The position numbers were made by a program, and so were the translations under genes. From Bacteroidota bacterium (GTDB lineage: Bacteria; Bacteroidota; Bacteroidia; 2-12-FULL-35-15), in contig CANFRC010000005.1 in NCBI GenBank assembly GCA_947449315.1, positions 1 through 64,000 of the forward strand: DNA of 64,000 nt. Reading direction: 5' to 3'. Shown piece after piece: positions 1 to 64,000 of this stretch (position 1 is its first letter; the number at the start of each line of letters is the position of its first letter). The notes under the pieces were generated by a model. The model was not told where the DNA came from, did no database searches, and saw only the letters and a program-made list of their open reading frames with translations.

Positions 1-590
1 AATTGAGTGATTTGGTTTTGTAAACGAACAACAAAAACCATGATCTCTTTTCCTAATCGAGTTGGAGAAGCTGGTTGTCCGTGTGTGCGGGCGAGCATGG
101 ATACTTCTTTCCATTCATTAGCAAACCCCAAAAGTTTATTTACTACCTCTTCTAAACCAGGCAATAAACATTCGTTCATTGCATCCTTAACAGAGTAGGG
201 GATGGCCGTATTATTAATGTCCTGTGATGTTAATCCAAAGTGGATAAATTCTTTTTGTTCATTGATTTTAAGAGCATCGAATTTTTCTTTGATGAAATAT
301 TCAACAGCTTTCACATCATGATTTGTAACTTTTTCAATGTCTTTTATCTGCTGTGCATCTGCTTCAGAAATGTTTTTATAGATATTGCGTAAGGCAGGGA
401 AAAGCTCTTTGTTAAATCCTTTTAATTGAGGCAAAGGTAATTCGCATAAGGCGATGAAATATTCTATTTCAACAAGTACACGGTATTTTATAAGCGCAGA
501 CTCAGAAAAGTAGTCGGCTAATTTTTCGGTAGCGTTTCTGTAACGTCCATCTATTGGTGATATGGCAGTCAGTTTTGTTAATTCACTCAT
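1..590 (-). CDS. purB: Adenylosuccinate lyase, N-terminal part (cut by window edge)
   Basis: Adenylosuccinate lyase performs two steps of purine synthesis: release of fumarate from SAICAR and from adenylosuccinate. Reading leftward from the ATG at 588-590, about 196 codons are visible before the edge. They contain the family start SPIDGRYR, the TNHDVKAVEYF segment, HFGLTSQDINNTA and the ARTHGQPASPT segment with the catalytic-region histidine. This is the E. coli PurB-type arrangement (about 450 residues), so somewhat over half the protein is missing. It is the last gene of a same-strand run (amn, holA, EVE gene) but is separated from it by a 104-bp gap holding a promoter-like site. Identification is firm. 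Confidence 0.95.
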   Translation of the reverse strand, partial: MSELTKLTAISPIDGRYRNATEKLADYFSESALIKYRVLVEIEYFIALCELPLPQLKGFNKELFPALRNIYKNISEADAQQIKDIEKVTNHDVKAVEYFIKEKFDALKINEQKEFIHFGLTSQDINNTAIPYSVKDAMNECLLPGLEEVVNKLLGFANEWKEVSMLARTHGQPASPTRLGKEIMVFVVRLQNQITQ

Positions 591-618
591 TGGTTATAAA
601 CGTATTTCTAATGAGAAA

Positions 619-651
619 CGAAGATAAGGAAATTATAAGTTGAAGAACCAA
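619..651 (-). promoter_or_regulatory. Candidate Bacteroidetes promoter for purB
   Basis: On the minus strand TATCTTCG (one mismatch to TAnnTTTG) lies 21 bases after TTGG (one mismatch to TTTG), about 30 bases before the purB ATG. Spacing and position fit the Bacteroidetes sigma-A pattern, but neither box is perfect. Confidence 0.4.
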
Positions 652-694
652 TACAATTGGGCTCTTTTAATATTTTTTTGAAAGAATGTACCTT

Positions 695-1105
695 TTACTT
701 TGTTTCAGATAATTCAAGGATCCTGTCGAACTCTTCCGGTTTTATGGATGCTACCGATAAGCGACTTAATCGCACCAGTTGAATCCCTTCTAGTTTTTTA
801 TCGGCTTTTATTTCCGCTAAGGTAACGGAGCGTTTTAATTTTTTAAATGGAGCAATTTCTACAACACTCCATGCAGTATCCTCCGTGGTCGGATCTTGGT
901 AAGCTTCCTTAACCACTTTTGCTATCCCAACAATATCAAGTCCTTCATTGCTATGATAAAAATATACGAGATCTCCTTTTTTCATTGCGCGCATGTTGTT
1001 GCGCGCAGCATAATTGCGGACGCCATCCCAAACTGCTTTTTTATCTTTTACGAATGTATCCCAACTGTATTTGAAGGGCTCAGATTTAACTAACCAATAG
1101 TTCAT
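695..1105 (-). CDS. EVE domain-containing protein
   Basis: This 136-residue protein is a complete single EVE domain, a PUA-like fold related to YTH domains that is thought to read modified bases in DNA or RNA. It shows the typical start MNYWLVKSEP, the WDGVRNYAARNNM segment, KKGDLVYFYHS and a central W in TAWSVVEI. No signal peptide or membrane segment is present, so it acts in the cytoplasm. It begins one base after the stop of holA and so is probably cotranscribed with it. No modification or restriction genes sit beside it apart from an HsdR-N-like gene about 4 kb away. The target base is unknown. Confidence 0.85.
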   Translation of the reverse strand: MNYWLVKSEPFKYSWDTFVKDKKAVWDGVRNYAARNNMRAMKKGDLVYFYHSNEGLDIVGIAKVVKEAYQDPTTEDTAWSVVEIAPFKKLKRSVTLAEIKADKKLEGIQLVRLSRLSVASIKPEEFDRILELSETK

Positions 1106-1106
1106 G

Positions 1107-2150
1107 TTAATGCATTATCTTAAAAACTAATTCTTTTAAAAGTTCTCCTTCACTTGCTGAGCCTCGGTCAACTCCTTTTGATTTTAGGTCGTATTCACGC
1201 AAATAACAGAAAATAGATTTTAGTTTTCCAAGAGAAAAATTTTTTGCCGCTTTTTCATAATCCCCTACAAAAAAAGGGTGTACCCCTAATGCGGAAGCTA
1301 CACTTGCTTTTGATTTGTCCTGCAAAAAATGGTAGGTTAGCATTTTACAGAAGTAACCATAAAGAGACGTAATGGTCATTACCATAGGATGTTCTTTTTC
1401 ATTAGAAGAGAAAAAGTTGATGATTCGGTTTGCTTTTAAAACTTCTTTGGAGCCGATGGCCGTTTGTAGTTCAAAAACATTATAATCTTTGCTGATACCT
1501 ATATTTGTTTGGATATGCTCAACGGTAATTTCCGATTTAGGAGGTAGGTTGATCATTAACTTATCTAATTCATTGGAAACTTTGCTGAGATTTGTTCCAA
1601 GGTATTCCGTTAGTAAAGCGCTTGCTTTTGGGCCAACTGTATATTCTTTTCCTTTTAAATAATTGTTGATCCAATCAGGTACTTTGTTGTCGTATATTTT
1701 TTTTGAATCGAAAAGCGCAGCATTTTTATCAATCAGTTTCGCAACGCTAGTTCTTTTGTCGATCGTTTTGTATTTGTAGCAAATGACCAGAATGGTTGAT
1801 TTCTGTGGGTTTTCAATATATGTTTCAAAAGGAAGTTTTGTTTTGTCTTTGGCTTTATCTCCTTCTTTTTCTTTGCCTACAAGGTCTTTAATGTTTTGGG
1901 CTTCTTTGATGATGATCACTTGGTGTTCACTCATCATTGGAAAACGCTTTGCTGCTCCAATTACATCAGCGGCAGTAATATCTCTTCCGTAGAGAACACT
2001 TTGGTTGAATTCTTTTTCAGATTCGTCCAAGACATTGTTTTCAATATAATCAGAGATCATATCAATAAAATATGGTTCTTCGCCCATTAAAAAATATACT
2101 GGTCGGTATATCTTCTTTTTTAACTCGGACATTATATCATTGAATTCCAT
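1107..2150 (-). CDS. holA: DNA polymerase III subunit delta
   Basis: The delta subunit is the wrench of the clamp loader: it opens the beta clamp and works with DnaX and delta prime. At 347 residues it matches the usual HolA length. The N-terminal part has the family segment YFLMGEEPYFID followed by the degenerate AAA-like core (VIIIKEAQ, then STILVICYK). The C-terminal helical collar contains LSKVSNELDKLM and the NVFELQTAIG stretch. It lies 31 bases after amn and one base before the EVE gene, suggesting one transcript. Its partner dnaX is about 22 kb away in the same window. Confidence 0.93.
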   Translation of the reverse strand: MEFNDIMSELKKKIYRPVYFLMGEEPYFIDMISDYIENNVLDESEKEFNQSVLYGRDITAADVIGAAKRFPMMSEHQVIIIKEAQNIKDLVGKEKEGDKAKDKTKLPFETYIENPQKSTILVICYKYKTIDKRTSVAKLIDKNAALFDSKKIYDNKVPDWINNYLKGKEYTVGPKASALLTEYLGTNLSKVSNELDKLMINLPPKSEITVEHIQTNIGISKDYNVFELQTAIGSKEVLKANRIINFFSSNEKEHPMVMTITSLYGYFCKMLTYHFLQDKSKASVASALGVHPFFVGDYEKAAKNFSLGKLKSIFCYLREYDLKSKGVDRGSASEGELLKELVFKIMH

Positions 2151-2181
2151 ATCTTTTTTTGTAGAAACGTATGTAAATTTC

Positions 2182-2955
2182 TTATTCGAATCTTAAATGT
2201 TTAACCGTTAGCCCATTGTTAATAAGCTCATTGAGCGAATCAATCCCAATTTTTAAATGCTCATCAACATAATTTTCGGTTACTTTTTTATCGCTTTCGG
2301 TAGTTTTTACTCCTGTAGAGATCATCGGTTGGTCGCTTACTAAAAGTAAAGCTCCAGTGGGGATCTCATTATGAAAGCCAGTTGTAAAAATGGTTGCAGT
2401 TTCCATATCAATTCCCATGGCGCGAATGGCGCGAAGGTACTCTTTGAATTTATCATCATGTTCCCACACTCTTCTGTTGGTAGTGTATACAGTTCCAGTC
2501 CAATAATCTTTGTTGTGATTTCGGATGGTCGTTGAAATGGCTTTTTGTAAACTGAAGGCTGGTAATGCAGGTACTTCTGGTGGGAAATAATCGTCAGATG
2601 TTCCTTCTCCTCGAATGGCAGCAATCGGCAGGATAAGATCTCCTAATTCATTTTTCTTTTTTAAACCTCCGCATTTGCCTAAAAATAAAACGGCTTTAGG
2701 ATTGATAGCACTTAATAGATCCATAATGGTTGCTGCATTGGCGCTTCCCATCCCAAAATTAATAATTGTGATGCCTTTTGCCGTAGCATTTGGCATTGGC
2801 ATATCTGTTCCATTCACCTCCACATTGTTCCATTCGGCAAATTTCTTAACATATTTATTGAAATTAGTCAACAAAATGTATTTGCCGAATTCATTGATGG
2901 GAGTGCCTGTATAACGTGGTAACCAATTCTGAACGATATCTTCTTTACTTTTCAT
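2182..2955 (-). CDS. amn: AMP nucleosidase
   Basis: AMP nucleosidase splits AMP into adenine and ribose 5-phosphate, adjusting the adenylate pool. The 257-residue protein is the short Bacteroidetes form: it has the phosphorylase-type catalytic domain but lacks the extra N-terminal regulatory domain of the roughly 480-residue E. coli enzyme. Visible family features are INFGMGSANAATIMDLL, the VLFLGKCGGL glycine-rich segment, the GTSDDYFPPEVPALPAF loop and AMGIDMETATIF near residue 185. It appears to be the first gene of the amn-holA-EVE run. A general purine-nucleoside phosphorylase is the main alternative, but the PEVPALPAF loop favours amn. Confidence 0.9.
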   Translation of the reverse strand: MKSKEDIVQNWLPRYTGTPINEFGKYILLTNFNKYVKKFAEWNNVEVNGTDMPMPNATAKGITIINFGMGSANAATIMDLLSAINPKAVLFLGKCGGLKKKNELGDLILPIAAIRGEGTSDDYFPPEVPALPAFSLQKAISTTIRNHNKDYWTGTVYTTNRRVWEHDDKFKEYLRAIRAMGIDMETATIFTTGFHNEIPTGALLLVSDQPMISTGVKTTESDKKVTENYVDEHLKIGIDSLNELINNGLTVKHLRFE

Positions 2956-3062
2956 TTTTTTTGAATTACAACTTTCGTTGAGTGTCTGGCTACAATTTAT
3001 TCTTTGAGCGAAAATACGAAATAATGACCGTTGAATAATAGTTTGTTAAGAATTTTTGATAA

Positions 3063-4880
3063 CTATGGATGAAGCTCGTAGTTCTTATTGGTAGTAATGA
3101 ATTCAACCTGTAGGTCATCGATAAATGTGGTGTCATTTGCTTTGTCATCCCAAAAGTAAATGACCATGCTATCCTGAATAGGTTTTATATTTTCAGGTAA
3201 TGTTAATCCGAATTCTACCTTTTCCCAATTGTTAGTGTGAATGAAATTTTTAATTTCAAAACCATTGTAGCTGTATGATTTTCCATTCTTAATAAAATCT
3301 AAAACCATGGTGCATTTTCCGATGGTGGATCTGGATTTTATTAATGCAGATGCTCGAACCTTTGAATATTCATTCGGCAATAAAAATCCGGGGATCGGCA
3401 TCTTTACAGATGCGCTGAAATTATTTGTGATGCAGGTGAAGGTAGAACGGTTTCCCGAGAAATGTTCATTCGTCACATATTTATAATCTTTGTTTTGAAA
3501 GTTAATTTTTTCATAATCATTTTTGTTGACCTGCTTATTTACAATCGTTTCTTTTGGAATAGGATAAAATGCAAGTGGCTTAATTCTGAAAAAATTTTTG
3601 AAATACGTTTCAGAGGAAGAAACATCGCCGGGTATAATTCCTGTTCTGAATTGCTGTGATTGTAGAATGTTTAAGAGACTAATACAAACAATAATTACAT
3701 ATAGAAAAGTAGTTTTTGTTTGAATGCTCCGAATAAAATACGCCAATAATATTCCAGGAATAATATAGAAGTCGACCATTGCACGTTGGCTGAAAGAAGT
3801 TGGACCAAAGGTCCAGGACCACCAACAGCTGTTTATGAATACGATTAGTATAAAGAATAAAAAAACATTGAGGGTCTCCATTTTATTTCTCAATTTAAAT
3901 AGGCCCATCAAACATACGATCATTAAGGGAGTGAAAAGTAACCAGCCTTTCCGGAAGCTGAATAAGGCTCCAAAAAAATGTGCGTTGTTAAAATAATAAT
4001 GTTCGCCATGGTATGGATTAAAAAATAATTTCCCGGTTTGTAAATACCATATAATTGGAACGATGCAAACGATGATGAGCGTAAAAATTGAATGAAACCA
4101 AGTTTTGTAATTAGCAAAGGCCTGCTGAAAAATCGTTATTATTTTCGGAAGGGTCGCTCCGAAAAAAGGCAGCAGTGTAAGGATAAGAATATTTTGTGGT
4201 CGAGTAATGCATACGAAAGCGATAAAGGTCATGCTGTAATGAAGATGTTTCGATCTGTTTATTCCATTGTCTTCAAACAACATCATCAGGTGGTAGGACA
4301 ATCCTGCAATTAAAAAGAAAGAATATACATGTGAAGCACTTGGGTAATAAACGGTTTGGTACAATAAGTTAGTCCCGAAAAATAGAGAAGCGATAGCAAT
4401 CGTTTGGATTGATTCTGAGAAATCGAATTTTGAAAGTATTTTTTTTAAATAGCGAAGTCCAAGAAAACAGTAGAAAATTGCTGAAAGTCCAATGAAGTAT
4501 TGATATAAAATGGAATAGCCATCCGCTGTTTGACCAAATAATAAACTAAGAAAATGTGCGAGTAAAAAGAATGGCAAACATAAAATAGCTACACCAGGAA
4601 AATACTTATTTACTTTTATGCCATCAAATTCATTTATGAAATTTTTTGTTGGCGGGTTATATCCTGGTGGGTAATATTTAGGATAGATTGGATTGAAAAA
4701 GCTGAAAGAAAAATCGTGATAAATGAATGCTGCAGGGAGATAGGAGTAGTATCCTAGTCCATCTGCAATGATCATTTTGTCGTGCTGAATCTTAGTGTCC
4801 CTAGTTGTGAATAAAAGAATTACAGCGCAAAGTAAAATGAATTCACAGATGTATTTTTGTATGATCTTCAGAAAAGTCAT
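3063..4880 (-). CDS. Polytopic membrane protein, GT-C glycosyltransferase-like, with C-terminal beta domain
   Basis: The 605-residue protein has roughly ten or eleven hydrophobic segments between residues 10 and 420, then a soluble tail of about 170 residues. The first outer loop carries ADGLGYYSYLPAAF, an acidic residue placed as in the catalytic loop of GT-C enzymes that transfer sugars from lipid-linked donors. The tail looks like a beta sandwich of the carbohydrate-binding kind (alternating hydrophobic strands, NNWEKVEFGL, FIDDLQVEF). I do not recognise a named family, and the glycosyltransferase idea is inference from topology and the loop. It sits alone between the amn run and a divergent gene. 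Confidence 0.55.
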   Translation of the reverse strand: MTFLKIIQKYICEFILLCAVILLFTTRDTKIQHDKMIIADGLGYYSYLPAAFIYHDFSFSFFNPIYPKYYPPGYNPPTKNFINEFDGIKVNKYFPGVAILCLPFFLLAHFLSLLFGQTADGYSILYQYFIGLSAIFYCFLGLRYLKKILSKFDFSESIQTIAIASLFFGTNLLYQTVYYPSASHVYSFFLIAGLSYHLMMLFEDNGINRSKHLHYSMTFIAFVCITRPQNILILTLLPFFGATLPKIITIFQQAFANYKTWFHSIFTLIIVCIVPIIWYLQTGKLFFNPYHGEHYYFNNAHFFGALFSFRKGWLLFTPLMIVCLMGLFKLRNKMETLNVFLFFILIVFINSCWWSWTFGPTSFSQRAMVDFYIIPGILLAYFIRSIQTKTTFLYVIIVCISLLNILQSQQFRTGIIPGDVSSSETYFKNFFRIKPLAFYPIPKETIVNKQVNKNDYEKINFQNKDYKYVTNEHFSGNRSTFTCITNNFSASVKMPIPGFLLPNEYSKVRASALIKSRSTIGKCTMVLDFIKNGKSYSYNGFEIKNFIHTNNWEKVEFGLTLPENIKPIQDSMVIYFWDDKANDTTFIDDLQVEFITTNKNYELHP

Positions 4881-4985
4881 TTTGCTTGTTGGATTGTGAT
4901 TGGAAAGATAGGTAAATTTTCAGTTTATGAAAACGGAATTGCGATATTGTTAATTCGTATCTTCGTAAAGAAATAGAAGTTAGAA

Positions 4986-5426
4986 ATGCAACAACTTAAT
5001 TTACCACTCTATCAATTTAAGATGAAAAAGGATGGAGAACGTATTCAGATCTTTGATGCGATTCGGAAAAAGTATGTGGTATTAACACCTGAGGAATGGG
5101 TGCGACAAAATATTCTGCAGTACCTTATTCAAGAAAAAAATTTCCCATCTTCTTTAATAGCTGTTGAGGCTGGTCTTAAATATAATCAGTTGCAAAAACG
5201 TGCGGATGTGCTTGTTTATGATAAATCCGGATCTCCCTTTTTATTAGTGGAATGCAAGGCACCTGAAGTGAAAATAACACAAGATACTTTTGATCAGATA
5301 GCAAGGTATAATTTGATCTTTAAAGTAAAGTACCTTGTTGTAACAAACGGGCTGAATCATTTTTGCTGTATCATGGATTATACAGATAACAGTTATCAAT
5401 ATCTAGAATTTATTCCGACCTTTTAG
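4986..5426 (+). CDS. Solitary HsdR N-terminal-like (PD-(D/E)xK) protein
   Basis: This 146-residue protein corresponds only to the N-terminal nuclease-fold domain of type I restriction R subunits. The segment RADVLVYD, then LLVECKAPE, supplies the D and E-x-K residues of a PD-(D/E)xK site, and DQIARYN follows as in that family. There is no helicase motor, and no hsdM or hsdS gene nearby, so it is not a restriction system. Stand-alone copies are common in Bacteroidetes chromosomes and I recall them near holA, which would fit this position, but I cannot verify that here. Its substrate is unknown; a repair or DNA-processing role is a guess. Confidence 0.75.
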   Translation: MQQLNLPLYQFKMKKDGERIQIFDAIRKKYVVLTPEEWVRQNILQYLIQEKNFPSSLIAVEAGLKYNQLQKRADVLVYDKSGSPFLLVECKAPEVKITQDTFDQIARYNLIFKVKYLVVTNGLNHFCCIMDYTDNSYQYLEFIPTF

Positions 5427-5487
5427 TCGTCTTGTTTTTTCAATAAAACATTCTTAAATTGCAGTGAATTAATATCTGCTGCTCCGA

Positions 5488-8355
5488 ATGTTTTCCATTA
5501 AAAATAACATATTCACATTTCTTTTAGTGTTTTTTGGAACACTGTCTGTTTGTTCTCAACCCAACGCCAATTCTGCTGTTCGTTTTCTTTTTCCAGAAAA
5601 AATAAAGTCTGGCGATTACTTGGACAAAACTATCATAATAAAAGTGAAAGCAGAGTTTGCAAGTATTTGTTCTGCAAATGCGATCGAAAATTCTACTTTC
5701 CAGCAATTGTTTCTTGCACTGGGAGGTAACGGTTTGGTGAAAAAATTTCCATTTGCTAATGCACCAGATCGGCAAATTAATCGAAGGGGAGAGAAGATGA
5801 CTGATCTAACATTGATCTATCAGTTTTCTTATTCAGCGAATGTATCATTAGAAAAAGCCATTAATAAATTTATTTATACGGGGCTTTTCGAATATGTCGA
5901 ACCGCATTATGTTCCACATCTTTGTTATACACCGAATGACCCTCTTCTGTCAACACAGTATGCGATCACAAATATACAGGCCGAAAACGCATGGGGTGTA
6001 AATACGACCACTGCAAGAGGCGATACCAATGTTGTTATTGGAATTACAGATACCGGCACAGATCCTCTTCATGATGATTTGGCTTCACAAATCAAACATA
6101 ATTATGCGGATGTTCCAGGCGGCGGCGATAATGATGCAGATGGTTATACAGATAATTTTAGTGGATGGGATTTGGGTGAAAATGATAATGATCCTACCTA
6201 TAATGCCAATGCACATGGTATTCATGTTTCAGGTATCGCTGCTGCAGCTGTTGATAATACAATAGGTGTAGCGGGTATTGGATTTAGTTGTAAGTTTTTG
6301 CCAGTGAAAATTGCTGATGCATCGGGAGCTCTTATACAGGCATATGAAGGAATCGTTTATGCTGCAGACCATGGCTGTGCAATCATTAATTGTTCATGGG
6401 GAAGCATTGGTGGCGGACAGTTTGGACAGGATGTTGTAAGCTATGCAACAATAAACAAAAACGCTTTGGTTGTTGCGGCAGCTGGTAACGATGGTTTGGA
6501 CGAGGCTTTTTATCCTGCTTCCTATACCTATGTTATTAGTGTTGTCAATACAAAAGCGGACGACAGGCGTTCTGCTAGTTCCAACTATAATTATACAGCT
6601 GATGTTTGCGCACCGGGTGAAAGTATTAATTCTACATATGTGGCCAACAGTTATGCATCTTTGACAGGTACATCAATGGCTTCGCCATGTGCGGCAGGAG
6701 CGGCGGCCATCATTAAATCTTTTTATCCCAGTTATACAGCTTTACAGGTGGGTGAACGATTAAAAACTACTTGCGATAATATTTACGGATTAACAGGGCC
6801 AATGTATGCCAACAAATTAGGTTATGGAAGAATTAACCTCTTCAATGCACTAACCGCAATTCATACCCCTTCTGTTGTGATGACATCAAGAACGATCACT
6901 GATAATAATGACAATACTTTTGTTGTCGGCGATACTCTTCGTATTGCCGGAGATTATACAAATTACCTTGCTCCAATCACCAGTTTAACTGCATCGCTTT
7001 CAACTACATCAACCTATGTCAACATATTGGATGGTACAACAAATTTGGGCGCTGTAGGAACTTTAGCTGTTGCCAATAATTATTCCGATCCATTCACCAT
7101 TCTTATTTTACCTACCGCTCCACCCAATACTATTGTGACTTTTAAACTTACATATACCGATCCTGCCACTTCATACACTGCTGTTGAAATGTTCAATGTT
7201 ACCGTAAATGTTGATTATATAAATATTGCTATTAATGATATAGCAACCACAATCAGCAGCGCAGGCAGAATAGGATACAGTCAGAATGGGCAAGTGGGTG
7301 GTTTAGGATTTAATTATTTAGGTTCAGGGACATTGGTTTACGAAGCAGGGTTGATGATAGGGATAAGCGGAACTCAGGTTTCGGATGCAATACGAGGCAC
7401 CACAACACCGGATGCAGATTTTCAATCGGTTATTGCGGCTCATCCAAATGCACCATCTGTATTTTCCGAATTGGATATTGACGGCGCTTTTAATGATAAT
7501 GTGGCCACGTCATCATTGCCTGTTAGGGTGCATCAAAATGCCTTCGCCTGGACTACATCAGGAAATAGAAAATATGTGATCTTTCAATATGTAATTGCGA
7601 ATACGGGTACAACCACACTATCAAATCTTTTTTCTGGAATTTTTGCCGATTGGGATATTGATGCGACAACGTTTGGTTCTGACAGGGCTGATTTTGATGC
7701 AGTTAATAAAATGGGATACGCTTATTATAGCGGAGTGGCCGGGAAATATGCAGGGATTAAGTTGTTAACGAATACTGCACCTGTTGTTCATTATGCAGTT
7801 GATAATGTGGCAGGAGGGGCCGGTGGTGCCGATTTGAACACAGGAGGTTACGACGGTTCAGAAAAATATTTGACACTGTCTACCAACAGACCTAATGCCG
7901 GAGTTTCTGGTGCTGGTGCCGATGTGATTGATATTGTGAGTACCGGTCCTTATACCATCAATTCTGGAGATTCTATTAAAGTTGCATTTGCTTTGATTGC
8001 TGGTGATGATCTGACAGATCTTCAAAATAGTGCTGTCAATGCACAAAGCATGTACGATGGCATGTTATCAACAAGTGTTGTGGATAATGATTTGGAATTA
8101 AATCCCATGACTATTTTTCCGAATCCAACGAATGGACAGTCTGAAATCACCATTCATGTTGCTGATGCAGCAAAAATAGAATTCAAAGTATTTAATTTGT
8201 TAGGCAAGGAAATAAAAAAACTTACTTCAGAAAATATTTCTGCAGGGCAGTATCGTTTTAATTTTGATACATCTGCTTTGGCAAATGGTATCTATTATTG
8301 TCAGCTGAATATTGGTACCAAAAAATATGTACAAAAATTGATTGTCACTAAATAA
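5488..8355 (+). CDS. Secreted S8 subtilisin-like serine protease with T9SS sorting domain
   Basis: The 955-residue protease has an N-terminal signal peptide (ending near VCSQ), a propeptide-like region to about residue 160, and a peptidase S8 domain with the complete catalytic set: Asp188 in ITDTGTD, His243 in NAHGIHVSG, oxyanion Asn334 in AAGND and Ser396 in GTSMASP. A long beta-rich region follows. The last 85 residues form a type A T9SS sorting domain beginning IFPNPTNGQ and ending QKLIVTK. The protein should therefore cross the outer membrane by type IX secretion and be released or anchored at the surface. It appears to be a single-gene unit. Confidence 0.92.
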   Translation: MFSIKNNIFTFLLVFFGTLSVCSQPNANSAVRFLFPEKIKSGDYLDKTIIIKVKAEFASICSANAIENSTFQQLFLALGGNGLVKKFPFANAPDRQINRRGEKMTDLTLIYQFSYSANVSLEKAINKFIYTGLFEYVEPHYVPHLCYTPNDPLLSTQYAITNIQAENAWGVNTTTARGDTNVVIGITDTGTDPLHDDLASQIKHNYADVPGGGDNDADGYTDNFSGWDLGENDNDPTYNANAHGIHVSGIAAAAVDNTIGVAGIGFSCKFLPVKIADASGALIQAYEGIVYAADHGCAIINCSWGSIGGGQFGQDVVSYATINKNALVVAAAGNDGLDEAFYPASYTYVISVVNTKADDRRSASSNYNYTADVCAPGESINSTYVANSYASLTGTSMASPCAAGAAAIIKSFYPSYTALQVGERLKTTCDNIYGLTGPMYANKLGYGRINLFNALTAIHTPSVVMTSRTITDNNDNTFVVGDTLRIAGDYTNYLAPITSLTASLSTTSTYVNILDGTTNLGAVGTLAVANNYSDPFTILILPTAPPNTIVTFKLTYTDPATSYTAVEMFNVTVNVDYINIAINDIATTISSAGRIGYSQNGQVGGLGFNYLGSGTLVYEAGLMIGISGTQVSDAIRGTTTPDADFQSVIAAHPNAPSVFSELDIDGAFNDNVATSSLPVRVHQNAFAWTTSGNRKYVIFQYVIANTGTTTLSNLFSGIFADWDIDATTFGSDRADFDAVNKMGYAYYSGVAGKYAGIKLLTNTAPVVHYAVDNVAGGAGGADLNTGGYDGSEKYLTLSTNRPNAGVSGAGADVIDIVSTGPYTINSGDSIKVAFALIAGDDLTDLQNSAVNAQSMYDGMLSTSVVDNDLELNPMTIFPNPTNGQSEITIHVADAAKIEFKVFNLLGKEIKKLTSENISAGQYRFNFDTSALANGIYYCQLNIGTKKYVQKLIVTK

Positions 8356-8375
8356 AAGCTGAAACAATATTTTAT

Positions 8376-8383
8376 TACATTTG
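8376..8383 (+). promoter_or_regulatory. Candidate -7 box before the DUF5606 gene
   Basis: TACATTTG matches the Bacteroidetes TAnnTTTG box 21 bases before the start codon; no clear TTTG box lies at the proper distance upstream, so only half the promoter is supported. Confidence 0.4.
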
Positions 8384-8404
8384 TATTCAAATTAAAAAAA
8401 CAAT

Positions 8405-8947
8405 ATGGATTTAAGCGGAATAATTTCAATTGCAGGAATGAGCGGACTTTTTAAGGTAATTGCTCAGACAAAGAATGGATTAATTGTAGAATCCCTGATC
8501 GACAAAAAACGTGTTCAGGCTTTTGCAACTCACAAAATAAGTGCATTAGAAGATGTTAGTATTTATTCTACAGCTGATGATGTGCCTTTGAAAGATGTGT
8601 TTCAAAAAATATATGATCACGAAAAAGGTGGTGCGTGTATTGATCACAAACAACCGGATGCAGATCTTAAAAAATATTTTAAGACTGTTTTTGCAGAATA
8701 TGATGAGGAAAGAGTGTATGTTTCGGACATTAAAAAAGTGTTGAACTGGTACAATTCACTTCAGAAAGATGGTTTGTTCGAGAAAAAGGTAGAGGTCGTT
8801 GATGGCGAAAAGCCAAAGATCAAAACTGCTGCAGGTGATGCAAAAGGTGCTGCGAAAGCAGTGAAAAAAGATACCAATACGAAGCCAGTTAAAACGGCGA
8901 GCTCAAAGGTGAAAGTTCAAGGTGTTAGAAAATCCGGTGTTGCATAA
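8405..8947 (+). CDS. DUF5606 domain protein
   Basis: The 180-residue protein opens with the conserved DUF5606 block (MDLSGIISIAGMSGL, then FKVIAQTKNGLIVESL), a domain seen in Bacteroidetes but without a known role. Residues 1-135 are compact and mixed, with an SLQKDG segment near the domain end. Residues 136-180 form a lysine- and alanine-rich tail (GDAKGAAKAVKKD) that is probably disordered and could contact nucleic acid. It has no signal peptide. It sits between the subtilase and the M3 peptidase with its own promoter-like site and terminator-like hairpin. Function unknown. Confidence 0.8.
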   Translation: MDLSGIISIAGMSGLFKVIAQTKNGLIVESLIDKKRVQAFATHKISALEDVSIYSTADDVPLKDVFQKIYDHEKGGACIDHKQPDADLKKYFKTVFAEYDEERVYVSDIKKVLNWYNSLQKDGLFEKKVEVVDGEKPKIKTAAGDAKGAAKAVKKDTNTKPVKTASSKVKVQGVRKSGVA

Positions 8948-8964
8948 GCACCGTTTTTTCTATC

Positions 8965-8996
8965 TAACAGATTCTTTTTTTGTTCTGTTTTTTTTA
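8965..8996 (+). terminator. Short terminator-like hairpin after the DUF5606 gene
   Basis: AACAGA at 8966-8971 pairs with TCTGTT at 8984-8989, and a run of T follows. The stem is only six base pairs, so it may be weak. Confidence 0.4.
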
Positions 8997-9025
8997 CAAA
9001 GTTCCAGTTTCAAATAATAGTGTTG

Positions 9026-10750
9026 ATGAAGACTAATCAGGTTGTTACCCCGACTAAACCGTTACGTCAATTTTTGTCTCAAGATCTGGAAATTGATTCT
9101 TGGATTAAAATAGAACCCTTTTTTAAAGAGCTCAAAAATCGTAAGATAAATTCCACAATAGAATTAGAAAAATGGCTCACAGATAGAAGTGAGCTAGAAG
9201 CAGCTCTGAGTGAAGATTTCGCATGGCGATATATCAAAATGACCTGCGATACATCTAATCAGATATTGACAGACGCTTACAACTTTTTTGTTTCTGAAAT
9301 AGATCCACACATTGCCCCCTATAGTAATGAGTTGAACATTAAGTTTGTCCAATCTCCTTTTTTGAAAGAGCTGGACAATACTACCTACCAAATTTATATT
9401 CGAGGAATAAAAAAAGCATTAGCACTTTATCGTGAAGAAAATATTCCATTGCAAACAAAGATTGCAACGGAGTCGCAAAAATACGGTGCCATCACAGCCG
9501 AGATGACCATAACATGGGAAGGAAAAGAAATTACACTTCAAATGGCTTCCAGTTTAATGAAAGACACCAACCGGAAAATACGTGAAGAGGTGTATCATAA
9601 AATTCAAAAAAGAAGATCGCTTGATACTAAAACGTTAAATGATCTGTTTTCTGAATTGATCCAGTTGCGTCATCAAGTAGCTGTCAATGCCGGCTTTAAA
9701 AATTACCGTGATTATAAATTTGATGAATTGGGGCGTTTTGATTATACAGTGAAAGATTGTTTCCATTTCCATGAATCAATAGCGAAAGAAATTCTTCCAC
9801 TGGCAGAAGTTTCTGATCAAGACAGAAAAAATAAGTTGCAGCTGGATGCATTGAAACCTTGGGATACGGATGTTGACGTGGAAGGAAAAGCACCATTAAA
9901 ACCCTTTTCAAGTGCAACTGAATTAACTGAAAAGTCTATTGCGTGTTTTACAAAGGTTCGTCCGGCTTATGGAGCATATTTGGAGATAATGAAAAGGATG
10001 GGATACTTGGATCTCGATTCACGCATCGGAAAAGCACCAGGTGGATACAACTATCCTTTATATGAAATTGGTGTTCCTTTTATTTTTATGAATTCCGTAG
10101 GAACACATCGTGATCTTGTTACGATGGTGCATGAAGGCGGACATGCCATCCATTCTTTTGTCACTCGCGATTTGTTATTGACAGACTTTAAGAGCACACC
10201 TTCTGAAGTGGCTGAGTTGGCTTCCATGTCCATGGAATTGATATCCATGGAACATTGGGATGTGTTCTTTAAAAATGCAGATGATCTGAAACGTGCCAAA
10301 AAAGAGCAATTGGATAAATCTTTAAAAACATTGCTTTGGATAGCAGCAGTAGATAAATTTCAGCATTGGGTATATGAAAATCCAACTCACACTGTAGAGG
10401 AAAGGATGGAGAATTGGAAAAATACGATTGATCAGTTTACAAGCAAAGTTGTTGATTATACAGGATTAGATGATGTAAGAGCAAGAGGATGGCAAAGTCA
10501 ACTTCATATTTTTGAAGTTCCTTTTTATTACATAGAATATGGAATGGCTCAACTGGGTGCAATTGCCCTATGGAGAAATTATAAATTGAATCCTGAAAAA
10601 GCATTGGATCAATACGAAGCAGCATTGCGATTGGGGTATATGAAATCCATCCCCGAAATTTATAAGACTGCCGGAATAGAATTTAATTTTTCTCAAGCGT
10701 ACGTAAAAGAGCTTGCTGATTTTGTAAAAAGTGAATTAGAAAAAATCTAG
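9026..10750 (+). CDS. M3 family oligoendopeptidase (PepF-like)
   Basis: This cytoplasmic zinc metallopeptidase of about 574 residues degrades short peptides. The zinc site HEGGH is at residues 369-373 counting from ATG 9026, followed by the downstream glutamate region TPSEVAELASMSMELI. Domain order is the usual one for M3: a helical N-terminal region, then the catalytic domain, and a C-terminal AALRLGYMKSIPEIY segment. There is no signal peptide. A GTG at 9020 is an alternative start two codons upstream; ATG is preferred by default. The DinB gene follows after 4 bases and is probably cotranscribed. Confidence 0.9.
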   Translation: MKTNQVVTPTKPLRQFLSQDLEIDSWIKIEPFFKELKNRKINSTIELEKWLTDRSELEAALSEDFAWRYIKMTCDTSNQILTDAYNFFVSEIDPHIAPYSNELNIKFVQSPFLKELDNTTYQIYIRGIKKALALYREENIPLQTKIATESQKYGAITAEMTITWEGKEITLQMASSLMKDTNRKIREEVYHKIQKRRSLDTKTLNDLFSELIQLRHQVAVNAGFKNYRDYKFDELGRFDYTVKDCFHFHESIAKEILPLAEVSDQDRKNKLQLDALKPWDTDVDVEGKAPLKPFSSATELTEKSIACFTKVRPAYGAYLEIMKRMGYLDLDSRIGKAPGGYNYPLYEIGVPFIFMNSVGTHRDLVTMVHEGGHAIHSFVTRDLLLTDFKSTPSEVAELASMSMELISMEHWDVFFKNADDLKRAKKEQLDKSLKTLLWIAAVDKFQHWVYENPTHTVEERMENWKNTIDQFTSKVVDYTGLDDVRARGWQSQLHIFEVPFYYIEYGMAQLGAIALWRNYKLNPEKALDQYEAALRLGYMKSIPEIYKTAGIEFNFSQAYVKELADFVKSELEKI

Positions 10751-10754
10751 TATT

Positions 10755-11270
10755 TTGAAACGTCCGCAACCCAACGAATACCCTCCTTACTACAAGAGTT
10801 ACCTGGATACTGTAAAAACGAATAACATCATTAAAGAATTAACCGATCAGGTTTTGGATATTCAAGCTATCATTTCCGAGATTCCGAAAGAGAAAGAAGA
10901 TTATCGTTATGCCGATGGGAAATGGAGTGTGAAGGAAGTTATCGGACACATGATTGATACAGAAAGAGTTTTAGCTTATCGGGCCATGCGTTTCGCCAGA
11001 AAAGATAAAACACCTTTACCATGTTACGATGAAAATTTTTTTGTAGCAAATGCTAATTTTCAGAAACAAACATTACCTAGTTTATGTGAGGAGTTTACAA
11101 TTGTAAGAGAGGCAAATCTTGCGCTTTTTAAAGTATGGGATGAAGAAGCTTTAAGTCAGTTTGGTGTTGCAAATAATTTGGATGTATCTGTAAGAGCTAT
11201 ATTGTATATGATAGCAGGGCACGCCACCCATCACATGAATGTGATCAAGTTGAAGTATTTGTTGGATTAA
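10755..11270 (+). CDS. DinB family protein
   Basis: The 171-residue protein belongs to the DinB/YfiT-like four-helix metal-binding family. Visible features are KWSVKEVIGHMIDTERV in the first helices and AGHATHHMNVIK near the end, giving the three histidines expected for the metal site. Members act as thiol-dependent S-transferases or have unknown roles. The start is a TTG at 10755, four bases after the M3 peptidase stop; no ATG lies at a suitable place, so translational coupling is likely. Its 3' end overlaps the convergent murB by four bases. Confidence 0.85.
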   Translation: MKRPQPNEYPPYYKSYLDTVKTNNIIKELTDQVLDIQAIISEIPKEKEDYRYADGKWSVKEVIGHMIDTERVLAYRAMRFARKDKTPLPCYDENFFVANANFQKQTLPSLCEEFTIVREANLALFKVWDEEALSQFGVANNLDVSVRAILYMIAGHATHHMNVIKLKYLLD

Positions 11271-12283
11271 ATAATATTCACTTCTCTTTCCAATTCAACA
11301 CCAAATTTTTCTTTCACTGAATCCATTACTTTTTGAGAAAGATCAAAGATCTCTGTTCCTTTTGCATTTCCATAATTAACTAATACCAAAGCTTGCAATT
11401 TATGAACACCAGCATCTCCAATCGTTTTGCCTTTCCATCCAGATTGTTCTATTAGCCAACCTGCAGCCAATTTTACATTTCCGTTTTCAAGGTCGTAACC
11501 AACAATACCAGGATATTGCATTTTAAGAAATTCGTATTTCCCTTTTACAACCTCCGGGTTTTTGAAAAAACTTCCGGCATTACCAATCTCTGCAGGGTTT
11601 GGCAGTTTGCTTCGGCGAATGTTACATACAGCCGCACTGATGGATTGTATGCTTTTTTCTTGAATACCCATCGAAGCTAACTCTGTTTCTATTGCACCAT
11701 AGCTGGTATTAAATTGTGGGTGTTTGCTTAATTTAAAAGTAACAGAAGTGATGATGAATTGATTTTTCAATTCTCTTTTGAAAACGCTCTCTCTGTATCC
11801 GAATTTGCATTGAGCAGCATTAAATGTCTGCAATGTTTTATCTAGAATATGAAACGCCTCCAATTCGTAAAAAAAATCTTTTATTTCTACGCCATAAGCG
11901 CCAATATTTTGCATTGGGCTGGCACCAACATTTCCAGGTATTAAAGACAGGTTCTCTAAGCCGGCATAATTGTTCTTAACGCAATGCATTACAAATTCAT
12001 GCCATACCTCACCTGCAGCGGACTTGACATAATAAAAGTCAGCATCTTCTTTTAATAATTCAATCCCTTTTAAATTGTTTTTAAGAACGATACCATCAAA
12101 ATTTTTAGTGAAAAGCAAATTGCTTCCTCCTCCTAATATTAAGCGGTTGATGGCCGAAAATTTCGATTCACAAAGGATCTCACGTATTTCTTCTAAGTTC
12201 GATACTTCAGTGAAATAGCGCGCAGTGGCATCGATGCCGAATGTGTTAAATTTTTTTAATGAATGATTTTCAAGGACCTTCAT
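11267..12283 (-). CDS. murB: UDP-N-acetylenolpyruvoylglucosamine reductase
   Basis: MurB reduces UDP-GlcNAc-enolpyruvate to UDP-MurNAc with NADPH and FAD, the second committed step of peptidoglycan synthesis. The 338-residue protein has the FAD-binding features LGGGSNLLF and LSLIPGNVGASPMQNIGAYG, the GYRESVFK segment, and the catalytic serine region GSFFKNP. Together with its length this makes it the type I (E. coli-like) form. The C-terminal WLIEQSGWKGKTIGDAGVH block is also present. It is monocistronic as far as visible, with its 3' end overlapping the DinB gene by four bases. Confidence 0.95.
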   Translation of the reverse strand: MKVLENHSLKKFNTFGIDATARYFTEVSNLEEIREILCESKFSAINRLILGGGSNLLFTKNFDGIVLKNNLKGIELLKEDADFYYVKSAAGEVWHEFVMHCVKNNYAGLENLSLIPGNVGASPMQNIGAYGVEIKDFFYELEAFHILDKTLQTFNAAQCKFGYRESVFKRELKNQFIITSVTFKLSKHPQFNTSYGAIETELASMGIQEKSIQSISAAVCNIRRSKLPNPAEIGNAGSFFKNPEVVKGKYEFLKMQYPGIVGYDLENGNVKLAAGWLIEQSGWKGKTIGDAGVHKLQALVLVNYGNAKGTEIFDLSQKVMDSVKEKFGVELEREVNII

Positions 12284-12393
12284 TCTGGTGGATTAATTTC
12301 TTCAAAATTGAGCAATTATATGTCAACTTGCAACTGATACAATAAAATTTATTCATAGCGTTATAAACATAATGATATTGCATTTAAAAGTTT

Positions 12394-12524
12394 AACCACA
12401 TAGGGTCATAGAAATTTTTAATAGAAAGGGAGAAAAAGGGTACACATAGCTAAAACTTCGTTTACGAAGTTTTCTATGTTTTTTTTATGTCTACTTCCCT
12501 TTTTTTCTATGTATCTATGTGGTT
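12394..12524. repeat. 131-bp palindromic intergenic element
   Basis: The outer arms AACCACATAG-GGT-CATAGAAA (12394-12414) and TTTCTATG-TAT-CTATGTGGTT are inverted repeats matching at 18 of 21 positions. Inside them are a purine-rich and a pyrimidine-rich arm that can pair (GAAAGGGAGAAA against TTCCCTTTTTTTC). The centre is a near-perfect hairpin in which AAAACTTCG pairs with CGAAGTTTT, flanked by ACATAG and CTATGT. The whole unit could fold into one long cruciform or RNA hairpin. It has no coding capacity. It resembles REP/MITE-type dispersed elements; only one copy is seen in this window. Confidence 0.75.
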
Positions 12525-12578
12525 GATATTACTGCACATTCTCGATGAATGTAAAGTCAAAATTTCTATCTTAGCCTG

Positions 12579-13700
12579 GTGAAAAAAGCAATCGTTTCTG
12601 TTATCAATGATTTAACTACCGACCAACGGGTTCATAAGGTTTGTATGTCATTGTATAATCTAGGTTACGATGTAACATTGGTTGGAAGAAGACAGCGTAA
12701 AAGTCTTCCATTAGCGGAGCGCACTTATAAAACAAAACGCATGTTCTTGCTCTTCGAAAAAGGGCCGCTTTTTTATGCTGAATATCAATTCCGATTATTT
12801 CTTTATCTGTTGTTTCACAAAGCCGATGTTTTAGTCTCCAACGATTTGGATACGCTTTGGCCAAATTACAAGATTTCCAAATTAAAATCAGCAAACCTTG
12901 TTTACGATAGTCACGAATTGTTTTGTGAAGTTCCCGAATTGCAAAAAAATCCTAAGAAAAAAAATATCTGGAAGAATATTGAACGTAAAATTTTCCCCAA
13001 GCTGAAATATGTTTTTACGGTAAACGATTCCATCGCAAAAATTTATTCGGAAGAATATAAAGTAGATGTAAAAGTAGTTAGAAATATTCCATTGCTTGCT
13101 AGTCAAACAACAATCAAAAACAGTTCAAAACATCAGTTGGGAATCCCTTCAGATAAAAAGATAATTGTATTGCAAGGAGCAGGAATCAATATGGACAGGG
13201 GAGCAGAAGAGGCGGTAGAAGCGATGCAATATGTTGAAAATGCTTTGCTCTTAATTATTGGAAGTGGTGATGTGATGGATGTGTTAAAACAAATGATGGA
13301 GAAGCTTAAATTGAACGATAAAATAAAATTTATTGGCAAAGTTCCATTTCAAAAATTAGTTCAATACACCCGATGCGCAGATTTAGGTTTGACCTTAGAT
13401 AAAGACACCAACATCAATTATAGATATAGTTTGCCAAATAAACTCTTTGATTACATGCATGCTGGCGTCCCGGTTTTAGCTTCCGGTTTGGTGGAAATTA
13501 AAAATATTATCACCATGTATGAAATTGGTGATTGTATTGATAGCCATGACCCTAAGCATATAGCAGATAAAATAAATCATATTCTTAAAGACGAAACAAC
13601 ACTTCAGTTGTGGAAAAAAAACACTAAAATTGCATCCGAAAAATTAAATTGGGAAACGGAAGAGAAGCAGTTGAAAGATGTGTATTCTCAATTTCTTTAG
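12579..13700 (+). CDS. Glycosyltransferase, GT-B fold (GT4-like)
   Basis: The 373-residue protein is a predicted cytoplasmic or membrane-associated sugar transferase for surface polysaccharide or glycolipid. The N-terminal Rossmann-like half begins KKAIVSVINDLTTDQRVHK and includes DVLVSNDLDTLW and VYDSHELF. The C-terminal half has VLQGAGINMDRGAEE and the nucleotide-sugar region LPNKLFDYMHAGVPVLAS. The start is a GTG at 12579 right after the palindromic element; no in-frame ATG preserves the first strand. A second glycosyltransferase follows 12 bases later on the same strand, so the two probably act in one pathway. Donor and acceptor cannot be told. Confidence 0.85.
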   Translation: MKKAIVSVINDLTTDQRVHKVCMSLYNLGYDVTLVGRRQRKSLPLAERTYKTKRMFLLFEKGPLFYAEYQFRLFLYLLFHKADVLVSNDLDTLWPNYKISKLKSANLVYDSHELFCEVPELQKNPKKKNIWKNIERKIFPKLKYVFTVNDSIAKIYSEEYKVDVKVVRNIPLLASQTTIKNSSKHQLGIPSDKKIIVLQGAGINMDRGAEEAVEAMQYVENALLLIIGSGDVMDVLKQMMEKLKLNDKIKFIGKVPFQKLVQYTRCADLGLTLDKDTNINYRYSLPNKLFDYMHAGVPVLASGLVEIKNIITMYEIGDCIDSHDPKHIADKINHILKDETTLQLWKKNTKIASEKLNWETEEKQLKDVYSQFL

Positions 13701-13712
13701 TCTGGAAATAGA

Positions 13713-14831
13713 ATGACAGAACCAAAACACCTACATGTAATTTCATTTGATGTCCCATTTCCGGCCAATTACGGAGGTGTTATTGATGTATATTATAAAT
13801 TGAAAGCCTTGCATTCGCAAGGAGTGAAAATCCATTTGCATTGTTTCGAATACGGCAGAGCGGAAGCCTTAAGCCTGGAAAGCATTTGTGAAAAAGTGTA
13901 TTATTACAAACGTAAAATGGATAAATCTTTGTTGCTGAACTCGCTGCCTTTTGTAGTCATTACTCGTTCTTCTGAAAAATTGATGGAGAACCTGATGCGA
14001 GATCGTTATCCCATTTTGTTTGAAGGATTGCATTCGTGTTTTCATGTGAATGATGAACGTTTGAAAGGTAGAATGAAGATTGTTCGCACGCATAACATCG
14101 AACACGATTATTATAAAAATCTAGCGAAAGTGGAGAAGTCATTCTTCAAGATGCTGTACTTTGGGATGGAAGGGAAGAAGCTGAAGCGATTTGAAAAGGT
14201 ATTGAATAAAGCGGATGCCATTGTTGCAATTTCTAAAACGGATACCAACCAGCTTTCTGAAAGGTATAAAAATGTACATCACATTACAGCTTTTCATCCC
14301 AATGAAGAAGTGATCATCAGAGAAGGGAAAGGAAGTTTTTGCTTGTATCATGGTAATTTAGAAGTTGGAGAAAATAATGAAGCGGCTTTGTTTCTTGTGA
14401 ATCAGGTATTCTCTAAAATAAAAATACCACTTATCATAGCTGGAAAAAAGCCTTCCCAGGAATTAACTCAAGCAGTTTCGAATTATGCACATATACAATT
14501 GAAAGCAAATATCAATACGCAGGATATTGATGAATTGATAAAAAGTGCACAGATAAATGTATTACCTACTTTTCAGGCAACTGGAATAAAACTAAAATTG
14601 TTGGCTGCTTTATTTACAGGAAGGCATTGTGTTGTAAATACTCCTATGGTTTCCAATACTGGAATGGAAGCTTTGTGCTCAATAGAAGATAATGCAGATG
14701 GAATGATCAAAGAGCTAATCAGGTTATTTGAATTGCCTTTTGATATGCAAGAAAAAGAAAAAAGAGAAGCTATTCTTTTAGCGGACTTTTCGAATCAAAA
14801 GAATGTGGAGAAGTTGGTCAGGTTATTTTGA
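13713..14831 (+). CDS. Glycosyltransferase, GT-B fold
   Basis: The 372-residue protein is the second of a same-strand glycosyltransferase pair. Its N-terminal half has SFDVPFPANYGGVIDVYYK, a glycine-rich acceptor-side loop typical of GT4/GT1-like enzymes, and IVRTHNIEHDYY. The C-terminal half has HGNLEVGENN and IKLKLLAALFTGRHCVVN as the donor-binding region. There is no membrane span. Its end overlaps the convergent FtsE-like gene by nine bases. The substrate is unknown. Confidence 0.8.
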   Translation: MTEPKHLHVISFDVPFPANYGGVIDVYYKLKALHSQGVKIHLHCFEYGRAEALSLESICEKVYYYKRKMDKSLLLNSLPFVVITRSSEKLMENLMRDRYPILFEGLHSCFHVNDERLKGRMKIVRTHNIEHDYYKNLAKVEKSFFKMLYFGMEGKKLKRFEKVLNKADAIVAISKTDTNQLSERYKNVHHITAFHPNEEVIIREGKGSFCLYHGNLEVGENNEAALFLVNQVFSKIKIPLIIAGKKPSQELTQAVSNYAHIQLKANINTQDIDELIKSAQINVLPTFQATGIKLKLLAALFTGRHCVVNTPMVSNTGMEALCSIEDNADGMIKELIRLFELPFDMQEKEKREAILLADFSNQKNVEKLVRLF

Positions 14832-15503
14832 TTTCGAATCTAACACTTTCCCGTTTTCACATTTGATTGTGCGCGAAGGGAATTTATCAAACATCATAAT
14901 ATCATGAGTTGCAATAAGAACAGCACGCCCATTTTTGCTGATCTCCAATAATAAATTCATAATTCCTTCAGAAGTTTCAGGGTCTAAGTTTCCTGTAGGC
15001 TCGTCAGCAAGTATTAATTCGGGGTCGTTCAATAAAGCACGTGCAATAGAAACTCTCTGCTGTTCACCACCAGAGAGTTCGTGGGGCATTTTAAATCCTT
15101 TCGTGTTCAGATTTACTTTCTCCAATACTTCTTGTGTGCGTTTCTGCATCGCAGCTTTGTCTTTCCATTCAGTTGCTTTCAAAACAAACATTAAATTATC
15201 ATTTACACTTCTGTCGTTCAGTAATTGGAAATCCTGAAACACAACGCCGAGCTTCCTTCTTAAAAATGGAATTTCTTTTAATTTGATGGTCTTTAAATTA
15301 TATCCGGCAACAGTCGCTTCTCCTTCTAGTAAATCAAGATCAGCGTACAATGTTTTCAATAAACTACTTTTGCCACTTCCGGTTTTTCCTAGCAGATATA
15401 CAAATTCTCCTTTATCAATAGAGATATTCACATTATTAAGCACCAGGTTGTGCTTTTGGAAAATTGAAACGTTTTCGAGTTGAATGATAGTGTCCAGTGC
15501 CAT
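14823..15503 (-). CDS. FtsE-like ABC transporter ATP-binding protein
   Basis: At 226 residues this is a compact ABC ATPase of the FtsE/LolD class. It carries Walker [10 protein letters not shown], the Q-loop in VVFQDFQLL, the signature LSGGEQQR and Walker [11 protein letters not shown] followed by the switch histidine in ATHD. FtsE with FtsX couples ATP hydrolysis to cell-wall hydrolase control during division. No permease gene adjoins it, so FtsX would be elsewhere, as is frequent in this phylum. The choice of FtsE over LolD rests on length and general similarity, so no gene symbol is given. Confidence 0.8.
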
Positions 15504-15687
15504 CTGTATGTTTGTTTTAACTCTTGGAAGGAGCTGTATAACATCCGAAAATTACTCATAAGCTTGCCGTTAAAGAATTATTAATTGCAATACTTTCAAC
15601 ACTTCAGCGTTAATAACTTCCAGATCCACGAAAACTTTATGGTACTATCCTTACTAATTTTACATTCATCATCTATTAAGATAAATA

Positions 15688-18600
15688 ATGAACAAGCTAA
15701 AAGCGGTTGTATTTTCAGTAGGAGTTTTTCTATCCATTTCTGTTCTTGCTCAAAAAACGGTCATTTATACCAATGAGGATCCAGAATTTAAAACAGGGAT
15801 AGAGCTTTTCCAAAAAGAAAAATACGGTGCAGCACAAAAAAGTTTTACAAAAGTAATTGAATCCGAAAAAGATATTCAATCATTGGTGCGTATTAATGCC
15901 GAATATTATAATTCCATCTGTGCCATTGAGTTGTTCCATAAAGATGGCGAAATCTATCTGAAACAATTTATCAAGGATCACCCTGAAAGCCCCAAGGTTA
16001 AAAGCGCTTATTTTTATTTAGGGAAATATAATTACCGTAAAAAGAAATATAAAGATGCAATCGATTGGTTGGGGAAGGTTGATATTTACGACCTGACAAC
16101 AGAAGAGTTGGCGGAATTTTATTTTAAACGAGGCTATAGCTTTTTTGAATCGGATAAATTTTCTGATGCAAAAAAAGATTTTTTTGAAATTAAAGATGTC
16201 GATAATAAATATGCAGCCGCCGCTAAGTATTATTATGCGCATATTGCTTACAATGAAAAGAATTATGAAACAGCCTTAATAGATTTTGTAAAGCTGCAGC
16301 AGAACGAAACCTTTGGGCCTGTTGTTCCCTATTACATCGCACAAATCTATTTTCTGCAAGGGAAATACGAAGCTGTAATTACGTATGCTCCAGCTTTGCT
16401 GGATTCTGCCAGCACAAAACGTGCTCCGGAAATTGCAAAAATCATTGGAGAGTCCTATTATAGAACCTCCAACTACAAAGAAGCCATTCCTTATCTTAAA
16501 AAATATGAAAAAGGAGTTGGCGCTTTATCGCGCACAGATAATTATCAATTCGGTTTCGCTTATTATAAATTAAACGGATATGATGATGCGATCAACTATT
16601 TCGTCAAGGTTGGTAACATTGATGATTCATTAGAGCAGAATGCTTTTTACCACATCGGAGATTGTTATATAAAAACAGGTAACAAGCAAAATGCGTTGAA
16701 TGCATTCGGTCAAGCTTCCAAATTGGATTTCGATAAAACAATTCAGGAAGATGCACTTTATAATTATGCGAAGCTGTGTTATGAATTGGCTTACAATCCC
16801 TACAGCGAAGCGATCAGAGCGTTTCAAAAATACATTACGAACTACCCGAATGCAGCCAATGTAGACGAAGCATATACGTATTTGGTAAATGTGTTCATGA
16901 CCACAAAAAGTTATAAGGAAGCCATCGAAGCGATAGAAAGCATCAAATTACTTACCCCTGAATTAAAACAAGCACATCAGAAAGTAGCGTATTACAGAGG
17001 TGTTGATTTGTTCAATAATATGCAATATGCGGAAGCAATCAAGCTCTTTGATAAGTCGAACACCTACTTATACGACAAGAACATCCGCGCTTCATCCATT
17101 TATTGGAAAGCAGAATCGTACTATCGTTTAAATCAATATCCGAAAGCAATAGAAACATTTCAGGATTATATTTCAGAGCCCGGGGCGATCGGCAAATCGG
17201 AATTGAGTGATGCAAATTATAATGTAGGATATGCGTATTTTAAGCAGAAGGATTATGTGAACAGTAATTTGTGGTTCCGCAAATTTGTGACCTTTAAACC
17301 ACACGCAGATGAAAAAAAGATAAATGATGCATTGAACCGCATCGGTGATGGTTACTTTATGTCAAGCGATTTTTCAAATGCAGCAGATTATTATGATCAA
17401 TCGTATAAGATGAAGCTCATGGTTCCTGATTATGCCTTGTTTCAGAAAGCCCTTGCGAATGGTGTTCAGAAAAAATATCCTGCTAAGATAGCAGATTTAA
17501 CAACCTTCATTGCTAATTATCCGACATCGACCTATCTTCAAAAAGCAAAATTTGAATTGGCATTGACATATTATACAAGCAATCAGAATGAGCAAGCTTT
17601 AATTAATTTAAAGAAGTTTGCCGATGAATATCCGAACAGTAGCAATATAAACGTGTGTTTGAGTAAAATAGGATTGATCTATTATGCTAAAAAAGAAGAT
17701 AGCAATGCATTGATCTATTTTGATAAATTAATTACGAGAGACCGTAAATCGGCTGAAGCAAATGAAGCGATTAATATCATAAAAGCGATTTATACAGCAA
17801 AATCAGACCCAGACGGGTTGTCTACTTATCTTACATCTGTTGGTGCAAGCATCCCTCAAGGAGAATTGGATTCGCTTACATTTAACAATGGAAGAAATCA
17901 TTACATGGAGCAGGATTGTAAAAATGTAGTGGTTGATTTCGAAAAATACATTCAAAAATTTCCTGATGGTATTTTTATTCTTCCAGCCAATTATTACAAA
18001 GCAGAATGTGATTATAAATTAGGAAATGTTGACGCCGCTTTAACGGGTTATTCATTTGTTATTAGTAAAAATAACAGTGAATTCACAGAGCAATCCTTAC
18101 TTCGTGGTTCTGAAATACTTTTTAAAAAACAAAGTTATACGCAGGCTGTTGAGTATTACAAACAACTTGAACTACAGGCTGAGAGCCCTAAAAGCAAGAA
18201 TACTGCACTTATAGGTTTAATGAGGTCCTACCAAAGTTTGAAAGATCAAGAGAATCTGATCGCTTATTCAAACCTGGTTTTGAAAATTGAAAATGTAACT
18301 CAAGATCTGAAGAATGAAGCGCACTTTAATTTAGCGCAAAGCTATTTTGAGATGCAGAAGATGGATGATGCGATGGCCGAGTTTCAATCTGTAGCAAATG
18401 TTGCTAAAAATGAGATTGGTGCCGAATCGTCCTATAATATTGCTACTATTTTATTTCTGAAAGGTGATTTTAAACAATCAAAGAAAGTTGTTTTCGATCT
18501 TCTGAATGGAGATGGCGATTTTCCCTATTGGGTAACAAAGGCAATGATTGTATTGGCGGATGACTATGTTGGTTTGAAAGATAATTTCCAGGCAAAGGCA

Positions 18601-18825
18601 ACCTTAAAAGGTGTGATCACAGATTCTGACCTTCCAGAATTAATAAAACTAGCGCAAGAGAAATTAGATAAGATTACTGCAGATGAAGAAGCCGAAAAAC
18701 AACTCAAAGCACCAGTAGAACCTTTGAAACTTGAATTTGAAAATAATTCGCCGGAACAAAATAAATTATTTACAGAACCCGTCATTCCACCAACATCAAC
18801 GGAAGGAGAACCTAAACATGATTAA
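15688..18825 (+). CDS. Large tetratricopeptide-repeat protein, secreted to the periplasm
   Basis: The 1045-residue protein has a signal peptide (cleavage near VLAQ) and then TPR-like helical pairs almost throughout, with recurring patterns such as AYFYLGKYNYRKKKYKDA and ALYNYAKLCYELAYN. The C-terminal 50 residues are acidic and proline-rich. It is predicted to be a periplasmic or outer-membrane-associated scaffold. The next gene, an outer-membrane barrel, starts inside its last codons, so the two are translationally coupled and probably form a complex. This pair is a familiar arrangement in Bacteroidetes, but I know of no defined function. Confidence 0.85.
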   Translation: MNKLKAVVFSVGVFLSISVLAQKTVIYTNEDPEFKTGIELFQKEKYGAAQKSFTKVIESEKDIQSLVRINAEYYNSICAIELFHKDGEIYLKQFIKDHPESPKVKSAYFYLGKYNYRKKKYKDAIDWLGKVDIYDLTTEELAEFYFKRGYSFFESDKFSDAKKDFFEIKDVDNKYAAAAKYYYAHIAYNEKNYETALIDFVKLQQNETFGPVVPYYIAQIYFLQGKYEAVITYAPALLDSASTKRAPEIAKIIGESYYRTSNYKEAIPYLKKYEKGVGALSRTDNYQFGFAYYKLNGYDDAINYFVKVGNIDDSLEQNAFYHIGDCYIKTGNKQNALNAFGQASKLDFDKTIQEDALYNYAKLCYELAYNPYSEAIRAFQKYITNYPNAANVDEAYTYLVNVFMTTKSYKEAIEAIESIKLLTPELKQAHQKVAYYRGVDLFNNMQYAEAIKLFDKSNTYLYDKNIRASSIYWKAESYYRLNQYPKAIETFQDYISEPGAIGKSELSDANYNVGYAYFKQKDYVNSNLWFRKFVTFKPHADEKKINDALNRIGDGYFMSSDFSNAADYYDQSYKMKLMVPDYALFQKALANGVQKKYPAKIADLTTFIANYPTSTYLQKAKFELALTYYTSNQNEQALINLKKFADEYPNSSNINVCLSKIGLIYYAKKEDSNALIYFDKLITRDRKSAEANEAINIIKAIYTAKSDPDGLSTYLTSVGASIPQGELDSLTFNNGRNHYMEQDCKNVVVDFEKYIQKFPDGIFILPANYYKAECDYKLGNVDAALTGYSFVISKNNSEFTEQSLLRGSEILFKKQSYTQAVEYYKQLELQAESPKSKNTALIGLMRSYQSLKDQENLIAYSNLVLKIENVTQDLKNEAHFNLAQSYFEMQKMDDAMAEFQSVANVAKNEIGAESSYNIATILFLKGDFKQSKKVVFDLLNGDGDFPYWVTKAMIVLADDYVGLKDNFQAKATLKGVITDSDLPELIKLAQEKLDKITADEEAEKQLKAPVEPLKLEFENNSPEQNKLFTEPVIPPTSTEGEPKHD

Positions 18826-20497
18826 GCTTCTTTTAAAAAATAAATCTATTTTGAGCTGTTTTTTGGTGCTTGTTGTAAATTTCGCAATGGCTCAGATTGG
18901 TCGAGACACTCTAAATTCGATGACTATCATTAATACGGGTGCTTATAAACCGGTGATCACCGATGCAAATAAAATGAATACGAGTCCGATTGTTATCGAC
19001 TCCACAAAAAAGATTGCCGTAAAGGGATATACTATTTATTCTAAGAAAGTTTCTACAGGATATGAAACGCAACCTATCGAAGCCGCTCAAATGATTGGAG
19101 AGCCATTGGTGAAGTTGTATAATGGGTTGGTGAAATTAGGAATGGGAAATTATAAAACACCATATGGTGAAGCCTGGTACAACAATCTTCGTTCAAAAGA
19201 AATAAGTTATGGTTTTCGGGTGAAGCATTTATCATCGTCTTCTACGTTGAAGAATTATGGATATGCAGGATACAGTGATAATGAGATCAGTTTATACGGA
19301 AAGAAGTTTTTGAAGGAACATACCTTGTCAGGAAATTTTGATTATGCGCGAAACGTAGTACATTTCTATGGATATGATACAGATCTGTTTAAAATAAAAG
19401 ATGCTGACCTGACCTTACAGCGCTTTAATTATTTTGGTGCAAATACAGAATTAATGAGTCATTTCAATCGGTTGGAGCGCTATAATCATGATGTAAAGCT
19501 CAGCTTTTATACGATCTCTGATTATTATAAAACCTCAGAAAACAATTTAAAAGCGAATGGTTTTGTTCAGAAAAAAATCAATAAGGAATTATTAAAAGTA
19601 AATGGCTCTGTCGATTTTTATAATTTTAAAACAGCCACCGATACCGTTAATAATACGATTGTGTCTATTAATCCAAACTTTATTGCAAGTGGAGAAAGGT
19701 ATCACGCAAGTATTGGTATTACAGCATCAGCCGACATTTTTGTTAAGTCAAAATTTTATTTTTATCCGAATGTAGAATTGAGTTACAATATTTTTGAGGA
19801 CATAATCATTCCATATGCGGGTGCAACAGGTGGCATTCAAAAAAATAGTTTCAAATCGTTGACAGATAATAATCCCTTTTTAGTTTCCCAATTGAACCTG
19901 TTGAACTCGAATCATAAATATGAATTGTTTGGCGGTTTAAAAGGAACACTGTCTTCTTCTGTTGCTTATAATGCACGTGTATCCTATTCAAGTATCAGCA
20001 ATATGGCAATGTATGTAACAGATAGCGTAGATCTTCTAAAAAATCGTTTTGATGTGATTTATGATGATGCTCAGGTGTTAGATGTGAGAGGTGAAATATC
20101 CTTTCAGGAAAGTGAAAAGTTACGTATTCATTTGAAAGGAGAATACTTCAGTTACAAAATGAATACTGAATTGAGAGCTTGGTATAAACCTCAATTGGAA
20201 TTCACGCTTTCTGCAAATTATAATCTAAAAGATAAAATTGTTGCAAAAGTAGATTTGTGCTATTTAGGGAATCAATATGCAAAGATGGTCACTATTGATA
20301 ATGTGAACGGTTATAAGGTGCAAGCGAAAGAATTAAGCAGTGTATTCGATGCGAATGTAGGGTTGGAATACCGTTACACTAAAAAGTTAGGCTTTTTTCT
20401 GAACGTTAATAATATCGCAAATTTCAGATATTATCGTTTTAATAACTACCCAACACAGCGTTTCACATTTATGGGCGGTTTGTCTTATTCATTTTAA
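18818..20497 (+). CDS. Outer-membrane beta-barrel protein, TonB-receptor-like without plug
   Basis: This protein of about 559 residues has a signal peptide (cleavage near FAMAQ), a short N-terminal region, then alternating amphipathic strands to a C-terminal phenylalanine (FMGGLSYSF), the usual barrel end. It resembles the barrel part of TonB-dependent receptors but shows no plug. The start at 18818 is chosen because GGAAGGAG lies at 18801-18808, a rare clear ribosome-binding site here, and a signal peptide follows. Longer in-frame reading back to 18731 would bury that signal. It overlaps the TPR gene by eight bases. Confidence 0.8.
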   Translation: MIKLLLKNKSILSCFLVLVVNFAMAQIGRDTLNSMTIINTGAYKPVITDANKMNTSPIVIDSTKKIAVKGYTIYSKKVSTGYETQPIEAAQMIGEPLVKLYNGLVKLGMGNYKTPYGEAWYNNLRSKEISYGFRVKHLSSSSTLKNYGYAGYSDNEISLYGKKFLKEHTLSGNFDYARNVVHFYGYDTDLFKIKDADLTLQRFNYFGANTELMSHFNRLERYNHDVKLSFYTISDYYKTSENNLKANGFVQKKINKELLKVNGSVDFYNFKTATDTVNNTIVSINPNFIASGERYHASIGITASADIFVKSKFYFYPNVELSYNIFEDIIIPYAGATGGIQKNSFKSLTDNNPFLVSQLNLLNSNHKYELFGGLKGTLSSSVAYNARVSYSSISNMAMYVTDSVDLLKNRFDVIYDDAQVLDVRGEISFQESEKLRIHLKGEYFSYKMNTELRAWYKPQLEFTLSANYNLKDKIVAKVDLCYLGNQYAKMVTIDNVNGYKVQAKELSSVFDANVGLEYRYTKKLGFFLNVNNIANFRYYRFNNYPTQRFTFMGGLSYSF

Positions 20498-22874
<2,377 letters not shown>

Positions 22875-22900
22875 GTAATACTGTTTTGTATTAAAAAATA

Positions 22901-22932
22901 AAAGAGTCGGCTAATTTAGTCGACTCTTTTTT
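22901..22932 (+). terminator. Rho-independent terminator of gyrB
   Basis: AAAGAGTCG at 22901-22909 pairs perfectly with CGACTCTTT at 22921-22929, with a further CTAA/TTAG pairing inside, and a T run follows. The A-rich 5' flank lets it also work for the opposite strand, ending the small gene at 22997. Confidence 0.9.
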
Positions 22933-22996
22933 ATTGAATATAGTGATAAAAAAACACACCCACTTATGTAAGCCTGTTTTTAGAAAGGGATCAATT

Positions 22997-23257
22997 TTAA
23001 TTTGGATTTTTTGATTTTTCTTCCGTAATCAATACGTTCTCTTTTTCTTCTTTTTTATCTCCTGTATTGTTATTCGGGTTTTGTGCTTTCTCAACAGTGA
23101 TAACCTGTTTAGGTGTGATTGCATTTTCCTGATAATTAGGATTTGCTTTTTTTAGAACAGTAATTTCAGATGTAGCTGTTGAATTTGTTTGCGCATGTAA
23201 TTTTTCTAAAATGAACAAGTTGCAAAAAAAGACAGTCAAAAATAAATACTTTTTCAT
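22997..23257 (-). CDS. Small secreted protein with three NPN repeats
   Basis: The 86-residue product has a clear signal peptide (MKKYLFLTVFFCNLFIL, cleavage near LHAQ). The mature part of about 60 residues is polar and likely disordered. It contains three imperfect repeats that end in NPN: LKKANPN, VEKAQNPN and EEKSKNPN. The gene starts five bases after the collagen-like gene and should be cotranscribed with it, so a role with that surface protein is likely. I do not recognise a family. Confidence 0.6.
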   Translation of the reverse strand: MKKYLFLTVFFCNLFILEKLHAQTNSTATSEITVLKKANPNYQENAITPKQVITVEKAQNPNNNTGDKKEEKENVLITEEKSKNPN

Positions 23258-23262
23258 ATTTT

Positions 23263-24312
23263 TTATGGTGTATCTAAAATCATTAACGTGCGATTAAAAT
23301 AAGTGCCTGAAAGCACTAAATTATTTATGGTAGTACTTGTTAAACCTGCTCTTTGTGCGGTCCATCGTATTTGAACCGTATTGGGTACTCCTGCATTTAC
23401 TGTTAATGGTGACGAAACCCCTATATCCCAGAGGTTCCATGCTGTTCCGCATGTTGTATCCCATTCTTTTACAGATGTTCCATTTACAAGTACTTCGAAC
23501 CATACAGTATGGTTTGCATAGGCTGTAGTAGAATAAGTTCCTGCTGCTGTGAAGTGCATAAATACAGTGGAACTGATTGGCGTAAAGGTGAGGGTCATTT
23601 GGGGCATTAAAACAAATGCGCCAGCAGCAGCTCCGGCTGCAACAGTTGCATTGGTTGTACCAACAACACTGTATTTGAAAACATTACCCGGTCCTGTTGG
23701 CCCAGTTGCTCCAGCTGCACCGGCAGGTCCGGCAGCTCCCGCCGCTCCAGCAACACCCGCAGGTCCAGTAGCTCCCGCAGGCCCCGCAGGTCCTGCAACT
23801 CCTGTTGCACCAGCAGGTCCGGCAGCTCCCGCCGCTCCAGCAACACCCGCAGGTCCAGTAGCTCCCGCAGGCCCCGCAGGTCCTGCAACTCCTGTTGCAC
23901 CAGCTGCACCAGCAGGCCCAGTCGCACCAGCAGGTCCAGTTGCACCCGCAGGTCCGGCAACTCCTGTTGCACCAGCAGCACCTGTCGCCCCTGTCGCTCC
24001 TCTTGGTCCAGTAGGTCCAGCATGGCAAAGTGAAATCCATGCGGTTGACTTATAATAACAATAACATGCTGAATCGGTGTTGTAGATTAACAATGAATTT
24101 GCAGGAGCAATAATTGCATTCATACCAACGGTGTTCATTCGCGGCACGAGCATTCCTTTATTTGCTGCTAACATTTCTAAAATGGCACTCGCATCCGGTG
24201 TGTTTGTGCCAATTCCAACATTATCTTGAGCAATAGCTCTTGTAGGTGTTGCAAAGAAAACAATTGCTGCTAAACTTATTCCTGCAAAGGAACTTAGAAG
24301 ATTTTTTTTCAT
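23263..24312 (-). CDS. Secreted collagen-like triplet-repeat protein
   Basis: The 349-residue protein has a signal peptide (cleavage near AIAQ), an N-terminal domain with the [17 protein letters not shown] segment seen on many Bacteroidetes surface or fibre-like proteins, 37 uninterrupted G-X-Y triplets encoded at 23686-24018, and a C-terminal beta domain of about 130 residues. The triplets use mainly GPA, GAT, GVA and GAA. Such a protein should trimerise into a collagen-like stalk with a globular head. The triplet DNA is far richer in GC than the surroundings and includes a 90-bp tandem duplication. The small gene 22997-23257 follows in the same unit. Confidence 0.85.
23723..23904. repeat. 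Two perfect 90-bp tandem copies within the collagen-like gene
   Basis: Sequence 23723-23814 recurs without change at 23813-23904, a period of exactly 90 bp, which equals ten G-X-Y triplets. The copies are identical at every base, so the duplication is recent or kept uniform by recombination. Confidence 0.9.
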
Positions 24313-24551
24313 TTATTTTTGGTTATATACACAAATATAATAAAAAAAATAAAAAAAGAAGATATTTTTTTGCAATAAATTTTCTTTGTTTTTTGTCTTT
24401 ATTCTAGTTGTATTCATTGCATTTCAGTAATAAAAAAAGTAGCGCTTATACTCCTTTTTATGAAATTTCTATAGCTCAGAAATTGCAATGGTAGCAATCT
24501 TTCCCACCCCGGTAGGAAATAAAAAAAAGAATAATAGCAGGTAATAAATTT

Positions 24552-26339
24552 TTAAAATTCAATGTCCAGATCGAACGTGTGTTTGAATTTATTGATAAAA
24601 GGGTTTTTCTCAGCAAGCCTTTTGTAGCGGTCGGTTGCAGTATATAAATTGGTCTTGTCTTCTGCGGATGATAAAACCAGGTTAAGCTGAATGGAGTAGT
24701 TGTTTAATTCTTTACGTAGGTAACTTAAAAAATTCATTTTATCATCATTGATACTCTCTTCTATCGCTTTGTTGTTGATCGTAAATTCGATTGTAGATTC
24801 AGTGATCAATACAGGGCGTTTACTTAACAGTGAGGTAGCCAAATTCGTTTTCCCTTTTTCTTTTAAATCGTTTGCGTATTTGTCCCATGACTTTTCGAGC
24901 GTCTCAATCGAAAAAGCAGTCTTTGCCTGAAAGGTATTTTGCTGAATGAATTCGGAATCGTTTTCAGTGGTCTGCGTCGTTTTTTTTTCAGAACTTAAAT
25001 GTTGCGAAATAGATGGTGTTGTGGTTTTGATAATCGGCTTTTTTACAACATTCGCAACCGTTTCAACCGTTGTCTTCGATTCGGTAACAACAGGGTTCGC
25101 CGGTATAGCTTTTTCAGCAATGGGCTGTTGTGAAATGGCTAAAGGTTTTTCAGTAGTAGTTCCTGTTGGAACTGTTGATGGATTATTTGCACTGGATTTT
25201 ATTTGCAGTCCACTTATGTCATTTTTTTTTTCGGTATCAGTCCCAGTGGAGTTGATAGAAGAAAGCTGCATCAGCGCTAGCTCGACCTGGAGTCGCTGAT
25301 TCTTACTCGATTTATATTGAATGTCTGTTTTATTCAGGATCGTTAATCCTTTTACTAAAAAGGAAAGTGTACACTTGCCTGATTGTTCCTTGTATTTACC
25401 TTTAATATTATCGCCAACTTCTAATAATTGAAGCGTTTCAGGATCCTTACTCACCAATAAGTTTCTGAAATGATCACCCATTCCAGCAACAAAATTGTGA
25501 CCATCAAAACCGTTGTTCAATATTTCATTGAATAACAATAATGATTGCGAAATATTTAATCCCAAAATAGCATCAGTCACTTTAAAGTAATAATCGTAAT
25601 CAAGAATATTTAAATTTTCGATGACTGCTTTGTAAGTGATATTGTTTCCAGCAAAACTTACAATCTGGTCAAAGATGGAACATGCATCACGCAGCGCACC
25701 ATCCGCTTTTTGAGCGATGATGTGCAAAGCGTCTTTTTCGGCGGTGATTTGCTCACTGTTTGCGATAAATTCCAAATGATTCGCAATGTCTTCAATTTGT
25801 ATTCTGTTGAAATCAAAGATCTGACAGCGGGAAAGAATAGTTGGAATAATTTTGTGTTTTTCAGTTGTAGCAAGAATGAAAATAGCATGTTTCGGTGGCT
25901 CTTCCAATGTTTTCAAAAACGCATTGAATGCGGATGTTGAGAGCATATGAACCTCATCGATGATATAAACTTTATGTGTTCCAAGTTGAGGAGCGTATCG
26001 CACCTGATCAACTAAATTACGGATATCGTCAACGGAGTTGTTGGATGCTGCATCCAATTCATAAACGTTCAAAGATGCACCACTATTGAATGATTCGCAT
26101 GATTCACATTTGTCGCATGCTTCAGTATTCGCTGTTCGGTTGGTGCAGTTGATTGTTTTAGCCAGGATACGTGCACAGGTTGTTTTACCAACACCGCGCG
26201 GACCGCAAAATAAAAAAGCTTGCGCTAAATGACCAGTTTTAATGGCGTTTTTTAATGTATTGGTAATATGCGCTTGTCCAACAACAGTGTTAAATGTTGC
26301 CGGGCGATATTTACGGGCTGATACAATGAAATTATCCAT
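24552..26339 (-). CDS. dnaX: DNA polymerase III subunit gamma/tau
   Basis: DnaX is the motor of the clamp loader; tau also ties the polymerase core and helicase together. The 595-residue product has the AAA+ domain with Walker A GPRGVGKTTCA, a four-cysteine zinc module (INCTN, then ACDKCESC), Walker B IDEVHMLS and the SRC motif TILSRCQIFDF, then the collar domain to about residue 365. A low-complexity linker (about 366-475) follows, and then the C-terminal tau-specific part. Codons 370-373 contain an A10 run where slippage would give a product of about 373 residues, the gamma-like domains I-III. It is a single-gene unit. Confidence 0.95.
   Translation of the reverse strand: MDNFIVSARKYRPATFNTVVGQAHITNTLKNAIKTGHLAQAFLFCGPRGVGKTTCARILAKTINCTNRTANTEACDKCESCESFNSGASLNVYELDAASNNSVDDIRNLVDQVRYAPQLGTHKVYIIDEVHMLSTSAFNAFLKTLEEPPKHAIFILATTEKHKIIPTILSRCQIFDFNRIQIEDIANHLEFIANSEQITAEKDALHIIAQKADGALRDACSIFDQIVSFAGNNITYKAVIENLNILDYDYYFKVTDAILGLNISQSLLLFNEILNNGFDGHNFVAGMGDHFRNLLVSKDPETLQLLEVGDNIKGKYKEQSGKCTLSFLVKGLTILNKTDIQYKSSKNQRLQVELALMQLSSINSTGTDTEKKNDISGLQIKSSANNPSTVPTGTTTEKPLAISQQPIAEKAIPANPVVTESKTTVETVANVVKKPIIKTTTPSISQHLSSEKKTTQTTENDSEFIQQNTFQAKTAFSIETLEKSWDKYANDLKEKGKTNLATSLLSKRPVLITESTIEFTINNKAIEESINDDKMNFLSYLRKELNNYSIQLNLVLSSAEDKTNLYTATDRYKRLAEKNPFINKFKHTFDLDIEF
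25222..25231 (-). promoter_or_regulatory. A10 slippage site at the gamma/tau junction of dnaX
   Basis: On the coding strand codons 370-373 read GAA AAA AAA AAT GAC, a run of ten A. One extra A gives EKKK then TGA; one A fewer gives EKKMT then TAA. Both shifts stop at once, directly after the third domain. T. thermophilus makes gamma by transcriptional slippage on a run of nine A, and E. coli by a -1 ribosomal shift on A-AAA-AAG; the present run could support either. Function here is inferred. Confidence 0.65.
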
Positions 26340-26531
26340 AATTTATTTGACAAAACTAAGTATTAATATGAAAAATCAATAGAATGTTTAAAACTCGGAT
26401 TTTGGTTAATAACTGTTATCTCGAGCCGGGTTGATTGAGCACACTGTTTCGTTCAAGATGGCAATAATAGAGAGGGCTGAGGGGCTGAAAAAGTTCGGAG
26501 CCTGACTTTTCCTCAAAAAACCGCATTTTCT

Positions 26532-26562
26532 TTTGGCAAAAAGTCAAAATTTGTTATCTTTG
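26532..26562 (+). promoter_or_regulatory. Bacteroidetes-type promoter of the rpsF operon
   Basis: TTTG at 26532-26535 and TATCTTTG at 26555-26562 are separated by 19 bases, an exact match to the TTTG-N19-TAnnTTTG consensus. The start codon of rpsF is 54 bases downstream. A short CCTTTT/AAAAGG hairpin lies just after the expected start of transcription. Confidence 0.85.
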
Positions 26563-26616
26563 CGTCCCTTTTAGAAAAAAGGATTATTAATTATTAACCA
26601 ATTAAATTACAAAACA

Positions 26617-26958
26617 ATGCTAAAACATTATGAAACCGTCTTCATTATGACTCCCGTTTTGTCTGATGAACAGGCAAAGGAGACGGTAAGTAAGTACAAA
26701 AAGTTACTTACAGACAATGGTTGCAAAATTGTAACCGAAAATGCTTGGGGATTGCGCAAATTGCAATATCCAATACTAAAGAAAACAACTGGTTTTTACC
26801 ATTTGTTCGAATTTCAAGGACCAGCAGCTTTTATCGCTGAATTAGAAGTGGCTTACAAACGTGATGAGCGCTTGTTACGTTTCTTAACTGTTGCACTTGA
26901 TAAACATGCGGTGGCATACAGCTTAAAAAGCAGAAACAAAGCTAAAGTAGTAGCTTAA
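26617..26958 (+). CDS. rpsF: 30S ribosomal protein S6
   Basis: S6 binds the central domain of 16S rRNA together with S18. The 113-residue protein shows the usual start KHYETVFIMTPVLSDEQ and the WGLRKLQYPI segment, then DERLLRFLTVALD. Length is typical for the phylum. It is first in the rpsF-rpsR-rplI operon, 27 bases ahead of rpsR, behind a strong promoter. In other bacteria the S6:S18 complex can bind its own leader; I could not recognise that motif here. Confidence 0.97.
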   Translation: MLKHYETVFIMTPVLSDEQAKETVSKYKKLLTDNGCKIVTENAWGLRKLQYPILKKTTGFYHLFEFQGPAAFIAELEVAYKRDERLLRFLTVALDKHAVAYSLKSRNKAKVVA

Positions 26959-26985
26959 TTAATCTAATTCATTAAAACGAAAAAA

Positions 26986-27252
26986 ATGGCAGACAATTCA
27001 GAAATCAGATATCTTGCTCCACCAACAGTGGATGTTAAGAAAAAGAAATACTGCCGCTTCAAAAAAAGCGGTATTAAGTATATCGATTACAAAGACCCGA
27101 ACTTTTTATTAAAGTTCATCAATGAACAAGGTAAAATTTTACCTCGTAGATTAACTGGTACATCAGTAAAATATCAACGTAAAGTTTCTAAAGCAGTAAA
27201 ACGTGCTCGTCACTTAGCTCTATTGCCTTATGTTGCTGATATGTTAAAATAA
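26986..27252 (+). CDS. rpsR: 30S ribosomal protein S18
   Basis: S18 pairs with S6 on the 30S platform. The 88-residue protein contains [18 protein letters not shown] and the [19 protein letters not shown] core, followed by ARHLALLPY near the C terminus, all typical of S18. A single cysteine in KKYC is kept at the usual place. It lies between rpsF and rplI, ten bases before rplI. Confidence 0.97.
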
Positions 27253-27261
27253 GATAAAGAC

Positions 27262-27705
27262 ATGGAAGTAATTTTAAAACAAGACGTTAAAAACCTTGGA
27301 TACAAGGATGACGTAGTAAACGTAAAACCAGGTTACGGAAGAAATTTTTTGATTCCGAAAAACATGGCTGCAATGGCTACAGTTTCAACAAAAAAAATGT
27401 TGACAGAAACAGTGAAACAACGTGCTTTTAAGGAGCAAAAAGTGAAAGCTGCTGCTGAAACAACTGCTGCTAAATTGAAAGATATGATTGTTAAAGTGGG
27501 TGCTAAAGTAGGTGAGTCCGGAAAAATTTTCGGTTCTGTTACTTCAGTTCAATTGGCTGATGCAATTAAAAAATTAGGTTTCGATGTGGATAGAAAAAAT
27601 ATCACCCTTGCGGATGATGTTAAAACTGTTGGCACTTATACTGCTGAAGTTCGTTTTCACAAAGATGTAGTTGGAACAGTTTCTTTTGAAGTAGTTCAAG
27701 AGTAA
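27262..27705 (+). CDS. rplI: 50S ribosomal protein L9
   Basis: L9 binds 23S rRNA near the L1 stalk and helps hold the reading frame. The 147-residue protein has the N-terminal rRNA-binding domain (VILKQDVKNLGYKDDVVNVK, then PGYGRNFLIPK), a long connecting helix rich in Lys and Ala, and the C-terminal domain with GKIFGSVTS. It is last in the operon and is followed 18 bases later by a strong terminator. Confidence 0.97.
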   Translation: MEVILKQDVKNLGYKDDVVNVKPGYGRNFLIPKNMAAMATVSTKKMLTETVKQRAFKEQKVKAAAETTAAKLKDMIVKVGAKVGESGKIFGSVTSVQLADAIKKLGFDVDRKNITLADDVKTVGTYTAEVRFHKDVVGTVSFEVVQE

Positions 27706-27722
27706 TTATTCTGAAAGTAAAT

Positions 27723-27757
27723 AAAAAGGTCACGCAATATTGTGTGACCTTTTTTGT
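27723..27757 (+). terminator. Rho-independent terminator of rpsF-rpsR-rplI
   Basis: AAAAAGGTCAC at 27723-27733 pairs with GTGACCTTTTT around 27744-27754; the loop is GCAATATTGT and further T follow. Confidence 0.9.
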
Positions 27758-27788
27758 TTTTCTATTCACGAACAAATAATCATCGCTC

Positions 27789-28136
27789 ATGGCAAATAAA
27801 TCAATCACTATTAAAGAGGCTCAAGATAAAGTCGATACGTGGATCAGAACAACTGGTGTTCGTTATTTTAATGAACTTACCAATATGGCCATTCTGACTG
27901 AAGAAGTGGGTGAGGTAGCGCGCATCATCGCCAGAGAATACGGTGAGCAATCATTTAAGAAAAAGGAAAAAAACAAGGAGCTAGCCGATGAGTTAGCGGA
28001 TGTTTTTTTTGTTATCGTTTGTATAGCAAACCAAACAGGTATTGATCTTACAAAAGCATTCGAAAAAAATATTGAGAAAAAAAATAAAAGAGATAGTAAG
28101 CGTCATAAAGAGAATAAGAAGTTGAATACTAAGTAA
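27789..28136 (+). CDS. MazG-like nucleotide pyrophosphohydrolase
   Basis: The 115-residue protein belongs to the all-alpha NTP pyrophosphatase (MazG/dUTPase-like) family, which cleaves NTPs to NMP and pyrophosphate and can cleanse the pool of non-canonical nucleotides. The metal-binding pattern is visible as LTEEVGEVARII followed by ELADELADVFFVIV, which supplies the paired acidic residues. The last 25 residues are very rich in Lys and Asn and probably disordered. It is a single-domain form, shorter than E. coli MazG (263 residues). It stands alone after the ribosomal operon terminator. Confidence 0.85.
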   Translation: MANKSITIKEAQDKVDTWIRTTGVRYFNELTNMAILTEEVGEVARIIAREYGEQSFKKKEKNKELADELADVFFVIVCIANQTGIDLTKAFEKNIEKKNKRDSKRHKENKKLNTK

Positions 28137-28185
28137 TAAGCATCTTTTTCATTCCTTTAATAAATCCGTACTTTAAAAAAAGTAT

Positions 28186-28665
28186 TTATTCTTGTCTTTT
28201 GTACAACGGCAAGGACACTGCTTTTGCTAATGCTTCAGATCCTAAGTCTCCTTCTTTTGTAAATGCCCAAACGAAAAGTGATTTGATGGGATGTTCTTTC
28301 AGTATTTTTTCAAGCGCGTTCATGCTTAATTTTTTTGCAATCCCTTTTCTTCTGTATTCTTCTAATACCATTGCGGAACATAAATAAACCGCCTCGTATG
28401 TATGATGCAAGGGCGTGCGCTCAACTAATTCTTTTTCGGAGATGTTCTTCAGCAGAAATTGACTCATCAGCTCCTGTGTAGTTGGGATCATTATGATCCA
28501 GGCAGCAGGGCCATTTCCATCATCGTATTCGGAAACAGTTGCCTGATGAATTTTTTGTAAATGTTCGATCACTTCCTCATTTACATCTAATTGCTCAGGA
28601 TCATTTTTAACTGCAAAAGTATCTTCTGCCAGTTGGATCATTCGTTCGTAATTGCTCTTGGACAT
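28186..28665 (-). CDS. GNAT-family N-acetyltransferase
   Basis: The 159-residue protein has an acetyl-CoA binding loop EEYRRKGIAKKLSMNALE preceded by the strand AVYLCSAMVL, typical of GNAT enzymes. The N-terminal part is less conserved and binds the unknown acceptor. There is no signal peptide or membrane span. Convergent with the MazG-like gene; no neighbour suggests the substrate. Confidence 0.75.
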   Translation of the reverse strand: MSKSNYERMIQLAEDTFAVKNDPEQLDVNEEVIEHLQKIHQATVSEYDDGNGPAAWIIMIPTTQELMSQFLLKNISEKELVERTPLHHTYEAVYLCSAMVLEEYRRKGIAKKLSMNALEKILKEHPIKSLFVWAFTKEGDLGSEALAKAVSLPLYKRQE

Positions 28666-28740
28666 TTACAAATATAATTAATTCGATTCAGTCTGAGATG
28701 GAAGTGGCAGAGCTCCTAAAAATAATACATAGAATAAAAA

Positions 28741-28770
28741 AATCCCGTTTCAATTTCTTGAAACGGGATT
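28741..28770 (-). terminator. Terminator of the atpD-atpC operon
   Basis: A perfect 13-bp stem (AATCCCGTTTCAA against TTGAAACGGGATT) with a four-base loop; on the minus strand a run of seven T follows. It lies 20 bases after the atpC stop. Confidence 0.93.
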
Positions 28771-28790
28771 ATAAATTTTATAAAGGATAA

Positions 28791-29030
28791 TTAAGCTTCA
28801 GCCAAAACAATTACGTTGTTGTTCAGTACTTCCACAACACCGCCATTGATCTCAAAATTCTCAACTGTTTTTTTTGAGTCAGTCACTTTCACTGTTCCTT
28901 TTTTTAAAGTAGCAATGATAGGAGCGTGGTTATTTAATATACCAAAAGAACCTTCAGCGCCCGGAAGATTTATAGATTCTACTTCGCCGCTAAATACTTT
29001 TTTATCAGGTGTAATTATTTCTAAATGCAT
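28791..29030 (-). CDS. atpC: F1 ATP synthase subunit epsilon (short form)
   Basis: Epsilon links the gamma shaft to the c ring. The 79-residue protein is only the N-terminal beta-sandwich domain: MHLEIITPDKKVFSGEVES, the conserved LPGAEGSFGILNNHAPIIATL and a final NGGVVEVLNNNVIVLAE. The C-terminal pair of helices that inhibits ATP hydrolysis in E. coli (139 residues) is absent. Short epsilons are usual in Bacteroidetes. It follows atpD on the same strand after a 105-bp spacer with short direct repeats. Confidence 0.93.
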   Translation of the reverse strand: MHLEIITPDKKVFSGEVESINLPGAEGSFGILNNHAPIIATLKKGTVKVTDSKKTVENFEINGGVVEVLNNNVIVLAEA

Positions 29031-29038
29031 GTTTTTAA

Positions 29039-29090
29039 TTTGAAAATTTGAAAATGTGTTTATTTGAAAATGAAATTATTTTGAAATGAA
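29039..29090. repeat. TTTGAAAAT direct repeats between atpD and atpC
   Basis: TTTGAAAAT occurs at 29039-29047, 29047-29055 and 29063-29071, with a related TTTTGAAAT after that. The spacer is transcribed as part of the atpD-atpC message. It resembles simple AT-rich repeat tracts and may be without function. Confidence 0.6.
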
Positions 29091-29135
29091 TAACCCCAAT
29101 ATTAAATAGTTAGATCTTCAAATAGATGAATCAAT

Positions 29136-30668
<1,533 letters not shown>

Positions 30669-30682
30669 TTAAAATTCGAGTG

Positions 30683-30690
30683 CAAAATTA
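30683..30690 (-). promoter_or_regulatory. Candidate -7 box for atpD-atpC
   Basis: TAATTTTG on the minus strand matches TAnnTTTG 42 bases before the atpD ATG. No TTTG box is evident 19-21 bases farther upstream. Confidence 0.4.
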
Positions 30691-30750
30691 ACAATTAATA
30701 TCATAAAGAAAAAGAATGTTGACATTCTGTTGAAAAAATTGCTAAAAACC

Positions 30751-32616
30751 TTATTTTAAACGATAATCTTCAAAAACAATCTGCTGAAAAGCATGGGCTT
30801 TGGAGGTCAAGCTGTCTGAAAGGTGATTGTTATCATTAAATGAGTTGAAGATCAGGTTTTTGACATTCTGTTGGTACCCGATATACCCTTGGTCGCTCAC
30901 GAAACCTGCACCGCTGTTGCTGCAATAGAAAGCGAAGGGTTTTGTACCCGGATTGAACATGTTTTTTCCCCACACATATTGTTTGGCTTCTTCGTCTAGC
31001 TTCATCTGTTTTAAAATGGTCTTGGTAATGTCTACCTGAGAAAATACCGATGTGATTTCTTTTCCTCTGAATGGAGCTTCGATCACATCTCCGAAAAATA
31101 CCAATGGGATGCGGTGGTATTCTGGATCATAAACGCTGAACTGTTTTTGACACCCATGGCTATGATCCGACACGATTACAAAAAGCGTGTTTTTGTACCA
31201 ACTTTGTTTCTTCGCTTCATTAAAAAAGTGTTGAAATGCTTTATCAGCATAGCTGATCCCATTTACATATTCGTTTTCGAAGGCAGTTAGTTGCTTCTTT
31301 TCTCCCGGGAAATCATAGGGCATATGGGTGCTGAGGGTGAACCAGGCATATACAAAGGGCGGTTTTGCTGCATTCAACAGCTGCAGGTATTCTTTTTCCA
31401 TGTCGCTATCTTGAATACCCAGCTTTCCTCTTAACAGACGGCTGTTCATATCAATCTCTTCTTTTACTACATCAAACTTTTTGTTGTAGATATAGCTTTT
31501 AATATTACCATAATTCAAGTCGCCACCAAACAAAAATCCGCTCTGATAGCCTTCTTTTTTCAAATCCTGATTGATGCAGGGAAGTTTAGCCGATTTTGAA
31601 CTTTGGTTGATGATGCATATGTGCGGTGCGCAAGGAAAACCGCTTAGTACAGCAGGGATGCCCTGGTCGGAAACATAGCCTGCCGGATATAGTTTTGTAA
31701 AACGAATGCCTTGCCTACTTAAACTGTCCATAAAAGGTGCAAAGTCATCACCACCGAACGACTTTATTCCATAAGCACTCCAGCCTTCCATTATAATAAA
31801 AACAATATTCGGACGTGTTGTTTTCAGGAAAGAAATGGTTGTGTCTGTATCTGTTTTATAGAGATCCTTAACAATCTCATTCGCCTTTGTTATTTCAAAA
31901 TACTTGTAGGGATTTTCTCTCGAATTTTTTGCATAATCGGCAATATTGTCCATCATATTCCAAAGTGGATTTACAGTAGCATCATTCACTACCGGCAGGG
32001 TACAAAAAAATGCATCACTATCCTGAATCGGTATTTGCTGTAACCCACCTCTTATACTGATAGCAGAAAAAGTTGCAGCAGCGATCAGGTAACTAAAACT
32101 TTTTACAAAGGAATTCGGTTCTATGGTTTGTAAATTTTTAAATGCAACCTTGCGGCTATAAACCCTAAAAAAAACAATACAACCGGTTATCGATAAAGAA
32201 AAGAAAAGGACCGTTAATCCGATAGATGTAGTTTTGAATACTTCGGAGGGGTGCATAAAATGGGCCAAAGCCTGTGTGCTCAATTTAGCTTTCCATTCAC
32301 GGTACAGACACATTTCTCCAATAGCAGTTAAAGCATAAAGAAGGATGAACAAATAGTTCCAACCATCCATGATAGAAAGGAAAATCTTTTTGCGGGAAAT
32401 AGCATACAGAAAGGTTAATATTATGGGAACCCCTGTTAAGTAGCCGATCATGGAAAGGTCTAAGCGGAGTGCTTTAAAAAAAGAACGCAATATCAGTGAG
32501 AACGGAACATCATGCAGTAAGGAAAGGATTCCGAAATAAAATACGATCCTGTATATAAAAAATAAAATAAACCAAAACGAAATTAAAAGAAGCGTGTGTT
32601 TGACTAACGATTTCAA
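30751..32616 (-). CDS. LTA synthase-like membrane phosphoglycerol transferase / sulfatase-fold enzyme
   Basis: The 621-residue protein has about five membrane segments in residues 1-190 and then an extracytoplasmic sulfatase-fold domain: NIVFIIMEGWSAYG (metal-binding Glu), VSDQGIPAVLSGFP (probable nucleophile Ser in place of the Thr of LtaS), TLSTHMPYDFPG and VIVSDHSHG (metal ligands). The layout equals LtaS/MdoB enzymes that move phosphoglycerol or phosphoethanolamine groups to surface glycans or lipids. Gram-negative Bacteroidetes lack lipoteichoic acid, so the acceptor is probably a periplasmic glycan or a lipid. It appears monocistronic and is divergent from ribF. Confidence 0.85.
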   Translation of the reverse strand: MKSLVKHTLLLISFWFILFFIYRIVFYFGILSLLHDVPFSLILRSFFKALRLDLSMIGYLTGVPIILTFLYAISRKKIFLSIMDGWNYLFILLYALTAIGEMCLYREWKAKLSTQALAHFMHPSEVFKTTSIGLTVLFFSLSITGCIVFFRVYSRKVAFKNLQTIEPNSFVKSFSYLIAAATFSAISIRGGLQQIPIQDSDAFFCTLPVVNDATVNPLWNMMDNIADYAKNSRENPYKYFEITKANEIVKDLYKTDTDTTISFLKTTRPNIVFIIMEGWSAYGIKSFGGDDFAPFMDSLSRQGIRFTKLYPAGYVSDQGIPAVLSGFPCAPHICIINQSSKSAKLPCINQDLKKEGYQSGFLFGGDLNYGNIKSYIYNKKFDVVKEEIDMNSRLLRGKLGIQDSDMEKEYLQLLNAAKPPFVYAWFTLSTHMPYDFPGEKKQLTAFENEYVNGISYADKAFQHFFNEAKKQSWYKNTLFVIVSDHSHGCQKQFSVYDPEYHRIPLVFFGDVIEAPFRGKEITSVFSQVDITKTILKQMKLDEEAKQYVWGKNMFNPGTKPFAFYCSNSGAGFVSDQGYIGYQQNVKNLIFNSFNDNNHLSDSLTSKAHAFQQIVFEDYRLK

Positions 32617-32699
32617 AGTTCAGTTTTTAATAATTAAGTGCGAAGTTATAAAACATTAATAAAATGAAGTAAATTCGTTGCAAATTTGTAAATGAAGCA

Positions 32700-33644
32700 G
32701 TGAAAGTTTATACCAATATTGAAGATTTTAAGAATGTCAGGAATCCAGTTGTGACCACAGGAACTTTTGATGGCGTTCATGTAGGACATCAGAAAATAAT
32801 TTCAAGGATAAAAGATGTTGCGAAAAATGAGAATGGTGAAACCGTGCTGCTTACTTTTTATCCCCATCCACGAATGGTTCTTTTCCCTGATGATAATGAG
32901 TTAAAACTGATCAATACGCAGGAGGAAAAAATAAAATTATTAGAACATTATGGTGTCGATCATTTAATAATTTATCCCTTCACAAAAGAGTTTTCCCGTT
33001 TAACATCTGTGGAATTTGTCAGAAATATTCTTGTCAATAAGATACAGACTAAACGTTTGATCATTGGTTATAATCATCACTTTGGAAGAAACAGAGAAGG
33101 TTCCTTCGATCATCTAAAAGAGTATGGTCCTTTGTATGGATTTGAGGTGGAAGAGATCACTGCGCAAGACATAGACAGCATCGAGATTAGTTCTACTAAG
33201 ATTCGCAATGCAGTTCAGGAAGGGGATATCACTATTGCAAATGAATACCTAGGGCATGCATATTCCTTAACTGGTAAAGTTGTTGCTGGAAAGCAATTAG
33301 GAAGAACGATTGGCTATCCTACTGCTAATATTTATATAGAAGATAAATACAAGTTGATCCCAGCTGACGGTGTTTATGCTGTTAATGTTGAACATGAAGG
33401 TGAAATGTATGGCGGAATGCTGAATATAGGGAACAACCCAACTGTTCAGGGTAAAGGAAGAAGCGTAGAAGTGAACATTTTTAATTTTAATAAGGATATA
33501 TATGGTGATGTCGCAACCATTTATTTTATAAAGCGTCTTAGAGATGAGCTAAAGTTTAATAACTTAGAGGAATTAAAAATAGCATTGAAAAAAGATAAAG
33601 AAGATTCATTGGCCATTCTGAATAACCATAGACTTGAAAAATAA
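32700..33644 (+). CDS. ribF: Bifunctional riboflavin kinase / FAD synthetase
   Basis: RibF turns riboflavin into FMN and then FAD. The 314-residue protein has the N-terminal nucleotidyltransferase domain with GTFDGVHVGHQKI, the YNHHFGRNREGS segment and SSTKIRNAVQEGDI, and the C-terminal kinase domain with GRTIGYPTANI and the GGMLNIGNNPTV block. Both activities should be intact. The start is a GTG at 32700; no ATG would keep the first beta strand. The next gene begins 11 bases before the ribF stop in another frame, suggesting coupling. Confidence 0.95.
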   Translation: MKVYTNIEDFKNVRNPVVTTGTFDGVHVGHQKIISRIKDVAKNENGETVLLTFYPHPRMVLFPDDNELKLINTQEEKIKLLEHYGVDHLIIYPFTKEFSRLTSVEFVRNILVNKIQTKRLIIGYNHHFGRNREGSFDHLKEYGPLYGFEVEEITAQDIDSIEISSTKIRNAVQEGDITIANEYLGHAYSLTGKVVAGKQLGRTIGYPTANIYIEDKYKLIPADGVYAVNVEHEGEMYGGMLNIGNNPTVQGKGRSVEVNIFNFNKDIYGDVATIYFIKRLRDELKFNNLEELKIALKKDKEDSLAILNNHRLEK

Positions 33645-34269
33645 GTATTCACATAAAAATAAATTAAAGGCGCTAACAATGATGTTAGTGTTTTCTGTTC
33701 TTTTCTTCCAGAAATCGGTAGGTCAAACCGTTTTATTGGATTCGCTTACGTTGGATACATTAACTGCATATACCAGTATCGAGTCAGCTATGAAAGATCC
33801 AGAAAAAGTGATCAAGTTGGAATTACGCAAAAAGAGGTTGAAATCATTTCCAATGGAAATATTGAAATTTCCGAATCTTCAGTATCTGGACTTAAGTAAA
33901 AATGATATTAAAGATCTTCCAGTGGAAATAGGTCAGTTAAATAATCTGCAATATTTTGCCATATCAAAAAACGGACTTCAGGAACTACCTCTTCAGATTG
34001 GTGAGCTAACTAACTTATATTATCTAAATGCGAACCAGAACGATCTGTCATCCCTTCCGCCTCAGATCGGGAAGTTGACGAAACTCCGAAATTTAGATCT
34101 TTGGAGTAATAATATCGACAAATTCCCTGATGAATTAATGAATTTAAAAAGTTTGAAAGTGCTTGATCTTCGTGTAATATTGATTCCCGATATGCAACAA
34201 AATAATTTGCAGGCGCTACTTCCGAATACAAAGATTTATTTTTCCCCATTCTGCAAATGTCAACAGTAA
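33634..34269 (+). CDS. Secreted leucine-rich repeat protein
   Basis: The 211-residue product has a signal-like N terminus (SVLFFQKSVGQ) and about five 23-residue leucine-rich repeats such as LQYLDLSKNDIKDLPVEIG and LRNLDLWSNNIDKFPDEL. LRR solenoids bind proteins. A short cysteine-containing tail (SPFCKCQQ) ends it. The start is uncertain: TTG at 33634 overlaps ribF by 11 bases and gives a well-formed signal with a basic N region; ATG at 33679 is the alternative. Location may be periplasmic or the surface. No partner can be named. Confidence 0.75.
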   Translation: MKNKYSHKNKLKALTMMLVFSVLFFQKSVGQTVLLDSLTLDTLTAYTSIESAMKDPEKVIKLELRKKRLKSFPMEILKFPNLQYLDLSKNDIKDLPVEIGQLNNLQYFAISKNGLQELPLQIGELTNLYYLNANQNDLSSLPPQIGKLTKLRNLDLWSNNIDKFPDELMNLKSLKVLDLRVILIPDMQQNNLQALLPNTKIYFSPFCKCQQ

Positions 34270-34372
34270 TCGATATTCTGATAGAGATGGAACTATGTTG
34301 TCGCGTGTTATTTCGATCTGCCATTACTGAGAAACAAGCTCATCGAATTACTCGATTTTAGAATTTTTAAAA

Positions 34373-35338
34373 ATGCAATTCCACCTTCCATTTTCCATTC
34401 CTGCTTTTTCTGAAAAGATCAACTACTCCGATAAAATGTTATTGATGGGTTCTTGCTTTGCAGAAAATATTGGTGATACATTAAATCGTTATAAATTTGA
34501 TGTAACTATTAATCCGCATGGTGTGCTTTATAACCCTTCTAGCATTGCTGTTGCATTGCGTTCCTATGTTGAAAATAAAAAACTTCAGGAAGCGGATCTG
34601 TTTTATGCAAATGAAACATGGAATTCAAAAGATCATCATAGCCGGTTTTCAAATACAAATCAACAAACCTGTCTAACGGAGATCAATGATGCAATCTCTG
34701 GGGGGCATCAGCAGATCAAAAATGCCGAATGGCTTTTTATCACCTTTGGTTCATCTTTTATTTATAAACGCAATGGTCAGCTTGTTGGGAATTGTCATAA
34801 ACTTCCGCAAAAAGAATTTGTAAAATCCATGCTCACTTCAGCTGAGATTATAGAAGATTACAGGTCACTTATTCAGGAACTAAAAAAAATAAATAAGAAT
34901 TTAAAAATAGTTTTTACAGTGAGTCCCGTCAGATATGTTCGTGATGGCTTAGTTGAAAACAATCATAGCAAAGCTCGATTGATCGAGGCGGTGCATCATT
35001 TGGTGGAAGAATACGCGAACGTATTTTATTTTCCGGCTTATGAATTAGTAATGGATGATCTGAGAGATTACCGCTTTTATAAAAGTGATTTGCTTCATCC
35101 AAATGAACAAGCGATTGAATATGTTTTTGAGGAATTAATGACAGCCACTTTTTCAGAAGCAACTAAGTTGCTGTTCGGTAAATTAAAAGATATTATCACT
35201 GCAAAACATCACCGCCCCTTCCATCCGGAAACAGAAGCTTTTGTGAAATTCAAAAATACATATTTGATTCGTTGTAACGAATTGCAACAAGAATTCCCCT
35301 TGTTAAATCTGAAGGATGAGCTGGATTATTTCGGATAA
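34373..35338 (+). CDS. GSCFA domain-containing protein
   Basis: The 321-residue protein belongs to the GSCFA family, named for the motif GSCFAENIG near residue 27, and is distantly related to SGNH/GDSL hydrolases. The Ser of the motif, GVLYNPSSI, FITFGSSFIYK, FTVSPVRYVRDG and the late D-x-x-H (SDLLHPNEQAIEYV) fit a serine hydrolase or acyl-esterase site. There is no signal peptide, so it is probably cytoplasmic. The substrate is unknown. It is followed by a short intergenic hairpin and the convergent TonB receptor. Confidence 0.85.
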   Translation: MQFHLPFSIPAFSEKINYSDKMLLMGSCFAENIGDTLNRYKFDVTINPHGVLYNPSSIAVALRSYVENKKLQEADLFYANETWNSKDHHSRFSNTNQQTCLTEINDAISGGHQQIKNAEWLFITFGSSFIYKRNGQLVGNCHKLPQKEFVKSMLTSAEIIEDYRSLIQELKKINKNLKIVFTVSPVRYVRDGLVENNHSKARLIEAVHHLVEEYANVFYFPAYELVMDDLRDYRFYKSDLLHPNEQAIEYVFEELMTATFSEATKLLFGKLKDIITAKHHRPFHPETEAFVKFKNTYLIRCNELQQEFPLLNLKDELDYFG

Positions 35339-35339
35339 T

Positions 35340-35375
35340 AAAGTCAGCCCCTCTCCAAGGGAGAAGGGCTTAGGC
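35340..35375. repeat. GC-rich hairpin between convergent genes
   Basis: CCCTCTCC and GGGAGAAGGG in this 38-bp gap form a hairpin that could end transcription from both sides. A pyrimidine/purine hairpin of this kind (CCTCTCC-AAGG-GAGAAGG) recurs between genes in many Bacteroidetes genomes as far as I recall; only one copy is seen here. Confidence 0.55.
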
Positions 35376-35377
35376 TT

Positions 35378-37834
35378 CTAAAATTTCAGCGTCAATCCAA
35401 TTAAATAATTTGCTCCCGCCTGCGGATAATAAAAATTTTCTACGGTATGAGCGCCTCCATAAATATACCCATATGTATATCCGTTAGATTCATATTTCTC
35501 GCTGAATAAATTATTAATACATGCAGTCAACCCTATTTCATGGATATACTTTGTTTTAAAGCTGTAGTTGATTCTAAGGTTATTCACAAAAAAAGCATCC
35601 AGTTTTCTTGCGCTGCTGGAGGTGTTATCTAAAAACTGAGCCCCTACATATTTACTGATAAAACTGAATTTTAAATTTTTTAGCGGTTCAAATGTTAAGG
35701 TGCTTCCAATAATTACATTCGGCGAAAATGCAATGTCAGATAATTTGTAGGTATTTATTCGTTGAGCAGTGCTGTCGTAATTATCGACGTACTCGTTAAA
35801 GTTTTTTATTTTATTTCGGCTTATGGTTGCATTTCCATTCCAGAATAAACTGTTTAAAATTTTTATTCCGAATTCGGCTTCAATTCCTTCTCTATAACTT
35901 TTAGCAACATTGGTGCGGTTGTAGGCTCCTACATCATTTAGTTTGCCGGTCAATACCAATTGGTTCTTGTAGTTCATGTAATATAGATTCAATGCCCACA
36001 TTGCATTTTTTATGTTTTGCTTGTAACCAACTTCCAGGTTGTGCAGCGTTTCAAATTTAGGTCGGCTTTTTGGTGTTGATTGTGTATAATCATCGCGGCT
36101 AGGTTCTTTGTTTCCGATGCTGAAGGATGCATATGCACTTGCATTAGAGCAGATGTTGTAATTAATTCCAATCTTAGGATTCACAAAACCTAATGTTGCG
36201 TTTTGTTGAATGTTTCTTAAACTGTCATCAAATCCAAGGAAGGAATAATTTACAATCCTGTATTGAAGATCAGCAAATACATTCAGATTTTTCATTATTT
36301 GATAATTGGCTTTCGCAAAAAAATTGAAATCAGTTTTGTTGGCTGTGTCGTTATAATAATTTTTATAGAGTTCGCTGTTGGAACTGTGTTCCGCCCAGAT
36401 GATTTCTCCATAATGAGCTCCTTCATATTTGTTTAATGCACCACCTAGTGTGGCAGAAAAGTTTTTATGACTATTGTAATTCAAGGAAAAGGTAGTGCCA
36501 TAAAAATTATTATCGAGCCAACGTCTTCTGACTAAATTTGTGGAGGTGATGGTGTCGGTTCCTATCACAACATCTTGTAATCCATAACTGCTGTATGATT
36601 GCCCTTTTTTATATTCTTCATAATATCCTTTTCCTTTTGTAAAATGCAAAGCAACATTTGCATTCCAAAAGCGGTTGAATTCATGCGAAAAATGTAGCTG
36701 ATAATAATCTTGTTTGTAGTGGTCAACCTGATTTTTATACGTAAACTGATTGTACGTTCTGCTGTTGGAGTTTAACAAATGATCGCCCTCTTCCGCATCC
36801 AATCCATTTCGTAGAATATAGTCATTCATGCCTTGAACGTCTCCTTTTAAGCGCGATTCAGGAATACCGTTCCAAGCTTGATAGGTTTCTTCGTATCCGG
36901 AGAAGGTAATCAATTTGATGATATTTTTTTTACCGTAATAGGCGCCAGACAGATAATAGGATTTGAGGTCAGAGTCCGCTTTGTCAATAAAACCGTTAGA
37001 AGATACCTTAGAGAAACGCGCATCAAAAGCAAATTTATCATCAATCAATCCTGATCCAACATTTACTGTATTCTTTAATGTATTAAATGAGCCGAACGAT
37101 GAATTGAACTCACCGTATCCTTTCGGATTTAGTTTTGTGGTTTGTATGTTTATGCTTCCTCCAAATGCGCCAGCTCCGTTTGTTGAAGTTCCAACTCCAC
37201 GTTGCACCTGAATGTTGTCGATGCTCGATGCAATATCCGGAAGGTCTACCCAAAAGGTTCCTTGTGATTCAGCATCATTAACGGGAATACCATTGATGGT
37301 TACATTAATTCTTGTCGCATCAACTCCTCGAATATGAATGCCGGTGTATCCAACACCCGCTCCTGCATCGGAGGTAGTAACAACAGATGGAAGTTGATTC
37401 AGCAAGTAGGGAAGGTCTGTTCCTAAATTTTGTTCCGCAATTTGCTTTTTATCAATCGTAGAATATGACATTGCCGATTTTTCATCTGCCCGAGTGGATT
37501 GCACAATTACTTCATCAATTAAAATTGTGTTTTCGCTCAGTAGTAGTTCAATTTTTTTATTTTCTATGAGATCAATGGTGTCTGATACATGTTGAAAGCC
37601 GAGGTAACTCACCTGCAGGATATAGAGCCCTTTTTTTAAATTTTTTATTTCAAAATTTCCTTCCGGATCACTTTTTGCTGCGATGAACGTATTCTCCAGA
37701 CGGATGGTTGCCCCGGAAATAAGTTCTCCAGAAACTTTGTTTTTTATTTTTCCAGCAATACTGAATTGAGAAAAGGTCATACATGGCAGCGCCATCAGCA
37801 CGACTGTAGCTAAACTTTTTTTTGTGTTAAACAT
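35378..37834 (-). CDS. TonB-dependent outer-membrane receptor, TPP-riboswitch controlled (thiamine receptor candidate)
   Basis: The 818-residue receptor has a signal peptide (cleavage near TFSQ), a carboxypeptidase-regulatory-like beta domain (GATIRLENTFIAAKSDPEG), a plug with YLLNQLPSVVTT and IHIRGVDATRINVTINGIPVND, and a 22-strand-type barrel ending GLTLKF. It imports a scarce nutrient using TonB energy. A TPP riboswitch lies in its leader, so the ligand should be thiamine or a precursor, as for the receptors called Omr1 in the literature. The PnuC-like transporter and ThiE-like gene upstream agree with this. The ligand itself is inferred from regulation, not from the protein. Confidence 0.9.
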   Translation of the reverse strand: MFNTKKSLATVVLMALPCMTFSQFSIAGKIKNKVSGELISGATIRLENTFIAAKSDPEGNFEIKNLKKGLYILQVSYLGFQHVSDTIDLIENKKIELLLSENTILIDEVIVQSTRADEKSAMSYSTIDKKQIAEQNLGTDLPYLLNQLPSVVTTSDAGAGVGYTGIHIRGVDATRINVTINGIPVNDAESQGTFWVDLPDIASSIDNIQVQRGVGTSTNGAGAFGGSINIQTTKLNPKGYGEFNSSFGSFNTLKNTVNVGSGLIDDKFAFDARFSKVSSNGFIDKADSDLKSYYLSGAYYGKKNIIKLITFSGYEETYQAWNGIPESRLKGDVQGMNDYILRNGLDAEEGDHLLNSNSRTYNQFTYKNQVDHYKQDYYQLHFSHEFNRFWNANVALHFTKGKGYYEEYKKGQSYSSYGLQDVVIGTDTITSTNLVRRRWLDNNFYGTTFSLNYNSHKNFSATLGGALNKYEGAHYGEIIWAEHSSNSELYKNYYNDTANKTDFNFFAKANYQIMKNLNVFADLQYRIVNYSFLGFDDSLRNIQQNATLGFVNPKIGINYNICSNASAYASFSIGNKEPSRDDYTQSTPKSRPKFETLHNLEVGYKQNIKNAMWALNLYYMNYKNQLVLTGKLNDVGAYNRTNVAKSYREGIEAEFGIKILNSLFWNGNATISRNKIKNFNEYVDNYDSTAQRINTYKLSDIAFSPNVIIGSTLTFEPLKNLKFSFISKYVGAQFLDNTSSSARKLDAFFVNNLRINYSFKTKYIHEIGLTACINNLFSEKYESNGYTYGYIYGGAHTVENFYYPQAGANYLIGLTLKF

Positions 37835-37901
37835 GTGATAATTTTTTTAGTTAAACGTATAGCAGCAAAGGGCAAGCAGCTACTATTTTTTTAACAAAAC
37901 C

Positions 37902-38013
37902 ATTCCCTACGCAGGCATTATCCTGATCAGGTGCATAAACAGAAGCTTTTGGAGCTCTTGTTTATTGGGTGTAATCTCAGCTATATGTTTAATAATAAAA
38001 TATAGCACCCCTT
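37902..38013 (-). promoter_or_regulatory. TPP riboswitch (THI element)
   Basis: The minus strand reads GGGGTGC, then GCTGAGATTACACCC, a variable stem-loop, ACCTGATCAGGATAATGCC and TGCGTAGGGAA. These are all the conserved blocks of the thiamine pyrophosphate aptamer, including the pyrimidine-sensor CTGAGA loop and the pyrophosphate-sensor region. The receptor start codon lies about 70 bases further on. High TPP should lower expression. A TAATTTTG -7-like box is just upstream at 38023-38030. Confidence 0.96.
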
Positions 38014-38078
38014 TAAGATGCGTCAAAATTATAAATTAATTTTGGATAATAAGAAGAAAATATTTTTTTGCAACAGTG

Positions 38079-38609
38079 TTATGGTAGAAAAAGGTCTACC
38101 TGCGCAATACATTTTTTTAAACGGTTATCACCTGTGCCATCAATTATTTTGTAATTAGCTTGAATGTTTTTTAATTCACTTTCATAACGATCAAAAAGGA
38201 ATTGTCTTCGGTGCGGATTTTCTCGCAAAGGGTCTTTTTCCCATGGCAGATCAGGAGAAGTGAGCAGGTATAGGTCGTATTTGAATTCAAGAATGTTTTT
38301 TATGATCCATTCCGGTGATGTATTAAAAACTTCTTCACACCATATTTTAGAAATGATCAATTCCGTATCGACAAAAATAAGTTTATTTGCAGATGCTAGT
38401 TTGTTTTGTTCTTGCAATAATTGTTCTTTCGCAATTTTAACAATATCTTCTAAGGTATATTTTCTATTAATTCCATTTAAATAAGTTCGTGCATATTCCG
38501 GTACCCAGACTGTGTTATAGTGTTTGGCGAGTGCTTCTGAAAGTGTTGATTTAGCAGTGCTTTCAGGACCGATAAGTGCAATGCGGACTATGCCATTTTT
38601 TTGCGCCAT
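38079..38609 (-). CDS. P-loop ATPase / kinase of the NadR ribosylnicotinamide-kinase type
   Basis: The 176-residue protein resembles the C-terminal kinase domain of NadR: Walker A GPESTAKST, then WVPEYARTYL, the FVDTELIISKIW segment (Walker B-like) and DLPWEKDPLRENPHRR. The NadR nucleotidyltransferase and repressor domains are missing. It overlaps the PnuC-like gene by 22 bases, a strong sign of coupled synthesis, so it probably phosphorylates what that transporter brings in. In NAD salvage this would be nicotinamide riboside. In a TPP-regulated setting it could be thiamine or hydroxymethylpyrimidine; I cannot choose from sequence. Confidence 0.8.
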   Translation of the reverse strand: MAQKNGIVRIALIGPESTAKSTLSEALAKHYNTVWVPEYARTYLNGINRKYTLEDIVKIAKEQLLQEQNKLASANKLIFVDTELIISKIWCEEVFNTSPEWIIKNILEFKYDLYLLTSPDLPWEKDPLRENPHRRQFLFDRYESELKNIQANYKIIDGTGDNRLKKCIAQVDLFLP

Positions 38610-39190
38610 GAAAAATATCCTGTTATTGACATCGAAATAAAAACAATGTAAAGTAATGCGTATAAATAAAATCCCCTATTAGCAAAAAGTAAAATTCCTA
38701 ACGCGTCGAGAATGATCCAGTAGATCCAGTTCTCAATTAATTTTCGAGCGGTCATCCAGGTTGCAATAATACTAAACGCTGTTATAAATGCATCTAGATA
38801 GGGCATTGCTTGCGTTGAGTATTTTTTGGCAACAAAGGCAAATGGGATCCAGACAATAATTCCAAGAAGTATCAAATAGCTATTTTTTAGTAATGAAAGT
38901 TTTGAAATTGGTAGTGCCTCTTTTTTTTCTGAACCGTGTATCCATTTATACCAGCCATAAAAACCGATAATGACATAAAAGATATTTAATCCGCTTTCAA
39001 AAAATAAATTGCCTGAAAAGCACAAATAAGCAGTAAGAACACTTGCAATGATTCCGAATAACCAGCCCAAACTATTTTCAAAAGCTATTAAAATAATATA
39101 GGCCAAAGAGCAGATGAAACCGGCCCATTCAGTTTTGCTTGTTTGCGAAATTGCATTTGATAAGGAAGAAGTGATGTCGGAAAAGTGCAT
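38588..39190 (-). CDS. PnuC-family vitamin transporter (PnuT candidate)
   Basis: The 200-residue inner-membrane protein has about seven hydrophobic segments and the family segments ENSLGWLFGI, NIFYVIIGFYGWYKW and LYALLYIVFISMSITGYFSWRK. PnuC proteins carry nicotinamide riboside, PnuT thiamine, PnuX riboflavin, by facilitated diffusion with trapping by a kinase. Next to a TPP-controlled receptor and a ThiE-like gene, thiamine is the more likely cargo, but the NadR-like kinase overlapping its 3' end leaves nicotinamide riboside possible. Confidence 0.85.
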   Translation of the reverse strand: MHFSDITSSLSNAISQTSKTEWAGFICSLAYIILIAFENSLGWLFGIIASVLTAYLCFSGNLFFESGLNIFYVIIGFYGWYKWIHGSEKKEALPISKLSLLKNSYLILLGIIVWIPFAFVAKKYSTQAMPYLDAFITAFSIIATWMTARKLIENWIYWIILDALGILLFANRGFYLYALLYIVFISMSITGYFSWRKKMA

Positions 39191-39204
39191 TGAAAAGATC
39201 TAAA

Positions 39205-39840
39205 TTATTCAATTTTTATTTTCAACTCCTTAAACCGTTCAATCAATTTGTAGAACTCAAGAAGCGGGTCCTTCTTTTTCCAGATAGAGCTATAGAAAGC
39301 CAAGCCTTCAAAACCAATCTGATTCGCTTTTTCTATTACGGTGATATCGATGCCGCCACGTGCCACTACTTTTATTTTAGAATTTTCAATGGCCGTTATT
39401 AATGTATGTTCCGTGTATCCTCCTTGAAATTTACTGTTAAGGCTATCGAAGATCGGACTCAAAAAAACATAATCGTAATCATAGCTCTGATTTTCATCTA
39501 ATACCTGGCCGATGTTATTAAAAGAAGTGGAAATTTGAATGCTAGGGTTTTTAAATTTTATAATCTTAATGTTCATCCAAGTTTTGAATTTTCTCTTAAG
39601 ATGTGTCTTCGTCAAGTGTATGCCTTTTAAATTGAATTTATAGGCAAGTTTATGATGAGAATGAATTACGATACGGTTGTGATAAACAGCCGGAATACTT
39701 TTTAAAAGATTTATGGCACTGTTTGTAGAATTTCTAGGTTTCCTTATATGGAACGTCTCTAATCCTGCTTCAAATAACTTAGTGATGATATGAGCTTCAT
39801 TTTCTATAGAACTCGAACTCGATATTACAATTAACTTCAT
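39205..39840 (-). CDS. Thiamine phosphate synthase-like protein (ThiE/TenI family, atypical motifs)
   Basis: The 211-residue TIM-barrel protein keeps the outline of ThiE: LETFHIRKP, then IHLTKTHL, VFLSPIFDS and VVARGGID with a late GFEGLAFYSSIW phosphate-binding end. The normal QLREK is FHIRKP and the usual N-D metal segment is replaced by IHSHHKLAYKF, so metal and pyrophosphate handling may be changed. It may be a ThiE variant, a TenI-like tautomerase, or a sensor. It lies 14 bases before the PnuC-like gene, which supports a thiamine role. I leave the symbol blank because of the motif changes. Confidence 0.7.
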   Translation of the reverse strand: MKLIVISSSSSIENEAHIITKLFEAGLETFHIRKPRNSTNSAINLLKSIPAVYHNRIVIHSHHKLAYKFNLKGIHLTKTHLKRKFKTWMNIKIIKFKNPSIQISTSFNNIGQVLDENQSYDYDYVFLSPIFDSLNSKFQGGYTEHTLITAIENSKIKVVARGGIDITVIEKANQIGFEGLAFYSSIWKKKDPLLEFYKLIERFKELKIKIE

Positions 39841-39883
39841 GCTTTTTTTTTCGTTATTGAGATTTTCAACTATTTATTATTCC

Positions 39884-40624
39884 TTAATTATTAAAAGAAT
39901 GAACCGCTTTTGAAATTGATTCTATGAGTGATACATCATTTTCTATCGCATTCCCTACTACAATTACATCAGCACCTGCTTTGCATGCCTTCATAGCTTT
40001 TTCATCCGAATTAATTCCTCCGCCAATGATCAAAGGGATTGAAATGGTGGAGCTTACTTTTTTGATCATTGATTCTGAAATTGTTTTCATGGCTCCGCTT
40101 CCGCCATCCATATAAATTAATTTCAACCCCAGTAATTCTCCTGCTAATGACGTGCATGCAGCAATATCATCTTTATCGTAAGGTATAGGGTGGGTGTTAC
40201 TCATATACAAAGCTGCTGTTTGTTTTCCGCTTTCTATAAGCATGTAGCCGGTCGGTAAGATCTCCAATTTGCTAGACCTTAAAAGTGGAGCTGCAACGAC
40301 ATGTTTCCCGATTAATAATTCTGGATTCCTTCCTGAAATTAACGATAAAAGTAGAATGCCATCTGCTTTTGGACTTATCTGTAAATTGTTTCCAGGAAAT
40401 AGGATAACAGGTATCTTTGATGCGGCTTTTAACGTTTCAATGCATTTCTCAAAATTGCCATTGCTTAACAGACTTCCTCCTACCATTATCAGATCAACAG
40501 CTGCTTTATTGGCATTTTCAATAACTTCCATTGAATCAAATTTGTCGGGGTCAATAAGAACAGCAAAAAGTTTTTTGCCTTCGCGTTTGCTTTTTGAAAT
40601 TTTGTCGTAGATGTCTTTTTCCAT
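39884..40624 (-). CDS. Geranylgeranylglyceryl/heptaprenylglyceryl phosphate synthase family protein
   Basis: The protein of about 246 residues is a TIM barrel of the GGGPS/PcrB family, which joins glycerol 1-phosphate to a polyprenyl diphosphate, the first ether-lipid step of archaea. Visible features are LFAVLIDPDKFD, MVGGSLLSNG, VILFPGNNLQIS, GYMLIESGKQTA and the phosphate-binding LIIGGGINSDEKA and ADVIVVGNAIE. Bacteroidetes carry group II members of unclear physiological role. The start at 40624 gives MEKDIYDK; an upstream ATG at 40651 adds nine residues. It precedes the thiamine-type genes by 43 bases on the same strand. Confidence 0.85.
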   Translation of the reverse strand: MEKDIYDKISKSKREGKKLFAVLIDPDKFDSMEVIENANKAAVDLIMVGGSLLSNGNFEKCIETLKAASKIPVILFPGNNLQISPKADGILLLSLISGRNPELLIGKHVVAAPLLRSSKLEILPTGYMLIESGKQTAALYMSNTHPIPYDKDDIAACTSLAGELLGLKLIYMDGGSGAMKTISESMIKKVSSTISIPLIIGGGINSDEKAMKACKAGADVIVVGNAIENDVSLIESISKAVHSFNN

Positions 40625-40966
40625 CAATTTACAGAAATTATTTTCAAGCAATATTAATTAAATAAATCATTTAAGCAGCGTATTGTTTTATAATGAAAAA
40701 AAATTAGACTTATTAAAATGTTTTTATTTGTCATTTTTTTAGATATTTACAAAAAAAGCACCTTAAACGTTTAGAAATTACTCATTCGTTAATCTTTTTA
40801 GCATTTTTTCATTGAAATAAAGTTCCTATATTAATAAAATAGGAAAAGTTCTTTGGGGTCCTGCTGTTTTTAAGTAATTGATTTCACCATAAACAAATCC
40901 GAAATTTGTTTGTTATCCATTTAACAACTAATTTCGCATTCTTATTTAATTTAAAAATAATATAAA
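40625..40966. other. Divergent intergenic region before ahcY
   Basis: No gene is seen in about 340 bases. A perfect 8-bp hairpin lies at 40891-40911 (AAACAAAT and ATTTGTTT around CCGAA), 55 bases before the ahcY start. A shorter CCTATATT/AATAAAATAGG pairing occurs near 40826-40846. No known SAM or SAH riboswitch core could be recognised, and no clear TAnnTTTG box in front of ahcY. It must hold the ahcY promoter and perhaps that of the minus-strand operon. Confidence 0.5.
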
Positions 40967-42286
40967 ATGTCAAACTCAATCGTGGAAAAATTTGTAAAAT
41001 ACAAAGTAAAAGACATGTCGCTGGCTGCCTGGGGACGTAAAGAAATAAAATTAGCAGAAGCAGAAATGCCCGGCTTGATGTCACTTCGTGCGGAGTATGG
41101 CGCATCAAAGCCATTGAAAAATGCACGAATTGCAGGTTGTTTGCACATGACCATCCAAACAGCTGTGTTAATTGAAACACTGGTGGAATTAGGAGCAGAA
41201 GTTACTTGGTCTTCTTGTAATATTTTCTCAACGCAAGATCATGCTGCTGCTGCTATTGCTGCTGCTGGTATTCAGGTGTATGCTTGGAAAGGAATGAACG
41301 AAACAGAATTTGACTGGTGTATCGAGCAAACCTTGTTTTTCGGGGAAGATCGTAAACCATTGAATATGATTCTTGATGATGGTGGCGATTTAACAAATAT
41401 GGTTTTTGATCGTTTTCCTGAATTAATAAAAGACATTAAAGGTCTTTCTGAAGAAACAACAACAGGTGTTCATCGTTTGTATGAGCGTATGAAAAACGGG
41501 ACGTTGCATGTTCCTGCCATCAACGTAAACGACTCTGTTACAAAATCGAAATTTGATAATAAATATGGTTGCCGCGAATCATTAGTAGATGCTATTCGCA
41601 GAGCTACAGATTTGATGCTTGCAGGAAAAGTGGCAGTAGTTGCTGGTTATGGAGATGTTGGAAAAGGATCAGCAGAGTCCTTGAGTTCTCAGGGAGTACG
41701 TGTTATTATAACGGAAATTGATCCAATCTGTGCATTGCAAGCTGCAATGGATGGTTATCAAGTAATGAAAATGGACAATGCAATAAAAGAGTCTGATATT
41801 ATTGTTACTGCAACAGGAAATAAAAACATCATCAGTGAGCGTCATTTTAAAGCAATGAAAAACAACGCTATTGTTTGTAACATTGGTCACTTCGATAATG
41901 AAATTGATATGGCATGGTTGAACAAAAATCATGGCGCATCAAAAGATGAGATAAAACCACAGGTGGATAAATACACAGTTGATGGAAAAGATATCATCGT
42001 ATTGGCTGAAGGGCGTTTAGTGAATCTAGGATGCGCAACAGGTCACCCATCTTTTGTAATGAGTAACTCGTTTACGAACCAAACTTTGGCTCAGTTAGAA
42101 CTTTGGTTGAATACAGATAATTATGAGAATAAAGTGTATACCCTTCCTAAACATTTGGACGAGAAAGTTGCACGTTTGCATTTAGCAAAAATCAATTGCG
42201 AATTAGATGTGTTGACAACAGAGCAAGCAGCTTATATTGGTGTGGCTGTTGCAGGTCCATTTAAATCGGATGCTTACAGATACTAA
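40967..42286 (+). CDS. ahcY: Adenosylhomocysteinase
   Basis: AhcY splits S-adenosylhomocysteine into adenosine and homocysteine, removing the inhibitor of methyl transfer. The 439-residue protein has the start [16 protein letters not shown], the substrate segment [24 protein letters not shown], the NAD-binding [24 protein letters not shown] and the C-terminal tail with KSDAYRY, whose Lys and Tyr complete the neighbouring active site. It is a single-gene unit with a very strong terminator 16 bases downstream. Confidence 0.97.
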
Positions 42287-42301
42287 ATTTAAATACCGTT
42301 T

Positions 42302-42337
42302 AAAAAAGCCTCTTTAGATTTCTAATGAGGCTTTTTT
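42302..42337 (+). terminator. Rho-independent terminator of ahcY
   Basis: AAAAAAGCCTC pairs with GAGGCTTTTTT, extended inside by TTTAGA with TCTAAT. The symmetrical A and T flanks make it usable from both strands, so it may also end the lipoprotein gene at 42363. Confidence 0.93.
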
Positions 42338-42362
42338 ATTTTAGAATAAAAAGGTAGATGTA

Positions 42363-42794
42363 CTAATTGTAAATATGTAAAACATTTCCATCCCATGTAG
42401 TGCTGTATGCTTTTAATGGAAGTCCGGCTGGTGCTTGCAGAACAGAACCATCATAGATGGAGAATTTTGAATGGCAGCAAGTATCGGTTGCTATGATATT
42501 GGTGTTGTCCACTACAATAGTTGCACAAGCATCACTTGAATTATAGGTGCAATTTCGGTCGTATGCCATAAACTCTGTGGTAGTCTTTCTATAAACTAAA
42601 ATCCCTCTCACACCGCCAGTCACATAAACCCATCCGCCTACTGCATTTAAATTGATAAAGCTCGGGTTACTGGTGTAAATGAAAATATCTACAGCAACTA
42701 TAGGAACAGTATTGTTAGAGTCTTTTCGGCAGCCGAAAAAAAACAACGAAAACAGAATAGAACAGCTAATTGATATTTTGAATACCGATTTCAT
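42363..42794 (-). CDS. Lipoprotein with a degenerate Rieske-like domain
   Basis: The protein of about 143 residues starts with a lipoprotein signal (FSLFFFGC, lipobox Cys near residue 22). The mature part resembles the Rieske fold seen in NirD and ferredoxin-like subunits: YDRNCTYN for box 1 and CCHSKFSIYDGSVLQAPAG for box 2, followed by PLKAYSTTWDG. Box 1 should be C-x-H but is C-T-Y, so a normal 2Fe-2S cluster is doubtful. Similar short lipoproteins occur in Bacteroidetes. The start at 42794 is used because it gives the signal; the ATG at 42812 adds six residues. Confidence 0.7.
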   Translation of the reverse strand: MKSVFKISISCSILFSLFFFGCRKDSNNTVPIVAVDIFIYTSNPSFINLNAVGGWVYVTGGVRGILVYRKTTTEFMAYDRNCTYNSSDACATIVVDNTNIIATDTCCHSKFSIYDGSVLQAPAGLPLKAYSTTWDGNVLHIYN

Positions 42795-42893
42795 AAGAGA
42801 AGTTTGATACAAACAAATTTAATATTTTATTATTGTATCAACGAATATAAAACCATAATTAGTTAAATTTGTAATCCAAATAAACTTTGTTGC

Positions 42894-43166
42894 ATGAAGA
42901 ATCTATTTCGACTGATCGTCTTTAGTTTTATTTTAATGATGCCATTATCATCTTATTCACAAGAAGCCCCAAAGCAAAAGGCTCCTGCAAGTATGAGGCT
43001 GCAGCGTAAGGCTGCCAAGGCAAAGTGGAAGCAGCAGCGCAAGGATGATCATGACCATAAAAAGATGGTTAAGGAACATCATAAAAAAATCCAGACAAAG
43101 CTCACCAGAAAAAATATGCGTAAGATGAAACGTAAATCGGAAAAAGCAAACAGCAATAAAAAGTAA
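42894..43166 (+). CDS. Small secreted, strongly basic protein
   Basis: The 90-residue product has a signal peptide (cleavage near SSYSQ) and a mature part of about 65 residues made mostly of Lys, Arg, His and Gln, with a run DDHDHKKMVKEHHKK in the middle. It would be a highly basic, probably helical or disordered periplasmic or surface protein; nucleic-acid, anionic glycan or metal binding are guesses. I do not recognise a family. Confidence 0.65.
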   Translation: MKNLFRLIVFSFILMMPLSSYSQEAPKQKAPASMRLQRKAAKAKWKQQRKDDHDHKKMVKEHHKKIQTKLTRKNMRKMKRKSEKANSNKK

Positions 43167-43539
43167 TCTCGGTTTTGTAATTAGTTTGAGTTGCCAGAAA
43201 AATAGCTTTTTGAAATATTTTTAACTTTTTTTATGAAATGTGTAACAATTCATAAATAATTTAGTATAATTGCATATAAATATTCTAATAACAACATCCC
43301 ACCTTTTTTTATTTACAAGTAATTACCTGTAGATTTGCCAATTAAATTTTTATTATTTTGTTTTTTTTCATTTAGCGATATTTGATTTGCTATTGCCTGA
43401 TTTTGTTGGTTCTTAGCTGGTTAGGATGGGTCGGTTTTAAATGTAAAAAAATGTTAAAAAAAATTTGTGTATGAAATTTAATTATTCATATATTTACGCA
43501 CTTCATTTTGCACGAACATTATTTAAATAAATTAATAAT
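43167..43539. other. 373-bp leader of the TonB receptor/PorV operon
   Basis: No gene is seen. The region is very AT-rich and contains the promoter-like site at 43464-43496. Nothing resembling a riboswitch aptamer was recognised in the preceding 300 bases. Confidence 0.5.
43464..43496 (+). promoter_or_regulatory. Candidate promoter of the TonB receptor/PorV operon
   Basis: TTTG at 43464-43467 is followed 21 bases later by TATATTTA at 43489-43496, one mismatch from TAnnTTTG. The start codon is 44 bases downstream. Confidence 0.6.
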
Positions 43540-46500
43540 ATGCTAAAAAAATTACTTTCCACGTTATCCGTTGTTGTAGTGTCAGTAGGTCTGATGGTTG
43601 CACAGAACGAGTCTGCTATTAAAGTAAAGCTAACTGATAAAGCGACAAAAGAAACTATTCCTTTTGCGAATATTGTGGTTCAAATGGGCGGTATTCAGGC
43701 CGGTGTAGGGACAACCAATATCGACGGTGAGGTAATGATCAAGCCATTGAATCCTGGTAAGTATACTGTAAAAGCTACCTATGTAGGATACCAAGCGGTT
43801 GAGATAAAGGATATCAATGTGGCTGTTGGTAAAACAGTTTATTTGAATATGGAAATGTCTGCGGGGCAGCAATTAGATATCGTAGAGATTATTACTTATT
43901 CTGAGCCATTAATTGATCCGGATACAAAGTCGGGTAGTACAGTTACGCGTGAAGAGTATCAGAATATGGCTTCTAAAGAGATTAACGCTGTAGCTGCCAC
44001 AACTGCCGGAATTTATCAGGCAGATGCAGGTAAAGAATTAAATGTTAGAGGTTCACGTTCTAATGGTACTACTTATTATATAGATGGTCAAAAAGTGATT
44101 GGTACCTCTGGAGTGCCTCAAGGTGGTGTTGAACAGATCACTGCTATTACTGGTGGTTTAACAGCAGAGTACGGTGACGCTACAGGTGGTGTCATTGCGA
44201 TTACAACAAGAGGTCCTGCTTCTAAATACACTGCAGGTGTGGAGGTAATAACTTCCGGTGCAGGAGAGAAGAATGGTAAAAGCCGTGGATTAGATGCATT
44301 TGGTTACAACTTCGTTGGTTTCTCTCTTAATGGTCCTTTATTAGTAAAAAAAGATTCTGCTGGAAATGTTAAACAATCCGTTTTGGGATTCAGTGTTTCA
44401 GGTCAGTACGTTTCTGAAAAAGACCCTAATCCATCTGCTGTTGGATTTTATCAAGTTAACCCTGATAAATTAACTGAACTTGAAAATACTCCTTTACGTC
44501 CATCTCCATCAGGGAGCGGATTTGTTTTAAATTCTGAATATGTTACAGCCAGTGATCTTCAAAAAATTAAAGCTAGAAATAATGTAGCTTCCAACTCAAT
44601 GAGCTTAACAGGTAAGATCCAATACCAGCCAACTGCTAATTTGGGTATTACAATCGGTGGATCTGTTGATTACAACAAAAAGCATGACTTTGTTTATGAG
44701 TATGCTTTATTTAACCCAACAAATAATCCTCAGGTAACTGAAAATACATGGAGGGTATTTGGAAAGTTGACTCAGAAATTTAACTCTGAAACATCTAAAG
44801 AAGAAGAAAAGTCTTCCTCATTAATTAAGAATGCTTATTTCACAGTATTAGCAAACTTTGAAAAAAACACAAAAAATACAGAAGATGATAACCATAAAGC
44901 TAACTTCTTTGATTATGGTTATATTGGTAAATTTACGCAGACAAAACAAAAATCATATTCCATCGAAAACAGATCTATATATGATGTTGACCACGATGGT
45001 AAATTAGATACCATTACTGCAGGTTTCATGAATGGATATCAAGACGTGAATTTGACTTACACACCTGGAGATGTAAATCCAACAGGAACGCCTTATACAA
45101 ATCAGTTTTTTGCTTATAACGATCCAGCTTCAATCATTAATATATTTGATGTTCAAGCAGGCTTAGGATTAGCGAATGGAGATCGTCCTAGAAATATTTA
45201 TTCAACTTGGTACAATACTGGCCGTCAGTATAATGGTTATGAGAATGTCAATAAAACGCAGTTCCGTGTTGTTACTAGCTTCTCTGCAGATATCAAAAGA
45301 CACGCTATTAAACTTGGATTTGAATATGAACAACGTGTGGAGCGTCAATACGATTTGAATCCTATCGGATTGTGGACCAGAATGCGTGAATTAGCGAATT
45401 TCCATATCCAACAATTACAAGATAAAGACTCTTTAGATGCTATCCTAAATACTGATTTGCATTATTTCCCTGATGGAACTTTAAGCCCTTATGCTTATTA
45501 TGATTTCAATCGTTTGAACGATGGAAGACAAACTCAGTTTGACAAAAGCTTAAGAGAGAAATTAGGTCTTAATGTGAATGGAACAGATTGGTTGGATGTT
45601 GATTCTTATGATAAATCAATGTACAGTTTGGATATGTTCAGTGCTGACGACTTGTTAAACATTGGTGGAACAGGATTAGTTTCTTATTTTGGATATGACC
45701 ACACCGGAAAGAAAACAAATAACAATCCTACTTTAGATGATTTCTTCACAAAGAAAGATGCTAATGGAAATTTAACACGTGAAATAGGAGCATATCGTCC
45801 GATTTACATTGCAGGTTATATTCAGGATAAATTCGATTTTAAAGATATTAAATTCTTGGTTGGTTTGCGTGTAGATAGATTTGATGCAAATCAAAAAGTA
45901 TTAAAAGATAAATACTTATTGTACGAAGCAAAAACAGCTGGCGAATTATCTATTCCGAATCGTCCAACAACAATTGGTGATGATTATGTAGTGTATGTTG
46001 CTGATGGTGCTAACCCAAGTGCAAACAACGTGGTTGGATATCGTGATGGAGACAATTGGTACAATGCAAGTGGTATCCAAGTAACTGACCCTAGTGCGGC
46101 ATTCGGACAAGGTGGTGGACAAGTTCAACCATATTTAGTTGACCCAAGCAGCCGTGTTTTGTCTTCTAAAGTATTTAAAGATTACCAACCTCAGATCAAC
46201 GTAATGCCTCGTATCGCTTTTTCATTCCCGATATCTGATGTTGCAAGTTTTTCTGCTCATTACGATGTGTTGACTCAACGTCCTTCTTCAAATAGATTAG
46301 ATCCTTTACAATACTTAAATGTTGTAAATAATCAAGGAGGTTACGTAAACAATCCTGACTTGAAAGCGGAGAAAACTACTGATTACGAATTAGGATTCGA
46401 ACAAGTTTTAAATGAGAAGAAAAATTCAGTTCTTAAGATTGATGTTTTCTATAAGGAATTGAAAAACTTAGTTCAAACAACAAATGTTTTCCAAGCATTC

Positions 46501-47298
46501 CCTGCATCTTATAATTCCTTTGCAAATGTGGACTTCGGAACTGTAAAAGGATTCTCTTTTGTATATGAATTAAGAAGAACTGGCGGTGTTTCTTTGAACG
46601 CTAACTATACATTGCAATTTGCTGATGGAACAGGTTCTAGTACAACAGATGGACAAAATTTAGTTTCTTCTGGTGTTCCTAACTTAAGAACAACTCACCC
46701 ATTGGATTTTGACCAACGTCACACAATTACTTTAAATGTGGATTACCGTTTTGGTGCTGGAAAAGATTATAAAGGACCACAATTGAAAATCAAAAAAGGT
46801 GGTGAGGAAAAATTAATCCCTGTTTTAGCGAATGTGGGTGCTAACTTATTAGTGAGCGCAGGTTCTGGAACTCCATATAGCAAGCAAGCAAATATCACTC
46901 ACGAAGGTCAATTCGGTATCGGTGGTACTAACACTGCTTTAGATGGTTCTATCAATGGTTCTAATAAACCATGGTCTTATAGAATGGATTTTAAAATTGA
47001 TAAAGTTATTCCATTAATTTGGGGTGGCGGAAAAGATGGCGGCGAAAAGAAAATTGCTAGTTTAACTATCTATATCCAAACATTGAATTTATTGAATACT
47101 AAAAATATTCTTGCAGTTTACAAAGCAACAGGTAACCCTAATGATGATGGTTACTTGACATCTGCAGAAGCTCAAAATCTTATTGCGGGTCAGAATAGCC
47201 CACAGTCTTTCAGAGATCTTTATGCTGTGAAAAACAATAACCCTGAAAATTATAGCCGTCCAAGAGTTATCCGTTTGGGATTATTACTTGATTTTTAA
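43540..47298 (+). CDS. Large TonB-dependent receptor with carboxypeptidase-like domain
   Basis: The 1252-residue protein has a signal peptide (cleavage near LMVAQ), a carboxypeptidase-regulatory-like domain to about residue 110 (PFANIVVQMGG, NIDGEVMIKPL), a plug (residues about 120-230) with ELNVRGSRSNGTTYYIDGQ and EYGDATGGVIAIT, and a long barrel ending RLGLLLDF. The barrel is longer than in most receptors, implying large outer loops. It is first in a three-gene unit with a 1358-residue secreted protein and a PorV/PorQ barrel. Import of a ligand or help in surface assembly are both possible. Confidence 0.9.
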   Translation: MLKKLLSTLSVVVVSVGLMVAQNESAIKVKLTDKATKETIPFANIVVQMGGIQAGVGTTNIDGEVMIKPLNPGKYTVKATYVGYQAVEIKDINVAVGKTVYLNMEMSAGQQLDIVEIITYSEPLIDPDTKSGSTVTREEYQNMASKEINAVAATTAGIYQADAGKELNVRGSRSNGTTYYIDGQKVIGTSGVPQGGVEQITAITGGLTAEYGDATGGVIAITTRGPASKYTAGVEVITSGAGEKNGKSRGLDAFGYNFVGFSLNGPLLVKKDSAGNVKQSVLGFSVSGQYVSEKDPNPSAVGFYQVNPDKLTELENTPLRPSPSGSGFVLNSEYVTASDLQKIKARNNVASNSMSLTGKIQYQPTANLGITIGGSVDYNKKHDFVYEYALFNPTNNPQVTENTWRVFGKLTQKFNSETSKEEEKSSSLIKNAYFTVLANFEKNTKNTEDDNHKANFFDYGYIGKFTQTKQKSYSIENRSIYDVDHDGKLDTITAGFMNGYQDVNLTYTPGDVNPTGTPYTNQFFAYNDPASIINIFDVQAGLGLANGDRPRNIYSTWYNTGRQYNGYENVNKTQFRVVTSFSADIKRHAIKLGFEYEQRVERQYDLNPIGLWTRMRELANFHIQQLQDKDSLDAILNTDLHYFPDGTLSPYAYYDFNRLNDGRQTQFDKSLREKLGLNVNGTDWLDVDSYDKSMYSLDMFSADDLLNIGGTGLVSYFGYDHTGKKTNNNPTLDDFFTKKDANGNLTREIGAYRPIYIAGYIQDKFDFKDIKFLVGLRVDRFDANQKVLKDKYLLYEAKTAGELSIPNRPTTIGDDYVVYVADGANPSANNVVGYRDGDNWYNASGIQVTDPSAAFGQGGGQVQPYLVDPSSRVLSSKVFKDYQPQINVMPRIAFSFPISDVASFSAHYDVLTQRPSSNRLDPLQYLNVVNNQGGYVNNPDLKAEKTTDYELGFEQVLNEKKNSVLKIDVFYKELKNLVQTTNVFQAFPASYNSFANVDFGTVKGFSFVYELRRTGGVSLNANYTLQFADGTGSSTTDGQNLVSSGVPNLRTTHPLDFDQRHTITLNVDYRFGAGKDYKGPQLKIKKGGEEKLIPVLANVGANLLVSAGSGTPYSKQANITHEGQFGIGGTNTALDGSINGSNKPWSYRMDFKIDKVIPLIWGGGKDGGEKKIASLTIYIQTLNLLNTKNILAVYKATGNPNDDGYLTSAEAQNLIAGQNSPQSFRDLYAVKNNNPENYSRPRVIRLGLLLDF

Positions 47299-47365
47299 TA
47301 AATCGGCCGAAAGGTTTGATTCAAATTAATTTTGAAAGAGTTTAAATGCTAATAAAAATAATAAT

Positions 47366-50300
47366 ATGAAGAATCGTTTTAAATTGATCGTCACTGCAAG
47401 CATTTTTGCATTTTCTTATTCAGCGGAAGCAAGAGAAAATGTAGGAGTGAGTCCTGCAACATCCCAAAGCCAATTAAAATCTGTCATGTCTTTATGTGCA
47501 CCTGCTGCGGCAAAAGAGGATTTAGATATTAATAATGTTAGAGCTACTATATTGACCGGTGGGGACATGTGGTGGGATTTAGTTAACGGTAAATACTTGG
47601 TTCCGAAACCTGCTCCAGGCTTGAATGGACCGACATCCATTTTTGCTGGTTCATTATGGATAGGTGGTATTGATGCAAGTGCTACCTTAAAAGTAGCGGC
47701 ACAAACATACCGTCAAACAGGAAATGATTATTGGCCAGGACCATTAACTTCAACTGCTACTACAGATGCATCCACTTGTTTAACATGGGACAAATTCTAT
47801 AAATTAAATAAATCAGATGTGAAAAACTACATCGACTGGTTTAAAAATGGTAGTCCAGGAACAAATCCAACCGATGCGTCTGCAATGGACGTGATTAACA
47901 ACTGGCCTGCATTAGGACCTGAAGGTCAACCAATGGCTCCTTATTTCGATTTTAACGGAAATGGTGTTTATGATCCATATGCTGGCGATTATCCTGACTT
48001 TTGGTTAGGTGATGCTAGCGCATACAGACCTTCAACACCAACAGCTAGCGCTTGTGATGCTCATTTATTTGGTGATCAGGTATTGTTTTGGGTATTTAAT
48101 GATAAAGGAAATGTTCACACTGAAACCGGTGGAGCAGCAATTGGTATTGAAGTTCAAGCGCAAGCATTCGCTTTTCAAACCAATGACGCGATCAATAATA
48201 TGACTTTCTATCACTATAAAGTAATCAACAAATCGTCTTTCCGTTTGGATAGTACTTTCTTTGGCGTTTGGATCGATTCTGACTTAGGTTCAGCAAGTGA
48301 TGATTATGTAGGTTGTGACGTTGGTTTAGGTTTAGGATATTGTTACAATGGAGATTTAGTGGATGATCAGCCTCCATCAGGTCAAATTCCTTATGGTGCT
48401 AATCCGCCTGCAATCGGTTGCGATTTCTTTGAAGGACCTTATGCAGATCCAAATGGAATTGATGATAACGCTTTCAATGTGCCACCTAGTTATGTGAACT
48501 ATAGTGATACCATTGTTGATAATGAGCGTATTGGTATGAGTAAATTCGTTTACTATAATAATGATGGAACTCCAACAGGTAACCCGAATGGCTCTGTCGA
48601 TTTTTATCATTACCTTACTGGTACATGGAGAGATGGTACTTCAATGACTTATGGTGGAACAGGACATTTAACCGGTGTTGCATGTAACTATATGTTCCCA
48701 GGTGCTTCCGACGTTCCCACAGCAACTTATGTTGGATATTTCGGAACTAATGGTAGTCCTCAACCAGCTTGGAGTGAAGAAACGGTAGGAAATCCTCCTG
48801 CAGACAGACGCTTCATGCAAAGTGCTGGTCCTTTTACTTTGCAACCAGGTGCTGTTAACACAATTACCACAGGTATCGTTTGGGCGAGAGCAACACAAGG
48901 TGGAAATTTAGCTTCGGTGACCTTAATGAAAGGTGCTGATTCTAAAGCGCAAGATCTTTTTGACAACTGTTTTGCATTGTTAAACGGACCAGATGCGCCG
49001 ATTGTATCTGTTCAGGAATTGGAAAACGAAATTATATTGTCATGGACAAATCCTTCAAATTCTAATAACTACCTTGAGAATTACACAGAAGATTATAACA
49101 AAGCGACTGGTAGCGATTCATTATATCGTTTCCAAGGATACTTGGTGTATCAGTTAAAAGATGAATTGGTTACTTCTTCAGATTTATACAATGTAGACAA
49201 AGCGCGTTTGGTACTTCAGTGTGATAAAAAAGATGCTGTAAAACAAATTGTGAACTTCTACAACGATGTAAATCTTCAAGCGTTGGTTCCTCAAGAGATG
49301 GTAAATGGTGCAGATCTAGGAATTGTACATTCTATATCTATTACAGATGATAAGTTTGCAATTGGAAACACTCGTTTGGTTAACCATAAAACGTATTATT
49401 ATGCTGTTGTAGCATATGGGTTTTCACCAACTTTAGTGAATCCTAATTATGCTATTCCAAAAGATTACCTTCCATTTATTTCTGGAAATAAATCTGCGGA
49501 TGGTTTATTCACACATTCTGCTATTCCTCATATTCCTTCTCCGGAAGCGAATGGAACAGAACAACATTCAACCTATGGCGAAGGCCCTAAGTTGACCCGC
49601 GTTGAAGGTCATGGTAACGGTGGAAATGTCCTTGATTTAACTGCAGGAACGGTATCCGAGATCATGAGCAGTTCAAGTCATCGTTCGGAACATCCTGTTT
49701 ACCAAAACAGCCATGGTCCGGTTAATATTAAAGTTATTGACCCATTAAATGTTCCTGTTGAACATGAATTTAAATTTAAATTGATATCTAAATACCCAAC
49801 TGCAGGTGCTTCAGCTTTTATTCCACAGGATTCTTCCAGATGGGTTCTTTATGATCTAACTTCCGGAGATAGTGTTGTGTCTGAAAAAACCATTAGTGTT
49901 CCGAACGAACAAATTATCAATGGTCAGGCTACTGGAACTCCAGGAAAATATGTTGGGCAATGGGGATTATCTGTAAATGTCCAATTTACATATGATCCAG
50001 GAAATGCATTGGCTACAAAAAATAGTTATTTGGAAAGTTCAATTGCTTTTTCAGATGCATCGAAACAATGGTTGACAGGTTTGGCGGATGTTGAAGGTGA
50101 GACGGATGAGAATTGGATTCGTTCAGGATCAGCAGTTTTCACAGCTCCTTCACCTTACAATGATGCAGCGGGTACTGGCGTTGATCCAAACCAGGATTAT
50201 GAAAATTGTGTTGGTAAGACATGGGCTCCTTATCGCTTGTGTGCTACAGGAACAGTTGCAGCTATTACGTCTACAAGTGTTTATGCGAAAGGTGCTCCCG

Positions 50301-51442
50301 CTTGGCCTACAAATATTACTTTAAATAAATTAGCTAACCTTGCTAGTGTGGATGTTGTCATTACTTCCGATAAATCATTGTGGACACGTTGTCCCGTTCT
50401 TGAAGAACAAGATGATGCTGCATTAGCAGTTGGTGGTGCAAAAAAATTGAGCATGCGTGCATCTCCTTCTGTAGATAAAAATGGTTTATCTACTGGACAA
50501 AGTGGGTATAATGCCGCTGAAGGTGACCTTAATGGTTTAACGGGTATGGGTTGGTTCCCAGGTTATGCAATTAACGTTGAAACTGGAGAGCGTTTGAATA
50601 TGGCTTTTGGTGAAGATTCTTGGTTGATGTTGGATAATGGAAGAGATATGAAATGGAATCCTTCTACTACTAAGTTGAATAGCGCTGGTGAGCCTATATT
50701 TGGTGGTAAACATTACATCTATGTGTTTGGTCACAATGGTGATGCATTGTATACTTCTTCAGATGCTTATTTACCTTCGGGCTTAAGAGATATACCTCGC
50801 TATGATGAAGGAAAAGCATTGAATGCATTGTTTAACGTTGTTGCAACTGCAACTCCTTCTAGTGTGAGCGATTCATATAAGCGTGAGATCTTCACAGATG
50901 CAATGTGGGTGAATATTCCATTATTAGCTCCAGGCCATCAATTATTTGAATCAACAGTTCAAGTAAGACTTAGAGTTGCTAAATCATATCAATATGGTTA
51001 TTCAAATAGCGCTGCAACCTCTCCTGATGTGAATTCAACTCCTACAAATGGAAATTATCCTTTGTATACATTCAATACAAATGATATTGAAACACATAAA
51101 AATGATGCTGACATTGCTAAAAATGCACTTGATATCATTAATGTTGTTCCAAACCCTTATTATGCATACTCTGGATATGAGAGAAAAGCGTTGGAAAATA
51201 TTGTGAAAATTACAAATCTTCCTGAAAAATGTACGATCTCAATTTATACTTTGAGTGGAACATTGATTAGAAAATACAACAAAGATGATGTAACCACATC
51301 TTTAAATTGGGATTTGAAAAATCAAGCTAGAATTCCTATTGCTAGTGGTATGTATATCATTTATGTCAATGTTCCTAATGTTGGAGAAAAAACATTAAAA
51401 TGGTTTGGTGTATTGCGTCCGATAGATTTGGATTCATATTAA
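47366..51442 (+). CDS. Giant secreted protein with a T9SS-type C-terminal domain
   Basis: The 1358-residue protein has a signal peptide (cleavage near SAEA) and mostly beta-type sequence. Near residues 190-210 an acidic stretch (DFNGNGVYDPYAGD) looks like a calcium-binding loop. A fibronectin-like part near residue 550 (IILSWTNPSN) follows. The C-terminal 100 residues carry VPNPYYAYSGYE, VKITNLPEKCTISIYTL and SGMYIIYVNVP, resembling sorting domains of T9SS substrates. The gene lies 67 bases after the TonB receptor and 49 before the PorV/PorQ gene. It is probably a surface protein delivered with their help; no enzymatic motif was seen. Confidence 0.75.
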   Translation: MKNRFKLIVTASIFAFSYSAEARENVGVSPATSQSQLKSVMSLCAPAAAKEDLDINNVRATILTGGDMWWDLVNGKYLVPKPAPGLNGPTSIFAGSLWIGGIDASATLKVAAQTYRQTGNDYWPGPLTSTATTDASTCLTWDKFYKLNKSDVKNYIDWFKNGSPGTNPTDASAMDVINNWPALGPEGQPMAPYFDFNGNGVYDPYAGDYPDFWLGDASAYRPSTPTASACDAHLFGDQVLFWVFNDKGNVHTETGGAAIGIEVQAQAFAFQTNDAINNMTFYHYKVINKSSFRLDSTFFGVWIDSDLGSASDDYVGCDVGLGLGYCYNGDLVDDQPPSGQIPYGANPPAIGCDFFEGPYADPNGIDDNAFNVPPSYVNYSDTIVDNERIGMSKFVYYNNDGTPTGNPNGSVDFYHYLTGTWRDGTSMTYGGTGHLTGVACNYMFPGASDVPTATYVGYFGTNGSPQPAWSEETVGNPPADRRFMQSAGPFTLQPGAVNTITTGIVWARATQGGNLASVTLMKGADSKAQDLFDNCFALLNGPDAPIVSVQELENEIILSWTNPSNSNNYLENYTEDYNKATGSDSLYRFQGYLVYQLKDELVTSSDLYNVDKARLVLQCDKKDAVKQIVNFYNDVNLQALVPQEMVNGADLGIVHSISITDDKFAIGNTRLVNHKTYYYAVVAYGFSPTLVNPNYAIPKDYLPFISGNKSADGLFTHSAIPHIPSPEANGTEQHSTYGEGPKLTRVEGHGNGGNVLDLTAGTVSEIMSSSSHRSEHPVYQNSHGPVNIKVIDPLNVPVEHEFKFKLISKYPTAGASAFIPQDSSRWVLYDLTSGDSVVSEKTISVPNEQIINGQATGTPGKYVGQWGLSVNVQFTYDPGNALATKNSYLESSIAFSDASKQWLTGLADVEGETDENWIRSGSAVFTAPSPYNDAAGTGVDPNQDYENCVGKTWAPYRLCATGTVAAITSTSVYAKGAPAWPTNITLNKLANLASVDVVITSDKSLWTRCPVLEEQDDAALAVGGAKKLSMRASPSVDKNGLSTGQSGYNAAEGDLNGLTGMGWFPGYAINVETGERLNMAFGEDSWLMLDNGRDMKWNPSTTKLNSAGEPIFGGKHYIYVFGHNGDALYTSSDAYLPSGLRDIPRYDEGKALNALFNVVATATPSSVSDSYKREIFTDAMWVNIPLLAPGHQLFESTVQVRLRVAKSYQYGYSNSAATSPDVNSTPTNGNYPLYTFNTNDIETHKNDADIAKNALDIINVVPNPYYAYSGYERKALENIVKITNLPEKCTISIYTLSGTLIRKYNKDDVTTSLNWDLKNQARIPIASGMYIIYVNVPNVGEKTLKWFGVLRPIDLDSY

Positions 51443-51491
51443 GTAATTGCATTTTTAATTTGATCAAGAATAGAATCATAAAAAGTTAGAT

Positions 51492-52571
51492 ATGAAAAAA
51501 CATTTAAAATTAATAGCACCGATTGCCTTCATAGGCATGTTTACTCTGCCAGTTAATAACGTATTTGCTGGTAACCCGGATCGTGCTGGTCAGGCTGGTG
51601 CTACAGAATTGTTAATCAATCCTTGGGCTAGAAGTTCAGGTTGGGCAGGTTCAAATATTGCTAGCGTGAAAGGATTAGAATCCATGTTTTTAAATGTTGC
51701 AGGAACTGCATTCACAAAAAAAACAGAATTAATGTTTACACGTACGAACTATCTGAAAGGAACTGATATTAATATCAATTCATTTGGTTTAACCCAACGT
51801 GTTGGTGAAACAGGTGCTATTGGTTTGTCTATTATGTCAATGGACTTTGGTGATATTCCTATCACTACTGTAGAAAACCCCGATGGTAATAATGGAACGT
51901 TTTCTCCTCAGTTTGTGAATATTGGTTTGTCGTATGCAAAAGGTTTTTCCGATAATATTTATGGCGGATTAGCTTTAAGAGTTATTTCTGAAAAAACCGC
52001 TAACGTTGCCGCAAGGGGTGTTGCTTTTGATGCAGGTATCCAATATGTTGCTGGTAAATACAATCAAATGCATTTTGGAATTTCTTTGAAAAATGTAGGG
52101 CCAAGAATGCATTTTGCTGGTGATGCATTGTCATTTAAAACTGCTATTCCAGCAAGTACTCAAAGCGTAACATATACCGTAGAAAATCGTACAGCTCAAT
52201 TTGAATTACCTTCGTTGCTTAACATAGGTGGTGGATATGATTTTTACTTTAAAAAAGACAGTACTTCTATGAAAACACATAGAATTACTGCGAGTGGAGC
52301 TTTTGTTTCTAACACTTTTGATAAGGATCAATTAAAAATAGGAGTAGAGTATGGTTGGAAAAATATGTTAATGGTTCGTGTTGGTTATGCTTATGAGAAA
52401 GACATTACTAGCAAAGAAAAAAGAACAAATGTATTTACTGGACCAAGCGCTGGTTTTACTGTTGAGATTCCATTCGGAAAAAATAAATCAACTTTTGGTT
52501 TAGACTATTCTTACAGAGCAACAAACCCATTCTCAGGAACCCATTCAATTGGTGCTAGAATAAATTTATAA
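51492..52571 (+). CDS. PorV/PorQ family outer-membrane protein
   Basis: The 359-residue protein has a signal peptide (cleavage near NVFAG), the family segment ELLINPWARSSGWAGSNIASVKG and then a barrel of the FadL-like kind ending HSIGARINL. PorV shuttles T9SS cargo from the SprA translocon to the attachment complex; PorQ-like relatives do similar work. Being third in an operon with a T9SS-type secreted protein suggests a dedicated or co-expressed carrier. The operon ends in a strong hairpin at 52608. Confidence 0.85.
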   Translation: MKKHLKLIAPIAFIGMFTLPVNNVFAGNPDRAGQAGATELLINPWARSSGWAGSNIASVKGLESMFLNVAGTAFTKKTELMFTRTNYLKGTDININSFGLTQRVGETGAIGLSIMSMDFGDIPITTVENPDGNNGTFSPQFVNIGLSYAKGFSDNIYGGLALRVISEKTANVAARGVAFDAGIQYVAGKYNQMHFGISLKNVGPRMHFAGDALSFKTAIPASTQSVTYTVENRTAQFELPSLLNIGGGYDFYFKKDSTSMKTHRITASGAFVSNTFDKDQLKIGVEYGWKNMLMVRVGYAYEKDITSKEKRTNVFTGPSAGFTVEIPFGKNKSTFGLDYSYRATNPFSGTHSIGARINL

Positions 52572-52582
52572 TATTTATTAGT

Positions 52583-52590
52583 TATATTTG
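52583..52590 (+). promoter_or_regulatory. Candidate -7 box for greA, upstream of a hairpin
   Basis: TATATTTG matches the -7 consensus. A transcript from here would begin just before the hairpin at 52608-52630 and then reach greA at 52665. No TTTG is found at the right distance upstream. Confidence 0.4.
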
Positions 52591-52599
52591 TATAAGGAA

Positions 52600-52633
52600 G
52601 AGAGTCCCACAAAATGTGGGATTCTCTTTATGT
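52600..52633 (+). terminator. Terminator of the TonB receptor/PorV operon
   Basis: GAGAGTCCCACA pairs with TGTGGGATTCTC (one G-T pair), loop AAA, followed by TTTATGTTTTT. An upstream in-frame ATG at 52614 falls inside the hairpin and is not used as the greA start. Confidence 0.85.
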
Positions 52634-52664
52634 TTTTAGTGAAATCAATATTAATCAACACAAA

Positions 52665-53138
52665 ATGTCACATTTATCATATTTTACGGTGGAAGGTTTG
52701 AAAAAACTTCAGGATGAATTGCATCAGTTAAAGGTGCATGATCGTTCCTATATTTCAAAACAAATAGCGGAAGCGCGTGATAAGGGAGATTTGTCCGAGA
52801 ATGCGGAATATGATGCAGCAAAAGAAGCTCAGGGTCTCTTGGAATTGAAGATCTCAAAAATGGAAGAGGTGTTAAGTAATGCCCGCCTTATAGATGAGTC
52901 TACTTTAGATGTTTCTAAGGTTTTGATATTATCAAAAGTCAAAATAAAGAATACAGCAAATGGGGCTTCCATGACGTATACCTTGGTTGCAGAGAATGAA
53001 GCTGACCTGAAGGCTGGAAAAATATCCGTTGATTCTCCTATTGGTAAAGGGTTGTTAGGAAAAAAGGTGGGGGAGTTTGCCGATATAAAAGTACCTTCCG
53101 GAGTTGTTAAGTTTGAAATTATTGAATTGTCTCGCTAG
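52665..53138 (+). CDS. greA: Transcription elongation factor GreA
   Basis: GreA enters the secondary channel of RNA polymerase and promotes cleavage of backtracked RNA. From ATG 52665 the protein has 157 residues, the normal size. It has the coiled coil with the acidic tip segment ARDKGDLSENAEYDAAKEAQ near residue 45, and the C-terminal domain with SPIGKGLLGKKVGE. An in-frame ATG at 52614 would add 17 residues but lies in the preceding terminator. The HIT gene follows four bases later and is likely cotranscribed. Confidence 0.94.
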   Translation: MSHLSYFTVEGLKKLQDELHQLKVHDRSYISKQIAEARDKGDLSENAEYDAAKEAQGLLELKISKMEEVLSNARLIDESTLDVSKVLILSKVKIKNTANGASMTYTLVAENEADLKAGKISVDSPIGKGLLGKKVGEFADIKVPSGVVKFEIIELSR

Positions 53139-53142
53139 TATT

Positions 53143-53535
53143 ATGGCAAGTATTTTTACTAAAATAATAAGCGGTGAAATTCCTTGTCATAAAATTGCTG
53201 AAAACGATCATTTTATTGCATTCCTGGATGTCTTTCCCCTTGTGATTGGACATGTGTTAGTTGTCCCTAAAAAAGAAACAGATTATCTTTTTGATATCGA
53301 AGATGCTGACCTTTCATCCATGATGGTTTTTGCAAAAAAAATAGCAAAAGCTCAAAAGCTTGCAATTGAATGTAAACGGATTGGCGTTGCTGTAATTGGT
53401 TTAGAGGTTCCTCATGCTCATATTCACTTAGTCCCAATGAATACAGTGAATGATATTAATTTCACACAGGCAAAATTAAAGCCTTCTTCTGAAGATCTTC
53501 AAGAAATTGCTTACAGAATTATTTCAAAGTTATAA
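53143..53535 (+). CDS. HIT family nucleotide-binding protein
   Basis: The 130-residue protein is a histidine-triad hydrolase/transferase, acting on AMP-NH2 or dinucleoside polyphosphates in most relatives. The start ASIFTKIISGEIPCHKI is typical of HinT-like members, and the triad HAHIHLVPMN is complete near residue 90. The start at 53143 is the first ATG giving that N terminus; a longer reading from 53104 overlaps greA and is not needed. Confidence 0.9.
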   Translation: MASIFTKIISGEIPCHKIAENDHFIAFLDVFPLVIGHVLVVPKKETDYLFDIEDADLSSMMVFAKKIAKAQKLAIECKRIGVAVIGLEVPHAHIHLVPMNTVNDINFTQAKLKPSSEDLQEIAYRIISKL

Positions 53536-53582
53536 TTGTTTATTCCATAATTTCGGATGCAACAATTTGCACCAACCTTCTG

Positions 53583-54134
53583 CTATACTTTTTTGTCTGG
53601 GTTCTCAGAAAGGAAGGCTTTCCAGCCAGTATATGATTTCCCTTCTTTGCCTGGTTTCCTTTGGAAATGGTGACAAACTGCGGCAGCCAAACCGTCTGTA
53701 GCATCCAGGAATTCAGGAGTTTCCTTGAAATTTAATAATGTCTTTAACATAGCAGCTACTTGTTCCTTAGAAGCATTTCCGCTGCCTGTTATGGATTGTT
53801 TTATTTTTTTAGGTGAATATTCATTCACGGTTAAATTTCGTGATAATGCCCCGGCAATAGCCACTCCTTGTGCTCTTCCAAGTTTAAGCATGGATTGAAC
53901 ATTCTTTCCGAAGAAGGGAGCCTCTATGGCTAACTCATCTGGTTTGTATTCGTCAACCAAAGAAACAACGCGGTCGAATATTTTTTTTAATTTCAATGCC
54001 GGGTCGCTAACTTTTTCAAGGCGTAAAACACCCATGACAACCAACTGCATTTGGCTTCCTTTAATATGGATAATTCCATATCCCATAATGTTGGTGCCAG
54101 GGTCTATCCCCAAAACTATTTTATCTGCTGCCAT
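53583..54134 (-). CDS. ruvC: Holliday junction resolvase RuvC
   Basis: RuvC cuts Holliday junctions made and moved by RuvAB. The 183-residue protein has the RNase H-like core with the first catalytic Asp in LGIDPGTNIMGYG, the Glu in ELAIEAPFFGKN, and the late acidic cluster ATDGLAAAVCHH. The basic tail is present. It is convergent with the HIT gene and divergent from the flippase-like gene. No ruvA or ruvB adjoins. Confidence 0.95.
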   Translation of the reverse strand: MAADKIVLGIDPGTNIMGYGIIHIKGSQMQLVVMGVLRLEKVSDPALKLKKIFDRVVSLVDEYKPDELAIEAPFFGKNVQSMLKLGRAQGVAIAGALSRNLTVNEYSPKKIKQSITGSGNASKEQVAAMLKTLLNFKETPEFLDATDGLAAAVCHHFQRKPGKEGKSYTGWKAFLSENPDKKV

Positions 54135-54175
54135 ATAGTTGATTTAACAGGTCTTTTTGTTAATATTGTTGAATA

Positions 54176-55135
54176 ATGGACAAGATTAAATATAAGCGTT
54201 TACACAAAGTTATAAGTCTTTTAATAAAGTCGATCATATTAATTCTTTCCTTTTTTTATATCTGGCAAAAAATCAATGAGGCCGATAAATGGATTCTCTT
54301 TCCAACACTTTTTTTCTCTTCGAATTTAATACTTCTTTTTTTTGTAATTGCATTTATGCTCATTAACTGGAGTTTGGAAGCAATGAAATGGAAATTATTG
54401 ATTGCTACTATAGAGCCAATCTCTTTCTTAAGTTCTTTAAGGTCAATATTTGCAGGCGTTACAGTAAGTATTTTTACACCCAACAGGATTGGAGAATTTG
54501 CCGGCAGAGTCTTTTTCTTGGAAAAGGCAGATAAAGTTCAGGCTACAATGAGAAGCCTTATAGGAAGTGCAGCTCAATTTGTGATAACAGTTTGTGCTGG
54601 ACTAATTGCACTTTATGCATATTTTAAAATGGAGCTAAATGCAATCGATCCCACCAAAAGTGTTCCTGTTTTCTATTGTTATATTACTGAAGTTTTATTG
54701 ATTCTTGGCTTGGTCTTATTATGGATGATCTATCGGTTCCGAAACATATTTTCAGTCAGAATCCAAACGTATATACAAGCTTTTTTTGAAATTGAAAGAA
54801 AAGAGATTTTTATTATTGTCGTACTTTCAGCAATTCGATATAGTGTGTTCTCATTTCAATATTACTTGGTTTTACAAGTGTTTCAGATTAATGTTGACTT
54901 TAAAATTGCTATAATGCTTATTGCAATAACATTTTTGGTCACGTCTGTCATACCAACATTTGCTTTAACGGAAATTGCAGTTCGTGGTGCATCTGCTGTA
55001 TATTTTTTTAGTGCAGTTGGCGCCGATCCTGCAGTAATTGTTGCAGCTTCATTTACTATTTGGTTTATTAATTTGGCGATGCCTGCAATTATTGGAAGTT
55101 TCTTTATCTGGAAACTTAAATTTTTTAAGGATTAA
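54176..55135 (+). CDS. Flippase-like membrane protein (LPG synthase TM family)
   Basis: The 319-residue protein has about eight membrane spans and the layout of the lysylphosphatidylglycerol synthase TM domain/UPF0104 family. FAGVTVSIFTPNRIGEFAGRVFFLEK near residue 95 and TSVIPTFALTEIAVRGA near residue 260 are characteristic. Relatives flip or help make lipids. It is followed at two bases by a GT2 glycosyltransferase, so a glycolipid role is likely. Confidence 0.8.
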   Translation: MDKIKYKRLHKVISLLIKSIILILSFFYIWQKINEADKWILFPTLFFSSNLILLFFVIAFMLINWSLEAMKWKLLIATIEPISFLSSLRSIFAGVTVSIFTPNRIGEFAGRVFFLEKADKVQATMRSLIGSAAQFVITVCAGLIALYAYFKMELNAIDPTKSVPVFYCYITEVLLILGLVLLWMIYRFRNIFSVRIQTYIQAFFEIERKEIFIIVVLSAIRYSVFSFQYYLVLQVFQINVDFKIAIMLIAITFLVTSVIPTFALTEIAVRGASAVYFFSAVGADPAVIVAASFTIWFINLAMPAIIGSFFIWKLKFFKD

Positions 55136-55137
55136 AA

Positions 55138-56301
55138 ATGATGGATATTTTTTTTATTCTTCTGCTCTCTTTTGCAATACTGCTGACAGTACTATATTTT
55201 ATATTGATTTCAAGCTATTGTTATGGGTGGCTAAAGATAAAAAGGACTGTAATAAAGAATGAAACGGCTGTGTTTGTTTCTGTGATTATTGCTGCAAGAA
55301 ATGAAGAAGAAAACATTGTTAAATGCCTCGATTCTATTCTTGAACAATCCTATCCCGAAAATAATTTTGAGATCATTGTTGTAGATGATTCCTCAACCGA
55401 TAAAACAAATTGGTTAATTCGGGAATATGCTGCAAAAATATCTCAAGTCAGACTTGTCACGCTTTCGGAACATAGTAAGGAAATTGGAAAAAAGAATGCT
55501 ATTCGAACAGGTGTTGGTTTGGCAAAAGGAGAATTAATAGTAAGTACAGATGCTGATTGTGTGGTGGGTGTAAATTGGTTGTCATCCATTGTATCCTTGT
55601 ATACCGAAACGAATGCAAAAATGATAATTGGGCCTGTTTCTTTTCAGGATGAACAAGGTGTATTTGAGAAAATGCAAAGTGTGGAATTTATGGCACTGGT
55701 GGCTAGCGGAGGAGCTTCCCTTTATTTTGAGAAAGCAATTATGTGTAACGGAGCTAATTTAGCTTATACAAAGCAGGTTTTTATAGATGTGAATGGGTTT
55801 GAAGGGATTGATGAAAAGGCCTCTGGAGATGATGTTCTTTTGATGTACAAAATAAAAAAACGTTACCCAGAGGGGATTAAGTTCTTGAAAAATGAACAAG
55901 CCATTGTATTCACTAAGGCAAAGCCTCATTTGAAAGAGTTTATGCATCAAAGAAGACGCTGGGCTTCAAAAGGATTTAATGCGTTGAATTATGAGACAAA
56001 ACGGGTATCAATCGTCGTTTATTTATTTAATTTAATATTAGTCGTTTTGCCCCTACTGGCTGCTGTTTTTATGCGTAATACTGCATTGCATCCTAGCTTT
56101 GTAAAAATTTATCTGATTCTATTTGGAATCAAATGTTTTATTGACTTTTTGTTATTATTTTTAGTAGCCTCTTTTTTTAAAAAGAGAAAATTTTTGATCT
56201 ATTTTCTTCCTGAACAACTCATGTATATGTTTTATATAGGATTTGTTGGTTCATTTGGGGCATTTGGAAAATATGAGTGGAAGGGCAGAAAAATAAATTA
56301 G
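55138..56301 (+). CDS. GT2 family glycosyltransferase, membrane-bound
   Basis: The 387-residue inverting enzyme has an N-terminal membrane span and a GT-A domain: VIIAARNEEENIVKCLDSI, VVDDSSTDKT, STDADCVV (DxD) and QRRRWASKG (the QxxRW motif of processive enzymes), then three C-terminal spans. This layout matches synthases of beta-linked polysaccharides or glycolipids. It lies between a flippase-like gene and an ABC permease, both within three bases, so all three should be cotranscribed. Confidence 0.88.
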   Translation: MMDIFFILLLSFAILLTVLYFILISSYCYGWLKIKRTVIKNETAVFVSVIIAARNEEENIVKCLDSILEQSYPENNFEIIVVDDSSTDKTNWLIREYAAKISQVRLVTLSEHSKEIGKKNAIRTGVGLAKGELIVSTDADCVVGVNWLSSIVSLYTETNAKMIIGPVSFQDEQGVFEKMQSVEFMALVASGGASLYFEKAIMCNGANLAYTKQVFIDVNGFEGIDEKASGDDVLLMYKIKKRYPEGIKFLKNEQAIVFTKAKPHLKEFMHQRRRWASKGFNALNYETKRVSIVVYLFNLILVVLPLLAAVFMRNTALHPSFVKIYLILFGIKCFIDFLLLFLVASFFKKRKFLIYFLPEQLMYMFYIGFVGSFGAFGKYEWKGRKIN

Positions 56302-56304
56302 TGA

Positions 56305-57546
56305 ATGGCTAAAAAAGACGATACATATTCTCATTCCCTATCCTTCTTTGCTTGGCAGCGACTTAAGAAAAACAAACTGTCTATGTTCGGGCTGATTGTG
56401 ATTGGTTTATGTATGGTTGTAGCTATTCTTGGTTATGCGATAACTCCTGATGCTACGCCGGATGCTAACGATCAATTATTAGAACTTTCCAAAAAACCTC
56501 CGGGATTTGAAGTTAAAATACTTCAAACACGTAAAAACGAGGCGTCTCATCATATAAATTTTTTCTCCAAAATGTTATTCGGTGAGATTAGTGACTATCG
56601 ATCAATCCCTTTTGATAATTACCGTTTTGAAGGGAATGATATTGTTGTACGAGAATACACAGGTGACACATCACGAATTGGTAATGATGTAAAAATTAAC
56701 CTTGCAGACGTTATTTATGCGATCAACTTCAGTGCACCCTTCTTAAATAATGTGGAAAAAGGGTGTGTTGAATTTTATGAATTTGATGGTCATCAAAAAA
56801 TTAAAAAAACAATAACAGAATTGCGTAATGAAGTTGAAAGAAAAAACATCGTAACTAAAAAATATATTTTAGGAACAGATCCTGCTGGCAGAGATTTGTT
56901 AAGCAGGTTGATCATTGGTACTCGTGTTTCTTTTTCTGTGGGTATAGTCTCTGTTTTTATTTCTGTTTTTATTGGAATACTGATGGGCGTTTTGGCTGGG
57001 TTTTACAGAGGCAGAGTTGACAGTGTTATAATTTGGGTGATTAATGTGGTTTGGTCTATTCCAACTCTTCTTTTGGTTATTGCAATAACCTTAGCCCTGG
57101 GAAAAGGTTTCTGGCAAGTATTTATTGCAGTAGGATTGACCATGTGGGTAGAGGTTGCCCGGGTAATTCGTGGACAGGTAATAAGTCTTCGTGAAAAAGA
57201 ATTTATAGAAGCCGGTCGCGCCTTAGGCTTTACAAATTACAGAATCATTATGCGACACCTATTGCCCAATGTGATGGGACCAGTTATCGTTATTTCTGCA
57301 GCTAATTTTGCTGCTGCCATTTTAATTGAAGCGGGTTTAAGTTTTCTTGGTATTGGAGCGCAGCCACCAACAGCTTCATGGGGGGCAATGATCAATGCCC
57401 ACCGTGGCTATATTATTAGCGATGCACCCTATCTGGCATTTCTTCCTGGGTTAGCAATTATGCTAATGGTGCTTGCATTTGTATTGTTAGGAAATGGTTT
57501 AAGAGATTCTTTGGATACCAAATCTATTCACGATATTCAGATCTAA
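56305..57546 (+). CDS. DppC/OppC-type ABC transporter permease with long periplasmic insertion
   Basis: The 413-residue permease has an N-terminal span (FGLIVIGLCMVVAILGYA), a periplasmic loop of about 140 residues (about 50-190), then the conserved ILGTDPAGRDLLSRLIIGTRVS and five further spans. The EAA loop EAGRALGFTNYRIIMRHLLPN is intact and should dock an ATPase. Common DppC/OppC proteins are near 300 residues, so the loop is an addition, though similar long forms exist in Bacteroidetes. No ATPase, second permease or binding protein lies nearby. Peptide uptake is only the default guess. Confidence 0.85.
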   Translation: MAKKDDTYSHSLSFFAWQRLKKNKLSMFGLIVIGLCMVVAILGYAITPDATPDANDQLLELSKKPPGFEVKILQTRKNEASHHINFFSKMLFGEISDYRSIPFDNYRFEGNDIVVREYTGDTSRIGNDVKINLADVIYAINFSAPFLNNVEKGCVEFYEFDGHQKIKKTITELRNEVERKNIVTKKYILGTDPAGRDLLSRLIIGTRVSFSVGIVSVFISVFIGILMGVLAGFYRGRVDSVIIWVINVVWSIPTLLLVIAITLALGKGFWQVFIAVGLTMWVEVARVIRGQVISLREKEFIEAGRALGFTNYRIIMRHLLPNVMGPVIVISAANFAAAILIEAGLSFLGIGAQPPTASWGAMINAHRGYIISDAPYLAFLPGLAIMLMVLAFVLLGNGLRDSLDTKSIHDIQI

Positions 57547-57583
57547 TACCGCTTCTGGTCGACAAAACCGATATGAATAGCAA

Positions 57584-57621
57584 AAAAAGGCCTATCAAAC
57601 AATTGTATGACAGGCCTTTTT
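57584..57621. terminator. Bidirectional terminator between the permease and DUF3127 genes
   Basis: AAAAAGGCCT-A-TCA pairs with TGA-C-AGGCCTTTTT around the loop AACAATTGTA, with A and T flanks on both sides. It serves the convergent permease and DUF3127 genes. Confidence 0.88.
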
Positions 57622-57635
57622 ATGGATTCATTTTC

Positions 57636-58004
57636 CTAGAAAGGAAGATCATCTTCTTGAGAGGACGCTGTAAATGTTTCTGCAACACTATTCATTTCGT
57701 TTGACGAAGAACTACTTGCAGCAGCAGAATTTCCACCTTCAATTCTCCATGCTTCAAGTGTATTGAAGTATTTAATTTCATTTTTAGGACTTGTCCATTC
57801 GCGTCCACGTAAATTGAAATGTACTTTTATTTCTGCACCAACCGCATAATTATCAATCAGGTTACATTTATCCTGCGTTAATTGAAATGAAATATGCTGA
57901 GGATATTGTGAGGAATTATCGGTTAAAACAAACTCTCTTTTTTTGAATTTTTCTGATACTTGCTGTGCTTCGCTTTTTACTTTTAAGATCCCTGTGATGT
58001 CCAT
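57636..58004 (-). CDS. DUF3127 protein with an SSB-like acidic tail
   Basis: The 122-residue protein is DUF3127, a Bacteroidetes domain with an OB-like pattern: DITGILKVKSEAQQVSEKFKKREFVL, then HISFQLTQDKCNLID and IKVHFNLRGREW. After a Ser/Ala linker it ends in EDDLPF, very like the DDDIPF tip by which SSB binds its partner proteins. This suggests that it binds nucleic acid and recruits repair or replication proteins; that is inference. Related family members may share the tail. It is a single-gene unit. Confidence 0.85.
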   Translation of the reverse strand: MDITGILKVKSEAQQVSEKFKKREFVLTDNSSQYPQHISFQLTQDKCNLIDNYAVGAEIKVHFNLRGREWTSPKNEIKYFNTLEAWRIEGGNSAAASSSSSNEMNSVAETFTASSQEDDLPF

Positions 58005-58045
58005 TTTTCTTTTTTTATATAGTTATTACTTTAATTGTTTCATTT

Positions 58046-58948
58046 TTAAATTCCATGATGGAATGATAATAATACTTTCCATGCTTCTTCAACGCTGTTG
58101 TTTTCTAACAAACCTTTTGCGACATGATGCAAATGTTCCTCCAATTTAGGTAAACTCTTACCATATAATTCAAATGCCTCATTAATAGCGCCTGATTTCT
58201 TGTAGGCAATTACTTCTTCATCTGATGGTAATTTCTCAACATTTCCAAGTTGCCCTAGGTTATTGGCTGAAAGGACATTTGATTTGCGAATATACTCAGG
58301 AATCCTATCAATTCCAATACCTAAATTAAGTATTGGTTTGGCAACTTCAAACAGGGCGTCTCCGTTACTCCTGCTGTACCAGTTGCCTCCCATACGAGCT
58401 ACAAGATCTATTTTATGTGGGTCAATTAATTTGTTAGCATCTAAAACATCTTCGCTTATATGCATCAAAACCACTTCGCAAATAATTAAATTTCCTGCGC
58501 CACCTTTTTCGCCAAGTTCTATCACTTGTTTTACGATGCATTCTAATTGGGCAGGTGATTCTTTGACTCTGAAAGGTTTTACCATTTCAGAAGCAATGGG
58601 GGTGAAACCAGCCTTTGTAAATTCATTTATCCCTTTCGGATATTCAGTACTTGCAAGGCTTACCTGTTGAACCATATTGTAATTAACAACATTTATCACA
58701 ACTTCTGGAACCTCTTTTATATTGTCGTAGGTATGTTTTGTTATGCCAGTTCTGCCGCTGCGGGCAGGAGAAAATATAGCAATTGGTGGATTTGCACTAA
58801 ATACGTTAAAAAAGCTGAAAGGAGCCAAATTGGGGTTGCCATCTTTATCAATAGTGCTTGCAAAAGCAATAGGACGAGGGGCAACTGCTCCTAATAAGTA
58901 ACTGTGTAATACAGGTACTGATACTTCTTTTGGGTTAATAGTTATCAT
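58046..58948 (-). CDS. Flavin reductase-like FMN-binding protein
   Basis: The 300-residue protein has the split-barrel FMN-binding domain of the flavin reductase family, with PRPIAFASTIDKDGNPNLAPFSFFNVFSA near the N terminus and VSLASTEYPKGINEF in the middle. The C-terminal 90 residues (helical) are an extension over the basic 200-residue form. Such proteins reduce flavin for a monooxygenase or act on their own. There is no partner nearby. Confidence 0.85.
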   Translation of the reverse strand: MITINPKEVSVPVLHSYLLGAVAPRPIAFASTIDKDGNPNLAPFSFFNVFSANPPIAIFSPARSGRTGITKHTYDNIKEVPEVVINVVNYNMVQQVSLASTEYPKGINEFTKAGFTPIASEMVKPFRVKESPAQLECIVKQVIELGEKGGAGNLIICEVVLMHISEDVLDANKLIDPHKIDLVARMGGNWYSRSNGDALFEVAKPILNLGIGIDRIPEYIRKSNVLSANNLGQLGNVEKLPSDEEVIAYKKSGAINEAFELYGKSLPKLEEHLHHVAKGLLENNSVEEAWKVLLSFHHGI

Positions 58949-59071
58949 AATTTATTTTAGCTGAACAAAAGTAAGAATTTATGAAGTATCGCTAGAATCA
59001 AGTTTTAAACACTTTATCGACTAAATAAAGAATTTGTAAGAAAGTTTATGTGTTGCATTTAAAAAAAAACA

Positions 59072-59079
59072 TATATTTG
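59072..59079 (+). promoter_or_regulatory. Candidate -7 box upstream of the repeat array and tRNA-Leu
   Basis: TATATTTG is an exact match to the consensus, 79 bases before the first repeat unit. A weak upstream TTG lies 16 bases away. A transcript from here would pass through all three repeats into the tRNA. Confidence 0.45.
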
Positions 59080-59157
59080 CCTTCCTTAAAAAACAATTGG
59101 ACTGAATACTAATTCATAATTTCTAAGTAGTAGTATTTAAAAATGGTTGAATGGTAA

Positions 59158-59386
59158 GCTGATCTAGCATTTTTTGCGATGAAGCAAAAACCGTAGACGC
59201 GCCAGTTGGGTTTAAAAAATAAGTAAATAATAATGCGGATGTGGCATTTTTTGCGATGAAGCAAAAACCGTAGACGCGCCAGTTGGGTTTAAAATAAGTA
59301 AATAATAATGCGGATGTGGCATTTTTTGCGATGAAGCAAAAACCGCAGTCGCGCCAGTTGGGTTTAAAAAATAAGTAAATAATAAT
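59158..59386 (+). repeat. Three tandem 75-77 bp units derived from the 5' part of tRNA-Leu
   Basis: Units are at 59158-59234, 59235-59309 and 59310-59386. Units 2 and 3 begin with GCGGATGTGGC, identical to the first 11 bases of the tRNA at 59387; unit 1 begins GCTGATCTAGC. Each then has a TTTTTTGC/GCAAAAA hairpin in place of most of the D arm, a GCGCCAG block as in the tRNA, and a shared AT-rich end (AAATAAGTAAATAATAAT). The last unit runs directly into the real tRNA. The units cannot fold into a full tRNA. Confidence 0.85.
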
Positions 59387-59468
59387 GCGGATGTGGCGTA
59401 ATTGGCAGCCGCGCCAGACTTAGGATCTGGTGCCGAGAGGCGTGGGGGTTCGAGTCCCTTCATCCGCA
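59387..59468 (+). tRNA. tRNA-Leu (anticodon UAG)
   Basis: The acceptor arms GCGGATG and CATCCGC pair fully, with A as discriminator. The anticodon stem CCAGA/TCTGG holds CTTAGGA with anticodon TAG. A long variable arm (TGCCGAGAGGCG) and a GGGGGTTCGAGTCCC T arm fit a class II leucine tRNA. CCA is not encoded. The length is 82 bases. Confidence 0.95.
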
Positions 59469-59475
59469 CAAAAAT

Positions 59476-59517
59476 AAACCGTAAACCTTTAATTATAAAG
59501 TGTTTGCGGTTTTTTTG
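59476..59517 (+). terminator. Terminator after tRNA-Leu
   Basis: AACCGTAAAC pairs with GTTTGCGGTT (one G-T pair) and seven T follow, just after the tRNA end. Confidence 0.85.
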
Positions 59518-59668
59518 TTGGCAAAAGTCCGCACTAATTAGTCAATCCTCAGATGACGCCTTCTAAAAGCAGGCCTCTTCCATCTTTTAAAAGTTGAACT
59601 CACAAACATATTTTGCCTATTGCTAAACAAAATATCAGTTTTGTTGTTTATTGAGTAAACATTACATC

Positions 59669-60265
59669 ATGAGTAAATTTATTTTTATAACAATTTCGAT
59701 CGTTTTGGTAATAGTAATTCTGCTAGTTGTGGTTTCATTCACGTCAAAAAAAATAGAAACGCCATCCTATAGATTACTTAAAAAATATGATGACGTAGAA
59801 ATACGACTTTATCCTAAAATGATTGTTGCTGAAACTAGGTTATCTGACAATTCTTTCGATAACCAAAAAAGTATAGGCTTTAGAAGTATAGCAAACTATA
59901 TTTTTGGAGGGAATGAAAAGAATGAAAAAATTGCAATGACCTCACCGGTTGTTATGAATTTGGGAGATCAACCACGAATGTGTTTTGTGATGCCGAAACA
60001 ATATTCAAAAGACGAATTACCAAAGCCAATTTCAAAAAATATTAATATTGTTGAAGAAGCTGAAAAAACATTAGCTGTTATTACATTCGGAGGGTATTCG
60101 TCAGATAAAAAAATAGAATATTATTGTCATCAATTAGAATCCTCTCTTAACAAAAATAATATTCAAACCATTGGCGGCTTTATGTTTATGGGCTACAATG
60201 CACCTTGGGATGTAGTAAATAGAAGAAATGAAGTTGCTATTGAAATTTCACCCATTCATTTGTAA
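59669..60265 (+). CDS. SOUL family heme-binding protein, membrane-anchored
   Basis: The protein of about 198 residues has one N-terminal membrane span (FIFITISIVLVIVILLVVVS) and a SOUL/HBP domain (YRLLKKYDDVEIRLYPKMIVAE, IANYIFGGNEKNEKIAMTSPV, WDVVNRRNEVAIEI at the end). SOUL proteins bind heme or porphyrin and are known from animals, plants and some bacteria. A TTG at 59651 could give six more residues; ATG 59669 is preferred. Two small membrane-protein genes follow. Confidence 0.88.
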   Translation: MSKFIFITISIVLVIVILLVVVSFTSKKIETPSYRLLKKYDDVEIRLYPKMIVAETRLSDNSFDNQKSIGFRSIANYIFGGNEKNEKIAMTSPVVMNLGDQPRMCFVMPKQYSKDELPKPISKNINIVEEAEKTLAVITFGGYSSDKKIEYYCHQLESSLNKNNIQTIGGFMFMGYNAPWDVVNRRNEVAIEISPIHL

Positions 60266-60358
60266 AGGATGAAAAAAAATTAAACAGCTTTCAAACAATT
60301 TCAAAAAGTTAATTTGTATTAAATATTATTATAAATCAATAAACTAAATAATTTTAAA

Positions 60359-60535
60359 ATGTTCAAAAAATTTACCATTTCAGATAAGCTGTTATTTATT
60401 GCTGCTCTAAGTTCTTTAATTTATTCTGAATTTTTATTCTTTAAAGGACTTAAACAAGAAGCTATATTTATTGGAATTTGGGTTCCTTCGATATTAGCAT
60501 TTGGAATTTACTTGAAACTTATTAATAAAAAATAA
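60359..60535 (+). CDS. Small membrane protein, 58 residues
   Basis: From ATG 60359 the frame encodes a 58-residue protein with two hydrophobic segments (LLFIAALSSLIYSEFLFF and FIGIWVPSILAFGIYL) separated by GLKQEA, and a basic end KLINKK. Both ends of the first span carry charged residues, as in a real hairpin. It starts 94 bases after the SOUL gene and one base before a 29-codon frame. No family was recognised; the coding call rests on composition and spacing. Confidence 0.55.
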   Translation: MFKKFTISDKLLFIAALSSLIYSEFLFFKGLKQEAIFIGIWVPSILAFGIYLKLINKK

Positions 60536-60536
60536 A

Positions 60537-60626
60537 ATGATAGACATCATACCATATTTTGCAGGACTTATTACAATCATCTTTGGTATAGGTTTTTATT
60601 TAGCACTTCAAGAAAAAGAAAAATAA
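60537..60626 (+). CDS. Single-span membrane peptide, 29 residues
   Basis: ATG 60537 opens one base after the stop of the 58-residue gene. The peptide has one hydrophobic stretch (FAGLITIIFGIGFYLAL) and a charged end QEKEK, a pattern seen in very small subunits such as KdpF or CcoS-type peptides. No kdp genes are near, so identity is unknown. Tight coupling to the preceding gene is the main support. Confidence 0.45.
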   Translation: MIDIIPYFAGLITIIFGIGFYLALQEKEK

Positions 60627-61001
60627 ATGAATTTGAAATTTCAGCTTTTGAAGCGATCTTTGAGTGGTCTGTTTGAGTGAAATTTCCGCCTAATCATATA
60701 AATAGCCACATACAAATGCTGTATTTGTTTATCCACCGAATACATTCAATTTATGGGTGAATCTGTTTAATTTTTTTATTGAAGTTTCAGCGCGAGGTAT
60801 TTTTACTAATAATAGTACATTCGTGTGCACAAAAAAGAGTTCTGGTAAATCGGGACTTTTTTTTATTATGTCTAACCCTTGCTGTTGTTCACTTTAATTG
60901 TTTTGGGTGCTTTAAATACTAATAAAATCAAAATAGTTCAGCAATTTCATTTATTTAGTGTATCTTTGCAGTAATTATTAATTAAAATATTATTATCAAA
61001 A
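60627..61001. other. Intergenic region before the cold-shock gene
   Basis: No gene is seen in 375 bases. TATCTTTG at 60961-60968 is an exact -7 box 34 bases before the cold-shock start. A weak A/T-flanked hairpin lies near 60832-60868. The remainder is AT-rich with no clear structure. Confidence 0.5.
60961..60968 (+). promoter_or_regulatory. Candidate -7 box of the cold-shock gene
   Basis: TATCTTTG matches the consensus exactly. The expected TTTG position holds GTTC, so the upstream box is weak. Confidence 0.5.
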
Positions 61002-61193
61002 ATGAAAAATGGAATTGTAAAATTTTTTAATGAAACAAAAGGATTTGGTTTTATTAAAGCAAATGACTCAAACGAAGAATTCTTTGTACACGTGTCAGGA
61101 TTGAAAGAAGAAATCCGTCAAAATGACGAAGTTCTTTTTGAAGTTCAAGAAGGCAAAAAAGGTTTAAATGCTGTAAACGTAAGATTAGCATAA
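61002..61193 (+). CDS. Cold-shock domain protein
   Basis: The 63-residue protein is one cold-shock domain binding single-stranded RNA or DNA, with RNP1 KGFGFIK and RNP2 FFVHVSG. It acts as an RNA chaperone. It is slightly shorter than E. coli CspA (70). Its own promoter box and strong terminator show a monocistronic unit, probably highly expressed. Confidence 0.95.
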   Translation: MKNGIVKFFNETKGFGFIKANDSNEEFFVHVSGLKEEIRQNDEVLFEVQEGKKGLNAVNVRLA

Positions 61194-61216
61194 TTATAAT
61201 CATCTATAATTTACCT

Positions 61217-61256
61217 AAAAAGCCCCATTTTTCTCTGAAAAATGGGGCTTTTTTCG
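61217..61256 (+). terminator. Rho-independent terminator of the cold-shock gene
   Basis: AAAAAGCCCCATTTTTC pairs with GAAAAATGGGGCTTTTT around TCT, with T after it. Confidence 0.93.
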
Positions 61257-61302
61257 TTTAAAAAGATGCTTCCAATAAGTATTAAAACATCAAAACTTTT
61301 TG

Positions 61303-61310
61303 TATTTTTG
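61303..61310 (+). promoter_or_regulatory. Candidate -7 box of tig
   Basis: TATTTTTG matches TAnnTTTG 51 bases before the start codon. A GCCTT/AAGGC hairpin follows at once in the presumed leader, like the short hairpin after the rpsF promoter. Confidence 0.45.
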
Positions 61311-61360
61311 CCTTCCTTTAAAAAAAGGCAGATAAAAATATCAATCAAATAAATCACACA

Positions 61361-62701
61361 ATGAATATTATTCAAGAAAACATTGACGAATTAAACGCAG
61401 TATTAAAAGTGAAAGTAGTAGCGAATGACTATTTGCCTAAAGTAGAAACTGCTCTGAAAGATTATCAGAAAAAAGCATCTATTCCTGGATTTCGTCCTGG
61501 TAAAGTACCTTCGGGAATGATCAAAAAAATGTATGGAAAATCAATTATGGTAGATGAGATCAATAAATTATTGAACGACTCTCTGTATAACTATTTAAAT
61601 GAAAATAAAATAGAAGTGCTTGGTAATCCTTTACCAAAAGCAGATAGTATCATTGATTGGGACAATCAACAGGAATTCGAGTTTTTATATGAAATGGGAT
61701 TAGCTCCTAAATTCACTGTCGATCTTTCCCCAAAAGATAAGTTCGTTTATCAAACAGTGAAAATTGATGATGAATTAGTTAACAAATATGTTTCTGACAT
61801 TGCAAAACGTTATGGCAAAGTGGAGAATGTTGACGTGTCTGAAGAAACAGATTTACTGAATGGTGATTTTGTTGAATTGGATTCCAATGGCGAGATCCTT
61901 GCAGGCGGTGTTTTCAAAACAGGGTCTTTGTTTTTAGATAGAATTAAAGAGGCTTCCACTAAAAAATCATTGGTTGGACTTAAAAAGGAGGATAAGGTTG
62001 TTTTAGATGCTGCAAAGATCGCTGAAAATGCAACAGAATTAGCTTCTTTATTAGGAATTGACAAAGCACAGGCAGAAGCATTTACCTCAAAATTACAATT
62101 CACGGTTAGAGGTGTAAGCCGTTTAGCTGCAGCTGAAATAAATCAGGACTTTTTTGATAAAATTTATGGGCCGGGAGCTATTTCTACAGAAGAAGAGTTT
62201 AAATTGAAGATCAAAGATGAATTGTCTGCAATGTTCGTAAATGACAGTGAGCGTAAATTTTATAATGATGTTGTAGAGCATTTAATGAATAAAATTAACT
62301 TCAATTTACCAACTCAATTCTTGAAACGTTGGATTGTCGCTGCAAATGAAAAACCAGTTACTCCAGAACAAGTAGAATCAGAATTTGATGGCTATTCAAA
62401 AGGTTTGAAATGGCAATTGATCGAAAACAAAATCATTAAGGATAATAATTTGCAAGTGACCAACGAAGAAGTTGTGGAGCATACCAAAGAATTGATCCAA
62501 CAGCAATTTGCACAAATGGGGCAAGGACCTATGGGAGATGAGGAATTAACTCAAACAACACAACGTGTTTTGGCAAATCAAGAAGAAGCGAAAAAATTGT
62601 ACGAAAAATTATATGGACAAAAAGTAATGACTTTATTTAAAACCAAATTTACATTGGATAACAAAGAAGTTGCTTATGACGATTTTTTTAAAAAGGCATA
62701 A
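61361..62701 (+). CDS. tig: Trigger factor
   Basis: Trigger factor is the ribosome-bound chaperone that receives nascent chains. The 446-residue protein has the ribosome-binding segment IPGFRPGKVPSGMIKKMYG at residues about 45-65. The central PPIase-like region is divergent, without the usual FKBP residues, and the C-terminal arm domain follows (NLPTQFLKRW). Divergent Tig is common in Bacteroidetes. It precedes clpP and clpX, the standard order. Confidence 0.93.
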   Translation: MNIIQENIDELNAVLKVKVVANDYLPKVETALKDYQKKASIPGFRPGKVPSGMIKKMYGKSIMVDEINKLLNDSLYNYLNENKIEVLGNPLPKADSIIDWDNQQEFEFLYEMGLAPKFTVDLSPKDKFVYQTVKIDDELVNKYVSDIAKRYGKVENVDVSEETDLLNGDFVELDSNGEILAGGVFKTGSLFLDRIKEASTKKSLVGLKKEDKVVLDAAKIAENATELASLLGIDKAQAEAFTSKLQFTVRGVSRLAAAEINQDFFDKIYGPGAISTEEEFKLKIKDELSAMFVNDSERKFYNDVVEHLMNKINFNLPTQFLKRWIVAANEKPVTPEQVESEFDGYSKGLKWQLIENKIIKDNNLQVTNEEVVEHTKELIQQQFAQMGQGPMGDEELTQTTQRVLANQEEAKKLYEKLYGQKVMTLFKTKFTLDNKEVAYDDFFKKA

Positions 62702-62702
62702 T

Positions 62703-62746
62703 CTGACAAAAAGTCTATGTTTTTATTAAGGATTACTTTTTGTTAG
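62703..62746 (+). terminator. Weak AT-rich hairpin after tig
   Basis: CTGACAAAAAGT at 62703-62714 pairs with ACTTTTTGTTAG (one G-T pair) around a 20-base loop. No clean T tract follows, so it might only attenuate or protect the 3' end. Confidence 0.4.
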
Positions 62747-62810
62747 TACATTTAAACATTCAAATTATAAACCATGTCCAGATGAAGATCGGGATCTAAA
62801 ACGCAACAAT

Positions 62811-63485
62811 ATGTTTGATAACAACGATTTTAGAAAATATGCTGTAAAGCACAAAGGAATCAGTGGAAATACATTCGATTCGTACACGAAGCACAATATT
62901 TCAAATGTTACTCCTTACATTATTGAAGAGCGCCAGTTGAACGTGACACAGATGGACGTTTTCTCTCGTTTGATGATGGATCGTGTTATTTTCCTGGGTA
63001 CAGGAATCGATGATCAAGTAGCTAATATTATCCAGGCGCAGTTATTGTTTTTACAATCTCTGGATGCTAAAAAGGATATTCAGATCTATTTGAATAGTCC
63101 TGGTGGATCTGTTTATGCAGGTCTTGGTATTTATGACACGATGCAATACATTACTCCTGATGTGGCAACAATTTGTACAGGTATGGCTGCTTCTATGGGT
63201 GCTGTATTAATGTGTGCAGGAACAAAAGGAAAAAGAGCTGCATTGAAACATTCACGTGTAATGATTCACCAACCATTAGGTGGTGCGGATGGACAAGCTT
63301 CTGATATCGAAATCACTGCTCGTGAAATCCAAAAATTGAAAAAAGAATTATACGATATCATTGCAAACCATAGCGGTCAAACGTATGAAAAAGTTTGGGC
63401 GGATAGCGACCGCGATTATTGGATGACAGCTGAAGAAGCGAAAGCATACGGTATGGTAGATGAAGTTTTGGTGAAATCGAAATAA
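62811..63485 (+). CDS. clpP: ATP-dependent Clp protease proteolytic subunit
   Basis: ClpP forms the double-ring peptidase chamber fed by ClpX. The 224-residue protein has a complete triad: Ser128 in GMAASMGA, His153 in MIHQP and Asp202 in SDRDYWM, with the same spacings as E. coli ClpP. The FLGTGIDDQVAN and LNSPGGSVYAG segments are present. The long N terminus of about 25 residues is likely a propeptide. It is followed by clpX after a 71-bp gap with a hairpin. Confidence 0.96.
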   Translation: MFDNNDFRKYAVKHKGISGNTFDSYTKHNISNVTPYIIEERQLNVTQMDVFSRLMMDRVIFLGTGIDDQVANIIQAQLLFLQSLDAKKDIQIYLNSPGGSVYAGLGIYDTMQYITPDVATICTGMAASMGAVLMCAGTKGKRAALKHSRVMIHQPLGGADGQASDIEITAREIQKLKKELYDIIANHSGQTYEKVWADSDRDYWMTAEEAKAYGMVDEVLVKSK

Positions 63486-63509
63486 GAATAGAATAAAAAT
63501 AAAATCATC

Positions 63510-63545
63510 GAATGGTTAATGGCATTGCTATTAACCATTCATTTT
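63510..63545 (+). terminator. Hairpin attenuator or terminator between clpP and clpX
   Basis: GAATGGTTAAT (63510-63520) pairs perfectly with ATTAACCATTC (63530-63540) around nine bases, and ATTTTTAT follows. It could lower read-through into clpX. Confidence 0.7.
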
Positions 63546-63556
63546 TATAAAACAAA

Positions 63557-64000
63557 ATGGCAAAAGAAGATAAAGAAATCAAATGTTCCTTTTGTGGTCG
63601 CACAAAAAAAGATTCAGATATATTGATAGCCGGTATTACTGGACATATTTGTAGTCATTGTGTCGTTCAGGCACAAACAATTGTTAAGGATGAATTAGGT
63701 GCTAAAAACAGTTCATCCTTTAATGCTTTACAATTGCTTAAGCCAATTGAAATAAAAAAGCATTTGGATGAATATGTGATAGGGCAGGATGAAGCGAAAA
63801 AAGTTCTTTCAGTTGCTGTATATAACCATTATAAACGATTGATTTTAAGTCAGACGAAAACCACTGGCAAAGAAGAAATTGAGGTAGATAAATCCAATGT
63901 GATAATGGTGGGTGAAACGGGAACAGGTAAAACGCTTCTGGCACGCACTATTGCAAAAGTTTTGAATGTTCCTTTTTGTATTGCTGATGCGACTGTTTTA
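63557..64000 (+). CDS. clpX: ATP-dependent Clp protease ATPase subunit ClpX (cut by window edge)
   Basis: ClpX unfolds tagged proteins and feeds them to ClpP. The first 148 codons are visible. They hold the four-cysteine zinc domain (CSFCG then CSHC), the [14 protein letters not shown] segment and Walker [18 protein letters not shown], then VPFCIADAT at the edge. All are normal for ClpX. The rest lies outside the window. Confidence 0.96.

Follow-up and report, generated by a model that had tools for sequence, protein, structure and literature searches.

The only tRNA gene in the 64,000-nucleotide stretch analysed here (the window), an intact tRNA-Leu(UAG) with the anticodon TAG at 59387..59469 on the forward strand (ARAGORN; Rfam RF00005, 53.8 bits), is preceded by repeated partial copies of its own 5' part, each carrying a hairpin. 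This arrangement raises the question of how such an array arises and whether it does anything for the gene that it adjoins. Three units lie head to tail on the forward strand at 59158-59386, are 77, 75 and 77 nt long, and run straight into the tRNA gene. The first-pass annotation had described three units of 75-77 bp that open with the first bases of the tRNA, the last abutting the intact gene, and we arrived at the same layout, with GCGGATGTGGC at the start of units 2 and 3. Each unit is built of GCGGATGTGGC (tRNA nt 1-11), the hairpin ATTTTTTGCGATGAAGCAAAAACC, a block GYAGnCGCGCCAG corresponding approximately to tRNA nt 18-31, and an AT-rich spacer. Unit 1 (59158..59234, 77 nt, 67 bits with the covariance model of the unit) begins with GCTGATCTAGC, a decayed tRNA copy matching at 8 of 11 positions, followed by the hairpin at 59170-59190, the tRNA-like block CGCGCCAG and the spacer. 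Unit 2 (59235..59309, 75 nt, 75.5 bits, hairpin at 59247-59267) and unit 3 (59310..59386, 77 nt, 77.5 bits, hairpin at 59322-59342) match the tRNA at all 11 positions; the spacer of unit 2 is two bases shorter, and that of unit 3 adjoins the tRNA directly. The hairpin 21-mer is exact in all three units. With up to one mismatch allowed, GCGGATGTGGC has three matches in the 64 kb against 0.35 expected, all of them within the array. An assembly artefact is very unlikely because the same arrangement is present in independently assembled genomes; the exact copy number, as given by a 27-contig assembly, is less secure.

Alignment to the tRNA places the hairpin, a 7-bp TTTTTGC/GCAAAAA stem, in the position of GTAATTG of the D loop. 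The hairpin that had been reported to replace most of the D arm is therefore present, but its extent had been overstated, as only this part of the D loop is replaced. In nearly every relative lacking the unit, the bare tRNA is also matched by the covariance model, end to end over its first 30-31 nt, with the hairpin deleted (~21 bits, E ~0.0015), and because of this match the most fitting description of the unit is a 5' half of the tRNA in which the D loop has been enlarged. The tRNA-like block downstream of the hairpin is weaker evidence, since its match in unit 3 was equalled by 0.2% of composition shuffles but the matches in two more distant genomes (G116 and G168, see below) by more than half. 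The units do not hold a complete cloverleaf: ARAGORN calls a single tRNA and RF00005 matches only 59387-59468, while the Rfam search of 59158-59386 returned no family at E values up to 1.

The position of the array relative to the putative transcription signals points to a leader. A promoter of the Bacteroidota type can be read from the sequence at 59053..59079 on the forward strand, with a TTG-like -33 element near 59053 and a -7 box TATATTTG at 59072-59079, and so can an intrinsic-terminator-like hairpin with a T run 3' of the tRNA at approximately 59478..59518 on the same strand, in agreement with the promoter-like box and the terminator noted earlier. Transcription is predicted to start at about 59084-59088. 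The same -7 box is found at the matching place in relatives, ahead of either unit 1 or the bare tRNA. The distance from the TAnnTTTG box to unit 1 is 16-21 nt in six genomes and 78 nt in the window; in relatives lacking the unit, the bare tRNA mostly starts 17-23 nt after TAnnTTTG, the same place as unit 1, and no such box was seen by eye between units. Because unit 1 usually sits where the tRNA would otherwise start, the array should be transcribed as part of the pre-tRNA, and the long pre-tRNA leader proposed by the first-pass annotation gains support from the positions of the predicted promoter and terminator. Upstream of the tRNA gene and divergent from it lies a flavin-reductase-like ORF (58046..58948, reverse strand, assigned from sequence only), which is conserved in synteny with the tRNA gene in 15 genus genomes as well as in G116 from another order, so the locus is orthologous among them.

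Several other features of the locus were observed. In the window, the segment between the promoter and unit 1 (59081-59157) is possibly a fourth unit in decay: it is roughly as long as one unit, and a short block at 59130 keeps register with the three that follow (spacing 75). Palindromic inserts with TAGCTATCGGG lie between the promoter and unit 1 in G001 (L007) and G017 (L011), where they stretch the distance to 148 and 65 nt, respectively. In several relatives (L010, L012, L023, L030 and L032), the tRNA-Leu(UAG) is 82 nt long, its D loop being one T shorter (GTAATGGCAGCC versus GTAATTGGCAGCC).

The unit was present in 8 of the 36 genus genomes searched, always immediately 5' of tRNA-Leu(UAG), with, among the relatives of the window genome (G000), three copies in G007 and G011, two in G017 and G025, and one in G001, G035 and G006 (decayed in the last). 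Searches at the class level (295 and 395 genomes) added G116 with two units and G168 with one, each directly before tRNA-Leu(UAG) and each the single representative of another order of the class. No further unit was found in a draw of 395 genomes from the phylum, and the element is therefore rare overall. An exact-pattern scan of a GTDB collection of 84,980 species hit 14 contigs; in all six where a tRNA lies nearby it is tRNA-Leu(UAG), and the others have no tRNA nearby. In this and related genomes, the unit was thus found solely 5' of tRNA-Leu(UAG) and not at the other tRNA genes examined, with 1-3 units of 55-83 nt preceding the gene. Conservation of the unit across species and orders at one tRNA gene goes beyond what had been noted before.

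How the array grows can be deduced from the differences between its units. Four arrays have tRNA-end copies that differ from one another, and in each of them the copy nearest the promoter is the worst, matching at 8, 7, 6 and 10 of 11 positions versus 10-11 of 11 downstream. Between units 1 and 2 of the window, the stretch running from the hairpin to the end of the spacer differs only by a 2-nt gap, yet the 11-mers differ at three places. The units also track acceptor-stem changes of their own tRNA (GCACATG in G017 and GCGC in G116). These patterns give good support to a model in which the array would grow by tandem duplication of a hairpin-spacer-tRNA 5' 11-mer segment and be renewed beside the tRNA: each new unit would receive the tRNA's own 5' end and so follow its acceptor stem, and the first 11-mer would never be renewed and decay. 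Repeated duplication, one of the origins suggested earlier, is accordingly well supported, with the duplicated segment now defined, and the array offers a clean natural case of repeats homogenised by a functional gene at their edge.

Isolated units are predicted to fold 1.2-3.6 standard deviations better than shuffled sequences. In four of the six units tested, one long hairpin is predicted, composed of GCG/CGC, UGUGG/CCGYA, a CAU bulge and UUUUUGC/GCAAAAA; the other two are predicted to keep the inner stem and to form a different outer stem. Base pairing is kept in 92-94% of the cells of the alignment, and one clear compensatory change, from G-C to A-U, is present in G011. Covariation showed no excess over shuffles on a wider alignment and a modest excess on a narrower one, a weakness explained by the fact that the sequence hardly varies. 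A D-arm-like outer stem (columns 8-11 with 44-47) was considered and rejected, being paired in 77% of cells versus 87-90% for the GCG/CGC and UGUGG/CCGYA stem and having no covariation support.

Taking together the anatomy of the array, its strict linkage to tRNA-Leu(UAG), the conservation of the hairpin above neutral sites described below and the duplication pattern, we favour, with moderate confidence, the reading that the array is a structured 5' leader of the tRNA-Leu(UAG) precursor, most likely acting in cis. Such a leader would probably go back to a duplication of the 5' half of tRNA-Leu, followed by conversion of the D loop of the copy into a 7-bp hairpin. The fresh tRNA 5' end brought in by each new copy would complete the outer stem of the hairpin (GCG/CGC and UGUGG/CCGYA), and selection would keep the hairpin. 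Being transcribed first, the leader structure could affect the folding, processing or yield of tRNA-Leu(UAG), and RNase P would release the tRNA from it. With the hairpin locked, the tRNA would be free to fold; an opened unit would present a second acceptor 5' strand, able to capture the 3' acceptor strand of the tRNA. A more specific version, which we consider doubtful, is that of a self-mimicking switch, in which the mimic in an opened hairpin would take the place of the genuine 5' strand in the acceptor stem and block maturation. If so, the supply of tRNA-Leu(UAG) would be switchable with a strength set by the number of repeats, and tandem duplication would refresh the mimic from the tRNA. 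In the predicted equilibrium ensemble of the pre-tRNA, which takes no account of modification, tertiary structure or the order of co-transcriptional folding, the 3' strand of the tRNA is captured by leader bases in G000, G007 and G035 (P 0.89-0.98); the predicted capture is of intermediate strength in G011 and G025 and weak in G001, G006 and G017, and none is predicted in G116 and G168. Because it is weak or absent in several genomes, 3'-strand capture is not conserved as a detail of the mechanism.

The same hairpins could instead act in trans, an explanation that we regard as possible though unlikely. Cleavage by RNase P or another enzyme in the AU-rich spacers would free one to three hairpins serving as a decoy or sponge for a protein or RNA, in the manner reported for spacers of tRNA precursors in enterobacteria. 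The conservation of the hairpin sequence as well as its structure would suit such small RNAs, as would the AT-rich spacers separating the hairpins and a variable copy number, which would tune the dose, while the lack of an Rfam match over the units speaks against them.

Between unit-bearing genomes, identity over the 23 hairpin columns of non-tRNA origin ranges from 74% to 100% and is typically 83-96%. At fourfold-degenerate sites between the same genomes, identity is 26-59% in gyrB, with 85% for the close pair G007/G025, and 26-53% in the neighbouring ORF; the spacers are 11-79% identical. Purifying selection on the hairpin is therefore probable, as its bases have been retained while fourfold sites came near to saturation and the spacers diverged, and selection is the simplest explanation because conversion by the tRNA cannot keep the non-tRNA bases. 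Most relatives lack the unit, which is thus dispensable. These data bear on a neutral origin, in which a partial tRNA duplication followed by slippage between 11-bp repeats would have left a functionless minisatellite. The signature of repeat turnover is clear, the presence of the unit is patchy, the 11-bp direct repeats permit scarless loss, and G003 has an apparent remnant, GCTTGGATGCATTTTTTATCCT, just 5' of its tRNA, with 44 nt from promoter to tRNA versus about 20. However, neutrality does not account for the persistence of non-tRNA hairpin bases at order-level distances that have brought fourfold sites to saturation or close to it and have let the spacers diverge, and such easy scarless loss should have cleared a neutral element everywhere. 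We therefore judge this explanation rather unlikely, and the selected leader remains the preferred reading.

The patchy presence across three orders could also reflect horizontal spread of a site-specific mobile hairpin that targets the 5' end of tRNA-Leu(UAG) and copies this end on insertion, and the match of the tRNA 5' copy to the host's own tRNA is what a target duplication would produce. The first-pass annotation had likewise raised a mobile repeat using tRNA ends, a suggestion that gained no support. Beyond the array, the hairpin 21-mer yields only one match, with three mismatches, in the 2.6-Mb genome, and no array of a similar kind was found among the tRNA genes of this genome that were examined. 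Covariance-model searches in the genus gave no convincing copy away from tRNA-Leu(UAG), and collections of phages, plasmids and viral contigs gave only tRNA-gene matches or chance matches and no unit. The flanking gene is the same in G116 and the 15 genus members. On a GyrB tree of 28 genomes, the presence of the unit is clustered, requiring five changes, a value as low as this being reached in 2 of 500 label shuffles (mean 8.4). Moreover, the duplication model accounts for both the host match and the decay of the first unit. Mobility is accordingly improbable; ancient presence with repeated loss fits the distribution best, with transfer as a conceivable alternative.

Some candidates that came up in these searches were set aside. 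Weak model matches in G007:C23, G007:C41, G245 and G030:C108 have no adjoining tRNA and look repetitive or palindromic. One of these contigs holds a palindromic repeat, GTCGTTGCGAG...CTCGCAATGACG (L105, G030:C108:8529-8570), whose loop GCGTTGAAGC is the same as that of the leader hairpin; the shared loop is probably due to chance, and derivation of the leader hairpin from a repeat of this type is conceivable. The tRNA-Ser(GGA) locus of the same genome as the window, considered as a similar array, proved to hold a different, broken tRNA copy. About 221 nt upstream of this tRNA-Ser(GGA) (L079, G000:C3:210638-210724) lies a second copy that lacks the 3' end and is split by a short repeat TCCGAAGGACTCCTACGGAG, and by eye the DNA between the two copies seems to encode a GIY-YIG-like fragment, YTYILKSKKDGKYYYGSTINLENRLAKHNN.

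Finally, a DNA operator, in which the palindrome TTTTTTGC-N6-GCAAAAA just 3' of the promoter would be a repressor site repeated for stronger control, would suit palindromic, repeated copies placed shortly after the predicted start but is highly improbable, since the genome has only one other, weaker match at up to three mismatches and hence no regulon of such sites, since the outer-stem bases are conserved too, and since the hairpin persists in G116 with its loop shortened from 6 to 3 nt (N6 becoming N3), a change in loop length that is easier to reconcile with an RNA hairpin than with a dimeric operator.

In bacteria, tRNA leaders are for the most part regarded as short and disposable. That one tRNA gene has retained a hairpin across order-level distances, and that this hairpin has repeatedly been re-amplified with the tRNA 5' end, suggests that selection can act on a leader as part of the gene. 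In the literature searched, mostly outside subscription papers, no such tRNA leader array is described, and the array can be compared with three known kinds of tRNA-linked sequence. It resembles the partial tRNA copies at the att sites of integrative elements in that both are duplicated pieces of a tRNA next to the complete gene. However, att-site copies usually comprise the 3' end or the part from the anticodon to the 3' end and flank large integrase-bearing elements, whereas here the 5' end is repeated in tight tandem, and no integrase was recognised by eye among ORFs of at least 80 aa from 55 kb to the end of the window or of at least 400 aa throughout the window. In enterobacteria, the 3' spacer of a tRNA precursor of the 3'ETS-leuZ type pairs with small RNAs as a sponge. 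In both cases, a stretch of a tRNA precursor outside the tRNA itself may have a role of its own, but the array is a repeated 5' hairpin in Bacteroidota rather than an enterobacterial 3' spacer. At the tyrT locus of E. coli and Salmonella, the spacer repeats encoding rtT RNA measure about 175 bp each, are located 3' of the tRNA and include its 3' end. According to a table in one report, the copy number of the rtT RNA repeat varies between Paratyphi A strains (PMC2658671). Compared by description, the units here differ in lying 5' of the tRNA, carrying its 5' end, measuring 55-83 nt and containing a conserved hairpin. The two systems have in common tandem repeats that include a piece of the adjacent tRNA, linkage to one tRNA gene, location in the same transcription unit (for the array, as predicted) and a variable copy number. 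Of the known kinds of tRNA-linked tandem repeat, that of E. coli tyrT is the nearest.
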